Shown here: positions 1-64,000 of the stretch, in pieces
Position numbering within the stretch: the first letter of the stretch is position 1
How the letters are laid out: every line of letters begins with the position of its first letter
From: Aphelenchoides besseyi
Taxonomy: Eukaryota > Nematoda > Chromadorea > Rhabditida > Aphelenchoididae
Direction of reading: 5' to 3'
DNA: 64,000 nt
Assembly (NCBI GenBank): GCA_024699855.1
Contig: JAMPIQ010000001.1
Span: 11,718,001 to 11,782,000 of the forward strand
The notes under the pieces: model-generated
Database searches by the model: none
What the model was told of the DNA's origin: nothing
The model's input: only the letters and a program-made list of their open reading frames with translations
Translations under genes and position numbers: made by a program

Positions 1-306
1 AAGGGATATTAGCGTGAACTTTAACACGAGGTGAGTTTATAGAGAAATGACGAATTTCTTCTAAACTGCGAATTCGATGTCAACATCTTCGAGTCTTTTC
101 GATTACTCACCTTTAATTACAGGCTCTTCGTCTCGCACTTTGTTTCCCATGCGATCGTAGAAATAGACTTTTCCATATCGCATTTGTCAAGCACGATAAA
201 CGTTTCGAGTTCAACAACCCCGGGGTTTTCCGGTCCAAGCTACAGACTTAGAAACAAGCTCAAGAAGCCAAGCAAAAAGCACGTAGAAATTTCGGTTTTT
301 GCTTGA
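1..306 (+). CDS. 3' end of an unrecognised gene cut by the left window edge
   Basis: A frame open from base 2 to 30 ends at a GTGAGT donor. A TTACAG acceptor at 121-122 reopens the same frame from 123 to a TGA at 304-306, giving about 70 C-terminal residues. The tail is Ser/Thr-rich and then basic (RLRNKLKKPSKK). It resembles no family I recognise. The opposite strand offers a short competing exon (complement 111-183, starting MRYGKV, with its own GTGAGT), so either strand could be genic. The plus reading is preferred because it keeps two exons in phase over a longer stretch. Confidence 0.35.
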
Positions 307-1011
307 TTTAACTTTCTAACTTCCGTTTTCCTTCGAACTACAAACGTTTTTTACTTTCATTTTAAACGTCGATTACGATTGCGGACATAAATTTATTACG
401 TAAAGTTGCTTTGTTGTGCATTGAACCAAAAGCTTCGTCTCAAAGCTCGACACACTTCTTTCCAGTTCGTGAACTTTGACATGTTTTCCTCAAAAGCTGA
501 TCCTGCGACACGAACTAGGCTTTAGACAACTAACATATGATTAACACTGAGGTCACATTACTAATGACAGGTTAGTGCCCGAGAAAGCTGATCGAACTTT
601 AAATTTTATCATTATACGAATAGTCGCTGTTTCTGTACACAAAGTACAGGAGTCTAATCATGGTCTAGCAAATTCAATTCAATAAAAAAATGGAACAAAA
701 GTACGACAGAATGTGAAATCGACTTGGATTTTATGTCATTTATGTGAAGTTTATCGTTCCGCAGTTTGTCCGCTTGTATTCAACCAAAACGCAGTTGCGA
801 AGAATAGCTTTTGCTTGCTCTTTTGCCGAATCTCAACGATGATGCGTAGTTTCTGTTGGCACGTTTTTGAAGTTGTGAATCGTAGTCAAATGGTTCCAAC
901 TGCAAACAAACATCGTTAATGGTTGGCTGGACAAATCAAGCAATTTTCTTAAACCATTGAAGCAAATTCATTCGAACGGAAGTCTTTAGGTTCAAATGAT
1001 TGTCAGAAGGT
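307..1011. other. Intergenic; no supportable gene
   Basis: AT-rich stretch between the edge gene and the small secreted peptide. Only short frames without splice context or family resemblance are present. Confidence 0.5.
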
Positions 1012-2087
1012 TCAATGGTCCATTTGAAAATCGATGACAAATTTCCATACCTCGGCGCTCGCATACGAAGCCAAGCGATTGAAGGGTCGGGCGAAAACGT
1101 AGTAGTCATCGACATCGGCGGAAGGCTCGGCAACAGCTAAAATGAATGCGTTTAGTCTTCAACTAAGTGGACAAACTGTCAAGAGAAAAATTGACGTTTA
1201 AATGGAAATTAAGGTTTAGAAGTCCCCCTCTCCTCACAGATGTGTCAATGGAAATTTAAATTGACAAAATTGAAACTACAGAAAACTCATTCGAAACGTT
1301 TCGCTCATCGGCTTCTTGTTTACGTCATTTAGAAGATTTAGAGTTCCGTGAAATACGATCCCCCTTATTTTTGCTCGATTCTACGAGTCTTGGACATGAA
1401 GATAATCTCACAAAACCAAAACACTACTCATAAGCGATTAACAACTCGTGATTACGAAGACGTGGATTTGCTTTTATTATGCAAAAACGTAAAACCCATG
1501 GGACTCTTTCGATTCGAAATGTGTTACACAATTAGTTGGTCTCGTGTTCCAACATAATCGTGGGAGCGAGTTGGCGTCGAAAATAAGAAGTTTCAGAAGT
1601 TGAATACATAATTGAAACTTGGTCTTAACAATCAAACAAAACATCGGTATAACCATGTGCCTGTGAATATAATTGTTTCCAGTATACTTTCGGTTATTCT
1701 AAAAGTTCATTGAACGAACTTCTGACGCCACCCGATTGTTTAGTGTCAATCGCGTGACCTTTTCAAAAGCATGTGTGGTATCTATACGAATTGTGGTTAA
1801 CGTCACAATTTCTATTCATAATTTTAAATTAAGACTCGACAAAATAACGTCACTATTCACATTCGGTTGGCAACTAGCTAAGTATGTACGGAATCTTGAT
1901 CTCCATGATGCGAAGTCAGTTAAGAGCTCCATCAATCTGGGAAATCACGAGAAAACAGATGTTTAAAAGTAATTGAGTAGTGTATAGTGCAAACATAGAA
2001 AACAGTAATGTCTGTTGATAACTCACCGTAAACAGCAATGACCGCAATGATTACGAAGAGAAGTTGCAGGACATATCGAGTGAGCAT
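1012..2087 (-). CDS. Small secreted peptide of unknown function (two exons)
   Basis: Exon 1 (complement 2027-2087) begins with ATG and encodes a clear signal peptide (MLTRYVLQLLFVIIAVIAVY), then a GTGAGT donor. Exon 2 (complement 1012-1136) follows a TTTTAG acceptor in the matching phase and stops with TGA. The mature part is about 40 residues, acidic then aromatic (DVDDYYVFARPFNRLASYA), with no cysteines and no clear dibasic sites. The 890-nt intron is unusually long for this genome, so a missed exon is possible. A role as a secreted or cuticle/neuropeptide-like product is only inference. Confidence 0.45.
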
Positions 2088-3751
2088 TTTTACCGGAGTA
2101 GTCGATGGAAACGACCGTTGGAATACCGTGTTGAGAGTTAGTGTCGAATGGCGAACGGGGAACGTTGCCAAACTGCGAATCCAAATGGGCGGAGCTAAAC
2201 GGAAGGCTCATTATGCGGTGTGTTATTTCTTAACGTTCTTGTAGGTTACGGTCAACTGACACGTGAAAGGCGTGGTCATGAAGGGAGTTTGATGGTCGTT
2301 TGAACGTTTTCTTGTCGATTTATTGTTGCAGCGGCACGACGTCGTAATTCACATTCCAAAATTGGCCAATTTCCGAAAGAAGCGCGGGAATCGAAATGTC
2401 GAGAAAGCAAATGAGCGAAAACATTTGCGGATTCCAAGTGCTGAATTCAACTGTGTAGGAGGATTTGAGGAACATTTACAAACGTTTATTGTTGAAGATG
2501 GAATTGACCTTCGAGTTTCAAGAAAACGATTTTTGGCTCTTGCTCGTTTTAAACGTTCATTTTCCACGAATTAGAATACCCTGTGGTCCTACGCATCGGA
2601 ATTCCGTTGTTTTCATCCGTACTCGCACTTAATTACCGACAAGCTTGTTGCGAATTTTAATAAGCAACGTCAAGTGCTTGTCCATCTTCTTTGTCTGTAC
2701 ATGTCAAATGTTGTCACACCTAAACCGTTGAAGGCTATCAACTATTCCCGTGGTTCCGAAAATTGGACATTTCTTATGAAAATTTCATAATACAAGCATT
2801 CAGTTCATCGATATGCGGAGGACGATGAATATTCGAATGTAAGATGAGACCGTTGTTAGTACAAACCAATGATATGGACAAAGAAATTTAGCGCATTTGC
2901 AAGGAATTAGACTTTGGTCTCGAATGATACTTTAAGATTTGCACATTAAAGTTGTAGGTTAGGAAAAGAAGGTAGCGGAAAGATGTCGCAAGAAGAAATT
3001 GAATAAAAACACATAAACGGGAATGTTTAATTGAGGATGAACAAGACAAAAGGAAATAGGTGATGGTGTGTAATGGGTTTGATCAATCTAGGAAATGGTT
3101 TATTGATGTTCTACATGGCAGATGGATGTAGCAGTTAATTTAGAAATGTTCTTTAGGTCGAAAGAAACTAAGAATTTAAGAGTGCTTGCAGTCTTTTAAC
3201 TTTTACAAAATGTATGCTAGATGGAATCAGGAGGTTAGAAGCAGATGGAGATCAAGAATAATCGGAGCAAAGTTGATTGTTGTGCATCGACGAGTTAAGA
3301 TAAACAATTAGACAGATGTTAAGATTGCTCGTCTTGTTCGGTATTTAGATTGAAATTGCCGGTCGAAATTGTTCTTATCGTTTTAGGAAATTGCCATGAA
3401 AATGATACTCTAGTGTGATGTCGAGCATGTGCTTGTTGACTGCAATCAATTTGATAGCAACAAAAATTGTCGATGGCTTCAGTTTCCGTTTCGAAAACAA
3501 CTTAAAGGAATGTTTGACAAGAACAAAGTTATGGAATGAGAGTAGCGTTGTGTGTATGTTTAAAACCGAAAGCTCAGGTGATTGATTGAGTAACCCAGGG
3601 GTTTTGGGCGTTGATGTGATCGCACGGACAAGTTTTCGCACTTACTAGTTGGTTGTAATAATTTTGTCCACGATTTCTGCCCGAAAGAGTGTTTATAAGC
3701 GAAGACAGAAGAGAACTTAGATTGCAAGTGTAACCCAAACGTCCAGACAAG
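2088..3751. other. Intergenic region with weak open frames
   Basis: Holds a possible terminal exon on + (about 2331-2574, after a TTGCAG acceptor, basic sequence ending FKRSFSTN) and an 88-codon frame on - (3375-3641); neither has a partner exon. From about 2940 to 3360 the + strand is markedly purine-rich, which can mark 3' UTR or old repeat sequence. The stretch near 2975 resembles the GHVARRN region of the LINE relic at 30.5 kb, but too weakly to call. Confidence 0.35.
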
Positions 3752-5145
3752 ATGCGGTTGAGCTTTTTGTTAGCAACTATTTGGATCTACGTGGCAATTG
3801 CCGAGGAAACTCCCGCATCCCCGACGAAACAACGATATGCGATCATCAGCGTTCAGATGCTTCGCGGAACTAAAAATGTTCGGTGAGTTCGTCAAAACCA
3901 AAATTCATTGTTGTTTGACTAACAATGAAGTAAGATGATGCTTGGAAGTCTTCGTGTATTAACTCTTCATTTGCAGATGGGAAACAAGAGCAATGTCGAC
4001 AATGCAGGATGGTAATCTGAACTTATTGACAAAACAAAAAAGTGTTCTAGGAAAACCAATCAAAACCAAGGGAGCTGATGGTTGTACTGATATGCAAGGA
4101 CAGAAGCATGGAAACAACGAGGAGTACAAACGTAGCAATCACAACCACTTTACATATAAATGTGTTGATGGAGCCGAAGAAGTCGCTGGTATGAACATAA
4201 GTTTAAAAATTCTTCCTAGTGTTTTTTCCAGCATGCATCGGATCTAATCGTACAAAGAATGCACGAATCGAAGTTGGTCAAAATTTGGAGGTTGATGGAT
4301 TCTGGGTAATTAGACGACATGAATGAAAAACAAATTCAAATTACAGCACAAATGTCAATCATTTGAAAATGGATCGGTCGTGTATACTCAAGGTAATCAA
4401 ACGAAATGTTCCCGTTTAACAATTGTATTGTGCAGAGAACTCGTGTCGTGACTTTTCGGGAAAAGAAATTCACATCGGCGACGAGATTTCGGCCATGAAT
4501 TTGCGTTTTGCTTGCGCTGATGGTTCTTACAAAGTTGTGGGTACGTACCGATTTAGCATATTGAGTTGACATCGATGCTTTAGGTTGTACGTATAAAGGC
4601 GAAAATGGTCAGGAACAAAAACTAAACGAAGGGGAAGAACGTCAAGAAGGAAAACTAACTCACGTTTGTGAAGGAAAAGATGGAAACGTTCAATATTCAT
4701 CGAAAGGTCAAGGTGGATGTTCGAAAAACGGAAAAGATTACAAGGTAAATCGAAGATTAAACGTGAAGAAAAACAACAAACTTTATAGGAAGGTGACAAA
4801 TTTCAAGAGAATCATTTGAAATACGAATGCAAGAATGGAATTGTTGATATCACTGGTTGTTACGTCAAAGAAGGACAAGATTTGGAAATTGGAAAAGATG
4901 TTGCTGAACAAGGAACTCTCCATAGATGTTATCGTCTTGGAGCCAAAATCGAGTATTCAGAATCCCCATGTGCTGGTGAATCATGCACGAATCCACCGCC
5001 AATTCCCGAGACTCCTGATGAAGTACCAGCTTTAGGACGTGGCCTCAAGAGCCCCGGCGTGGCCTCATTCTCAATTGTCAGCAATGGGGACCCACAGAAA
5101 GAAATTAAACTAAATCTGGACAAGCAAATGATGGGACAAAAGTGA
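3752..5145 (+). CDS. Secreted MIG-18-like repeat protein (fibronectin type I-like modules)
   Basis: Seven exons (3752-3882, 3977-4188, 4232-4305, 4347-4392, 4436-4540, 4584-4744, 4789-5145) encode about 361 residues. A signal peptide (MRLSFLLATIWIYVAIA) is followed by at least five modules of about 55-60 residues with the pattern GC..G........F.......F.C..G......GC, for example FACADGSYKVVGC. This is the nematode 'abnormal cell migration protein 18-like, fibronectin type I' arrangement. In C. elegans MIG-18 is a secreted protein acting with the ADAMTS protease MIG-17 at gonadal basement membrane. The C-terminal 55 residues (PPPIPETPDEVPAL onwards) are Pro-rich and not modular. All introns are GT-AG and 42-94 nt. 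An extracellular matrix role is inferred from the family. Confidence 0.65.
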
Positions 5146-5849
5146 AATTACACGGTTGTCAGTTTGATGTATTGTGCTCTTATTCTCGTTACCCAATCAC
5201 GCGTCCCGGTTTTTCTTGATTCGATTTTGTAGATTGGAAATAAATTGCGTTTACTCATGCGAACTCTGAGAATCACCGCGGGAAATAGTATTTCAACGAA
5301 TGACTAATTTGTACGAAAACACTTTCAGGTCTGTTGGTTAGTTGTGGGTGTTCGAAATTCTTATTTGAACTCATGTCGTTGACCAGTTTTATTCGAATTC
5401 TAGCATCTACTTCGGAAGTCTGTTAGTACGATTCGAGACCTAAAGGCCGTAGAAGTGCACACGCGTTTTCTTTGAGCGACCGATCGGATTAAGAAAAAGC
5501 GTGGAAACGCACCTAATCACGGATCGGCCTCAAACGGACGGGTCGATCGAAAACCCAAAAAGGAGTGGTTAAGCGAGAAACCTGACGATTCCTTCAACCA
5601 ACTCCGACAAACTAATTTGCCGTCATTGCTGGAAAAAGTTCGCCGACTATTCTCATTTTGGTTTATTTTTACAGTAAACATCGAATCGATTGATCTGCTT
5701 GTGTCATTTAGTTCCTTCTTATTGTTCAAGTCGAACTGTTTTCTTCAAATGCAATCAATTGAAGTACCTTTGTTAACCTAATTATAACTCTACGCGTCAA
5801 GCTTTTTTCGGTTGTTTAGTCTCCGATTGAACTTCGTTTTCAGTAGGAG
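5146..5849. other. Intergenic
   Basis: 3' flank of the MIG-18-like gene (AATAAA near 5239) and the putative promoter of the next + gene. No gene seen. Confidence 0.5.
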
Positions 5850-6620
5850 ATGGGTCGAGAGTTTGTTGGTTTTATTTTGCTTCTTCTTATCGGATTTCTC
5901 GATGCTCAAATAGCGAACGTCAGAGCTCATGTTCATCGGCACCATCGAAGTTTGACCTCGACAACCACAGAGTCGCCAAGATTCAAATTCGTGTGAGCAA
6001 TAAACCCAACGGTCATATATTTGATTACTTTCTTAGATGCGTGAACGGTGTACAAACAGCAAACGGCTGCAAATGCAATTGGAACTATGTTGGGACTTTT
6101 TGTCAAAAGAAAATGATGTGTGCCACCTACGAACGACATGCCAATGGATCGTAAGTAAAGAACGACGATGAGATTAACGGAGAATGCGTCTAGATGCATT
6201 AGTTGTTTGCCGGGTTTTCGTAATGAAAATTGTGAAGATATGAATTGCGTAAATGGTAAATTAAATCAACCAGTGAACTTATCATTCTTGTTTCTAGGAG
6301 AACCTCATAAATACGAGCAAACTTGCGTTTGTACGGCTCCATATCATGGTATGCACTGAAGATTGTTGTGCATTTCACTCACATTTTCAGGTCCGTTTTG
6401 TGATGAGTTAACAACCGAAGACGTTTATTTGTTGTACAACAGTCGTGTGAGTCTCATTGGCCCACTAGGTGCGCTATCGATCTTACCACTCGTGTTGATT
6501 TACTATGGATGTGAACATTTCGCCAAAAAACGGCAAATCAGAAGAATTGAACGAATCTATCAGAATCAAACCGAAGCTTCAATTGATGGCGATAGAGTGA
6601 AGTATTTACTTGAAAAGTAG
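5850..6620 (+). CDS. Type I membrane protein with EGF-like modules
   Basis: Five exons (5850-5992, 6037-6150, 6194-6255, 6298-6348, 6391-6620) in consistent phase encode about 199 residues. After a signal peptide (FILLLLIGFLDA) and a His/Thr-rich stalk come three cysteine modules: CVNGVQTANGCKCNWNYVGTFC, then C..C.PGF.NENC, then CVNGEPHKYEQTCVCTAPYHGPFC, all of EGF type. A transmembrane helix (about VSLIGPLGALSILPLVLIYY) is followed by a short basic cytoplasmic tail (KKRQIRRIERIY). Probable surface adhesion or ligand protein; no precise orthologue recognised. Confidence 0.8.
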
Positions 6621-6733
6621 TTCTGGTAACTAATAAACAGCCTTTATAACTTAAAAACATGTTTATTCAAGTAAACTTCCCTCTTAACATCAAGTTCACA
6701 CATTAAAACCAAATATTAAATGAACCGTTCAAT

Positions 6734-8139
6734 CTAAGCAGCGGAAAGTGGTTGAGAGCTTTGCACTTGTTGAGAGTTCGGAGCTTGCTTATCGGCTGGT
6801 TTGCTGTATCGATTTTGCTTGAAGCCGGTTTGTTCTTCCACCGTAATTTGTAGCTCATCAATTGCTCGTTCAATCAGCTTCGCCAGAAATCGATAATCCG
6901 GGGCTTCGAAACGATTGGCGGTCATTAAGTATGAGTTGATTGCAAAAAATTGACGAGGAGTATGTCGGAAGAGTAAACGTGCTGGAGCGTACATTGATTT
7001 CAGATAACGTAAAACCTTAAACATTTGTTTGTTATTGTTTCATCAATCGCGTACTTCTGTATTTTCTCTTCCTGTCCACGGTAATGGCTGCATTGGGTTC
7101 TTGGATTCATCGTAAAGCTCAATACCAACGTACATCCAACTGAAAGATTACTGAGTTCATATTGACAATTGTCGTACACTTACGCAATCAAGTCATCAAT
7201 TCGTCCTTGTTCTCGACCTTTTTGAGCGTGGCCAGACGCCCATTCGGGTGTTCCACGAAAAGAAACGGTTGAGCGTGGCAAACGAATCTCACCGAAGTAT
7301 CCGGTATACATACTAAAATACGCAAAACTATTTTAGTTTGAAAAAAGCAAATTACCGAGCCAGTCCCAAATCGAAAAGCACAGCCATTGGTTGTTTTTCG
7401 GAGTAAATTCCCATGTTATCTGGTTTCGAGTCTCTGTGCAACAATCCTTGCATGTGCAGATCGTGAATTCCCTTCAGCATGTCGAGTAGAACATAAGTGA
7501 CGTGTAATCGACGTTCAACTCCCGTAAACTTAGAATCATTGCATTTGTTGCCATCGCTTTGTGTTACCTGATTCAGATAGTCCATCACTTGGATTTCCGC
7601 TTTTTCGAGGCATATGAATTCGAGTCCTTGACCGTTCTGATCAGCCAAAACTCCCTTGTCCAAAATTCGGACAACTGAGCTTGACGGATTTGCGCGCTGT
7701 TGTTTCTCGAGAATAAACGCTTCCCATCCGTTACAATCAACGTTCGATTTTGCCACTTTGATAACACCGTTCACGTTTGTTTCAATGTCGCGAACTTCAA
7801 ACACAACTCCGAACGTTCCCTCGTTTATGGTTCGTTTGACTTGCCACCGCTTATTGAACGGAGAAATTGATATAAGATGCTTGGCTAAATCGTGTCCGGC
7901 TTGAACGTCTTCTTCTTCTAATTCTTGTTTGTTTGGCGGAGGAATTGTATCGCCGGCTCCCGTTCGCTTTCGCTTCATTTCATCTTGAACACAACTCATC
8001 TGAAATCTCAAAGCTAACGTTTCTTGTATTCATTTCTTACCTCTCTAGTCGCACGTTTTAACTCTTGATTGCGGCTAACAGCTCGTCCTTTAACACCATC
8101 TTTTGGCTTCGTCTGCAGTTTTGTATTTTTGTTGCCCAT
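6734..8139 (-). CDS. CK1/TTBK-like protein kinase with N-myristoylation signal
   Basis: Five exons (complement 8041-8139, 7356-7999, 7184-7312, 7055-7139, 6734-7015) encode about 412 residues. The N terminus MGNKNTKLQ fits the myristoylation rule G-x-x-x-T. Kinase landmarks: glycine loop NEGTFGVVFEV, lysine in GVIKVAK, catalytic loop HRDSKPDN, DFG replaced by DLG (LFDLGLAR), and the CK1-clan activation segment ending FRGTPEWAS. The C-lobe closes with FFAINSYL and PDYRFLAKLI. The D, K and N needed for catalysis are present, so activity is plausible despite the Leu in DFG. Divergent TTBK/CK1-like kinases are expanded in nematodes, often in the germline. The last intron is only 39 nt. If exon 1 is untranslated, the start would be the Met of MSCVQDEMKR and the lipid signal would be lost. 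Confidence 0.85.
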
Positions 8140-8847
8140 CACTTCAAGTCAACCCGACCGCTTGGTTGCTTCGACACTAACACCAAAATTAGATTTAAGT
8201 TGGTTTTCGAACACTTCTATCAATATGTTACGTCTAAATTGTTTCCTACAAACAATTCACTCCAAATGACACCCTTGAGACAGTCGAAGGTCATTGAAAT
8301 TTGGACGAAATTTTTGCCATCGTTTCAATTCTATCGTTTTCGAACTCTCAAGAGACATGAGCGCAAATGTTAGTGGCGCCAAAACGATCTCTATTCCCGT
8401 ATTTTGGTGTTTAAAGGCGAGCACTTGGCAAACTTGTTAAGTTCTAACTCGTAATGTCGATTGTTTTTCTGGTATTTTTCGGAATATTGTTCGCTTGGAA
8501 TTGAATTATCGCCCTCTCTCTTGTCATATTGCTTACCGTAGCGTAATGGGCAAAAGATGACTCCCGTTTTCCCAACCCCAAGCTGTCTATCTTTCTCCAG
8601 ACATCAACAGCTGAAATGCTTAATATAATTTTTCGAAAAGAAGAACTACAAAAAGTAGTGTAACAAATGGAAATAGACTTCGGTTACAAGTCGAGGTGAT
8701 CAGTTTTGTCCGCACTTCAAACTTTCTCACGACTTCTTTTAGAAAGTTAAATGTACAAACGTAAGACGAGACAACCGATGAGCTCCTTGTTAACCACGGT
8801 ATTTCGCCAAGTTCATTGATTCAGCTCCGTGTCATTCGTACATTTTC
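8140..8847. other. Intergenic
   Basis: 5' flank of the kinase gene. Only short overlapping frames; no supported gene. Confidence 0.45.
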
Positions 8848-9174
8848 TTGAAAATATTAATGAAACGAATAGTTTATTTGCTCATCGTCCTTATTTCGTT
8901 GTGTATCACTTTGCGCTCATCTTCATTCCGTTTCTCACGGCATCGTTTGTTTATCGAAATCTGGAAAATTGGAATCTCGATGGGGAAACGCGCACAACGG
9001 TCCTATTCTCTACGGTTCATTGCTTTTACGAATCTTCCTGTCAAACAAATGAGTTCATCAATCCGAAGCGCCGTTTTCGGTTTTACCCCCGACCTTCCAG
9101 AATTCTATGTACCCGGGACTATGATTCGAAGCTTCGTGTTTAGTCGATTGCTTTGTCTGTTTCGAGCAGCTTGA
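8848..9174 (+). CDS. Possible secreted peptide precursor
   Basis: A 108-codon frame starts with a strong hydrophobic leader (MKRIVYLLIVLISLCITL) and contains one peptide-amidation-like site (GISM-GKR) followed by a basic tail. This could be a neuropeptide-like precursor. A second frame of similar length overlaps it (8829-9143), no introns are evident and no family is recognised, so the call is weak. Confidence 0.28.
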   Translation: MKILMKRIVYLLIVLISLCITLRSSSFRFSRHRLFIEIWKIGISMGKRAQRSYSLRFIAFTNLPVKQMSSSIRSAVFGFTPDLPEFYVPGTMIRSFVFSRLLCLFRAA

Positions 9175-9257
9175 ACGTGCTTAAACGAGAGGAAAGAAGT
9201 GATTGACATTCAAATGATGGATTTAGAGTTCCGATCGAAATGGAGCAACCGAAAGTC

Positions 9258-10637
9258 ATGACCGGCGAGAACTTGACGATTCCTCCAATTCTAATGCCAT
9301 TCACCGCCGAAGCTCTGTCGGAGAGAACGTCGTTGATGGGCAGGCGACGAATAAAGATGGCAAGTTTGAATTTTAATTAACAAACATTTGGCTGACAAAT
9401 TGAAACAAATATACAAGAAAAGTTGTTGAACAAGTGTTTTGAAATAAACTAAAAGAGAAAATATTTCGCTCGTCTAAATTCGAAGCTTTAAACTGAGATT
9501 TGTTTTAAACATTGTGAGCAACCGGAAGTTTGTCTGACTGCTTCGAGCACCAGCGAGCCAACGGCGAAAAATTTAGCCGAAAAGATGCGATCTTCATTGT
9601 TTTTCTCTTGCATGTTCTGTTGGCATCAATCATGTTCGTTTGTTGGGCGATTGGCGTCTGGCGATCACATTCTTGGGGACCACTTGTCGTCCAACTCGTT
9701 TTATTCGCCTTTAAATTACATGCTCTTTTTATTGGATCTCATTTTTTGCGAAGTCGAGTCCTTTCGACTTCAAATTTAGATCTTTCATTGAGGTTCTTCT
9801 ATCAATCTCAATTGTTCAGTTAAGTAGACTATTGACTCATATCCGTTAGGATAGACGGTTATCATGTTTTTTAATGCATACGACTAGTGTCAAGGAAATG
9901 ACCTTATCGTTGTTGGTCTCTTGGGATCTTTTAAACATTCCCGACTCAAAATGACCATTTATCTATTGACGAGTATTCTTTGGGGAGCAAATCGGGTTGC
10001 TGTGAAACTTTTAAAAGGAGGTTTGTGGTCGTGGTCTTCGGGTATAGTGTGTGTGATGATCGATGTTAGTTATGGACAATTAGACGCCAAACCCGTCGCC
10101 CATTATGTCAGCCGTTTTGTTATCCATTGTTTCAGCTGAACGAATTGTTTGGTTTTTGAAGTCATGAGGCGTCAGTCCTCTTGTCCACCAGCGGACTTCG
10201 ACTCGAGCGCATCATTCCGCTTGAGGCCACAAAGCAGCATAACCGCCAGACGAAGAGAACGGTTTATGAAGCGTAGAACCCAAACAATTACTTCCGACAA
10301 CACACCAACCGAAAGTTTCGAAGAGCCATTGGTTACATCACAACGTTCACCTGCTGCCCATTCAGTTCATGCTCATTTTTTCGACTATGGATTAGGAACA
10401 CCGCCGCCGCCTTCAAACGTATTCTTAACACCGTCGATGGAGGCCGGTCATTTACGACCACCTACGGTATTCGAAGCCGGTCTAACACGACTGGAGCCGA
10501 AACCACATCGCCGCGTAAATTACTTTTTCTCATTCAAATGTGCGATTAGACCTTTAAACTCAATGAGACGTGTTATGAGTCGAGCATTAACTGTTTCTTT
10601 GAACGTTTCTGTCGTTTCTGAGGATCAATTCACATAG
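9258..10637 (+). CDS. Predicted multi-pass membrane protein with long cytoplasmic tail (model incomplete)
   Basis: Exon 1 runs from an ATG at about 9258 (MEQPKVMTGENLTI) to a donor near 9365. The next exon, from an AG near 9515, carries two hydrophobic helices (FIVFLLHVLLASIMFVCWAI and a second around VVQLVLFAFKLHALFIGSHF). A third helix lies at about 9900-9990 (LIVVGLLGS...MTIYLLTSILWG). A polar, Arg/Ser/Pro-rich tail (about 10162-10520; SSCPPADFDSSAS, TPPPPSNVFLTPS) follows. The order of hydrophobic segments and polar tail suggests one gene, but the joins around 9780-9880 and 10030-10160 could not be resolved. The final splice may use the GTAAAT at about 10516. Family not recognised. Confidence 0.45.
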
Positions 10638-11212
10638 TGCGCAGTGTCGAATTCCTCGTCTTTTACGGATATTTGTTTACTTCCTGCAGCAGACGACCGC
10701 AAAAATATGACGCCAATACAAACAAGTGGCCAACTTGAGATGACCGTCAGCCCAAAAATTTTATTTGCTTTCACCAATTGAGCGTTTTTATGCTTCAATC
10801 AATAAATTCCTAAAAATATTTCTTTTGAAATAAGTGGAATGCACGAAGAAGAAGAGGTGGGTTGAATGCCAACATCAAGCTTGACTTTCGATTTCCGCCC
10901 GAAGTTCGTTGTTCTTATGGTCGTCAGTTTGCGCTTCAGCAACTCACTTTGTATTTGCTAAAGTGGTTTTTGTAAACCCCAACAAGGACCCAGTTTTCAG
11001 AACCAAAAACTTGGATGAATAGAAACGACCGGTTGAAAGACTGAAGAGCATAATTGGCCATTTAGCAACTCCAAGAGGTCATTGTTTTTGAATTAAAAAT
11101 AACCGGTTTCTAAGTGTATTTTGTCTCTTATTGTTTGAAGCAAGGGATAAGTTCGGAAAAAGAATTTCAAATTTGAAGGCGGGCGTTGAATAAATTTGCA
11201 AATTCATAAACT
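10638..11212. other. Intergenic
   Basis: No gene seen. AT-rich; presumed promoter of the stomatin gene. Confidence 0.45.
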
Positions 11213-13459
11213 ATGCCGAAGCCGTTGGCTTTTCGACAAGGCGTCTATAAACCGAAAGCTTATACGTTTTGGATGACTACGGACTTAGAGGTCTGTTTGA
11301 AGATTGGATCGCAAAAGAAGAAACATATTAATTTCAATCAACGTACATTAACGAATTCGTTTTAGGATACGCTCGAAAAGATACCTATAAGAGCACGTAG
11401 TCAATCATGGCTGATACGTACACGGCATCTTCTCGATGAAGATAAGGTAATTACTTGGACCTTGATTCGAAACCTTCATTTCTTTGCAGAATCATCGAAC
11501 TCCAATCATCTCTCATTGTTTGTACATTCTGTCGATTATCACCCTTTTTCTTACATTACCATTTTGCCTGCCTTTTTGTATAAAAATCACAAAGTAATCA
11601 GGGACTCTTCCATATGTAATAATCAGTTATTTAAGGGAATATGAGCGTGGTGTAGTCTTTCGATTGGGAAGATTGTTGAAAAGTGGCACAAAAGGTGAGT
11701 GATCTTATTCAGAATTCAGACGAGTTTGTTGTTACTCGGTTTGGAACAAACTTTTCGTTATCTGCGAAAAATGAGTCCATGTGAAGTAGAAACAATTGGA
11801 AAACATGTGAACACAGAAAAATGACAAGTATACGAAAATGAAATATGTTGATGTTGCCAAGGATATTTGTGATGATTGAAATGAGACGTTGGTTCCGGGG
11901 ACAATGTGTTGCATAGCCAGTTTTGCGAGCGAAGAAGCATCGATTCTGCAATGAATGTGATTAACGTTGTTTTGGAACTTTAGTACCGTAATTTGCATCA
12001 TCGTTTTCCTTGAACTGAACCGTTTGAAGCGCTGATTCGTAAGTGGTGATGCGAGTGACGAGATCGTCCATGATTGCCAACGAGTCTGCCTGTTTTGCCA
12101 AATTCACACGCTCGACGAACTGTTTTTCCGCTATTCCCTAAATACGCATATAAGAAAACGAGAATTAGACTTACCAAATCTGCGATCATGTTTTGAAAAC
12201 GCGAATTCTGCGATTCGAGAATTTGGGGCGGGCGGCGTCTGACTTCATCGCGATTGATTTCGTATGCAATGTAGTACTCGTATTGTTCGAGTGCTTTTTT
12301 GTGTTTCTCGGTTAGCTCCTCGTCCGCTAGAAGTTGACCCTCTTCGGCCAAGTGCTTCGTAGTCCGCCGCCATTTTGTTTTGTAGGTAATTTTCTTTGAA
12401 TTTAGGTCCTGGGATCTTTTTTATAATCCCGTGTTTGGATGTTGTAAAAATCGTCGATCTTCGAGTCTTATCATTCGACGTGCCGTCACAGGAAATACTG
12501 TCACGAGGTGAAAGTCGAAATGAATGTGTTCGTAATTGCTGTTTATTTAGATTCTGTGACTGTTAGTGTGGAGGCTGTCATCTATTTCCGTGTGTCAAAT
12601 CCCGTAATCTCGGTCACTAATGTCTCTGATGCTCAGTTTTCAACGAAGCTTTTGGCTCAAACAACGCTAAGAAATGTGTTAGGCAAGTTTCTACAATTCA
12701 AAAGGTTTTTTCGATTCAGCGAAACCATCGGTTATAAGGGAAATCAAATCGAACTCTTTTTTAGGTACAAAAACGTTGAGTGAAATATTGATGGAGCGGG
12801 ATTCGATCGCTTCGATAACCGAAAAAGTTCTCGACGATGGCACAGTTCCGTGGGGCGTGAAAGTTCAACGTGTGGAAATCAAGGACATTCGACTGCCGCA
12901 CATGCTCATGAGATCGATGGCCGCTGAAGTCGTCACGTTGATTCGGAATTGAATTGTATTTTCGATTTTAGGCAGAAGCAGCTCGTGGAGCACAAGCAAA
13001 AATAAGTTCAATTTGAAGGCTGTTTACTTGATATTTGCACTTTATCCAAAATTCTGATCCGGGGCGTTTGACGCAAAGTATCAGAGGTCACGTTTCCGGA
13101 GCAGATGATTTCGAAGAATATCACCGGTCTTGTGAACTTAAAAAGCAAAAGCTGGAAACAAGCTGTTGCTTTAATGTCCTTTTGTCGTAAAAATCAGAAT
13201 GTTAAATTTGTAGGTTATTGCATCTGAGGGCGAACGTCTTGCTTCCAGAGCGTTGAGCGAAGCAGCGAAGATCATTGCGCTATCTCCAACAGCAATTCAA
13301 CTTCGGTACTTGCAAACGCTCATTAATATCAGGCAAGTGGGTGTCGATTACTCGTTTTGCAATTCAAAACATTGCAGTAGTGAGAAGAACAAAGCGATTG
13401 TCATCCCGATTCCCATCGAATTGGTGCGAACCGTCATGAACTCACGATGTTGTCGATAA
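11213..13459 (+). CDS. Stomatin-family SPFH/band 7 membrane protein
   Basis: Ten exons (11213-11290, 11366-11446, 11490-11593, 11636-11694, 12406-12507, 12551-12682, 12765-12928, 12972-13001, 13214-13332, 13378-13459) encode about 316 residues. A hydrophobic hairpin (ISHCLYILSIITLFLTLPFC) precedes the band 7 domain: EYERGVVFRLGRL, PGIFFIIPCLD, DSVTVSVEAVIYFRV, MERDSIASI, then AEAARGAQAKVIASEGE and LRYLQTL. Stomatins sit on the inner face of membranes, form oligomers and modulate ion channels; in C. elegans several act in touch neurons. Intron 4 (about 710 nt) contains an antisense gene. Three introns are non-canonical: GC donors at 12683 and 13333 and an AT donor (ATAAGT) at 13002. The reading frame is otherwise intact. 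AATAAA lies near 13664. Confidence 0.9.
11961..12351 (-). CDS. Nested antisense gene: small helical/coiled-coil protein
   Basis: Two exons (complement 12175-12351 and 11961-12137, 37-nt GT-AG intron) encode about 117 residues lying entirely inside stomatin intron 4 on the opposite strand. The sequence is polar and heptad-rich (ADEELTEKHKKALEQYEYYI, then LGIAEKQFVERVNLAKQADS), typical of small subunits of coiled-coil complexes. No family is identified. A second possible 3' end exists: a GTACTA donor near 11984 and TTGCAG near 11946 would replace the last residues with a longer tail ending near 11758. Confidence 0.65.
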
Positions 13460-13910
13460 CCGAATCAACGTCCTGAACAACCGAAATTATTATTCAAGGA
13501 ATTTCGAGCTGTAATAGTCATTTAAAACAACAATGCGGCTTAACGATTAAAGTGCTAATATGTCCTGCATTTCTGTTTTACCGCTTAATCTAAGTAAACA
13601 CCATCGGGAGAAAAGCACCTATTCACTCTTTAGTTGCTTTATACCCGGTTATATCGTTGGACAAATAAATACGTATCGTTTTTACTTGTTAGTGCTAACG
13701 ATTGATGGACGAATGTAATTAAAAAGGTTATGCCATGAGTCATTTATTGGAAATTCAGGAACATAGAAATTACAAAAGAAATGATTTTCACATGAAAATT
13801 GAAGAGTTAAATGATGGAAAATGAGTATTTGAGATGTTGAATTGAATTGAGACTAGATATTTGACTGATGATTAGATGTAGAAGATGAAATGATTAAAAA
13901 CGAGTATGTT

Positions 13911-14312
13911 TTATCGCGATTGATGCTCATTGTCCGGCCACATTTGCTCGGGTACAATTCGGTAAAGATGGTTGGATAGAGGATTTAATGCTGATTCTGC
14001 TGATACCACAAACTTGTGATGGCGATGCGTTCCAAAAACCTGGTGCCCGTTTGAATTCGAACAACCATACACGAGAAATTCAGTCCACAATTTTGGACCT
14101 ATTTTGTGTTTAGTTCGAGGTACCTTGAGCTTATTTTGTGTGGTCAATTTAGTCCACCATTTCCTGGGCCTTGTTTTCATGTAGCTCTGACAATCGCTGT
14201 TCGCGAATTAGCTTCGGGAGCATACTCTCGATGTAGGCGGCGAAAAGCAAACTTTTCATGCGCCGCCGACCATCGACCATGAGTCGCTTGTTCTCGAGAG
14301 TCGAAATAGGAA
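13911..14312 (-). CDS. Possible small two-exon gene between the stomatin tails
   Basis: A minus-strand frame near 14187-14312 reads KRLMVDGRRRMKSLLFAAYI then ESMLPKLIREQRLSELHENK. A second frame (about 13911-14125) continues after a possible 34-nt intron and ends NEHQSR. An AATAAA on this strand near 13744 would fit its 3' end. The first segment looks strongly coding (amphipathic, basic); the join is uncertain and the intron would be the shortest in the window. Family not recognised. Confidence 0.33.
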
Positions 14313-14365
14313 TACACAATCAGATTGTGGCCGCGATTTCTTCCAATCTAATTCTTGAATTCCAG

Positions 14366-14611
14366 AAAGCTTCTCGAGCACTGGTTAGTTGTTCTGCGCG
14401 AAGTGAAAGCGAAACAAAGTGAACTGTTCATTTGCAGGTCGAGGCGGCTGATGTGATAAAAGAAAAGAAAGTATCGTTGCATTTGCGGTATCTTCAAACG
14501 ATGTCGCACATTTCAAATGAGCGAAACAAAACGATTGTGACTCCGATACCAATCGAAGTTATCCGAACGGTTTTGCGTAAGATCAAAAGCTACACCGCCA
14601 AAACATTTTGA
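14366..14611 (+). pseudogene. Isolated stomatin C-terminal tail (second copy)
   Basis: Two exon-like segments (14366-14383 and 14438-14611, with GT-AG between them) encode KASRAL, then VEAADVIKEKKVSLHLRYLQ and a tail with IVTPIPIEVIRTVLRKIKS. They parallel the last exons of the stomatin gene 900 bp upstream (SRALSEAAK, LRYLQTL, IVIPIPIELVRTVM). No SPFH-domain exons lie between the two copies, so this is either a truncated duplicate or an alternative 3' end of the same gene. It stays open and similar over about 60 residues, which argues against great age. Confidence 0.6.
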
Positions 14612-14943
14612 TTCCACTTTGTTTACTCGATCAATAAATAGAAGACACATAAAATTCCTGTACAAAGGTCGTTGAGATGAATGAACGAAAGTTTTGTGGA
14701 GGAAAGAATATACCCATTGGTTGAAATAGAACTTAAAAATTGAAAACCCGTTGAATGAAATTGCAAAAGAAACAATAATGCCGTCGAAATTGTTTGAGAA
14801 ATCGTTTGTAAATCGTTGCATACGAGAAACGGTTTGCCTTCTGAACATCAACAGAAACAACACGAAGAACAAAACCGTTGGATAGCAAAGAAATGAGCAA
14901 TCAATAGTTTGAGCGTAAAGACGGAGATCAAAAGTGAAGATTC

Positions 14944-17900
14944 TTAATTAAGTTCAGCACCAGGATTGTCGTAAAGTCCTGTTTCCGTGTTTCCATTCTC
15001 CATCGTAGGAGAAGTGCAGTGAGCAGGTAAAGCCGGAGGTTGTGGGTCGTTTTCCGTCTTCTTCTCCTTCTTCTTAATCGGCTTCATGGTCACGTAGTCG
15101 CTCATGCTCGAAGCGTTATCGAGTGAACTTAAGGATGTTGTAACTTTCGGGTCATCATTTTTATTCTGAAAACACAAACTTTTTATTATAAGATCAAACT
15201 AAAGGCTTACCGTCTTCGTTGATCGATGTTCGGTTATAACACCGCGATTCAACAGTGCGCATTGTTCTTCGGATTGCAAAACGAAACGATGAGGTGGAGG
15301 TTGAGGTTTTGGTGCCGGCTCGTAGGTCTCGTCGTACTCAGACCCGTGCTTTTTGGTTGAATCCATTGAACCTTTTGTAAAATGCACCGGAGTGTTGGCA
15401 AATGGAGAATCCAACGGTCGAGTAGCAACGCCATTCGATCTCATCGGTCGCACTTCAACGGTCGGTAATCCGGATGATAGCAAGGTCATGTTCGACGAAC
15501 GTGCTGGTCGACCGGTGTTCTTCGGCGGTATTGGCGGTGCTCGACGCTCGACAGTATTGTGATAAATCGGAGGAGCTACACGCGGCGTTACCGGAACCAG
15601 CGGATTTGTTGGATCGTCCGACGGCAAACGACCGCTATCGGTGCGTGATATTTGAGTTGTTTTTCCATCACCAACTCCACTATTTCGTCGTCGACAAACA
15701 ATAATCACAATTACGGCACATATTAATGCAAAGAGCAAGATAGCGAATAAAATGTAAAGTTGAAGTGAACCCAAAGTCCAATCGTCGTTGTACATTCGCG
15801 GAACTCGTTCCGTACAATAAGTGCCGCCATAACCGATTGAGCAATTGCAGGCAAAAGTCGATCCACGTCGCTCGCAATGTCCAAAAGAACCACAAGGAGA
15901 CGTTACACATGGATCCCAATTACCCCTCATTTGACACGTTTTCCCAGTGAATCCGGGCTATAAATTTAGATTAGGTCTATAGATATTTTGATTTTTACCG
16001 GACAACTGCAATGAAAATCGTTGTAGAGATTGTGACACTGAATTCCGTGAGCTGAAAGATTAACCAATTTAGATCCACCCATGAATATAAACTTACGACA
16101 CGGATTACCAGCACAGGCATTGAGATCGATTTCACAATTAGCTCCCGTATATCGTTCATTACACAAACAACTATAAATTTGTTTTGAGCTCGTAAAATAA
16201 CAACCTTTTACTCACCTATAAGCCGCGGAATCACCTTCTTTCGGAATACACTGTCCACCGTTATTGCATGGAGCGTTCAAACACAGACCGAGAGTTTGTG
16301 GATCACATCCGATTCTAGCGTTAAACAACCGAAGTCCTTGCTCAGTTTTCGACAATTCAAAGCCATCTAACGCAATCCTTCCAATGCATCCTATCGTTCC
16401 ATTAATCACTCGACTCATTAATTCTGATGCCACTTGTCGTCCGTGATGTCGATGATGAGTCAATTCGAAGAACCAATCATCAATGTTTTTGTGTTCGGAC
16501 GATTGATCAATAACTTGAGCTCCAAATGTTAAACTAAACTCAAAATTAACTAGAATACGATCGTTTTTAAGCTCACATTTCTGCCTGTTCGTACAAATTG
16601 ATCACATCAGAACCCAATGGACTTGATCCCTCATTTTCGTAGCCATTCATCGATAACTTTGCTTGTCGTCCTCGTCTTGTAACTTTCAGTTCGTGCCATA
16701 GTCCGTCGTCTACTCGAATATTCGTCAAGGAAACCACTCCAACACCACTTCCCGAATCGAATTGATATTTCAAATGACCATCAACGATAAGAAGTGTGTG
16801 AAAGTCGTGGATACCGGAACCATGAAATAGAACGCCGTTTTGACTAACAGTTTTGAATTCGACCATTAGATCCATTTTGGATTCTAATTTCTGTGTGACC
16901 AGCATTTGAAAATATCCATCGCCCAGAAGACTAATCGATTCTCGTTGTGCGCATTCTCCTTGTCGATCACAGGAAGGTTCCGAGCATCGTTCGCCTTTTA
17001 GTCCCGGAGGACAAGAGCAGATTACGCCCGAAAGTTCACGATCATTTGGAATGCACATTTCATGTTTGGAACACAAATCTCGACTGCATTTGTTGATTGC
17101 AACATCACAATGACGTCCAGCAGCTCCAACAGGACAATGACAAACGTAGGTTCGAGCGAATCGAGGAAACAAATACGATTCACTTTCATCGCCAATCCGC
17201 TGCATGTTCGTGTTGTCCAACCACAAACGATCTCGACATTCTCCTTTCGTACACGTGTCACTTCGACAAACTTCCGAAGTCAAGGAAGTGATTTCCAGTC
17301 CCGATTCAGCAGTCAGTTGAGCGATTCCCTCGGAGATTTTTTGTTTTACGTACGATGGACGATGAAAACCGCGTGCTTCACCACGTGAGACCGTCAACAA
17401 CAATTCGATTTGCAGTTGACTTACTGGCGGTGGTGACGCTACGACCGTCGGAAATGGGGTCACTGATTGTCGTTTGTGTCTCAATTCACTAAAACAAAGC
17501 GACTGAAACAAATCATTGAGTGGTTCCCTACTCTTGTCGAACATCTTGAACAGAAAGCAAACGAACGTAAGTCGCCGGAACGCTGAGAATTCGAGCAAGA
17601 ATAGCAATGAACTTGTGGAGATGATCGCGAACGAATTTCTCGGCATTCAAACCGCTCAAATGGACGCTCAGCGAATGATCCAACGCTTCTTGCGAAATGT
17701 CAGCAACATCAATGGTAACTGAAGAGTGGACAACAAATTTTCCATCAGTCACCGAGATGTTAAAGCGATGCAGACCGGGAAGTAAATCGGGAGCAGCGGT
17801 TAGTTCGCCAGTCGTCGAATCGACGCGAAGTACCGTGTTGCGGAGTCGAGATGCATCGAAGGCCAAGGATGTTGGAGCGTGACTAACTGCATCGACAAGT

Positions 17901-20900
17901 CCAAATCGTAACAAATCAGCAGGATCCTAAATTTTGTAATACTCAAACAAACTGTCTGAAATAAGTACCTTATCAGTCGCATAAACTCGACCAATCAATC
18001 CACCCAAATATTCGCCATAGAGTGTGTTCAAAGTGATCAGTTGCGGTCGAACTTCGGGAGTATGTCGACTTGCTTGTTTGACGAGAACAGTTAGCGGGCA
18101 CGTGGAACTCAAACCACCGGAATCGTAGGCCGTGACGTTCAGTTTGAATTCTCGTTGTTCAGCATAAGATAGTTGACGAGTTGTAATCAAATTCAGCAGC
18201 GGATCGAAAGTGAATGCCGACGCAGCATCGCCATGAATTTCGAGTCGAAACGGTGGTCCATTGGCTTCAGAATCGGCGTCGTTCAAACTGATCGACAAGA
18301 GCGATTGACCGGCTTGTACTCCTTCTTGTACAACAGCATTCAAATTGCAATTCGAAAATTGCGGTTTGTTGTCGTTTTCGTCAACGATCGTGATTGTTAG
18401 AAGCGCTTCGTCGCTTAGCGCGGGCATTCCACCATCAACTGCACGGATCGTTGCACGCAGTAACTTCTTTTGTTCGTAGTCAATTTCTCGAGCCACTTCA
18501 ACCCATCCATCGTCCGTGATTGTCAAATAATCCGCGTTCTCACCACTCAACGAATAGGAAACGGTGCCAAAATGAGCGGAATCCGCGTCTGTGGCGTGCA
18601 CTTGAACGACTCGAGTGCCAAGTTGACAGTTTTCCTTGACCGTGGTTTCGTAAAGCGTTTGATCGAATCTCGGGCTAAACGTTATGTTTAGATTTTATCA
18701 ACTCGAAGAATCCATTACCTGTTGTCATTCACGTCCAAAACCTCTAACTCAACGGTTGTCCTTGATTCCATTGGCGGCTTACCGCTGTCACGCACAATCA
18801 CTTCGATTGTCAAATTTTGTAACTCTTCGTAATCCAACGACTTGGCCAGACGTAGAACACCGCTTGATGAATCTACGTCGACAAATTCCGAGAAGTTTGA
18901 GGGTACTACTTCAAATCGCAAGTTTTGATTTGTAGCATCATGATCGTGGGCGATCAGTTTCTGAATTACATATCCGACTGCTTCGTTTTCCAAAACTTTT
19001 AGTTGATAGAGAGAGTGTTCGAACTCTGGCCGATTGTCATTTGAATCCTAGAATAAAAGAAAGACGTAAAGTTAACATGCTTTTGGACTTACATCGATGA
19101 TCACCGTCAAGTTTGTTTGGTCTCTTAATCCCCCGCCGTCGACAACTTCAACAGACAAATTAAACATATCATGTGTTTCGCGGTCCAATGGTTTGATCAA
19201 CAAAACATCTCCGGTGGTTTCGTGAATAGAAAAATATTCAGCAGCATCGGGACTACTTTGATTAGACAGAAGAGAATAACGAAGGCGTCCGAAGTTACCA
19301 ACATCTTCGTCTAAAGCTTCTAATCGAACGAGAAAATGACGTTGATCAGCGGCAGTTATTGTTTCCGTTTCATTGATATGCATTGAATGGTCTCGAAGTT
19401 GGAATTTCGGAGCGTATCTGTTTGTTTCGAGGACGTTGATTTGAATTCTGAGGGGATTAGAAGCATCGGATGTTTCGGTGTCGAAAGCGATTGCAAATGT
19501 TTCCCATTTCGAATGCTAAACAACCTTTTTTGTTAGTCAATAGAATCTTTTACCTGTATTCGATCAATGGGCTCCAACGTCCGTAAAGCTCCGGAATTGG
19601 CATCGAGAGCAAAATAAGACTCCTGTGGAGCCAACAGACGATAACGAATATTTTGAGTTGGTGTTTGAGATCGTAATGTCGACAAAACAAATGGTTTTGT
19701 TGTTGATGAATCGGCAAATACGGAAGTTCCTTTAGCGGCAAGTTCATGTGTGTAAGCAACAAAGTTTGTTTGCTTGAAGTGAATCGAACGATCAATTGGT
19801 TCGAGTACACGAACAAGAACGTTCATTGCTGCCGGATGTTCGGCTCCAAAAGCGTTTGCCAAAAAAGTGCAATTAACTGACCACGTGGTTAATTCACTTC
19901 CGACAGCTCGTCGCAAGCGAACGATTCCAGAAGCAAAATCAACAGTCAGTGGATCGCAGCGTTCTTGCAATCCAAAGGTTAAGAAATCTTCGGCTGTTGC
20001 GTTTAGAAGTGCAACTGAAGCACCAACATGCGTTGTTGGACTGAGAGTGATAACGGTCATAGTGCTAAACCGAACACAAAGATTAAAAGATCGCGATAAA
20101 AAACTCACTTGTTGAATTTTGGGATAATCGTCGAAGATTCGTTCATTCGTCGATGTAGACGAACAATACATGTGTTGGAAAGTGGAGAAGTTGGCGACGA
20201 GTCGGAAGCACGAACAGTCCAGACGACTTCGTTCGGCACTTCAGCTGGATTTACAAGTCGAATTGTTCCTGTTTCAGAGTTAAGAACGAAACTCGACTCT
20301 TCGTTCCTACTAATTACCGAATACACAACTCGTCCGTTTTCACCACCATCTACATCGAATGCTTGAATCTGTCCGATTGGTTGGTCTTCCGAGGAATTTT
20401 CGTCAAATTCAAAGTCGAATTTTTCAAAAACAAAAGTTGGAGCATGACGATTCAAAGGCGATCGTTTGATGTGAACGACTGCAAAATTTTCGAATCCTCC
20501 ACCAATATTCGCCGAAATAATCACAGAGAAGTTATCAGACACTCCTTCTTCGGGTAGTTGTTTCTTGAGAATCAACTTGCCACTACTCGAATCGATGCGT
20601 AAGTAGTCGGAAGCCAGAACATCGGTAATTGAATGTATTCCATAGGTCAATTGTGCTGGATGGCTGATGCCCGTGTTCGTATGATCAAAATGAGCTTGAG
20701 CTGTGTACAATACGAAACCGGCGGGTTGGTCTTCGCTTAACGTTATGGTCACTTCTGATTCATCAAATTGCGGTCGAGTGGCCGTTGAACGAGTGACGTG
20801 AATGTAGATCTGCAACGGTTTTTTGCACTTAAATGTAAAAATGAACACTCACTTTGTCAGTTATTTCAGCAAAACCATCGGACACCACGATTTCCATTTC

Positions 20901-23900
20901 GACTTTTCGAAGTCCGATGTCAATCAAATTCGCACGACGCGCGAGAACAAGTTCACCGGTTGAAGAATGAAATGCGAAAGTTTGGTTTGGATTCGAAGAT
21001 TGTTCGGAGATTCGAAACCACAGAGGATCATGATCCGCATCGTCGACTTCGATTCTTCCCAATACGGTGCCCACCGAATCGTGATCTGACACGTACAAAT
21101 GTCGCCATTTTTCTGGACTAACAAAAACCGGCAGATGGTTTGTAGTCGCCGATTTACTAACTGGAGCTGCACAATGATTGTTTAGTCTTCTTGTGTTAAA
21201 TCTAAACTTACCAACAGCCGTTAATCGTACAGATGCATTGGTTCGAAGTCGGGGCTCTCCGTTGTCTTCGGCAATAATAGTAAGTTGAATGCTTGTACCC
21301 GCGGCTAACGGTTCGATAGCCGAGATTTGACCGAAGCGATCGATTTCAACTCGTTTATCTCCTTCCAACGTGTACGACAGATCGGCGTTCGGTCCATCTT
21401 CGTCGGCATCATCAGCAAACACTCGTGTTAGAAAGCCTTTTTGATTGGCCGGAAGTGTAAGATTGAAATGCGAATCGCGAAAATGTGGTGAACAATCGTT
21501 CTGATCACGAACTCTCACCAAAACAAGAGCACTGGTGCACAGTTGTGGAGTTCCACGATCGCACGCTTGGACGTAGAGTTCGTGCTCCGACTGCATTTCG
21601 CGATCCAGATGTCTGTAACCAGTGACCAAGTAGCCGGTGTTCTCATCGAGAACGAAATTCGACTGCGGATTTCCACGTTCAATTCGATACATAACCGATG
21701 ATCCCAGACCGCCCACGGGAGCATCAAAATCTGTTGCGTTGACGCGAATTATAACTTTGTTTGGTTCCGAATTTTCAACCACAGATGCCAAATAAACCGG
21801 TTGCGAAAACATTGGAACTGCATCGTTGATGTCATTTACGCGGATGTATACGTGAGTATGACTTTGAAGCGGAAAATTGGGATCACCATCTGTTGCTCGA
21901 ACCGTCAACCACAGACTCGGTGTACGTTCATAATCCAAAACAACACTTGATCGAATGATTCCCGTATCTCGGTCGATCTCCACAAATCCAAGACCGTTTC
22001 CGTCCACCAGTTCATAGCGAATTTTCGTTGCCTCCGGATCAATTGCTCGTACACGTGTAATCTCGATTCCACGCGGTTGATTTTCGTCCAAATTGGCTTC
22101 GTAAACAATGTCCGTGAAACGTGGTGGAGCCAAATTTTCATTCACGTCGACAATCATAACTCGAACGGGACAATCCGCAGAGAGCGATGGTGGACCTTGA
22201 TCGTTAACCTAAAAAATAACTTGAATTCGAATCCCATAGTCAGAGCACTTACAGTTACACTGAACTCGTAAACCGATTGAATTTCATAGTCCAATGGTTG
22301 AGTTAAGCTCGTAAAAATACATCCGCTTTCGCGATCAATTCGAAACGGAATTTCGGCGTTGATTGAAAATTGTAACTTCGAACTCTGCCCAAGGTCGGCA
22401 TCAAAAGCTGCCATGCACATCACAAGTTGGTTGTTGGGTGCGTCTTCAAGAACATGAGATTCGTGGACTTCTCGACCGCATTGTGGTGGCGAGTCGTTTT
22501 GGTCCTCGACAACGAGAGTAACATTTGCAAATCCGAAACGCGGAGGTTGTCCTCGATCCACGGCAAAAACAAGGAACTTGATTTCCGACTTCGATTCCCG
22601 ATTCAATGCTTTTTCTAATCGAAGAGATCCGCTGTCCGGATCGATCGAAACGAAATCGATTTCAACAGCCGGTCGGTACTCAACACGTCCATTCGCACCA
22701 TGATCTGCATCTTCAGCGTGTAAACGAAGAAGTTCGGCTGATGGAACAGTGTTTTCCGGGACATGAACTCGGTAGGCAAACTGGAAAAAATAAAATAAAC
22801 CGAAGATGTGAACTCACTTTCTCAAAAACAGGATCGTGACTATTGACTTTGTTAATTCTGATTTTCACGCTCACAGTTGAGTTTTTTGGGTCTTCTATCG
22901 ACTGGTCACGGACCGTGACTACGAGTTCGTGAACAAAATGATCGCGACGTTGAGATTCAAGAAGCGAATTCAATGGATTTCGAACGAAAATTTGGCCGTT
23001 AAGCACATCAATTCCAAAATACGAATCAGGGGCAACAGTAAATTGAAGAGCACCATTGAAAGAGTCGTCCGCATCAGTTGCAGTCACTTGTCCAACAGTA
23101 TGTCCAATTGCAAGATCTTCGCTTATCACAAACTCAGATGGCTGCTCAACTTTGGGGGCGTGAATGTTTCTTACAGAACAAGTGTTGAAAAGAGATTCGA
23201 TGTCCGTCAGTTCAATGGATTTTGGTGCATCTTCGGTTACAAATTGCAGGATAGCCGTTGCGAAATGCGAACGAGGCCAACCGGAGTCGACTGCCATCAC
23301 TTTGATTTGCCAACGGTGTTCTTTGATAGGAAGTTCTTTCAACAGTCGAATCTAAAGGATTGTTATTTCATTTATAATCATGCTCGAATTTACGTTTCCG
23401 TTGATCGAATCAATTGAAAAATACGAATCTGAGCCATTGATTCCAATCATCTTGTAAGTAACTCGGCCGTTTTCACCAACATCTGCATCTTCTGCTTTCA
23501 CCTTCAACAAATCGGAGCCACCCGACATTCGCGGTTTCAGTACAACTCGATAGCCTTTTGGAAGTCCTTTGAATTGTGGACAATTAACATTTGCACCAAC
23601 TACTTCGAGAGAAACATCAACAAACGCCTTTTCTTCAACTTCGTCCAATTTGGCAACAACCGAGAATTCGTAGAGCGATTGTGATGATCGGCTGAGCCGG
23701 GACTTCAAGCGAAGTTGTCCTGTCGTTTTGTCTAAATGTAACGGAAGTTTGTGCGCTTCTTTTCCATGAATTCTGTATCTGCAACAGAACAAAAATTTTA
23801 CAACTGTGAACTGTTTCTTACTTGAGATGCCGTTGATCTTCGGTGAATGTCGTGTTTGCTCGAAACTCGTAAATCACGTAGTCGGATGGCATACTTTCGT

Positions 23901-25135
23901 TGACGCGCAATTGCATACGCGGTGTTTCTTCTTCTGTAGTTCCATCAAACCAAACTCGTCGTTCGCTTACGTTCATCTCCAACGGAATATTTTCGGCCGT
24001 GAAAGTGCCGTTGGGAAGAGAACGATCTCGTACTATCAATGAGATCGGTCCCGGAGATTTGTTTTGAACCCGAGCAACAGACAAAAGAAACCGATTTGCA
24101 GCCAATGGTTTGAGAAAAGTGTCACCACGAGCTTCGATTTCACCACTCAGTTCAACCGAAACATCGCGATCAACTTCGTTTATCGTCAAAACTGCAGCTG
24201 GTTGAGGAGCTTCATGATAGTAATGAAGTGCAATTGGTTGAGCAGCTAAACGCGGTGGTCGATGTTCGATTGGCACCACGATGATGGTCACATCAACGAG
24301 ATTTTGGAAGGCCGGAAGTGATGAGTCTTGAGTGTCGTAAAAGAGTCGAGATGCTCGGTCTTGTACTTGTACTCTAAGAACGTGAGTACCGGGTTTGAGT
24401 CGTGCAAACGATCGAATCCAACCACTTCGCGGCTCGACATAGAACTGATCAGACGGAGTGACTAACGAAAATAGAAGTTCACCGTTGAGTCCAATATCCG
24501 CATCTACTCCTTTCAATTGGATCAACTTCCCGTTAATAGCAAACTAAAAATTCACAATAATAACAAAACAATTAGAACGAAAAAACTCACATTTTCATCG
24601 ACAGTTTTTGCGTAACTTGAATCTTGAAAGAAGCTAAGCAGATCGTTTGCATCTCGCACAGCGATGTTCAATGTAGCAGTTGCCTCGTGAGTTGCGCCGT
24701 TCTTTCGTTTTGCCGTTGCTTTTACGACCAAAACAAACTCGTCTTGTAACTCTCGATTAAGTAATTGCTCGGGTTTCAAAGAAACAATTAGAAAAACAAA
24801 GTCCCCAACTGGACGAGCAGAAACCAGAAAAACTTGATCTTTGTCCCCCTGCAACCAATTAGTTTAACAATGAAGATGTTTAATCGAATTACCTTCACAA
24901 TTTTGAATTTCGCCGAATTGTAACCACGTGGCAAAAAGACTCCGATTCTTTCGGGACCATCGTTCCACACCGTTGCATTAACCGGATGATCTTCTGGGAT
25001 ACTGAGATTGTAGGAAGCGGCGGTGAACTCCAGGACATCGGGATCACGAATCGGCGGCGAATAGCCGATGGTTGTTGTGCAGAACAAACAAGCGAAAAGC
25101 AACAACCGCAAACACTTTTGTCGACTTAAGAGCAT
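14944..25135 (-). CDS. Fat-like protocadherin (atypical cadherin, CDH-3/CDH-4 class)
   Basis: Twenty exons in phase (first complement 24893-25135, last complement 14944-15165) encode about 3,123 residues. A signal peptide (LLLFACLFCTTTIG) is followed by about 17 cadherin repeats recognisable by A.D.D....N....Y and DxNDN.P linkers (DVNDNRPEFE, NDNKPQFS, NENLAPPRF), the first few divergent. Next come a furin-like RHKR at about 17470, EGF-like modules (CHCPVGAAGRHC, CSCPPGLKGERC), one laminin-G domain (DGYFQMLV...GLWHELKVTRRG) and further EGF modules (CLCNERYTGANC, CNCSIGYGGTYC). A transmembrane helix (LQLYILFAILLFALICAVIV) and a Pro/Ser-rich cytoplasmic tail of about 220 residues end the protein. 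The cadherin-EGF-LamG-EGF-TM order defines the Fat class. C. elegans relatives act in epithelial and axon morphogenesis. All 19 introns are GT-AG and 40-50 nt. Confidence 0.93.
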
Positions 25136-27916
25136 AATCACCAGTTCAGCTCATTTGCACCGCATTTCACGAGAACTGAAATCGACTCTCTTAAGACGCC
25201 CAGTCCGCGGTTTTAATACACGAGTCAGAAGTCAAGGTCGCGCGAAAACGGAAAAACCGCGCACGGGAAATGACCGATGGCCATTATTTTGGACTTCGGA
25301 GTTCCGAGGACGCCTGCGGGTGTTAGCGGCGGGCACAAGTTCTAGAGTAACGGAATTGAAAAGAAAATTCGATGAACGGCATTTCTCCGGGGACACACAA
25401 ACGAATCGGTTGCCGAGAGTGGACGGAGATTCGATTTCACAAAAGGTGCAGAGAAGTCGCGCCGTGGTTGTCACAGCCGTTGCAGCGTTGCGCTTCGTCG
25501 CCGCGTTTTCGGTTTCAACAAAAATCGACATGGTAAAAAGCAGCCAACGATGAGCGTTCGGAATGTCCGGGAAACGCGCAAAAACGGACAGGTGGGGACG
25601 AGCGTCGAAACAACACGCCGCCTCACCGACGTCTTTTGCCATTTCGGCGATCGCGCGAAGGCCGCAAGCGTTGAAAACCTCACGAACGCCGTAAAATGAG
25701 CTTCGATCTACTCGAGAACGCCAACTTTCGCTTTTTTATGTTCCCTTGAAGTTTACGATGTTTGGGAAAACACGTGCAGATTCCACGAAGTCGAGAATAC
25801 AAAGTGGTGGCTATTGAGCGAAAATTAGCAAAATTGGAGTAAGACCCTCGAGTTACTCCAAATTTCTGTTTAAGTTAAACGATCGAAAGCCTTCGGTCGG
25901 AGTTTTCAAGCGGTTCAATCGAATTAAGAGTTCGAAATCGCGGAGAGATGCCTTCCGGCGGTTCGCTTAGACGGTCAGTTTGTGAGTCTTTTGAGCTAGT
26001 CGATTATCGGGCGATTCTCTCCGCTATTCGAATTACAATAGCTATTGAATTGTGAAGAGGAAAAATCTCGATCCGCCGCTTCAAAAATCGCAAACATTGC
26101 AAAGCGCGGCCATAAGCTCTCGCTAAGGAGTTGTTGCCCGGGTTACAAAAACCCTTTAGAAACAAAGCAAAATGACCGACTTTCAAAAGTTGCGAATTTT
26201 TTGAATGTCAAAGAATCGGAAAGTTTTGGCGGATGGCCGTTAGGGACCCTTGAAATCGGAGCGTTGAATCTTTCCGTTCCGTCAACCCACTCGAACGCAT
26301 CACAAGCCCTCGAGCTGCTGTGCCGGGGACCAGCTCAATTTGCATGAACAACAAATTGGCGACTCGCCGCGGAAATTCGAAAATGACCAGAAGAGCGGAA
26401 GGATTAATGGGCAGAATCGCAAATTAAACGGCCCCCAGAAGAGTGGCAGAAATTTAAGGGCGTTTTGACGTGTAGCCATCGGGTTTTTTTGTTGGTGGCC
26501 GAGAGTCGCAACTTCGGGGTCCTTAAATGGTCCGTTTTGCTCATCTTTTTTCTTTCAAAAATCAGCCAAACAAAAAAGCGGCAGCCAACCGCAACCTTGA
26601 AATAACGGCGATGTGTGAAACGACGACCAAAAACATGACGCTTGACAGCATCATCAACGTCCGATTCAAACAATTGAAGGTCGACAAGATTTGCACGTTT
26701 TTTGAGCTTATCCATTCACTACAAAACGCGACTTGGTGGAATCGACTTTCACGCGTCCGAGCGCATTTGGACAAAATTCTCGTCAATGCGCGCAACTTGA
26801 AAATTTGTGAGTCATTGCGGCGGAATCAATTTTCCTTCGAAATAAGCGAGCGGTTTAATCAAAAGGAAAACAAGGTTTTTATGACGCAAGACGGACGCCA
26901 AACCAATCTTCTCCGGAAGTGTTAATGAAGAGATGCGCCGGTCTTCGCTCATTAGACACATTCGGAATATCGAACACGCGGCTTTTCACCACAGGAAACC
27001 CGATAAACGTTGACGTGAAAAGTTGGAAATCGAAACAACGGGGACAAAAAGTTTCCGTCCACAAAAAAAGCCGTTTCACTGGTCAACCGCCGGACACTGG
27101 TAGAAATAGTTTTTACTACGCCTGCGCTAAAGAACAAACGCGTCGGTCGCGGCAGTGGACAGAAGTGTGTGGGACGAACGCGCGTTCAGACCGAGTGGAC
27201 AAAATCAACGGCACCGCGAAGATCGCACTGTCCGCTTAAGCGGAATTAACGCCAAACATCGTTCATGGACCATCGATATGAAGAGTCACAAAGGAGGAAT
27301 CGTAAACGCTCAATTCCATGGTATAATGACAACCAAATGACTACGAGTATTCGCAAACAATCGATCTGGAAAACGACTTCAAATCGAGATCTGAAAATCT
27401 TGTCGAATGCGTCGGTCTTCTTCCTTTCATCAGTTTGCTCAACCTCGAGCTTCTGACTCAAAAAAAAACTATCGACGCACATGAAAACGATCGTAAATTG
27501 TGGTTTGATGTGTTACGCAAAAAAGTAAGAACCGGACGAGCAAAAGGTGTGGAAAACGATTCGCAGTTTTATAACCGCCAAACGTTTTTTCGTATACCAA
27601 CACAGATGCAGAGGTCCATAAGATTAAAAACGATTGGGACACTCGCAGCTGGTCGCGCGATTAATTCGCTTTCTCGGACCTAACGACTTTTCCCACCGAT
27701 TCTCGGAAATCACTTCAAACTCTTTCGCTTCGTTCGATTCTTGAAATCAGTTTAGATGGAGACTTCAAGCTACCAAATGAGTTCAATTAGCCACTGGACG
27801 AGCAATTGAACTAGAAATGTTTATTCGATTGCTGTCAAATCGATCTGTTCAAACAAAAACAACAACAAAAATGAGCCAACTAATTGAGTGTCCTAAAGTC
27901 GTTGATCAAACGGAAA
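25136..27916. other. 2.8-kb gene-poor region upstream of the Fat-like gene
   Basis: Noticeably richer in CG dinucleotides than its surroundings and therefore full of chance open frames on both strands (the longest, 132 codons, at 26527-26925), none with splice context, signal peptide or family motif. It separates the 5' end of the Fat-like gene from the 3' end of COX10, so it probably holds regulatory DNA of the cadherin gene. Confidence 0.45.
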
Positions 27917-29202
27917 TTATGCTGAAGGTTTTGTGATCGAAACAACTGATGATGCTGATGGGTCGGATATCGACGGTTTTGTGATTGCCATCAACAACAT
28001 GATCATTGGTAAATAGAGGAGACTGAAGCGGAACAGCCATCGAGAAGTTTTTGCATCGGGATTTCGGTAGAAGAGAAAAGACAAGTAAAGTAAAGCGGCA
28101 TTTACAGGCAACGAAATGAAGGCAAAATTCAAAGTCGTAAGTTCGGAAAGTGGAGCAGCAAATGAACATAAACCGAGTAGAGCAATGGCATGTCTAAATT
28201 ATAAGGTAACTATAAAGAACGAGAAAGGGTTACCTTATAGTTGTTCGCCTACACAATCCTTCGTTTGTAACGCACATAACACGATAACCAGCTCGACTGT
28301 AATCACCTCGAAGGTTCCAAGAAAGTCCGTTAAAGTGCGGAAATTGCCACGAGTATAATAAACCGGCTAAAACCATTGCTTTAACGTCCAAACTGCCTGT
28401 CAACGCCGCATAACCTAAAAAAAGACCTTAAGAGCGTAAAAATCTAAAACCACTACCCATCAACGGTGGAATTGCTCCAACAACTGCACCGGCCCAAGTA
28501 CAACCAATGTGATAACGTTTCATTGGTGTGTAGACTCCTGTGTAGAGCAAAAGATTTAAAGCTCCAAGAGCCGCAGTAAGTGGGTTGCAATCTAAAAACA
28601 AATTTGAAAAAAGATAAAACAAGAAACTTACAGAAATACAAGATTGAAGTTCCTGCAATGGCTGAAACAGTAGCGAACGAAACGGCCTTTAATGGCGACA
28701 GTCGATGAATTACAAGAACTCTTGATTGTGTTCTTTTCATTTGTGCATCATAGGGAGCTTCCAAAAATTGATTCAACGCATTGGCTGCCGACGACATCAG
28801 ACACGTACCAACTGCACATCCGGCAATGGCGTATAAGTTGAAAGGAGCAACGGCCATAATCGAACCACTTAACGCCGTTGTTGTTACCAGCATCGTTAGC
28901 CGATGTTTTGCCAACTAAACTCATCGAATAAACAACAGAAAGAATCCAACCTGCATGTACGCATTTAGAATCCCTTTGGATTCCATTTTCTGCCAATCGT
29001 CCGCCGATGTTCGCGGAATCATCAAGTTCATTGTCAAAGGTCGAGGCAGAGGTCGAGTTTCTAATTCCAGTGGTCGTATTCGATCATTTGGATAAGAGAT
29101 CGGTTGTTCAACTTGTATATCCACTGGTCGGGCCGCCAGATTGTAAGCCAAACGTTTGACGGGATTCGAGACACAAACACAATTCAGACGTGTGAGTAAC
29201 AT
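27917..29202 (-). CDS. COX10: Protoheme IX farnesyltransferase, mitochondrial
   Basis: Five exons (complement 28951-29202, 28632-28914, 28457-28591, 28234-28414, 27917-28193) encode about 375 residues. The enzyme transfers a farnesyl group to haem B to give haem O, the first step of haem A synthesis for cytochrome oxidase, in the inner mitochondrial membrane. An N-terminal presequence ([20 protein letters not shown]) precedes the UbiA-fold core: [15 protein letters not shown], then the first Asp-rich site as [55 protein letters not shown] and a hydrophobic C terminus. An AG acceptor (TTCTGTTCAG) lies directly upstream of the ATG, as for a spliced leader or 5' UTR intron. Intron 4 can fold into a hairpin over its own donor. 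Confidence 0.95.
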
Positions 29203-29663
29203 CTCTGAACAGAAATAGAAATGGCGTTTAAATTACCTGATTAAACGTTTGGTCTTATTTCTAAGTGATCATCTTCGACGTAGAGACATAAAATGGCCAA
29301 AAGAATGGAGAAAATGCCAAACAAACCCCGTGAATTTGAGAAAGAAAAGTCGGTGGAAGACACAAAACTAACAAAGTAGTATATGGGTACGTACAGCGTA
29401 TATCCGCTGCCCCCCTCCTCCATCATTAAAATCTTAGTTTGTGTGAATAAATGTTAAAACTTAAGGGAATTTAAATTGAAAATGTGTGCCAACTCAGCAA
29501 AAATTAATCAATTCAAAACGTGAATATTAATTTCAATAAAATGTTGATATTTGTGTTCAAACTCAAAACGCATTTTGACTTTTAGGTTACATAACTTAAC
29601 CGACGCAAAAAATTACCGATTTTTAGCTAATTTAAATTTTAATCAAATAAATTTCAGTTCAAA
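29203..29663. other. Divergent intergenic spacer
   Basis: Very AT-rich spacer between COX10 (-) and the small + gene. No gene seen; probable shared promoter region. Confidence 0.45.
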
Positions 29664-30008
29664 ATGGAATTTTTGCTGATTTTGCATGATGACAAAGGAC
29701 CGACTGGTGCTAAAATGAGAAGTGCCACGTTCGGAAAAGAGGTTTTTTGTATAATTAACTTAACCCCATAATTGAATAATTTAGTCATCAATTGAAGAAC
29801 GACAAGTAAACCGTTGAAGACCATCGGACATGAACGTGTTGCCAAATTTCAAGTAACTTAAAGTTTTTATGCTGTTTTCATGTCGTTTAAGGCCAGCAAC
29901 CTCAAAGAAGAGTCAAACAACGTTCAATCGTTCAAAAAACCGAAACTGTCGCTGCACGAATTAAGCTCTTCTATTTCGACTCCATTGCATTCGGTTCCGG
30001 TTAATTAA
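29664..30008 (+). CDS. Small three-exon gene, unknown
   Basis: The ATG lies seven bases after a TTTCAG (29652-29657), like a trans-splice or 5' UTR acceptor. Exon 1 (29664-29741) encodes MEFLLILHDDKGPTGAKMRS and six more residues, with a GTTTTT donor. A short middle exon is either 29785-29805 or 29820-29852; both keep phase. The last exon (29893-30008) encodes a basic/Ser-rich tail (KKPKLSLHELSSSISTPLHS) and stops. About 71-75 residues in all. The N terminus faintly recalls the start of securins (an acidic residue pair followed by G-x-x-G), but no KEN or D-box is evident, so no function is assigned. Confidence 0.35.
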
Positions 30009-30217
30009 ACGACTGCAAAAAAGGCATTTTTACGGTATGTTTTTGTAGACGATGATCAGAATTTTATTTGAAATTTTAAATCTGGAAGAAAAGTTGCTGG
30101 GAGAGTTTTTTATTTGGGTGTGGTTTAGTTATATAGGTGATAGATGAAGACACTCGGAGAAATGGTGAGGTTTGCTAGTTGATTAATGCTTAAATTTCTT
30201 TAAAATGTCTTAGGCTT

Positions 30218-31494
30218 ATGGACAAAACGCGAGCTGCAATTGAAGAGAGTGCCAAGGCGTTTTTCACCGAGATATATCCCAACTCCGTCGTCACACCTGA
30301 AAATAAAAAGGGCGGAATTACGGCCGGAGTTATTGCCAAGGTTTTACACAGTGCCGGAGAGACGCGTTATTTTCTAAAAACCTATCACAGAGAATTCTTG
30401 GGATTCGACTACGCGATGAAGTCAGAAGTGTTGAAATCATAGCACAAACAAAGTTTAAAGACGCCGTTCACGACGCATTAAAACGTAAGTTTCGATGGGC
30501 CGGACATGTCGCAAGAAGAAACGACAATCGATGGTCAACAAAAACAACTTTTTGGTGACCCTGTGGTTGGACCAGACCAATTGGAAGACGACCTCACGTT
30601 GGCGCCGAGACTTGAATCTGTTGGGAAACGGATGGCAACAAATCGCTCAAAACCGAAGCGATTGGAAAAAAGCGGTCGAAGTATTCGCATCAACAAATTA
30701 ATTATCTTTTACCACCTTTCATTTTATCTTCTTGTTGATTTGTTGATTGAACCGAATAAATCTTTGTAATTTTTGTTGTATCACAGAGCTGGACCATCTA
30801 ATTCTTTGAGTACATCAAATTGACATCCGCCAAATCTTATTGAAACATTCGTCTATCAACTTCTTAATCATATCGGTGCTTGTCCTACGGTGTTCTTTCC
30901 TCTTTGTTCGAAATATCATTACATTTATTTCATTGCAACCGAGGAAGTGATTGGCTTTAAAGAAGTGAGTAAACTCACAGATATGAAATTGAAGAATACA
31001 ATTGTCGTTGAAGTAAGTGGAGTTTCAATTATTATTTCATTTAACAATTTCATTTTTCTCCCAATATTTGATTGTGACTAAATTAATCTTGTTTCGGTGT
31101 ACTTGCTGCGTCTCATACTCGGATTCAAAGATTTGCACTCTGAGAACTTTGGAGCCAACAAAAATGGCAAATTGGCGGTTGTCGACTTTTCTGGACCGGA
31201 CGGTGATCATTTCCGCCAGCTCAACATAATCAATGATTTCAAAACGCGCGAAAAACTGGACGAACTTAAAGTTTGTGAATTTTGAATGAAATCAAAGAGG
31301 ATAAACAAATGGAAATCGCCAGAGTTGCTCTTGCTCGTTGGACTTAAATACGCGATGTAACAAGTTCAATCATTGAAGAGACGAAAACTAAACTCCGTTC
31401 ATATGGTCTTAAGTTCGGAAATGGCACGCAAGATGTGGAAAGCTACATCAAGGACATTAAAGCAAACTTTGAAGAATTGTGCTCTCTTTTGTAG
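30218..31494 (+). pseudogene. Decayed kinase-fold (APH-like phosphotransferase) gene interrupted by a LINE relic
   Basis: Part I (30218 to about 30435) is open and encodes KTRAAIEESAKAFFTEIYPN ... KVLHSAGETRYFLKTYH. Part II (about 30824-31012) encodes FVYQLLNHIGACPTVFF ... IATEEVIGFKEVSKL and ends at GTAAGT. Part III (31098-31494) encodes GFKDLHSENFGANKNGKLAV then VDF, matching the D-L-H-x-x-N ... D-F catalytic core of aminoglycoside/choline-kinase-like phosphotransferases. Damage seen: the LINE relic between I and II, an acceptor reading TTTCG instead of TTTCAG before part III, a one-base frameshift near 31283, and an in-frame TAA near 31347 within ARWT*IRDVT. The C terminus (SYGLKFGNGTQDVESYIKDI) is otherwise readable to TAG at 31494. 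No intact parent is in the window. Confidence 0.7.
30435..30704 (+). mobile_element. Non-LTR retrotransposon (LINE) relic, 3' end of ORF2
   Basis: Translates as the C-terminal tail seen in many LINE reverse transcriptases: KFKDAVHDALKRKFRWAGHV then ARRNDNRWSTKTTFW in one frame, and after a frameshift SRWRRDLNLLGNGWQQIAQN RSDWKKAVEVFAS in another. The [RK]WAGHVAR..DNRW and RW.DDL....G..W...A.(D/N)R..W motif pair is characteristic. The frameshift and lack of upstream RT domain show a dead, 5'-truncated copy. It sits between two halves of the kinase-fold pseudogene. Confidence 0.8.
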
Positions 31495-31906
31495 TAAACT
31501 GTCATTGTTAGTTGTTTTTCCAATTTGTTGTCAATTTTTAAAAAGCGAAACTTTCCCACAATTTTTTGTAAGTGATGTTTTAAGTTCTTCTTTAATTGTT
31601 ATCATTTAAAATTCGGGTACTGAAGTGTTGTTGCATTTAATGTTTAAATTATAAACTAGATTTTTAGTCTCCCAATAACCTAATAAAAAGTTTACCAGTA
31701 AATTTGTTTTGCCACGATCTGATCACATTCCTCGGCAACAAACAGTCGACAACAATGAAGATAACCTGTCGATAATACTACGAGTAATTTTTTAAGTCGA
31801 AATTAATTTATTCAAATATAAATAGGTGCTTTTCGTTGGATACAAAACGGCAGTCCAGCATTCAAATGCATAAAAGAAATATCCACGTTTCCTGACTTCG
31901 GATCAC

Positions 31907-33727
31907 TTATTCTTCCGGTTGTTGTTCGTAGTCCGCTTGATGGATTTCGTACTCATCGGCATCGTCGTCGACCGTTGCTTCCTGAAGTTGAGTTTATTAG
32001 CGTTCCTCAAATTGTCGTTTTTACTTGATATTGTTGGTATTCCGAAATGAGATCGTTCATGTTGGATTCGGCTTCGGTGAACTCCATTTCATCCATTCCT
32101 TCGCCCGAATACCTAAATCCTTTTGGTCATATATCATGTTCCGTAGATTTACCAATGAAGGAAAGCTTTACGACGGAACATTGCTGGAAATCAAACGTTA
32201 AAGCTGTTGATTGAATGAAACTAACCAGTAAATTGATCACTAATTCGCTTGAAAAGCTCTTGGATTGCAGTCGAGTTGCCAATGAACGTTGCGGACATTT
32301 TCAGACCGCGCGGTGGAATATCGCAAACAGCTCTAAACTTTTGATTCTGTTTGTTTCCAAGATGTCTAACTCACGTCTTGACATTATTGGGCACCCAATC
32401 TACAAAGAAGGCCGCGTTCTTTTGCTAAACACCTGTTAGTGACGTTCGTTTTCGCTTTTAACTTACTTGAACACTTTGCATTTGGTCGTCAACTTCACGC
32501 ATCGACATTTTTCCTCGGAAGATCGCAGCAGCCGTAAGATAACGACCATGTGATGGATTGCAGGCGGCCATCATGTTCTTTGCGTCAAAGATCTGCAATT
32601 TCGAGCTTTCGTTTTGAATTCGTGGTTTGCATTTGCCTGTGCAGTTAATGCGGCAACAGATGCTTGACGATAAGCAATCGATTCGATCGAACTCAACGGG
32701 GCAAAGCCCGGCATGAAGAAGTGGAGTCTAGGAAATGGAACGAGATTGACGGCGAGTTTGCGAAGATCGCTGTTTAATTGACCCGGAAAACGCAAGCAAG
32801 TCGTAACTCCGGACATTGTCATTGAAACTAAACCGCACAATCGTTCTTCTTGTTTGTTGACTTACCCAAATGATTGAGTTCGGCGTAATTAGGATTCGTA
32901 AGTTTCAAAGTTCGAAAACAAATATCGTAAAGTGCTTCGTTGTCAATACAATAAGTTTCATCGGTGTTTTCGACCAATTGATGTACCGAAAGCACCGCAT
33001 TGTATGGTTCAACGACGGTGTCCGAGACTTTTGGTGATGGTACAACCTAAAAGTTCCAATGAACAACCAAACTCAACAATGAGATGCTTACACTAAAAGA
33101 CGACATAATTCGATCCGGATACTCCTCGCGGATTTTCGAAATCAACAACGTGCCCATGCCCGATCCTGTACCTCCGCCTAACGAATGAGTTAACTGGAAG
33201 CCTTGAAGACAATCACAGCCTTCGGCTTCTTTGCGAACTACATCGAGAACATTGTCGACTAATTCGGCGCCCTCCGTGTAATGTCCTTTGGCCCAGTTGT
33301 TTCCGGCACCCGATTGACCAAAAACAAAGTTGTCAGGTCGAAACAAGTTTGCGTAACGGCCGTTTTTGATGTTGTCCATCGTGCCCTGAAGTTTCAATAA
33401 ATGATTTCGTTTTGCTGAAGAGAAACTACCGGCTCCAAGTCGACTAAAACCGACCGTGGAACATATTTCTGAGCAGCTGCTTCGTTATAATAAACCTTAA
33501 GAAAGAAGTGTTTGAACTTATTTTAGATTGTCAACTTACAGAAATCCGATCCAATTGCAACTCGTTGTCTCCGACGTACTGACCTTCCGGATCGATTCCA
33601 TGCTCATCGGAGATGGTTTCCCAAAACTAAACTCTTTTCCAGCTAGTCAACATACAATCGATTGCATTACCTTTGATCCAATTTGGTTTCCGCACTGTCC
33701 GACTTGAACGTGAACGATCTCGCGCAT
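31907..33727 (-). CDS. Beta-tubulin
   Basis: Twelve exons (complement 33671-33727, 33540-33626, 33430-33495, 33092-33385, 32866-33046, 32637-32827, 32467-32592, 32375-32424, 32226-32332, 32153-32183, 32025-32112, 31907-31981) encode about 450 residues, the normal length. Starts with the MREI autoregulation tetrapeptide. GTP-binding signature [12 protein letters not shown] is intact, as are [16 protein letters not shown] and [15 protein letters not shown]. The region after FAPLSSIES is divergent ([14 protein letters not shown]), and the C-terminal tail ([15 protein letters not shown]) is short on glutamate compared with axonal isotypes, suggesting a tissue-restricted isotype. Intron 6 has a GC donor (CACAG|GCAAAT) supported by near-invariant flanking protein ([10 protein letters not shown]). 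AATAAA on this strand lies near 31807. Confidence 0.97.
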
Positions 33728-34505
33728 CTTCGTTCTCTCAACTAAATTTACTGTAAAAGGAATTGTTAGCGAAAATACACGATCGCGAGTTCTGTGAATT
33801 TTAACGCCAAGTTTCTGTTTTCGAAGTCTAAAAGATTGTTTACAACAACGGTTGTGTTTATGTGTTGAAGGGCAGTGTTTATAGATTGGGTTGGAGGTCT
33901 TAAGTCCAACAAAGAACTCGAATGAAAGTGGTGGTTTTCGAACTGCAAAAAAGCAAATCATAAGAACATGCGGTCAAAGTGACGAGTTGACACGCAAATG
34001 CAAAACGAAGGGACATCACAAAGAACTTCGTGAAATTGGCCGCAGCTGTTCGCTCCTCTCAAAGGTGACAAATCATCTTTGCGGCAGTTCGAAATCAGAA
34101 ACGAGCTCGAACCGAATAGCCACTGGTTTTGTTGTCCAAATAACACGCAATTAATCGTCAAGTGCACATTGCTCTTAAGCCTCGGAAACGTATTGCAATC
34201 GAGAAAATTAATTCGCGAAGCTAGGCTCATAACATCTGGAGTGTGGGCGTGAACACTCGAAATTCGCGTTGATTGACACACTGGTTTTTATCGAAATGCG
34301 AATTCGTTGACTGACACATCGACAAAAACCACAAACCATCGGGATAGTTTCTCATGCTCATCATTGAGGAACAGACAATTATGATCGCTCCGTCTTTCTC
34401 AACCTCTTCCACGATTCGTGAAGTTGACCGTCGACGAATTTTGCCAATTTCGCGCCCCATTAACCCAACGCGGCGCCACGTTTGTGTTCAATTGCGATCA
34501 TAAAA
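33728..34505. other. 5' flank of beta-tubulin
   Basis: Contains a possible 5' UTR intron acceptor (TTTTACAG upstream of the tubulin ATG). No other gene seen. Confidence 0.4.
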
Positions 34506-34799
34506 TTATTCCCAGTGGTGTTTCCTGTATAGAAATCGCAAAGAGAGAGTGCCATTGTCAAGACGTTTAGTGAAAATTATTTTCACGAACCACAAATTTT
34601 GACCGTAAAGGTCAACAGTGCACAACGAAATCAGCCACGTAAAGGCGCTTAGATCGTACAGTCGCCGATTGATCTCGACGGTTTCCGGCGAGTGGAGGTC
34701 GAGAGCCGGTGGATTAATGACGATGGAACGAGCAGACGATTCTGTGGTCAGTGCGGGGGCAAAGTTCAATGGAGGTGCGGCGAGTGTGGTGGAGTTCAT
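34506..34799 (-). CDS. Possible exon of an unrecognised membrane protein
   Basis: A 97-codon frame starts MNSTTLAAPPLNFAPALT, continues through a proline/acidic segment (INPPALDLHSPETVEI) into a hydrophobic stretch (LSAFTWLISLCTVDLYG) with a possible GGTCAA donor afterwards. Composition looks coding, but no partner exon was established and no family is recognised. Confidence 0.25.
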   Translation of the reverse strand: MNSTTLAAPPLNFAPALTTESSARSIVINPPALDLHSPETVEINRRLYDLSAFTWLISLCTVDLYGQNLWFVKIIFTKRLDNGTLSLRFLYRKHHWE

Positions 34800-35946
34800 A
34801 GGAAAAGTTGGTCATTAGTCGTCTTTGCTCAGCAGGAAATGTGATATTCAACGAGCGAGTGGTGTTAATACGATCGAAGAAAGAAGAGCGAATGGCCAAA
34901 GAAACTCGCGGTGTCAAGTTGTTTTGCGCTGACCTCAAAGTGCGTAAACGTGATGGATGAGTCGAATCACACAAAAATATAATTCTCGAGATGACCGCTA
35001 CTTTTTCGAATCTGTAACGTGATGACTAGTGGCGGTAAAAACAAGCGCTGACTGCTTTGACATTCGAACGTTTGCTCCATTTCAACCGTTGGACAGTTCG
35101 ATCTTCGTTTTGGCAGCTGGCGAACCGTGGAATCGACGTGAAAACAAAATGCGGTCAAACGGTCTGTGGGCAGACCGACAGAAACGATTAGCAATGCTAT
35201 TCGACAAGCCTAATCATTACAAACGTTAAGTGTGTCGTTCATGAATCAGAAAATTATGTTTCAATGTTCTTGTTTTTTCGTTTAAAAACTTCATGTAAAG
35301 AACTACAGAAATAACAACTTAAAACTACTCGCCTTATCAACACGAATTCTGTTTGCTTTGACACGAAGCTCAATTCGTTTTTCGCAAATGCATTACTTTA
35401 ACAGAAAAGTGATCTCTTGACCTTAAAATGAAATTTCTGTACTTTTCATCGACTGTGTGAACAGCACATGCTCTTCGTCTTTACAGCGACTTCAAGAATG
35501 GCCCGTAAAGTTTATGGTCTGAGGAAAACGTGTTGATGCGCCATTACCTTCGACGCATCAGAGAATGTTGCACTCCAATCAATCTTATCGTTCCACAATA
35601 ATAAAATAAACGAAAAAGTTTCCCGTCTCTTTTTCTCAATCATTCCAAGGCTTTTCGCGCGTCATAGTGAGTCTGAAAGTTTTGCTATCGTTCTACTGAA
35701 AAAGAAGCTTGAATTGCACAAAGGTTAGGTGTGGTTGTTTATGTTTTCAGTTTACTTGTAACCTTACGGCTCATCGTCTATGCGTATGAAGACAACACGT
35801 GGCCATAAAGCGAGAAAAAATACATTTTTTATCCAATGGCTTTTGCTTCCGTTCGTGTCTTTTTTGTTCTTCGAAAATTTGCAGTGGTGTCTCCAACTTT
35901 TGTTTCAGATTTTTTGCTCAATTTTTCTTATCATTAGCCCTGCAAA
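34800..35946. other. Intergenic
   Basis: Upstream of the ribokinase gene. TTTCAG at about 35905-35910 may be a leader acceptor for it. No gene seen. Confidence 0.4.
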
Positions 35947-37149
35947 ATGTCAAAAGAGATTCTCGTATTCGGCTCAATAGTTCAAGACTTAATTAGGTTT
36001 GTAAAGGCATCCAAGTCGAGTGTTAACCGTTAAATTTAGTTATGTGGAACGCTATCCGCGACCCGGAGAGTCAGTTCGAGGTAAAACCTTCAAGTTGTGG
36101 TGTGGTGGAAAAGGCAAATTAGATTCTTTTCGAGGTTGTTACCAACTATTGCAGGCGCTAACCAGGCCGTTATGGCCGCTAAACTTGGAGCTAAAGTGAG
36201 TATGGTTGGTCAAGTCGGGACTGATATCTTTGGCGATGCGAATATCAATACAATTACCGATGCCGGAGTCAAATCGTTGATTACGAAGACCGACAAAGCA
36301 GCCACTGGCACAGTTCGATTCCACAGTCGATAAAACGTTTTCAATCGTTGAATTTCAGGGCTGTGTCACAGTAACAGAAGACGGAGAAAATTGTATTGTT
36401 GTCACTTTGGGTGCAAATCTCGAGATTCCACCATCTCGAGCCGAGGAATTGGAAAAAGAGATTGCTGCTTCCGGAATAGTTATGTGTCAATCCGAGATTC
36501 CCCAGGAAACTAACTTGGCTGTTTTTACCATTGCTCAAAAACATGGCGGTATACAGAAGAGTAAAGACCTTCGCCTAATGGCGTCTTTTCAGTGAAAACC
36601 TTTCTAAATCCCGCTCCCGGCCGAGCTGATTTGGAACGGCGTTTGCTACCACTAACGACAATCTGTTGCGTGAATCAAAACGAAGCCGAATTCATCACTG
36701 GCTTAACAATCAAAACGATGGACGAATTCAAAAATGCCGCTGCGAAAATCTTGGAAATGGGTCCATCACTTGCATGTAAGTTATTTACCTAATAAGCAGA
36801 TTAGAGTTTCTGTTTTTAGTTGTCACACTTGGACCTGACGGCGCTTTGGTTGCTGAAAAACACGAGGACGGGAAAGTTACAGTCGACAAAGTTGAAGCTC
36901 CAAAAGTGACCGCTGTCGATACAACGGTTTAGTTTGCTCATTGGTAATGAAATTTCATGCCAACAATTGCAGGGTGCTGGAGATTGTTTCTGCGGTTCGT
37001 TGGCCTACTTCCTAACAGAGCATCCCGAGTTAACTGCCGTCCAAGCAGCCGAAAAAGCGGTCAAAATTGCAGCAATCGCCGTTTCGCGACACGGCGTTTC
37101 CGCCTCTTATCCCTCAGTTGATGAACTAAAGAAATTGGAGATTCTTTGA
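35947..37149 (+). CDS. RBKS: Ribokinase (PfkB family)
   Basis: Seven exons (35947-35996, 36040-36113, 36155-36312, 36359-36548, 36593-36775, 36820-36926, 36973-37149) encode about 312 residues. The enzyme phosphorylates D-ribose at O5 for entry into the pentose phosphate pathway; it is cytosolic. PfkB signature 1 is complete (GGKGANQAVMAAKLGAKVSM), the substrate/ATP region reads NPAPGRADL and VNQNEAEFITG, and the anion-hole motif with catalytic Asp reads AVDTTGAGDCFCGSL. Length is normal. Intron 2 has a GC donor (AAAAG|GCAAAT) splitting the GGKGANQ signature; the neighbours leave no other reading. It is the only sugar kinase in the window. Confidence 0.96.
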
Positions 37150-37270
37150 ACACAAAACTGTTGGTTTTAAACGTTTGCTCCATTTGTTTTGTTTTTGCGA
37201 AAATTTTGCTCAGTTTGCCAAAAATTGTTGACATTCTTGTTGGATAGGAATCGATTGTAGTAATAAACTT

Positions 37271-38129
37271 CTAATTTATTTGGATAAATCTCATAAGAAC
37301 AAAAATACCCGAAATAAGCAAGAAATCAATTTGTCGTAACGTCAATCCTCCACTCATTACACTCTTGATAAGAAAGTACTCATCACGACTGTTTCGTTGG
37401 TGCATGTTCTCAAGTACCGGGTCATTGGGTAGAAAATATCTGTAAGGCAAAGATCATCAATCGGTTCTTAATTTTTTTAGAAACCGAAAGTGTGCGAGTT
37501 CGTCGAATTCCGTTTCGCGAAAAATTGGATTAATATATTCTTTGAACGGAACTTGAACTGTCAAGTTATTGCACGACGCCTGACAACACAGACACGTGTT
37601 AATTGTCGACGTTACTTCGCATAATTGAGTCGCATTTTCGGCGCTACGAGCAGGACGTTGCAGATGTGTGAGATGTTGTATCGCATCGTATTGTGATTGA
37701 GTCAAATTCAAACACCCACTAGTGTACAGAAAATAAACCTAAAGACATTTGATGTTGTTTTCGATGTTATAACAAGCAGTTCGTATAGACTTACGGGTGA
37801 TTTATGTTGACCTATAAAAGAACTGTGGTGTTTGCTTGTTCAAAACACTTACGCATGTAACAAACATTCCCACGGCAGGTTGGTGTTCGACGAAAACGAC
37901 ATCCGTAGATTGTAATTCGTTTGAAATCGTCATAGTCGATGCAAAATATACAACTACATCTTGGTGTTACACTACGAATTAGACAAGTCACTTACTCAAT
38001 GAATTGATTTTCAGACCACGCAGGAAGCGGATTCTCTTTTCGAGTTGACATCTCAACTTGGGGACCCAAAGCTGAGATTGTTAGAAAGAAAGAAATGGTG
38101 GAAAGCGTGTAAACGTGCGCCGATGTCAT
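37271..38129 (-). CDS. Three-finger (Ly6/activin-receptor-like) membrane-anchored protein
   Basis: Five exons (complement 37996-38129, 37853-37953, 37795-37811, 37485-37738, 37271-37439) encode about 224 residues; exon 3 is only 17 nt. A signal peptide (STISFFLTISALG) is followed by a cysteine pattern C..C......., GC......C....C, GC, and a terminal CLCCQASCNN. The closing C-C-x3-C-N is the hallmark of three-finger proteins. A C-terminal hydrophobic segment (QIDFLLISGIFVLMRFI) anchors it in the membrane or serves as a GPI signal. Many such secreted or surface proteins exist in nematodes; the ligand is unknown. Confidence 0.7.
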
Positions 38130-39528
38130 TGAAAACAAAAAACAATTTAAGGAGTTAAATGTCCATTAATCAGCCGAACTAATGTTGAGTTTCATTTCAC
38201 AGAACCGAGTGCAGGAACTCAGGACTCTTATCCTGAAAGTAGGACCGTTGTAATTAGTGTAATCCAAAAATTGCCAGAACGCGATGTCAAAAGAACAACC
38301 CAGAGGTTCCCACGGTCCTCGACTGAAGATGACGAAAGACCTAACTAACATAATCATAATTCATTTCTTCGTACCTCAAAGAAGCCGAAAACTGCTTTCG
38401 ACGTTAAACGGCCGAACAGCATCGAATTTGAAAATTTTAACTGTCGACAGAAAAGTCGAGGGACCGAATTCAATTAGTTTCTGCTGTGAATCAGTCTGTT
38501 GTCAATTGCCGTGAAAAACAAGGACCACAGAGTTAAGAGAGTAGTGCAACAACACGACAACGGAAATAAAAAAAGGCGACGTCGAGAAAAGTTAATCGTA
38601 AAGACGAAGACCCAGAAAGCGCGGTTCCAATTTTTGGCCAATTTGTTGTTCGGCTTATTGGACGGAAGATCGACTTGGAATTCAAATAATTTCAACGAAA
38701 TACACGCCGTGAAATGAATACACGAAAGGAAGTTGTCCTCGTTGTTGGCACTTGACTTGTGAAGGCTGTCGACAAATAAAATCCACAGCATAAGAGCACG
38801 GCAACACGAGTGTTCCCGTTTGACAAATTAGACACTGACGAGGAAATAAACTCGTCGACAGTTTTGTATTTCAGTCGATTGTATCAACCCACTTGAAACG
38901 CTCGAAATCCAAAGCTTTCCACCCACTTTCAACCCTCTTAAGGAAATAAAACAAGGACGACGAATTCTCTGCCATTGAGAACAATGAACGTACGAAATAA
39001 TCCGCTCGATAAACAAAAGTCACGATATTCGGTTTGTTCTCTTCGTCGCAGATGCCGACGTTTCGTGGCTCCGATTACTGTTACGGTATCTCGACGAGTA
39101 GAAGTCCAACACGATACCACTTCTGAAGCTTTCAATTCTGTGAAATGGTTTTAAATGAGTAATTTAAGTTCGATATATACTGGAGGTTATCGGAAACACT
39201 CGGAGTTGCATTCGAAGAGAATTTCCACTTCGTTCGACCGAGAAAATGTCCACAGAGTTTGTTGTGGCAAAGTGTTCGTTCGAAGACAGCCGTGAAAAGG
39301 GTTTATTGTTCAGCGGTGTAAATACGAGAAATGAACTTTTCGATTTGTAGCTACTGGAGTTTGTGTTTGTCTGTCGATTTTCGTGTTCTCAACTCACGTG
39401 CACTTGTTCGTGAACGTGTTTGTTTGATTGCAATTTTCATTTCGAACTTTTTGTTGGAATTTCAGACAAAGTCACAAACGTCAATCCACGAATTAAATTA
39501 ACACTAATGTAAGACAGAATCGAAGAGG
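38130..39528. other. Divergent intergenic region
   Basis: Shared upstream region of the three-finger gene (-) and ADP/ATP carrier gene (+). Only short unsupported frames. Confidence 0.45.
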
Positions 39529-40919
39529 ATGTCTATTATGCCTACTGGCCAATCGGTGATACCCGAACTATCGCTTCCAAGCAAGGACTCGGTTATCAAA
39601 TTTGCCAAGGATTTCAGTTTGGGAGGCGGATCAGCGGTTGTAGCTAAAACATTGATAGCACCCATAGAACGAGTGAAACTGATTCTTCAGGTTTGTTTGA
39701 AGTTTATTTTGTTTTATTCTTTGTAGTTACAAGCAGCACAAAGCACCATTGAAGCCACAAAACGATATAATGGCATGATAGATTGTTTTTTGCGTGTGCC
39801 ACGCGAGCAAGGATTCTTGAGTTTTTGGCGAGGTATCAGTTACTCTACTTGACGCACCGTTCGTCTAATTCTCGATACCTTCAAAATCTTCACATATTTT
39901 GAAAATACTTTAGTCGATCTTGTTTTGAAGATTGGAAGATGCGATTGTCAGAAGAGTACTGAACAGTGCGTCAATTAGAGTATTTTTGGGTAACTGGTCA
40001 AATATTCTACGAGCTACAAGTCAAGTGAGTTCACTGATTCCAGTTGTCTATTCATCGCTTATTTTAGGAATCGCTGGGCATGGCGTTCAAGGAGTTCTTT
40101 AAAAAGTACACGGTTAACGAGACAAACAAATCATCTAATTTCTCGCATTTTATTGGCGGTTGGTTTGATTGACAACAAGTTGTTTCGAGCTTGTAAGTTT
40201 AGGGAATCTGTTGGCTGGTGGTCTGTCTGGTTGTGCAACATTCTTTTTCATTTATCCTCTTGATTTCTCTCGTACACGGCTTGCAATCGACATGGGCAAA
40301 GATCAGACAAGTCGAGAGTTTCGTGGACTTGCCGATTGTCTCATTAAAATCGTCAAACACGATGGTTTCTTTGGCTTGTACAGGTAACGTTAGTAGTGAA
40401 TTCTATGCTGATCCTTTTGTTTAATTGTAGAGGTTTAGTGCCGAGTCTTCAGTACATTTTTCTCTATCGAAGTGCCTATTATGGTAATTTGAATTTAGTA
40501 TTAAAGCAATTTATCACATGCTGCAACTAAAACAATATTTCAGGTCTTTTCGATACAATGAAAGTTTGGGTGATCGATCGAGGATACGGAAACAAACAAA
40601 ATGATCTCAGTTTTCTGGCAGCTTTTGCGATCGGTCAAGTCACGACATTCATCGCTGCAATGTTCTCATACCCACTAGATACGGTGCGAAGACGGCTGAC
40701 CATGGACGCTGGAAAGAAGATTCACGCTTATCATGGAACGGTTGATTGCACGAAGGTTAGATCGATGTTCGAATCGGTATTTTGAATTGTGGATTCTAGA
40801 AAATCTATCGACTTGAAGGCTTTAAAGCGTTCTATAGTGGTGCTTTTGTGAATGCAATTCGTGGAGTTGGAGCGGCGTTGATTCTCGCGCTATACAACGA
40901 AAGTTCGAAGTTTATCTAA
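39529..40919 (+). CDS. ANT: ADP/ATP translocase (mitochondrial carrier family)
   Basis: Eight exons (39529-39690, 39727-39832, 39990-40024, 40068-40158, 40203-40383, 40431-40483, 40544-40755, 40800-40919) encode about 319 residues. It exchanges cytosolic ADP for matrix ATP across the inner membrane. Three carrier signatures are present: PIERVK, PLDFSR and PLDTVR, each ending an odd-numbered helix. The hallmark RRRMMM of ADP/ATP carriers appears as RRRLTM, so this is a divergent paralogue. [23 protein letters not shown] is typical. Intron 2 (39833-39989) is 157 nt, carries a palindromic element and ends in GG rather than AG; unless this intron is removed exactly, the frame breaks after FWRG. 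Confidence 0.92.
39841..39982. mobile_element. MITE-like inverted-repeat element inside the carrier intron
   Basis: A 142-bp segment begins TACTCTACTTGACGCACCGT and ends with its near-perfect reverse complement (22-bp terminal inverted repeats, two mismatches) with TA at both ends. The interior is also partly palindromic (CTTCAAAATCTTC facing GTTTTGAAGATT). Size, TA ends and lack of coding match a Tc1/mariner-type MITE. It makes up almost all of the intron. Confidence 0.65.
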
Positions 40920-41352
40920 CAAGCGGTTTTCTTTCTCTTGCCGGTTAACTCATGGATATACACTAGAGAAATTAGTTCACATCATGCGTTGTTTTTCCTT
41001 TTAGTATTATTCCAGCTGCTGCCTTTGAAATCAAATTGCCGCAAATTCTTTAAGCTCTTTTCACGTTGTTGATGTTTTTTGTTGAATGAAAATTGAACTG
41101 AATGAGCGGCCAGCATGAATACGTTGATTGAAACGTTTGTATTTGTGCGTTGAAAGGCGTGAGATGAAGAAATCGACCTGTTGACGGTCAATTCTCGATT
41201 TGCCCTTGAAAAGGAAACAGGGTCAGAGCGGACGGTTCGTTGCTTTTCCTAAACGTTTTCGATCGCCGGGAAAAACCGCAGACTCACTTCTTTCGCTCGA
41301 CTTGTTTGTCGCGGCAACTAAACTGTTTGTCATTTAGTTTCATTGCTTAATC
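40920..41352. other. Short intergenic spacer
   Basis: Between the carrier and the acyl-CoA-binding protein, both +. Nothing else seen. Confidence 0.4.
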
Positions 41353-41806
41353 ATGTCTTTGGACGAGCGATTCAAAGCGGCAGTGGAGATCGTTCAGAAA
41401 CTGCCTAAGGATGGTAACCACATTTCTATATGACAAGTTTGCTAATTCGAAATGTTTTTAGGTCCTGTTGCAACATCGAATGACCAGAAGTTGAAGTTCT
41501 ATTCGCTTTACAAACAAGCCACGATCGGAGATGTGAACACCGACCGACCGGGGATTTTGAGTTTCGTCGAAAGAGCCAAATGGTTAGTTTAGTCCATGAA
41601 ATAGGGCTAAGAGCTGTTGTTGTTGCAGGGACGAGTGGAAGAAGCTCGAAGGAATGAATCAGCTTGTGGCAAAGGAACGATACGTCGAAACTTTGTTGGA
41701 AATGTTCGATAAGATTGGAGAGGAGTTGAATGTCGACGAATGGCTGAACGGCGTTAATCTCGATCCGTCGATTAAACAGAACTTGGCCTTTTTGGGCAGA
41801 AAGTAA
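41353..41806 (+). CDS. ACBP: Acyl-CoA-binding domain protein
   Basis: Three exons (41353-41413, 41462-41582, 41629-41806) encode about 119 residues. It binds medium/long-chain acyl-CoA in the cytosol as a transport pool. Landmarks of the four-helix domain: [34 protein letters not shown](I)[18 protein letters not shown], and [11 protein letters not shown]. The usual KWDAW is KWDEW. Longer than minimal ACBPs (about 87 residues) by a C-terminal segment of some 30 residues ([20 protein letters not shown]) seen in ACBD-type proteins. AATAAA at 41845 is close to the convergent stop codon of the next gene. Confidence 0.92.
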
Positions 41807-41857
41807 TCGAACACTCTGTGGAATGTTTAGACTGTTTATTGCATGAATAAAGCTTTT

Positions 41858-42703
41858 CTAGTCGAATTCACGGATTGGAGTATCGACGGTTGTTTGGTTG
41901 TTCAAAATTGTGGGACTCTTTTCGGTTTCTGTATTTGTTGGCGGCGAAGTTAGAAGCTGTTTACGTTCCGCCTGTTGATCCCAAATTTCTTTGTGTCTTA
42001 AAAACAAAAACTGTCTGCGTGTGCACTTTTCCTGTTACCTGCAGTCGAAATAGTAATAGGTCGAAAGAACAATGTGCAGGAACCAGCAGCTGACAGCGAT
42101 CGTAACGCCGAGACCGATAAGCAAAGAAATTGAGAGCCAGAATCCAGCTGCAAGAAGCGAATTGTTGCTGATAAAGAGCGTACTCACTCGTTTCGATTGT
42201 TTGAATATCTGCGTCAATGTGCACGAAAACGGAGATGTTGGATAAAACTTCGTAGTGAAATCCGCGTTTGTCGAAGAGTTGAATCAAACACAATAACCAG
42301 AGAATGAACAAAAAAGCGTTCCAAATGATCTGAAAACGGATTACGCAAACGAAATCGATTAGTTGGATTACACCGCATAGAAGGTAGGGCTTCAGATATG
42401 AGGCCTTCTTGTGTGATATTCCGTAAAATAAAAAGATTACGGCAACAAACTCCACGAACAAAACGAATATTTCGATGATCAAGTGAAGAGCACGATAGTC
42501 GCCGGCAGTTATGAAAAAAATGAGATTGATGAAGAAAGAGACCAACGAAAAGAAGGCGACCAATCGAGCAGATTTCTAAAGCTTCCAAGCGTTTTTCTTA
42601 TGAAAATCTTCTTTACCACGATTGGCCAGTAACAACAGCAGCCGAAGAGATTGTGGTAATGAACCGGCGGCTCTAACTGTAGAATGTGTGGGTCCAAATC
42701 CAT
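41858..42703 (-). CDS. Four-transmembrane protein, unrecognised family
   Basis: Four exons (complement 42617-42703, 42188-42575, 42039-42147, 41858-41996) encode about 240 residues. A cysteine-rich juxtamembrane start (FGCCCYWPIVKSARLV) precedes helices around FFSLVSFFINLIFFI, IEIFVLFVEFVAVIFLFYGI, AFLFILWLLCLIQLF and WLSISLLIGLGVTIAVSCWF. The cytoplasmic tail is polar. The layout resembles LAPTM-like tetraspan endosomal proteins of nematodes, but no diagnostic motif was found. A 42-nt in-frame GT...CAG segment (about 42309-42350) could be an extra, phase-neutral intron. The 3' end is only 52 bp from the acyl-CoA-binding gene's stop. Confidence 0.75.
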
Positions 42704-43674
42704 ACTCTGTAATTCAATGTTTGATCTTAATTATTTTTCCTGCTCGAAATTCATTTGCGCAATGTCACAACACGTGATCGTTGGTCTAGTTTCTCAGAGG
42801 ATATCAATCAACGAATTTCGGCAGACACAGTCGGACTTCGTAGTCTTCAATTTGCCGAGATTCCTTCAATCCGTGCAAATGTGGCAATTAACTTCCGCAG
42901 AAGTCCACAACCTAGGCGCTTCGAAGTACTGTAACTGTGCTATAGGTGAAATTAACGTAACAGATACTGTAAATCAAACTGGACGTTTTATAGCTTCCAT
43001 TGAACGACAACCGTAAAGTCAAGCGACGAGAAGAAATGAAGCGTCGAAATTACGCGACTGAAAGTTGCAATAAAAGACTTCGGTTGAGATGGACGGCTGC
43101 TGTCCAACAAATCCAATTCCGCGCGGCCTTTCAACTGACGATGTTAAACGGAAATTACGGCCAATTGGACGACGAAATACCGTTAACTCATCCATCCACA
43201 TCACTTGTCGTCTTGTGGTCGTGAATCGTGAGCTCTTTTTCATCGTTGGGAAACGCGAAGTTCCGGTCGCCGTTGAACGTGTACTTCTCTTTCTTTCGTA
43301 GGTCCCAATAACATACGCTGAGATGTCGTGAGAAGTCCAATTGAGATGGAAAGCATAATTGAACTTAAACGTGAGTCTTCGGACTCGCCAATGAATTCCC
43401 GTTCAAACGTGATGCTTCGGGAACCGACGTGAAGAGACGCATCACGAGTGACAGCTTCCCTTTGCCAGAATTAATTAGAATTATGTTTTTGGAACAAAAG
43501 AAATGACATTTAAAACATAGTCATAAGGTCAATTTACGGTATCTTGCTTTCAAGGTACTCTGGTTTCATATCGAAGTTCCCAAGTGGAATTCGTTTGTTG
43601 TCATCGAATGGCGATGTGTGTTTTGACCAATGGCTTAGCGACATTGATAGAATAATTCAGTTCCTGCGATTACA
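42704..43674. other. Divergent intergenic region
   Basis: Between the four-TM gene (-) and the selenoprotein F homologue (+). TTCAG at about 43657-43661, 13 bp before the ATG of the latter, may be a leader acceptor. No gene seen. Confidence 0.4.
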
Positions 43675-44345
43675 ATGAATAAAATGTGGATTATTCTGCT
43701 AGTAAGTATCGAAAGCACTCACCACTATCTAATCATTGTTTTTAGTTGTTTTCGCCGTTCGTTGTTACCCAGAAATTTACGGAAGAACCGCTATCGGAAG
43801 AAGAATGCAAGAGCGGTATGTTGTCATTTGACGAACTCGATAATTTTGTCTTTGCAGAAGGTTTTAATCGCAGTACGTTGAAATGTTCCACTTGCAATCT
43901 GCTTCCACAATTTCATTTGGACGAGGTCTACAGCGATTGCAGTCGTTGTTGTAAAGAAGACAAATCGACTGCTCATGACGTTCGTTTGATATTCAAATCA
44001 GGAATCTAACTTGAAGTTTTCAGAAATATCCACTTGCTCAGATCGAAATTTGCGAATGCAATTTGCAGCGGTTTCCGCAAGTGAACGGTAAATTCCTTTA
44101 AACATCCTTGGATTACTTGTTTGTAGCTTTTGTGAAAGGCGAACTTGCAACTCAATGGGGAAACAAGTTGAAGATTCGACACGTTCGTGGTACGTTGCCA
44201 ACAATTGTGCTCAAGAATGCCGAAGGAATGGCTCAGAAAACGTTGAACATCGAGGTAACATGCTCTTCAATCTGTTCGTGACGTTGTTGTTTAGAAATGG
44301 GACACGAACACGATTACAGCGTTTTTGAACGATTGGTTGGAGTAG
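43675..44345 (+). CDS. SELENOF: Selenoprotein F (Sep15) homologue, cysteine form
   Basis: Six exons (43675-43701, 43746-43815, 43858-43979, 44024-44087, 44127-44254, 44295-44345) encode about 153 residues. Sep15 is an ER-resident thioredoxin-like oxidoreductase that binds UGGT and assists glycoprotein quality control. A signal peptide (MWIILLLFSPFVVTQ) is followed by the UGGT-binding cysteine domain (EECKSEGFNRSTLKCSTCNL and CSRCCKED), then the redox site CEC where vertebrates have CGU, then the conserved RFPQVNAFVKG, KLKIRHVRGTLP and KWDTNTITAFL. The selenocysteine is replaced by TGC, so no SECIS is needed. The length equals that of the family. Confidence 0.93.
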
Positions 44346-44550
44346 GAAGAGGAAGTCGTTATGCTGATTCAACAGATGGTTTGGTCGATCATTTAATTTA
44401 TTTGGTAGTAAGATATCGACGCCTAATAAATTCATTTTATTATCAAGAATATACACGAGATCATATGTTACAATACAAAACATTTGAAGATGTTTTATGC
44501 ACCATAAGAGATAAAGAAAGCTAATTGAAATAAGAGAGTGGTCGTTGTCA

Positions 44551-45012
44551 CTAATCTTCGTCTTCCTCCACGTACTGGTTCCCACTGAAGAAGATTTTTG
44601 CCTTGTTATTATCATTCGCTTTTAATTGATGAGGCATTTGAAAGTCCGAGTAGCATTGCGGCAAACAGTCGGCCGTTCGACAGCACGCTCCATCGATCTC
44701 CGAAATTTCACATTGACCGTGACAGCATTTGGTAGCCAGACGTTTAATGTGATCATGGGTTACTGTGTTGTCGATTCCTATAATCGAAACAATAAGACTG
44801 TGATTTTGATTATAAGTGAACTTACGAGGAAATTTCAAGCAGGTTTCTGATTGGCCGGGATAAATACAGTAATCGTTGATTCGTGAAATCCAACCACTGA
44901 TGCAGTTCTGAAGAACTGCATTTGCCCGATGATTGTGGGAATTCGTAGGCAAAGCAACACCGTTGAAGTGTAGGGCGAAGAGTGTGAAGAAAAAGGTGCA
45001 GAGATTTCGCAT
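44551..45012 (-). CDS. Insulin-like peptide precursor (candidate)
   Basis: Two exons (complement 44826-45012, 44551-44777) encode about 137 residues. A signal peptide (NLCTFFFTLFALHFNGVALP) is followed by a B-chain-like segment with C-x11-C (QNCISGWISRINDYCIYPG). A linker ends in a dibasic KR directly before an A-chain-like segment with the exact insulin spacing CC-x3-C-x8-C (KCCHGQCEISEIDGAC). The order B, linker, KR, A and both spacings fit the insulin superfamily. Unusual are an extra Cys in the linker (SETC), an added C-x5-C-x3-C run after the A chain (CRTADCLPQC) and an acidic C-terminal extension (YVEEDED). These could form extra disulphides; another cysteine-rich secreted family remains possible. 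Confidence 0.55.
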   Translation of the reverse strand: MRNLCTFFFTLFALHFNGVALPTNSHNHRANAVLQNCISGWISRINDYCIYPGQSETCLKFPRKFTYNQNHSLIVSIIGIDNTVTHDHIKRLATKCCHGQCEISEIDGACCRTADCLPQCYSDFQMPHQLKANDNNKAKIFFSGNQYVEEDED

Positions 45013-48000
45013 GATGATCAAAGAAAATTGAGGAATCAAAAAGTAAATCGCTTAACGATGGCTTGGAGTCGTAAACCGACGTGTTGATTTATACCATGTT
45101 CTTGACTCCGCCTCACACAGGTGGTCGTTTTAAAGTGCCAATTGAGTATTCGGAGAGAACAAAGACACGCGATTCGGCCATAGGCCAAGTACGCGATTTG
45201 AAACCACGCCTCTACCGGTGTTTTTTGTACACTAAAAGGGCAGACCTAATAACAACGTACAATCCCAAAAGTGCAAATCCAACGAAAAGATCTTCGCAAT
45301 TCTTGTTTTCACGAATCAACGTAACAACTTGCACTTTTATGTCGACTCATCAACTATCGTGTTAAATACACGATTCAAGCATTGAATGAACTGTAAATAT
45401 TATGATCAATAAGATACGAGGCGAATGTGCTCTATTATACACTTAGAATCGAAATTCCAGCAATCTAACTGTTGTTTGAGTTGTGACATTTGGTTCCTGT
45501 TTACGTCAATTTATACGTCGTAAATAATAAACACGGTTGAATGCATCTATTGTGTTTAATATTCTTATTTGAGGTTTTTATTTGTCGATTCATGCCTCAA
45601 TTCGTCGAACTGTGTGGGTTGCAAGAACACTTGTTCTCCAATTTTGAAAAGTTCACTCAAAGCTTTGCGTTAACAAGTTGGTGTGCATAATTGTGCTTCA
45701 CTTCCTTTGTTCATAGAAATTAATCAAAAGGTTGAAATCATACTCGAACACGTGGTTTCAATCTTTTAGCTCACGTCAGCTTTGAACATTGTAAACACCA
45801 TAGGAAAGTGCAAAGACCTAGCAAATCGTCTCGGGTTGTATTCAAGGCCCGGTCTTTCAATTAAACTCGAGACCGAAGGCGATTGTCACGCATATTTTTT
45901 CGTCGCATGCGTTTTGACGGTAAATTATAAGAAGAGTAAAGATACGGTTCTCAAAAGTAGTTTGCACCGTATGATGATGGAAACAAAAACTGGTCTTTGA
46001 CTTTGCACAATGTAAAATGAGTGATTGATTCGCCAAAATACACCCGTTTCATCAGCTGTTTCTAGCTGTTCAAAATACAAAACAGTAGGTAACGGTATTT
46101 AGTACGGTGGTGACTCCGCGCCGATTTGTAGTTTTGATTCATAACTTCAAAAACATATGTCAAATTATGCACGTGACATAGTCCAATATGCTCTTAATTG
46201 ACTCATTCATTTGTCAAAATATTGACCGTAAGTTCGAAGTTATAAAACTTCAAGAACACTAAATTCAATTGGTCATTTGACATGAAACCTCGCAAATTAG
46301 CTGCAGAATTGAACTGATGTTGCATCCTATTCAACGCGAAGTACGGCGAAACTGCTCGAACAAAAACTCAATTGGCTTCGAGTGTCAAAATGCCAACTCT
46401 CAACGCACGTTTTTGTTTCGCTTAGAACACAATCAACTGGACGCTATTCATATTCCAAAGTGCACTTTAACTGATGATATCAACCACATGACTTCTCAAA
46501 TGAAATGAACAGACATAAAGTAGCTAGCGTACAAGTGTTATTTCAAGGATTTTACAACAAGTTTCCAAATCAGGTGCTAGCTTGCAATGTACAAATTTCC
46601 GTGAAGTCGAGGACACCAGTGATTAGAACTGTCCACGAGAAAGATAATTACAGATCATCAACGAGAGACAGAGTTCAACCCACACTTTTCTATACGAAAG
46701 TGCAGAGATTCTAAGACAGACAAAATATGGACGTGGCACTAATTCTCGAAACGATGTTTAATAGGCGGTCATCAGCAAGCAACTGATATCGCACTCTGTA
46801 CTTATCAGCTTTAATGCATTTCTTTGTTTAAAAAGAAGTTGATTGTACGGTATCTTTCATGTACACTTCAACGACAATCTAAACGAACAAGAAAGTACCA
46901 TTGAAAGCTGTACAGTTGCAAAAACCTCCATTCAACACCCAACAAAGACCACGCAATCAATCTCCGGTTATTTTGGATATTTACAGAATTGACGACATTT
47001 AAATGTTGCGATTATTACGGTTCTGGAGTTCAAAAAAACGAATCCAAATCGGGACTTGTAAAAAGCAGTGATTTAAAAGTACACTTGTATTGATTGAAGC
47101 TGCCTAGGTCATCGGTCATTTGCGTGACAACCTAGTCGAAAAAATACCACGACAACCAAATCGACGTGAAATTTATCATTTTTTCAATTATGACGACAGC
47201 AGACACGATTAAATCAATTGTCTACTCAAACAGTACCAGCTAATGAAGCCAAGAGGTCCGGGGAAAGTGCACGGTCAATAGTTTGCATCGTTAAGTGCAA
47301 ATACGCAATTTTCATCAACTACACTCAATTGTTTCCGGTTTGAATCAACATTTTACACCTATGACTTTCGACCATTTAACACAAACAAAAATGTTTACGA
47401 AACCAGGAATCACATGTCAATATCGGATCAGTCGGTTAAGAACTATGGTGCTCAGAAAGTTTTTTTGTATCCCCGACCAAAATAGACTCACATTTCCATC
47501 GATCAACGTCCAGACAGTCCACTTCAATTTACTCTTAACGGCCAATTAGTGAGGATCCAATTAGAATTCCTTAAAAAGTTGGAATGCAAAAGTTCGTGTG
47601 ACCGTCGTTCACTGATTCTGCGAAGTGACAAATCAAACGTCGTCATAGACTGCACTTTGATTGCATAGTTTCAAAAAAACGAGTCAAATGCTTTCAACGA
47701 ACACCACAAAAATACGAAATCGCGTGCCGAACGCGATAGTTCAAGCGTGTTATAAAACCGGTCCAGCGGTCGCGATGCAAACCGACGTTCCCTACAGTAG
47801 TTATGACATTTGGTTGACGCATTAAAAGAATGTGCGTGATGCCTCTTTTGCTCGGACGCTATCGTACATCAACAAAAGTGCACATTTGAAGAGCCAATCG
47901 AAGCCAAAGAAAAGTAAATTCAATTAGTTGAGACTTACCATATAATTTATCTCCACGTGTTTCATATTTTCTATTTGTATATTCAGATGTTTGGGAAGTT

Positions 48001-48104
48001 TATTCGGCTGACACAAGTGAACATTTTGAATTACAAAAGTGAAACAATGGGAAACCGATCAATTGGATTGACGTACAGTTCACTCGAAGATTGTAAATTA
48101 CGTT
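45013..48104. promoter_or_regulatory. 3-kb non-coding region with clustered AAAGTGCA motif
   Basis: No supported gene. The 8-mer AAAGTGCA occurs, in either orientation, near 45268, 45330, 45805, 46458, 46461 (together a palindrome), 46698, 47264, 47651 and 47875, with a near match at 47293. The sites lie upstream of the insulin-like gene and downstream of the LDLa gene. Flanks of the sites differ, so they are not copies of a longer repeat. AGTGCA is the half-site reported for the nematode nuclear receptor DAF-12; functional assignment here is inference. Confidence 0.5.
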
Positions 48105-49266
48105 TTACGTCAAGCGACGTGGGGTTTGTGTTGATCCGACGGAGTTGAATTCAGAAGTCGTGCGATGAGGCATTCTGCGAGGTTTGTTGTCGACTGCGGA
48201 AACGGGTGATGCAACAGTTAGTTTTGTGCTTCGAATTGCATCGCGCATTATAAACGTGGCCCGCGGTTGAATAACCGACTTATTGATTGGATGACCTGAA
48301 AGGGCTGTAGCAGAAGATATGAATGCCGAACCGCTGTTGTTTGATTGGGGTTCGATTATTGTGCGTGCCGTTACGGTTGAAGTCAATCGAGTTGTTTCTG
48401 ATTTACTGTACGATGGCTGTGCCGAGGGTTTGTTTCGAGTTTTTTCCATTTTGTTTTCTTCAATTGTTGTGGCTTCACAATTCATTTCATCTGTTCCATC
48501 TCTACAGTCTCTTCGACCGTTACATTGAAGTTGTGTAGGAATGCAAGCAGCAAAATGTTGACATTGAAACTCATCATCTTTGCACACTATTGCTTTTGGA
48601 ATTGTATCAACAATTGAAGGAACTAATCTTGGGACATGTCCAAGAGGATTACTCTCATCGCAATCCACTTCATCTTGACCATTTAAACAATCTTGAATTA
48701 AGCGTTCGACCTTTAAACTTGTATAGGAAATCAACCTTTGTGTTTATCGCATCGAAACGATTCGGGAATACACTTCGAATCGCATTCAAAATGAAGAGAC
48801 GGACAATTGCCACGCTCTGAATTCAATCAATTAGACTCATCTTCGTTATCATCAGTCGATTACCGAATACTCCTTTTTTTGCTCCCAGAGGTTCACAAAG
48901 TTCATGGTTTTCATCTTCGCTATCTCGACACTAAATTCGGTATTGAGTGATTAGTATGCGCATGTAAACTCAAACATCAGATGTTCCATCGCAAAGCTGC
49001 AAATTCAATAATCGCTTCATTACCACAAGTTAACTTACCCATTCCGTAGGAATGCACTTTCCACTTGTGCATCTGAAATCGGGATCAGGAGCTGGAACAT
49101 CGACTTACCGAAAATGTTTTCCATCTTCGTCGCATTTAACTGAAAATGAACCACTTAAAGCAACGAGCTTTTCACTCCTACCGTCCAGAAAACTATTCGT
49201 TTGTGCTTGAATTAAAATGTGATTAACAGAAACAATTAGAACAATAAACTGTTTTATGATCGACAT
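48105..49266 (-). CDS. Secreted protein with three LDL-receptor class A modules
   Basis: Seven exons (complement 49182-49266, 49109-49139, 49039-49072, 48976-48996, 48864-48930, 48736-48816, 48105-48691) encode about 301 residues; three internal exons are 21-34 nt. A signal peptide (FIVLIVSVNHILIQ) is followed by three LDLa repeats, each with six cysteines and a calcium-binding acidic end: CIPTEWLCDGTSDCRDSEDE, CIPESFRCDKHKDCLNGQDE and CIPTQLQCNGRRDCRDGTDE. The last 130 residues are Ser/Thr-rich and likely O-glycosylated, without a transmembrane helix. Suggests a secreted matrix or lipoprotein-binding protein. AATAAA on this strand lies near 47998. Confidence 0.85.
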
Positions 49267-49601
49267 TTAAAGGTTGTTTCTTTTGTTGTGCCTTAAATAT
49301 TGTCTGGGCATAACGATTCCGTTTGTGGTCATGACTACCGTAGTCAGTTAGTTTTGTGGAAATCCATTTTCAGGAAACAAAGAGATACAAACGAAAGAGG
49401 AGCCATAGAAACTGTATTACTCGAACGTAAACAAGAACAATACTAAAACTGTATACTAATTTCTTTGTAAACTTATTTTTGGACTTTGAAATTGTTTTAA
49501 ATTTTGCTTTAGAAACATGCAGAACGCAGTTTATTAGAACAAACAGACGCAAAAACATTTAACGATTTCAAGATTCAGAAAATTTGCATGCACACGAACT
49601 T

Positions 49602-51166
49602 TTATCTTCCGTATCGAATATCATCTTCGGGGGTCTGGGGAGGTGTAAAGACCAAAGTATGTTGAGGCGTACTTTGACTATCGGCTCTTGGTGTATTTGA
49701 AGGAAGATAGTTGTAGAACGGCGAAATACTCGCCGGTTCAATGGGCATTTGCATTGGAGCATCTTGCCATAAGAATTGTTCTTTGTAGTACAAATGAAGT
49801 GGACCATCATATCCTGAAAACCGATCTTGTTTTATTTCTCTTAAACTCTTCGTACCCAAATGTTGGATCAGTGGATTTTCCAGCTCTTCGCAATGTACGA
49901 ATCCAATTTCACCGCACAAATAATCCTTGAATTGCTCGGGCCAAAATTGGATGGCTTTCAAGTTTCGTTTTAACTCGGGATGCTTCCACGCACGCTTCTT
50001 GTATCCACGACTCGTTTGCGGTTCGAGAAGAAACTTTCCATTCGGTTTCAATTGTTTGAAGACACGTTTGAAGAAACGTTTCAGTCCATCGTCACCCCAA
50101 TTCAAATGAATCCACTTGCTGATTGACCAAGCAAGAATCTGAAAACGAGTAGTAATCAAAATATAAGCTCATTAGAACTCACAATATCATATTCTTCTTC
50201 CACGTCATTTAGCTGTTCATCGTTGTCAAGCACGTAGTTTTCCTTACGAAACCAAACGTTTTCAGGAAATTGATTAGATGTAGTTGTAGATGGCATAGAA
50301 ATAGGACCCAAATTAAAAGGAAACGATGCAGGAAAACGTCCAACAAGCTAGAAACGGGTTTGTAATGCATACTATAAACTCTTTCTTACCTTCGCTTCCT
50401 TGTCCCGAAAATGTCGAAGATTCTTTCGCGCTGCTGCTACCAAATGGTAGTCAATATCGATGCCAAGAATTCTTAGTGGACTAAATTCCCGTGCAATTGA
50501 GATCGTCAAAAGACCGCTGTTGCATCCAATATCCAAAACATTCTTATCTAAAAAAACTGACATCAAGCGTGCCATTTTGACACAAACAAACCTTTGAACC
50601 AGTCGTCGCACATCAAATCCAAACGTGGATCTTTTTGGAAAGGTGTTTGAGTCCGATGAAAATAATTGAAGTTTCCATAACGATACCGATTAGCCATTTT
50701 TTCTCTTTTTGCTTTTCTCTTAGCTATTTGGTCCAATTCATCTAATGGTTCTTCCTTCTTGACGTCTTCAAAAACTTCTTTTTTGGGTTGCTTTTTCGCG
50801 TGTGATGTACGAAACGAAAATCGACGCTGATGAACGGCACCGGGAAGCACATGACATTCCTCCAATCGTTTTATTCTGCAATACATTCATAAAGAGCAAA
50901 TACGAACAAGAAACTACCTGTCGTATGCCGTCTTCTCAGATCCACTTGTGTTCAAATTCAACGGATCGTTTGGAGTTCCTCCAAGCGGATTGCTGTATGC
51001 ACTTCTACGTGTCTTACGTCCATCTATCACGCCTAAAAGAGATGATTGAAATTGTTGTAAATCTGAGCTTGTTACCGGTATTACGTCGTTTCGGAGTCGC
51101 AGCGTCGGAATCGTTTGTTCCATCGGCCGTTCGCTTCAACGACAGTTCTTTCGATGTTACATCCAT
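49602..51166 (-). CDS. MEPCE: 7SK snRNA methylphosphate capping enzyme
   Basis: Six exons (complement 51076-51166, 50918-51032, 50592-50875, 50390-50547, 50183-50347, 49602-50138) encode about 449 residues. The enzyme methylates the gamma-phosphate of 7SK (and related) snRNA using SAM, stabilising the P-TEFb-regulating 7SK RNP in the nucleus. A basic N-terminal region ([15 protein letters not shown]) is followed by YGNFNYFH, the SAM motif [16 protein letters not shown], the acidic motif [26 protein letters not shown], then [20 protein letters not shown] and [15 protein letters not shown]. An extra Pro/Thr-rich C-terminal segment ([16 protein letters not shown]) is present. An acceptor (TTTCAG) sits 10 nt before the ATG and a gene on the same strand ends 170 bp upstream, as in an operon. 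Confidence 0.95.
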
Positions 51167-51283
51167 CTCATGTAACCTGAAAGTATGATTAACAAGAAAA
51201 TATGACAAAGTAAAATAGACCACAAGAATAGTCGGGTACAAAGCGATACCAAGTGAACTAATCGGCTATCAATAATCAATACT

Positions 51284-51289
51284 TTTATT
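51284..51289 (-). terminator. Polyadenylation signal between CHCHD4 and MEPCE
   Basis: AATAAA on the minus strand 47 bp after the CHCHD4 stop codon, followed 107 bp later by the TTTCAG leader acceptor of MEPCE. The layout matches intercistronic regions of trans-spliced nematode operons. Confidence 0.6.
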
Positions 51290-51335
51290 TACAACAAAAA
51301 CAATAACAAAAGACCTAAAAACAAAAACCAAAAAA

Positions 51336-51867
51336 CTAGTGCAATGACAGATCGGGAGTTGGAGGCTCAAGATCTTCGTCGTCTTCGTCATTTTCTAAAA
51401 TTTAATCGAATACAAAGGCAAATAAAAGTTTTTACTTTTGAAACATTTTGTTCGTACGACGCACTGCATGAATTCGACGAATTCTTCAGCACATGCTCCC
51501 TGTTCAAGTTCCGACTCATCGGCCGCTTTCTGACACGAGATCGCTTGACGAAATTCGTGGCCACATGGACTGGCAACCAAATGGCTAACACAATGACACT
51601 CGAAGTTAATGCTCCCGTCCGGTTTCGTCGAACCTAAACGCTTGTATGATAATCACAAGAAAAGCTCACATACCCGGATTGTAGTCGTCAATCAGGTCTT
51701 CGATGGGCATCTCGGTTAGTCCCTTGACATAAGGATCGGTGATAGGCGCCAAAAACTCTTCTCTGGTCATGACAATATACTAAAGCGATCATTTCAAGAC
51801 TAAAACATCTAAAGTCAACGAATACCTCGTGAGTGTTTTGTTTACTAGGATTCGTTTCAGCGCTCAT
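51336..51867 (-). CDS. CHCHD4: Mitochondrial import/oxidoreductase MIA40 (CHCHD4)
   Basis: Four exons (complement 51826-51867, 51674-51779, 51436-51633, 51336-51394) encode about 134 residues. MIA40 introduces disulphides into small proteins arriving in the intermembrane space. The twin CX9C frame is clear: CGHEFRQAISC and CAEEFVEFMQC with SPCG before it. The redox motif, CPC in most species, reads CHC (FECHCVSHLVASPC). The C terminus is acidic (NDEDDEDLEPP), as in the family. An AATAAA at 51284-51289 lies just downstream, before the MEPCE leader acceptor. Confidence 0.92.
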
Positions 51868-52677
51868 TTTATTCACAAACCAAAAAAATAAAATGAGACG
51901 CGCAATGTTTCGTGAATCTTGCAATTGCAATGGAAAGCAAAGTTCGTGTATTCGCTGCAGAAGAGAATGTTGTCTTCGTGAGCGGAAAGAACGTTTATTT
52001 TCGTGAAGCAAAACTAAAATCTAATCATTCGATCACACTCGACATTCACAAGGACCGTCGTAATTGAAATCTTCTACCAATTTGTTCCTGTAGTGACATC
52101 TCAACAGTCAAACTTGAAGATGAACATAAGACCTCACGTGGAAGATTGTTGTGTGATTCCGATTACCAATGAGTTCCACGCTCTTGTGCTTGATATCGTT
52201 GGCTTTACTGCAGTGAGTGTGCACAAACAGTTTCAACTTCTCACCGGTGTCGCACAAACACGCAACTCAAGAATTCAAGTGCATTTAATTTTATGCAAAA
52301 CGTTTGAACTGGTTCTTTTTTGTAACCATAAACCCAAAAAGACTCTAAGCTTCGCATGAATGTGCCGCGAATGTTCGTGGTGCACGTGAACATACCTGGC
52401 CAGTTTAGAACACTTTTCTCTCGTTGTTTTCTATTCACCACCACTTGAAAGCAGCAGGTCAAACAAACTCACAAGCCGCGCAGGTTTTCACTTTCGATTT
52501 ACGAAATTCTCGCGGATGAACGCACACACACGGAGGTTTTATGGCTCTCAACATCCTCGTATACTTCAACGCGCAAATTACGTGGTCCCGCACATGAAAC
52601 CGTTCGAATCGGTCATTTCAATTCGATATTACGATTTTGACTTTGCAAAAAACTCTCGTCGAATAACCACAAGGTTG
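51868..52677. other. Intergenic upstream of CHCHD4
   Basis: No supported gene. A + strand frame at 52516-52881 is long but overlaps a better minus-strand candidate. Confidence 0.4.
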
Positions 52678-52839
52678 CTAGACAACCGAGTTGCTTTTGA
52701 GTTTCGAAATTTCGGTTCGAATTTGAGTTTTGCGGCTCACACTTTCGATCGTCTGACTCATTCGCCCGTTTTCCCTCGGCTTGTCGACGGGCATGACGGT
52801 TTTGTATTCCACCTCATTCTTTTGTCCGAAAATGCTCAT
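52678..52839 (-). CDS. Possible small 53-residue protein
   Basis: An ATG eight bases after a TTTTTGCAG (leader-acceptor-like) opens a frame MSIFGQKNEVEYKTVMPVDK ... RKTQIRTEISKLKSNSVV ending in TAG. Composition is hydrophilic and codon use resembles neighbours. No family recognised and no second exon found. Confidence 0.3.
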   Translation of the reverse strand: MSIFGQKNEVEYKTVMPVDKPRENGRMSQTIESVSRKTQIRTEISKLKSNSVV

Positions 52840-52953
52840 CGTCAACTGCAAAAAGACTCCCAATCGCATTCCGAAGCGTGAATAACACCGTCGCTTAAAA
52901 CACGATCGTAATTGTCGGTATTTTAGGTCTTCTTATCGTAACCTCTAAGGCTA

Positions 52954-54025
52954 ATGGTGCGCGATCGGCTGCGAGAGTTGGAAGTAGGTTTGATAAGAAA
53001 AATGAATCACTGAGCAAACAGTTGGAAATCTTTCAAACATTTAACGCAAACTTTCAGCAACGATCGCGACAAGAATATCCGAATCAGCATGCGAATGGAA
53101 CTTCGGTAGTTGTTGTTGATCCCGATCGTTTGCCCTATGACACGAGGATGTTGCCCGAACTGAATCAGATGAACGAACTTCGTCAGTCGATTAGTCGCTT
53201 GGAAGATCGAATACGAACTTTGAATCTGAAGCAAAGCCAACTTTTGAGTGCACCACAAATTGGACCTCAATCTCAAGAAGAATTGGAGTTTATGATCGAC
53301 GAAATCAAAGATCATATTCGTTCGTTGTATCCGCGTATTTCGAGCATCAAAGCTTCAATTATTCGAGATCGTCAGTTAGGTCATCAATCGGAAACCAAAA
53401 TCGCCATTCGACAAAACCAGTACGATTTGATTAAACGTCGCTTCGAAGATGTTTACGAGCTCTTCAACAGCAATCAAGTTGACTACAAACGACGGCTATC
53501 GCGTAAATTCGATTAGGTTGTTTATTCTTTTAACTTGAAAATTTAGGTCGCGTGAAACGACAACTTCAACCGTTAACTACCGAGCATTTGACCGATCAAG
53601 ATGTTGACGAAATGTTGGAATCAAAAGCCGAAGATATTTTCTATCGTCGCATTAATCCATTGATGGCATCTGGTCAGGCGGTCTTGAAAGAAGTAACTCA
53701 TCGACACAACGAAATCTTATCGTTGGGACGAAGTATCAAAGAATTACACGATTTGTATTTGGAAGTTCAAATGATGATCTCTTTACAGGTATGCTTTCAG
53801 TGCTATTTCAAACAGCCAACAACTCTATAGGGTGAAACAGTGAATGATATTGAGAACAATGTTCAACTCGCTACTGATGCTGTTCATGAAGGAAATCAGA
53901 ATGTGATTGTTGCGAAAAACTACAAGAAACAGGCACAACGAAAAACATGCATTTTGGTCATCGTTGGAGTTGCAGTCTTATTCGCTTGTTTGATTATCGT
54001 GCTTTTATTAACATTAGGAAAGTAA
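52954..54025 (+). CDS. Syntaxin (Qa-SNARE)
   Basis: Four exons (52954-52983, 53022-53502, 53547-53788, 53831-54025) encode about 315 residues. It is a target-membrane SNARE mediating vesicle fusion. An N-terminal helical domain (ELEFMIDEIKDHIRSLYPRI, YDLIKRRFEDVYELF) corresponds to Habc. The SNARE motif follows: HRHNEILSLGRSIKELHDLY, with the ionic-layer Gln in ISLQGETVNDIENNV. A basic juxtamembrane KNYKKQAQRK and a C-terminal anchor (ILVIVGVAVLFACLIIVLLL) end it. The SNARE motif resembles plasma-membrane syntaxins (1-4 class). The long coil between residues 11 and 90 is not standard. An AG upstream of the ATG (GGTATTTTAG, near 52926) suggests a 5' UTR intron or leader site. Confidence 0.92.
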
Positions 54026-54794
54026 TGACTTTTAATAATCTTCTCGTCGAACTTATTTTCGTTTAATTGACTTGTCGCCTTTCTGAAGAGTGGAATATGG
54101 GTCTTCAACTGTACGGGTACTCTGCAGTTTTCTCAATGAAGCTTATTAGCTTTTCATTCCACGCTTTTAATTTTGAACTTTGTACTCATGTTTTGCTTCG
54201 AATTGTCTTTGCTGATATTAAAACCGTTGTTTGTGACTCTTCTCGAACCTTTTCGGTTGTTTTTCATCGTTCGAATGAATTATTGACATAGCAAAGAATT
54301 GAATTTGATGTCTGATTTGCACTTGTGCACTTGCTACAGCCCTTCGCGTTCTCACGCTGACTGCACAAAGAACGATCCAACATTCTCGCTTATCCATCCG
54401 GCAAGTGTGCGGGCATAGAAGCCTGAAGTGCCTTCAAATTGTGGGATGAGTATCATTTAGTTCCGTTGACTACAAATTGATTCGATCAGAAAGACCAACT
54501 TCTTCACTACCACCCGCGCACTTTGTAGTTAACTCGTAGTGCAATCAAGCAGAAGTGTTTAAACGGAACTTTATGTCGACAATCAATTTAATTAGTGCAA
54601 TATTGACATCATGTGCTTGTCCTACGACAATTAAATCGAACGTCATTGGAATTCGGAAACATTTTATTCTACGTAAACAATTAGATGGATAATTTAAAGA
54701 AGTTGCGAAATGGGCAAAAAACCACAACGTATACGACGATCGGCCTAGATGACATTGGAATTTGAGATCATCAAGCATGTTGATAGAATTTTGT
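54026..54794. other. Intergenic
   Basis: Convergent 3' ends of the syntaxin (+) and the first GTIL peptide gene (-). No gene seen. Confidence 0.45.
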
Positions 54795-55056
54795 TTACAA
54801 GAAGCCGAGACCGTTGTTGTAACGATATGATGCGCTAGCAGAATAACCTCCATAGCTGAAACCGAAGAATTTTTGGCTTTACATGAAATGAAACTTACGG
54901 ATTCGACCACGATCCTCCTAATGCTCCTCCCCAGGGCGAAAGTATCGTACCACTGGTAAAAGCATCGGCCTGTGGACTCGGTTTTGCTTCGATCATTGTG
55001 TTCAAGATTAACACGAACAACAAAAGTAAAATGGAAAAACTTGTAATTCGACTCAT
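54795..55056 (-). CDS. GTIL-type secreted peptide, copy A
   Basis: Two exons (complement 54899-55056, 54795-54855) encode about 72 residues. A signal peptide (ITSFSILLLLFVLILNTMIEA) is followed by ADAFTSGTILSPWGGALGGS and a Gly/Tyr-rich end (YGGYSASASYRYNNGLGFL). It shares GTILxPxGG and a terminal NNGxGF with the gene at 57.3-57.7 kb, so the two are diverged paralogues. No cysteines. The Gly/Tyr content recalls nematode YGGW-type antimicrobial or neuropeptide-like precursors, but no known motif is complete. Confidence 0.65.
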
Positions 55057-56483
55057 TATTGACTAGAAAACTTGGAACACGCCAAAAAGCAATCGGAATT
55101 AAAATCGAACTGTTCCGCGGTGGCGAAATGGGTTTGCTTTTAAACAACACGAATTGATGGGCAATTCCGGGAAGCGGGCGGGAGTTGTTGTTCGTAGAAG
55201 GTACCTGTGCGTCTTCGACTGTTGCTACAAACGATAGAAAAATACCTGATTTCACTAATTCGAAATTTCGAATATACGCACGTAGTTGAAACCGTTCGAT
55301 GGAGCGGAAAACACGGGAGTTTGTACGCGAACTACAAACGATTTGGAAAGAGGCAAGTTGGAGCCAATCAGTGGAATAAACGACGAGTACTCACCAAGCT
55401 ACGAAACTGTGTGCACTACAAACTGTTCATTTAACGTGTTTGAAATTCGTGATCGACAATTTAACGGAATTCAAGTTAACGCTCGAATTCACTCACTTGT
55501 TTTTTGAATTCAAACGAAGTTTTAGCGAAACGTTTGTCATCAACAAAGTGAATGAAAAACAGAATTTAAAGACCAATGATGATGCACGCTTCAGCAACTC
55601 GATTTAACAACCACTTCAAAGTATCACGCCATTTCGATGTTTGATTGTCTAAACACTTTGCTTCCCCAATAGATCCTTTATATACTACTGAGATGTTCCA
55701 TAGTCATCGATGAGCTAGAAGTTGTTTCGCTACATGCCTATAAAACTGTCCATCGTATCAAGATCAGAAACGAAAACTATTAAATAAAGAAGCTCGTACT
55801 GTTGTTAGAAGCAATGAAATCTAGGAACTTGAAACTCACAAATTTGAAAGCAGAGATGGACATCAATTGTCCCTTCAGTTTCTGATTGTGATGAAGGAAA
55901 TAATGGCAATGTCAATTCACGGCTATCATTCAATCACAATAATCGCCATTCTATTTGTACGATAATTCTTTAAAGAAACAACACAATTGAATGAGAGTTA
56001 AGCGAACACACAACCTTAGGATTTTGTTACTACCAGAGCTTAGACAATAAACGAAAGCTCGTATGTAAATGCCAGTCAATAGTGACCTCAAATTTTGTTA
56101 TAACAAGTGCATTAAATCGCAGATTCCTTATAGGAACTGGAACATGAACTTGAATTGCGATTATCGATAGCCGATTTCTCTGATCGAACGGTGTTTATGT
56201 TTTCCGTCGTCTTAAGCGAATCGGAGTTCCTTTGTTGCCACTTCGTGTTTAAACCGCAAAAGCTCGTTCAAACTGCGAAAGACGCGCCGTCGTTTTCGTT
56301 CACACGACCCGGCGGATCGAAATCATTTTCTGCGAAAGCGCGGCCAAAACAAACGCGCTACCGCCTTTATGTCATTTTCATTTTTCTCTGAACATTTTTG
56401 TTCGTTTCGGTCTTTTGCGTGAACTCGAATTTCGCTTCTTGTGTTTATTGGACGTTTGGTTTCAGAAGTCTTCTGATCTGAAG
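55057..56483. other. Intergenic
   Basis: Divergent upstream regions of GTIL copy A (-) and Tra2 (+). AT-rich from about 55560 to 56150. No gene seen. Confidence 0.45.
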
Positions 56484-57107
56484 ATGCGCAATCGTCGTTC
56501 TCGTTCTCGTTCCCGCTCCACAGACAACCATCAGCGCGACTCGACCCGCCCATCTCGTAGTCCTCGTATACGTTCTTCCGACAATCCGAAGCCGAAACCA
56601 TGCCACGTCTTGGGCATATTCGGAATGTCGTTGCGAACAACCGAAAAGGATCTTCGATTGACTTTTGGCAAGTACGCGCCAGTGGATCGAGTTCAGATCA
56701 TCTACTCGAAATATCATCCGTTCGAATCGCGCGGTTTCGCTTTCATTTATTTTTTCTCAATTGCTGATGCTACGCGAGTAGGTTTCGTTTCACTGTTTTG
56801 CGTTCACACGAGACTTTTAGGCACTGGACAAGATGAGTGGCAAAACCATCGATGGATGTTCGGTTCGTATCGATTACTCGTTGACTACCGATGGTCATTC
56901 TTTGTGAGTTTGTTGTTGGGATTTTTGAAATCAACTTGTGGATTCAGTCGGCCACAACATTCGAAGTATTTAAGCGAGCGCCGTGATCGTTACCGCCGTT
57001 CTCCGGTATACAACTCGCGTTCACCTGGTCGTCGTCGCTCCAAGTCACGAAGTCGTTCGAGTTCGCCGCGACATTCTCGTTCTTCTCGCACCCATCGTCA
57101 TTATTAA
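56484..57107 (+). CDS. TRA2: Transformer-2-like SR splicing factor
   Basis: Three exons (56484-56777, 56821-56903, 56948-57107) encode about 178 residues. It is an RS-domain/RRM/RS-domain splicing activator that binds GAA-rich exonic enhancers. RS1 (MRNRRSRSRSRS, PSRSPRIRS) is followed by an RRM with LGIFGMSLRTTEKDLRLTFG (RNP2 region) and ESRGFAFIYF (RNP1), ending IDGCSVRIDYSLTTDGH, the Tra2-type linker. RS2 (RRSKSRSRSSSPRHSRSSRT) closes the protein. It is shorter than vertebrate Tra2 (about 280 residues), with a reduced linker and RS2. Confidence 0.94.
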   Translation: MRNRRSRSRSRSTDNHQRDSTRPSRSPRIRSSDNPKPKPCHVLGIFGMSLRTTEKDLRLTFGKYAPVDRVQIIYSKYHPFESRGFAFIYFFSIADATRVGFVSLFCVHTRLLGTGQDEWQNHRWMFGSYRLLVDYRWSFFVSLLLGFLKSTCGFSRPQHSKYLSERRDRYRRSPVYNSRSPGRRRSKSRSRSSSPRHSRSSRTHRHY

Positions 57108-57262
57108 TGAAACTATTTTTTGTGTCTAGAGCATATAACGGCGGCCTTAATTTTGTTGTATTATAACCGTTGTATGCACACTATTTAACCGTTTGACGCA
57201 TTAAAGCGCATTTATTAAACCGCATTGTGTTCATCATAAATATTCAGGAATACAACCTCGAG

Positions 57263-57706
57263 TTAACGCCGTTTACCAAAGAATCCAAATCCATTGTTAC
57301 TATTTGCATAATAGTTGTTGCTGTTAAAGAAGTTGGGATACGCGCTGGGATACGCATTGTTGTTGTTATTGTTGGGTGTATAAACTAAATCAAGAGTATT
57401 TTGATCAAAAACGATCTTGACAAGAACTTACGACTTGGTTGGAAATAATTTCCTCTGAACTCCCGTTTCTGATAAAGTTGACCTCCGAGTGGTTGAAGTA
57501 TCGTGCCCTACAACAATTTCGATGCAACCCTTCAGAAACCATTTTTGGCTTATAAGCTGATTAATAGCCAAACAATTGAGTTTGTAGGAATCCGAAGATT
57601 TTTACTGTTCAAAGACTCTTACCTGAGTGTATTCATCAGCGACTTGTCCATTGACTTGCACTATCAAAGCACAAAGACATAAGAAAATGTACATACGTTG
57701 GATCAT
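57263..57706 (-). CDS. GTIL-type secreted peptide, copy B (amidation site)
   Basis: Three exons (complement 57623-57706, 57432-57507, 57263-57384) encode about 93 residues. A signal peptide (MYIFLCLCALIVQVNG) is followed by QVADEYTQGTILQPLGGQLY, an internal KR, then an Asn-rich stretch and the end NSNNGFGFFGKRR. The terminal G-K-R-R is the canonical processing and C-terminal amidation signal, so a neuropeptide ending GFGFF-amide is predicted. GTILQPLGG and NNGFGF pair it with copy A (GTILSPWGG, NNGLGF). The gene lies tail-to-tail with Tra2. Confidence 0.65.
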
Positions 57707-57995
57707 TTTGGAATGATGAGAACTCAAATCGAATGAGCTTCCTATTTATATCCACGGATCTACTTAATGAGCTATCGGACTGAGACGGAAGATTTTACAT
57801 AAAAGGTATTCGCTGCCACTTCAGATGAACGAACTGGTTCTCTGTGGATGGGTAATTAATGGAGATGCGCTTAAAGAGTAGATCTCTTTGTCGTGCAAAA
57901 GGTTCTGTTGTTGCGCGATTACTGTGCAAGATCGTCAATCAAGCAGGAAACCTCAGACAAACAAACTTTATTAAGCAAAATAGTATGCAGTAAAT

Positions 57996-60134
57996 TCATA
58001 GATAACGTCTGGATGATTTTGTGCTTAGAATTGTTTTCTCACCTCCCGGCGCCAACGTCGTGTATACGTTATTTTGATACTTGAATATGAGTCGTAGACA
58101 AGTGATTAAAAGCACGCCAGTACCAACAAGAATTAGTAGACTTAAAATCGCAAAAAATGCGCTCCACAAGTTGCCGTTTGATGTCATTTTTGATTGATGT
58201 TGAGTCGAAGCAGTTGATTGCAAACGATTCAAAGAAATCGACTTTCCATACTTTTGTTTGGTCAACGACTCAACTTTTGCGAGCCCTCTTAGCCATAAAT
58301 CTACAATATTCGCTTCGTAGATTTGACCGTCGACCAAATGAGGTTGATCCTTGAAAGTCTTGTTGTCGTTTTCATTCAACTCGAAATTCATCCAATAGAA
58401 ATTGCGACCAAACGAATCGACAGGCTTCCAATCTGCAACACTGAATGTAACAACTTTAATGAGTTTGGATTACCGTCCATTGGTTTTCCTGTTTTGACGA
58501 AATTTTTGATCATCTGCGGATACCAAACGTTCATGTGCTTATCGTCTTCGGTCATGTTGGCAATCGGATGAAGACCAAAGAAATAGGTCATGTCGTTTGC
58601 GTGATGAGTGTGGTTGATTTGAGAAAACACTCCAACATACGAAGGTTGTCCACGTTGTCTGTTGGCGATAGCCACCTTTATGGCGAACGAATGCAACGCA
58701 TCTTTGGTCATTGCATCAGGATCACGTTTTTCGTAAAATTTGCCGCATGCATTGGCAGTTTCGTTCATTTCGTAAGCAAAGGACGAGAAGAACGACAAAC
58801 ACATTTCAGGGTTTGTTCGATTACGCGTTTCCAACACCATTTCATCGGGTGTGGTAGTGATCAGCATTGGCATGCTCTCAAATTAAAAATCATATGTTGC
58901 TCTTAACAACAAACCCACTTTTAATCGTTCTTCTAGCAATGTAGCCATGTCTTTTGCAGGAAAAAGTACCTGGTCGGTTTGTGGCGAAATTGCGATCCAT
59001 TCGGCTTCACTCTCCTTTGTAGCAATAGTCAGAGATCGTGCAGAACTGGATCTTAAACACGAGAGCTGCTCATTGACCCCCAACAAAGTACCGTTTTTAT
59101 CTCGATCACACTATCAAACAAAGATCGTACGAGAATAATTTGGAACTCACCTTTACTGCAGCTGTAACGATTTCCGTGAGTTTTCGATTGGCATGTGGTC
59201 GAAGACTTGCGATGCCACTCAACATAACCGCTTGTTTAAACGCTCCGCTTTCAACTGCCGGTGTAGCCAAAAGATATTGAACGGCCATAGCTCCGCCAGA
59301 GTTTCCCACAATCTGAAACTCATTGATTCAAAACGTTCTCAATCACTTCGACTTACAGTGATTCGATTGACATCACCGCCAAAGTTCAAACATTCCTTTT
59401 GCACCCAACGCAATGCAAGTATAATGTCTGAAGAGAAACATGAACGCTTAGAAATTCGATTTACCATGGAATCCAATATTGTAAACTGTATCGTCCAATT
59501 CTTTTCCTAAATCAAGAAACCCAAATATCCCCATTCTATAGGCGGGTATGACAAAAACGATCTCATCGCTCGCATACTTGTTAATGATTTCGGTGTCATT
59601 GAACCTGCACTACTTAGATTGAATAATCCCGTTTCTCACTTACATCACAGCTCTAAATTCAGATTGTTTAACATTTTTCAAAGAACAACTAACGAGTCGT
59701 AGTAGAAATCCCCGCCATGTATATAAAACAAAATAGGACATAGTCGGCTTTGACATCGGGCATCGGCGAACACATTCAAATACAAACAATCTTCGCTTAC
59801 GTTACTTTGAGGCGAAGTCGTTTGAGTTGTGTTCGAGATGCACGGTCGAGAGTATTCGGTTGTGTTCAATATTCCGTGCCATGGTCTTTTCGGTTCCGGT
59901 AGTTGAAATCGTCGATTGCCCACAGGCTTCTCGGAGAACGGAATTCCCTAAATACAAAAATACGTTGAATTCGAAGACTGAAACTACTTTGTAAACGTCC
60001 ACTTCGTGCGGCCAAACGCTAACCGTTCGTCCTTCTATTATTCCCGAATTCAACCATAAATGTCGAGCATTAGCCAAATGAAAATTCAGAGAAATAAAAG
60101 CAAAAAACTTGAGGAGTTTTGTACCGAAAATCAT
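57996..60134 (-). CDS. Membrane-anchored type-B carboxylesterase (cholinesterase-like)
   Basis: Nine exons (complement 59988-60134, 59694-59947, 59644-59652, 59465-59604, 59357-59427, 59151-59312, 58919-59110, 58474-58876, 57996-58432) encode about 604 residues. A signal peptide (LLKFFAFISLNFHLANA) is followed by GIPFSEKPVGNRRF, SEDCLYLNVF, the oxyanion YIHGGDF, and the nucleophile elbow IVGNSGGAMA (usually GESAGA; the Ser is retained). The acid is probably in TTPDE and the His in HTHHANDMTYFFG, so hydrolase activity is plausible. A C-terminal transmembrane helix (WSAFFAILSLLILVGTGVLL) and a short tail place it at the surface, as in some nematode esterases, neuroligins and gliotactins. Exon 3 is a 9-nt microexon. 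Confidence 0.9.
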
Positions 60135-61525
60135 CGACGACAACACGTAGCAGCGGCCATTAGTTGATTAACCAAAGAACACTAATTATCGGGTATCTTT
60201 TATCAAGACTCTTTTTTTACCCACGTGCTAATCAGAAAAGAAGAGCGTTTAACTCGGAAAACAAACTTTGTAGGGAAGAACAGATTTCGCTGTACATCGG
60301 ATGTTTTTATGGAGAGCAACTTGAAAGCGAGCGTAAAAACGTGAAGGATGTCAAAACATATTCATTTTGTTTCAAAGATTAAATTCCCGAACTTTTCAGT
60401 TCGACCTTTAGCTTTTTTTAGCAAGACATCGCCTAATAACATTGACACCTACGTCCTTGTAATCAAATTGAATATGCGAGAGTTGGACGTGAACATTTCG
60501 TTCACAAATGTTCCAGGTGTTCTCTCCACTTCCTTACAGCTCAAAAGACAACAACGGTAAAATTCAATTAACCTGTACATAAGACCTTCATTAACAACCA
60601 TTGACGCACATAAACAAATCGAATCAAAGAAGTTCACCTGTTGTTATGGGCCCTGGAGTATATTCTTCGATTGCGGAGGTTCGACGAGTGGGCGCGAACA
60701 GAGGAATCGAGAATTACGTCCGATTTCCGTTCGATCGGCAACTTTCCATTTCCCGTACGTCGTCTTTGACGAGTTCTGCAAAACGCGAAGTCAGAGGTCC
60801 AACGGCGTGGGTCGTGAATCCGAGCAAATTGGCGCCGCTACAGTGCCCGGAACTACGTCGACTCAACAGTTCGGAAGCCGAATGATTGCGGGGGGTTTTG
60901 CTGAATGCTTCGAACTTGATATTTAAACTCTTCGCTCTGCGTCAACGCCTCACTCGGGAGCCCAAGTGCCTTCTAAGACTTCAAATCTCGATTTTAATTC
61001 AATTTTCTCGCTTATAAGTTTTCTTTTCTGGATTATCGCTCAGTTTACGATTCATCATTGATGTCGTTCAGTTGTTTTGTGACCGTCGACCTGATCGTCC
61101 GGTGAGTCGCAAATGGCGCAGTTGGTTGCGAGTACGCTTTTCGTGAACACGTCCAATGAAGAGAAACGGCTACTGAATGGTTTCTGTAGACTAAAAATCA
61201 ACCCTTATTTACATTAACTGAGGACAATTCATGGAATTTATTTTCCGAGACTGCGCGGCTTTTTCGAATTTTTTTATGAGCAACGTCCACCAATTTTACG
61301 ACCTTCGTTCCGTTGATTCGCATGTGTCCACAGAATTGGTCCTCAACTCCGCCCGTTTCTGTGCTAATCGCCTTCACTCGTATTAAGCCGCGTCGTTTTC
61401 GCTCGTCGAACATTCATACCAATTTGCCGTCTTTGACGTTGGTTCGTGTGTTACCGTTAGTTTTAATGAGCGCATTGAAATTCGGCGTCATTTTCTTTTC
61501 GTTTTTTGATCCTTGAATATTTCAG
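60135..61525. other. Divergent intergenic region
   Basis: Between the carboxylesterase (-) and globin (+). An open frame at 60649-60885 (MGPGVYSSIAEVRRVGANRG) has no splice partner and is left unassigned. TTTCAG ends exactly before the globin ATG, so this region contains a 5' UTR exon or a leader acceptor. Confidence 0.4.
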
Positions 61526-62794
61526 ATGGGAGCCAAACAGTCATCGGAGAAGAACTTGACTTTAGCTGAGAAACGCTATCGTATTAGTCCACGACCTCGC
61601 AGACGTTCGCAACAACGAGAAACGTTAAGTCGAATGAGAACCGCAATCTCGTTGAGGTTTGAAATCCGAAAGATCTTCTTTATGAGTTCGAGGTTTTAGT
61701 GACGAGCGATCTCATTCGACTGAGCGTATTATTCCACGAATCGCTCATTCGCATTCTGCAGACGTTCCGAACAATAAACTTTCGATTCATGCGAGTATTG
61801 ACATTTCCGACAATCAACTTTCACTGCCATTGAGTCCTTTTTTTGCCGACACTTCCGAATTGCTGAATCGCTCACAACGACAATTGGTCGAGGCGAGTTG
61901 GAAACGAAGTCGAAAGACTGGAGCCGATAACATCGGATCGCGGGTTTTCCTTCTCGTCTTAACCGCTGATCCAGAAATTAAAGGCATTTTCGGATTGGAG
62001 AAAATTCCACAGGGTCGTCTGAAATACGATGTAAGTACAAAACGATCTTCTAGTCAAGCCATTAGTCCCATGCTTTTAGCCGAGATTCAGGAAGCATTCC
62101 GGAGTAATTACAAGAACTTTCGATTTCGCCGTCAAGAATCTCGCATTTGCCGAAAAGTTGGCTCAACATTTCCAATCACTCGGCAAAAAGCATCAGGCAA
62201 TGGAAGGTCGAGGATTCAAAGCCAGTTACTGGGGTGTTTTTGCCGACTGTATGTTGTCGGCTTGTGAGAGCAGCGAGGGAAGAAAATGCAAAGAGACGAT
62301 TGCTGCCTGGAAAATTGCAATTGCATTTATTGTGCGTCATATGAAGATTGGATTTGAACGAGAGCGTACGTTGAAGAAACGAGTGCCAACAACAGCCACC
62401 ACAACTACGAACAACCTTCCAGTGTTTCCTTCACGCAGTCAAACCCTCAGTTCTTCACAACGACAACTTTCACATCCACGACTCAACGATACGCCCTCCT
62501 TACCGTCTCCGTCGCCCACCATACAACGACGTCCGGTGTTCGTTGGTGGACCGGAACGTAGCATTTCGTGTGATGAAAGAGGAGAATTAACGGAGCAACT
62601 AAGTCGGTTACGAATGAGCGCATCCGAAAGAAAAAACGTAAGTTTCGCTAATTCGATAATAATTACGAATTCGCTTTTTTTCTCAGCCTCGTGAACGAGA
62701 TAACTCGCCACATTCGTCCGAAACATATTGGACTCCAGAAACAAGCCGTCGCATTCTTCCTGATCTTCCGAATCGACTGAGAATAAATTTCTAA
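61526..62794 (+). CDS. Globin with N-myristoylation signal and long tail
   Basis: Four exons (61526-61656, 61700-62030, 62080-62637, 62687-62794) encode about 375 residues. The N terminus MGAKQSSEK fits N-myristoylation. A Ser-rich linker precedes the globin fold: helix A QRQLVEASWKRS, CD-corner F in GIFGLEKI, distal His in FRKHSGVI, proximal His in QSLGKKHQAM, and helix G/H YWGVFADCMLSAC, AAWKIAIAFIVRHM. A Ser/Thr/Pro-rich tail of about 140 residues follows. C. elegans has many neuronal globins with extensions, some N-terminally acylated and proposed as redox sensors. A sensory or signalling rather than oxygen-storage role is inferred. Confidence 0.9.
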
Positions 62795-62886
62795 TAGAAG
62801 ATGATGAATAAATAATCGCTATTGTTAGTTCAGTTCGAATATTAAACGAAAAGTTTATGTCAGTAGCTACGCTGTAAGTTCGCCTT

Positions 62887-64000
62887 TCACTCCTTACTTC
62901 CACTGGATTCAATTTGCGTTTGTTGTTTCTCTCCGGGAAATACGTAGAATTTGCATCTCAACGACTCGGACACACTCATCGTCGCTGCTTTGTTGTCGAA
63001 CTGGCCGCAATACAGTGGAGCCGAGAAGATCGTAACTAGCCGGCGATTTGCGAAGAACTCATAACCGTCCTGAAATGCGAAGACTTAAGAACAACTTAAC
63101 GGACGATAACTCATCTGTACGACCTGATGTGCGCGCGCAATCAAATCAACGTCCATTCGCTCACAAAAGTCACGAACAACATCTGCTCCAAAGACGTAAG
63201 AAACACCGCGAGTATTTGGTTGCCATCCGCGAACTTCGGTATCGGGATCAGACCACAAGAAATCGGTAAGAACAGAAACAGTAGCCGGATAAACAGGACG
63301 TTCAATTTGACGTATTTGATCCCAGGAAACAAAAAGCGGCGAGAGGCCTCCGTGCTGCAAATGAACTTGTTATTCTCAACGAGCTCGAAAGCAGATAACT
63401 AACCATACAGACAATTTTTCCACCAACAAGCCCACTAATCGGAAGATAGTTGAACGTATCTTGAAAGATTTGCCAAAGTCGAATGGAATAACGTCGATTA
63501 CATTCGTCGTAAAACCCGTAAACTTTTGAGATTGCCGAGCACTGAAAGCAAAAGACTTCAAACAAAGATCCACGAACCTAGATTTTACCTCGTGATTGCC
63601 TCTAAGCAGGAACACATTCTCTGGGTATTTGATCCAAAAAACGTCGTAAACATAATCAACAATTAAATACCTTGTAACAAAACAGCAAAACAATCACCTC
63701 CAAACTCCGCTTTCCACGATCCACATAATCGCCCTGCAAACGAACTCGTCAATTCGTTTATCCCTTCGACTTGTTCACCAGAAACAGATAACTCGTTTGT
63801 GGTGGATAACCACAGGTCTTGAAAATGGTAATTAGATCGGAGTATCTAAAAGACAGATTCGTGGGGACAAGTATTGACTCACTGTCCGTGTATATCTCCA
63901 ACAATCTGAAAACAATCAATTCCAACTGTTCAGCCAACTGGAAACTCACAGTTACTGGCGCTTCAATTTCCAGCAGATTCGGCTGATGCAGAAAAATCGG
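62887..64000 (-). CDS. PP1-type Ser/Thr phosphatase catalytic subunit (N terminus beyond window)
   Basis: Eight exons are visible (complement 63950-64000+, 63883-63905, 63779-63845, 63671-63733, 63589-63633, 63404-63541, 63115-63354, 62887-63069). Metal and active-site motifs are intact: GDIHG, GDYVDRG, RGNHE, HGGLSP, RAHQVV and SAPLYCG. Compared with PP1 the body is divergent ([20 protein letters not shown]) and the C terminus ([15 protein letters not shown]) differs, like the germline-enriched PP1 paralogues of nematodes. One intron (63634-63670) reads GT...GG, and the next to last (63070-63114) appears to have an ATGAGT donor. If those introns are not removed as shown, the conserved [10 protein letters not shown] or HQVVQDGYEFF segments are broken. 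Confidence 0.9.

Follow-up and report, generated by a model that had tools for sequence, protein, structure and literature searches.

Why does one eight-base word, AAAGTGCA, recur so densely upstream of a single small gene of the plant-feeding nematode Aphelenchoides besseyi, and what might read it? In the window, by which we mean the whole stretch of 64,000 nucleotides that was analysed, the octamer is matched 13 times when both strands are counted, and nine of these matches fall within positions 45268-47882. As the palindrome AAAGTGCACTTT is counted on both strands, the nine correspond to eight physical places, with distances of 62 to 652 bases between neighbours (Table 1). All nine had been listed in a sequence-only reading of the window, and all are present; the two further copies that it had noticed elsewhere are in fact four (at 13036, 19864, 42022 and 49053). 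When every 8-mer in the window is ranked by its local count, AAAGTGCA comes top with nine, and the runner-up reaches six. That reading quoted a chance expectation of about 0.1; our own estimates for 2,615 bases are 0.13 from dinucleotide shuffles (3.12 copies per window) and 0.17 from the genome count. The latter, which the same reading had proposed as a check, stands at 3,129 copies in 47,386,574 bases (31 contigs; 0.066 per kb); the reversed word has 3,683, so that AAAGTGCA is not over-represented in the genome overall. Models of orders 1, 2 and 3 trained on the 3,045-base region that separates the gene from its neighbour predict 0.23, 0.30 and 1.06 copies, respectively, and the largest numbers seen in 1,500 draws are 3, 3 and 6. 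The cluster is thus real in the window; counts alone are insufficient to call it functional.

Table 1. Window coordinates of the octamer copies and of the features that surround them
Feature	Position	Strand	Remark
AAAGTGCA, copy 1	45268..45275	+	
AAAGTGCA, copy 2	45330..45337	-	
AAAGTGCA, copy 3	45805..45812	+	
Palindrome AAAGTGCACTTT, two overlapping copies (physical place 4)	46457..46468		
AAAGTGCA, copy 5	46697..46704	+	
AAAGTGCA, copy 6	47264..47271	+	
AAAGTGCA, copy 7	47651..47658	-	
AAAGTGCA, copy 8	47875..47882	+	
AAAGTGCC, one-base variant of AAAGTGCA in the proximal promoter	45132..45139	+	
TAAGTGCA, sole AGTGCA of the region without a preceding AA	47292..47299	+	
Region from the insulin-like gene to the 3' end of the next gene	45060..48104		bounds set by hand
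Likely insulin-like gene, exons 45012-44826 and 44777-44551, 48-base intron	44551..45012	-	137 aa
TATA-box-like TATAAAT, 75-81 bases upstream of the ATG	45087..45093	-	read from sequence
3'-most open frame of the neighbouring gene, LDL-receptor class A domains	48105..48743	-	PF00057, 43.6 bits

The cluster sits upstream of M3Y98_01130900, and our spliced model of this gene is 100% identical to the hypothetical protein deposited under that name for Aphelenchoides besseyi, which bears out the nematode origin presumed from the letters of the window. The product is likely to be insulin-like. Its cysteines are arranged as C-x11-C, then CC-x3-C-x8-C, with the intron separating the two halves, a spacing that we take to be that of the B and A parts of insulin. 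Moreover, a paralogue at C2:9936681 has the C-x11-C in common, followed by GQS and CLK, and scores 20.4 bits against the Pfam Insulin family (cut-off 23) and 14.8 bits against Ins_beta (cut-off 21); it aligns with the window protein at 3e-07 in a single BLASTP comparison, and at E 0.43 in the search of the genome. The cysteine spacing, the intron and this weakly scoring paralogue speak for the claim of an insulin-like gene, whereas the blank Pfam result for the protein itself (0 families) and the genome-search E value of 0.43 speak against it. A search of approximately 5.8 billion proteins, which needs shared 5-residue words, recovered M3Y98_01130900 itself alone, and the predicted spliced protein of the paralogue gave zero protein-database matches, itself included. 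Set beside the nematode beta-type insulins (PF03488), against which the paralogue scores weakly, the paralogue and the window protein share the B/A cysteine spacing; unlike those insulins, the window protein is without a Pfam match and has ten cysteines. The gene that bounds the region on its far side, and has LDL-receptor class A domains, lies on the same strand as the insulin-like gene. Other neighbours recognized by Pfam in the window are a mitochondrial carrier (40531-40785), a Bin3-type methyltransferase (49602-50689), a CHCH protein (51395-51652; just under the cut-off) and a syntaxin with a SNARE domain (52899-54025).

The enriched unit is the octamer. AGTGCA occurs 10 times in the region against 1.6 expected, and AA precedes nine of the ten (the palindrome being counted twice); in the rest of the window it precedes 4 of 32 (Fisher 1.4e-5). 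The exact octamer is found nine times, and all 24 of its one-base variants together seven times, against about 3.6 expected; such a mild excess of variants is what a true site may show. There is no exact partner half-site 0-8 bases from any copy, and two have a single mismatch; half-site pairing, for example as DR5, is no better than random, the mean best partner mismatch being 1.88 at the copies and 1.56 at random places. The related hexamers AGTTCA and AGTGCG occur, respectively, 7 times (3.35 expected) and once (0.75 expected), and AAAGGTCA has 0 occurrences in the region. The palindrome was considered as the unit and set aside, as it has 7 places genome-wide against 12 for its reversed control. 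The pentamer GTACA is also in excess in the region, with 15 occurrences against 4.4 expected; four of these are TGTACA palindromes counted twice.

The region presents many copies of one site, in either orientation and, as the sequence-only reading had maintained, with unrelated flanks, which is the pattern of a homotypic cluster. We put at roughly 0.5 the probability that 45060-48104 is a homotypic enhancer cluster composed of one factor's predicted sites, the factor probably being a nuclear receptor. Eight separate 8-base putative sites, in both orientations, would then be spread over 2.6 kb before the TATA promoter of the insulin-like gene; a single sequence-specific transcription factor would read the octamer, and the output of the gene would follow from its graded occupancy, summed over the sites. 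This factor would most likely be a nuclear receptor engaging, as a monomer, the AGTGCA half-site together with its AA 5' extension. The layout is that of the NBRE, AAAGGTCA, a monomer site in which AA precedes the hexamer AGGTCA and which is read by a single receptor; AA plus a hexamer is common to both, and the hexamer is AGGTCA there and AGTGCA here. As first candidates we would name two receptors of the DAF-12 group, and next the HNF4-derived receptors. The same factor probably governs a small set of genes, including a nuclear-receptor gene with a second cluster of its own. The two clusters, the lack of a further match to the region in the genome, the gene model and the candidate receptors are observations; that the octamer would be bound, that it would act on the insulin-like gene, and which factor would do so, we infer from the DNA.

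This second cluster is the strongest sign that a factor reads AAAGTGCA. It emerged when the whole genome was searched for octamers lying close together in pairs; 16 of 23 distinct close-pair places outside the window were examined (L055 to L070, 3-10 kb each); one of the 16, L059 (C2:7018501-7028500), holds such a cluster, and the other 15 hold 2 to 5 copies. L059 contains eight copies. One is inside a receptor exon, and the other seven fall within 2.6 kb (C2:7021288-7023907; L059:2788-5407), upstream of a nuclear-receptor gene on the minus strand whose ATG (L059:2135) is 0.65-3.3 kb away. The spliced C4 domain of this receptor, its exons joined by hand, scores 85.8 bits and has the P-box CSGCKG. 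Clusters of seven in 2.6 kb are expected 1e-4 times genome-wide, or 5e-3 and 5e-2 times at two- and threefold rates. One-base variants of the octamer number 11 there against 6.0 expected, and internal repeats of at least 25 bases are absent from the cluster. The recurrence of the same octamer in a second, unrelated stretch makes AAAGTGCA look like the site of one factor. Two of the seven copies, at 5143 and 5188, share a frame of 45 codons that begins with ATG and resembles coding sequence in its score (0.18; known exons score -0.09 to 0.34); without them five remain, and 0.1 such clusters are expected genome-wide. The possibility that these two copies are coding lowers the probability of the enhancer cluster and raises that of chance. 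The L059 cluster also precedes a plus-strand frame at approximately 6.6 kb, which is HPS5-like at 17.6 bits (cut-off 34) and could, rather than the receptor, be the gene that the cluster serves.

DAF-12 is a possible reader, one candidate among several. A special case of the enhancer-cluster reading, which we regard as conceivable though doubtful, is that DAF-12 itself binds the copies and so couples steroid signalling to insulin output, by feedback or feed-forward. The genome was searched with the DAF-12 domain of C. elegans, and exons were joined by eye. The best match, at C1:7971668, has exons spelling SCESCKAYFRRNA and NEEQLKRRKNSRLN, and a second receptor gene, at C1:7869066, spells TCESCKAFFRRNA; on the strength of this domain match, we take the former to be the DAF-12 orthologue and the latter to be of NHR-8 type. 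Over the 13 residues of the recognition helix, the NHR-8-type receptor is identical to C. elegans DAF-12, and the presumed orthologue, a point in favour of DAF-12 by its presence in the genome, differs at two. In PMC7343802, TCESCKAFFRRNA is given as the recognition helices of C. elegans DAF-12.

Precedent for AGTGCA as a DAF-12 half-site, as the sequence-only reading named it, is found in C. elegans, where PMC3140985 describes AGTGCA-related hexamers in DAF-12-bound regions and, in the nhl-2 promoter, 15 such hexamers with no direct repeat. The DAF-12 targets treated there (alg-2, with its DR5, and nhl-2) resemble our region in that an AGTGCA core is repeated upstream of one gene, and the hexamers of nhl-2 are unpaired, as they are in A. 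besseyi; unlike those targets, the present region has a strict octamer with AA, an insulin-like gene and putative sites known from sequence. Furthermore, Delta7-dafachronic acid alters insulin-like transcripts in Strongyloides stercoralis (PMC4092141) and dafachronic acid suppresses daf-28 in C. elegans (PMC4361679); such effects on insulin-like genes in other nematodes make DAF-12 control biologically plausible here. Strongyloides is likewise a nematode with insulin-like genes whose transcripts change with the DAF-12 ligand; the case rests on transcripts, and the available text of PMC4092141 describes no DNA element, the term 'response element' having 0 occurrences in its main text.

Against these points stand the strictness of the AA extension and the want of a DR5 or any other pair in the region; in addition, AGTTCA is in only weak excess, the helix of the orthologue departs from that of C. 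elegans at the two residues noted above, and neither receptor exon has a copy of AAAGTGCA within its 3-kb locus (L040, 0; L042, 0). Nor is there a cluster upstream of four other insulin-like candidates. Five insulin-like candidates were found in the genome, two of them above the cut-off, the fifth and weakest being examined within its 3-kb locus; the upstream stretches of four candidates other than the window gene (L049, L051, L052 and L053) hold 3, 1, 1 and 0 copies, respectively, and among the three of L049 is a palindrome some 10 kb away from its gene. This count near other insulin-like genes, which the sequence-only reading had also proposed, speaks against a simple DAF-12 reading, and AAAGTGCA was rejected as a general mark of such genes. 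What we find of a DAF-12 element is the AGTGCA core and, encoded in the genome, the DAF-12 recognition helix; paired half-sites are missing. The suggested half-site has published relatives (PMC3140985) and encoded receptors on its side. With an AA extension this strict, no paired half-sites, AGTTCA in weak excess and four insulin-like candidates elsewhere that lack a cluster, we would not classify the region as a DAF-12 element.

A further special case of the enhancer cluster, which we consider rather unlikely, is that an HNF4-derived receptor reads the octamer, perhaps the product of the L059 receptor gene, which would then be autoregulated. Such receptors are abundant, the C4 domain giving at least 87 exon-level matches among the 150 of 190 candidates that were scored, and it is a gene of this kind, with the P-box already mentioned, that the second cluster precedes. 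The HNF4-specific motif, CAAAGTCCA, differs from CAAAGTGCA by one base. On the other side, AAAGTCCA is not enriched in the region (0 against 0.10 expected). In PMC4434323, the motifs of C. elegans receptors are very diverse, and none of the receptors examined there matched the motif of HNF4; the latter point counts against an HNF4-derived reader, and the former is in keeping with one. From the same diversity it also follows that other receptors, or another class of factor, are still candidates.

A quite different account needs no reader, as some word is bound to cluster when about 33,000 words and many windows are open to inspection. We simulated 2,000 windows of 64 kb (order 3, overlapping copies merged), and an 8-mer of any kind reached eight merged copies in 2,615 bases in seven of them; with copies unmerged, some word reached at least nine in 5 of 120 windows. 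At these rates, a genome should contain a few clusters of this kind built from arbitrary words; if the word is left free, the cluster stands out within a single window, yet is not astronomically unlikely across the genome. The scarcity of one-base variants, which are hardly enriched, also suits chance. However, among words with at least three G/C none of the 2,000 windows yielded eight merged copies, and without merging eight copies were reached in 1 of 120 windows and nine in 0 of 120. The best 8-mer in the real window minus the region reaches five. For the fixed word AAAGTGCA, clusters of eight are expected 2.4e-6 times genome-wide at a uniform rate, 2.7e-4 at a doubled and 3.9e-3 at a tripled rate. 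Moreover, the same word clusters again in L059, which chance would provide with the expectation of 1e-4 given earlier (0.1 if the two possibly coding copies are dropped), and direct pairs of AAAGTGCA are in excess. On balance, we judge a post hoc coincidence to be improbable, though not strikingly so.

Close pairs were counted by arrangement and spacing. Direct pairs 0-30 bases apart number 13 (12 distinct) against 3.2 expected, and the reversed control gives 4 against 4.4; they are, therefore, about four times commoner than expected, and those 31-61 apart are not clearly so (five pairs, three being one repeated sequence, hence three distinct; control 5). Convergent pairs 40-70 bases apart are found at six places (1.6 expected; control 4), which include the window cluster, L059 and a transposon. 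Divergent pairs 0-30 apart give three matches at two places (control 3). Among the matches listed on both strands, 6 of 32 gaps between copies are below 2.6 kb, with 5.5 expected, which is chance-like. A four-copy place, L050 (3.4 kb), was set aside as close to the chance level, at which four copies are expected to fall within 2.6 kb 2.3 times in the genome.

Debris of a repeat or transposon is a far poorer explanation, and we think it very improbable. The octamer does occur in a Tc1-like element, L060:1785-3302, where four of the five copies in L060 lie in perfect inverted arms of 191 bases, two in each, surrounding a match to a Tc3-type transposase (23.3 bits; cut-off 31.5); the flank of this element, GACAGTCAAAAGTGCAGC, is missing at all eight places of the window cluster, and a transposon end was rejected accordingly. 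The region matches itself alone in the genome at E<=0.01, in a search that skips very common words, which disfavours a dispersed repeat, the outcome that the sequence-only reading had named as fatal to its proposal. Between 44000 and 49500, Rfam gives zero matches at E<=0.1, so no non-coding RNA gene is recognized there. Open frames over the window copies are short, with hexamer coding scores of -0.25 to 0.17; as five known exons score from -0.09 to 0.34 in frame and one known exon is missed, this rough measure cannot settle coding over the copies.

More speculatively, AAAGTGCA might be the operator of a small endocrine regulon, in which a receptor of the DAF-12 group would act on arrays upstream of insulin-like and receptor genes, such that steroid sets insulin output directly; we hold this to be an unlikely extension of the enhancer-cluster reading. 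The link from steroid receptor to insulin in nematodes has so far rested, in the sources as available, on hormone treatment and RNA levels. An octamer array at insulin-like and receptor genes would offer a concrete DNA element, testable with a few probes (AAAGTGCA, TTAGTGCA and a scrambled version) and one reporter. If the regulon is real, the steroid-to-insulin arm that was deduced from the Strongyloides RNA data would have a basis in cis, through an array of monomer sites.

Two further places among the close pairs can be recorded. In L062:670-2296 (C3:1276570-1278196), four copies of AAAGTGCA lie upstream of a cytochrome P450 gene. In L056:4001-4019 (C1:9671251-9671269), AAAGTGCAtagAAAGTGCA is a direct repeat of AGTGCA at a spacing of five bases, which is the arrangement published for DAF-12 as DR5; the likely ATG of a carboxylesterase gene follows 104 bases downstream.
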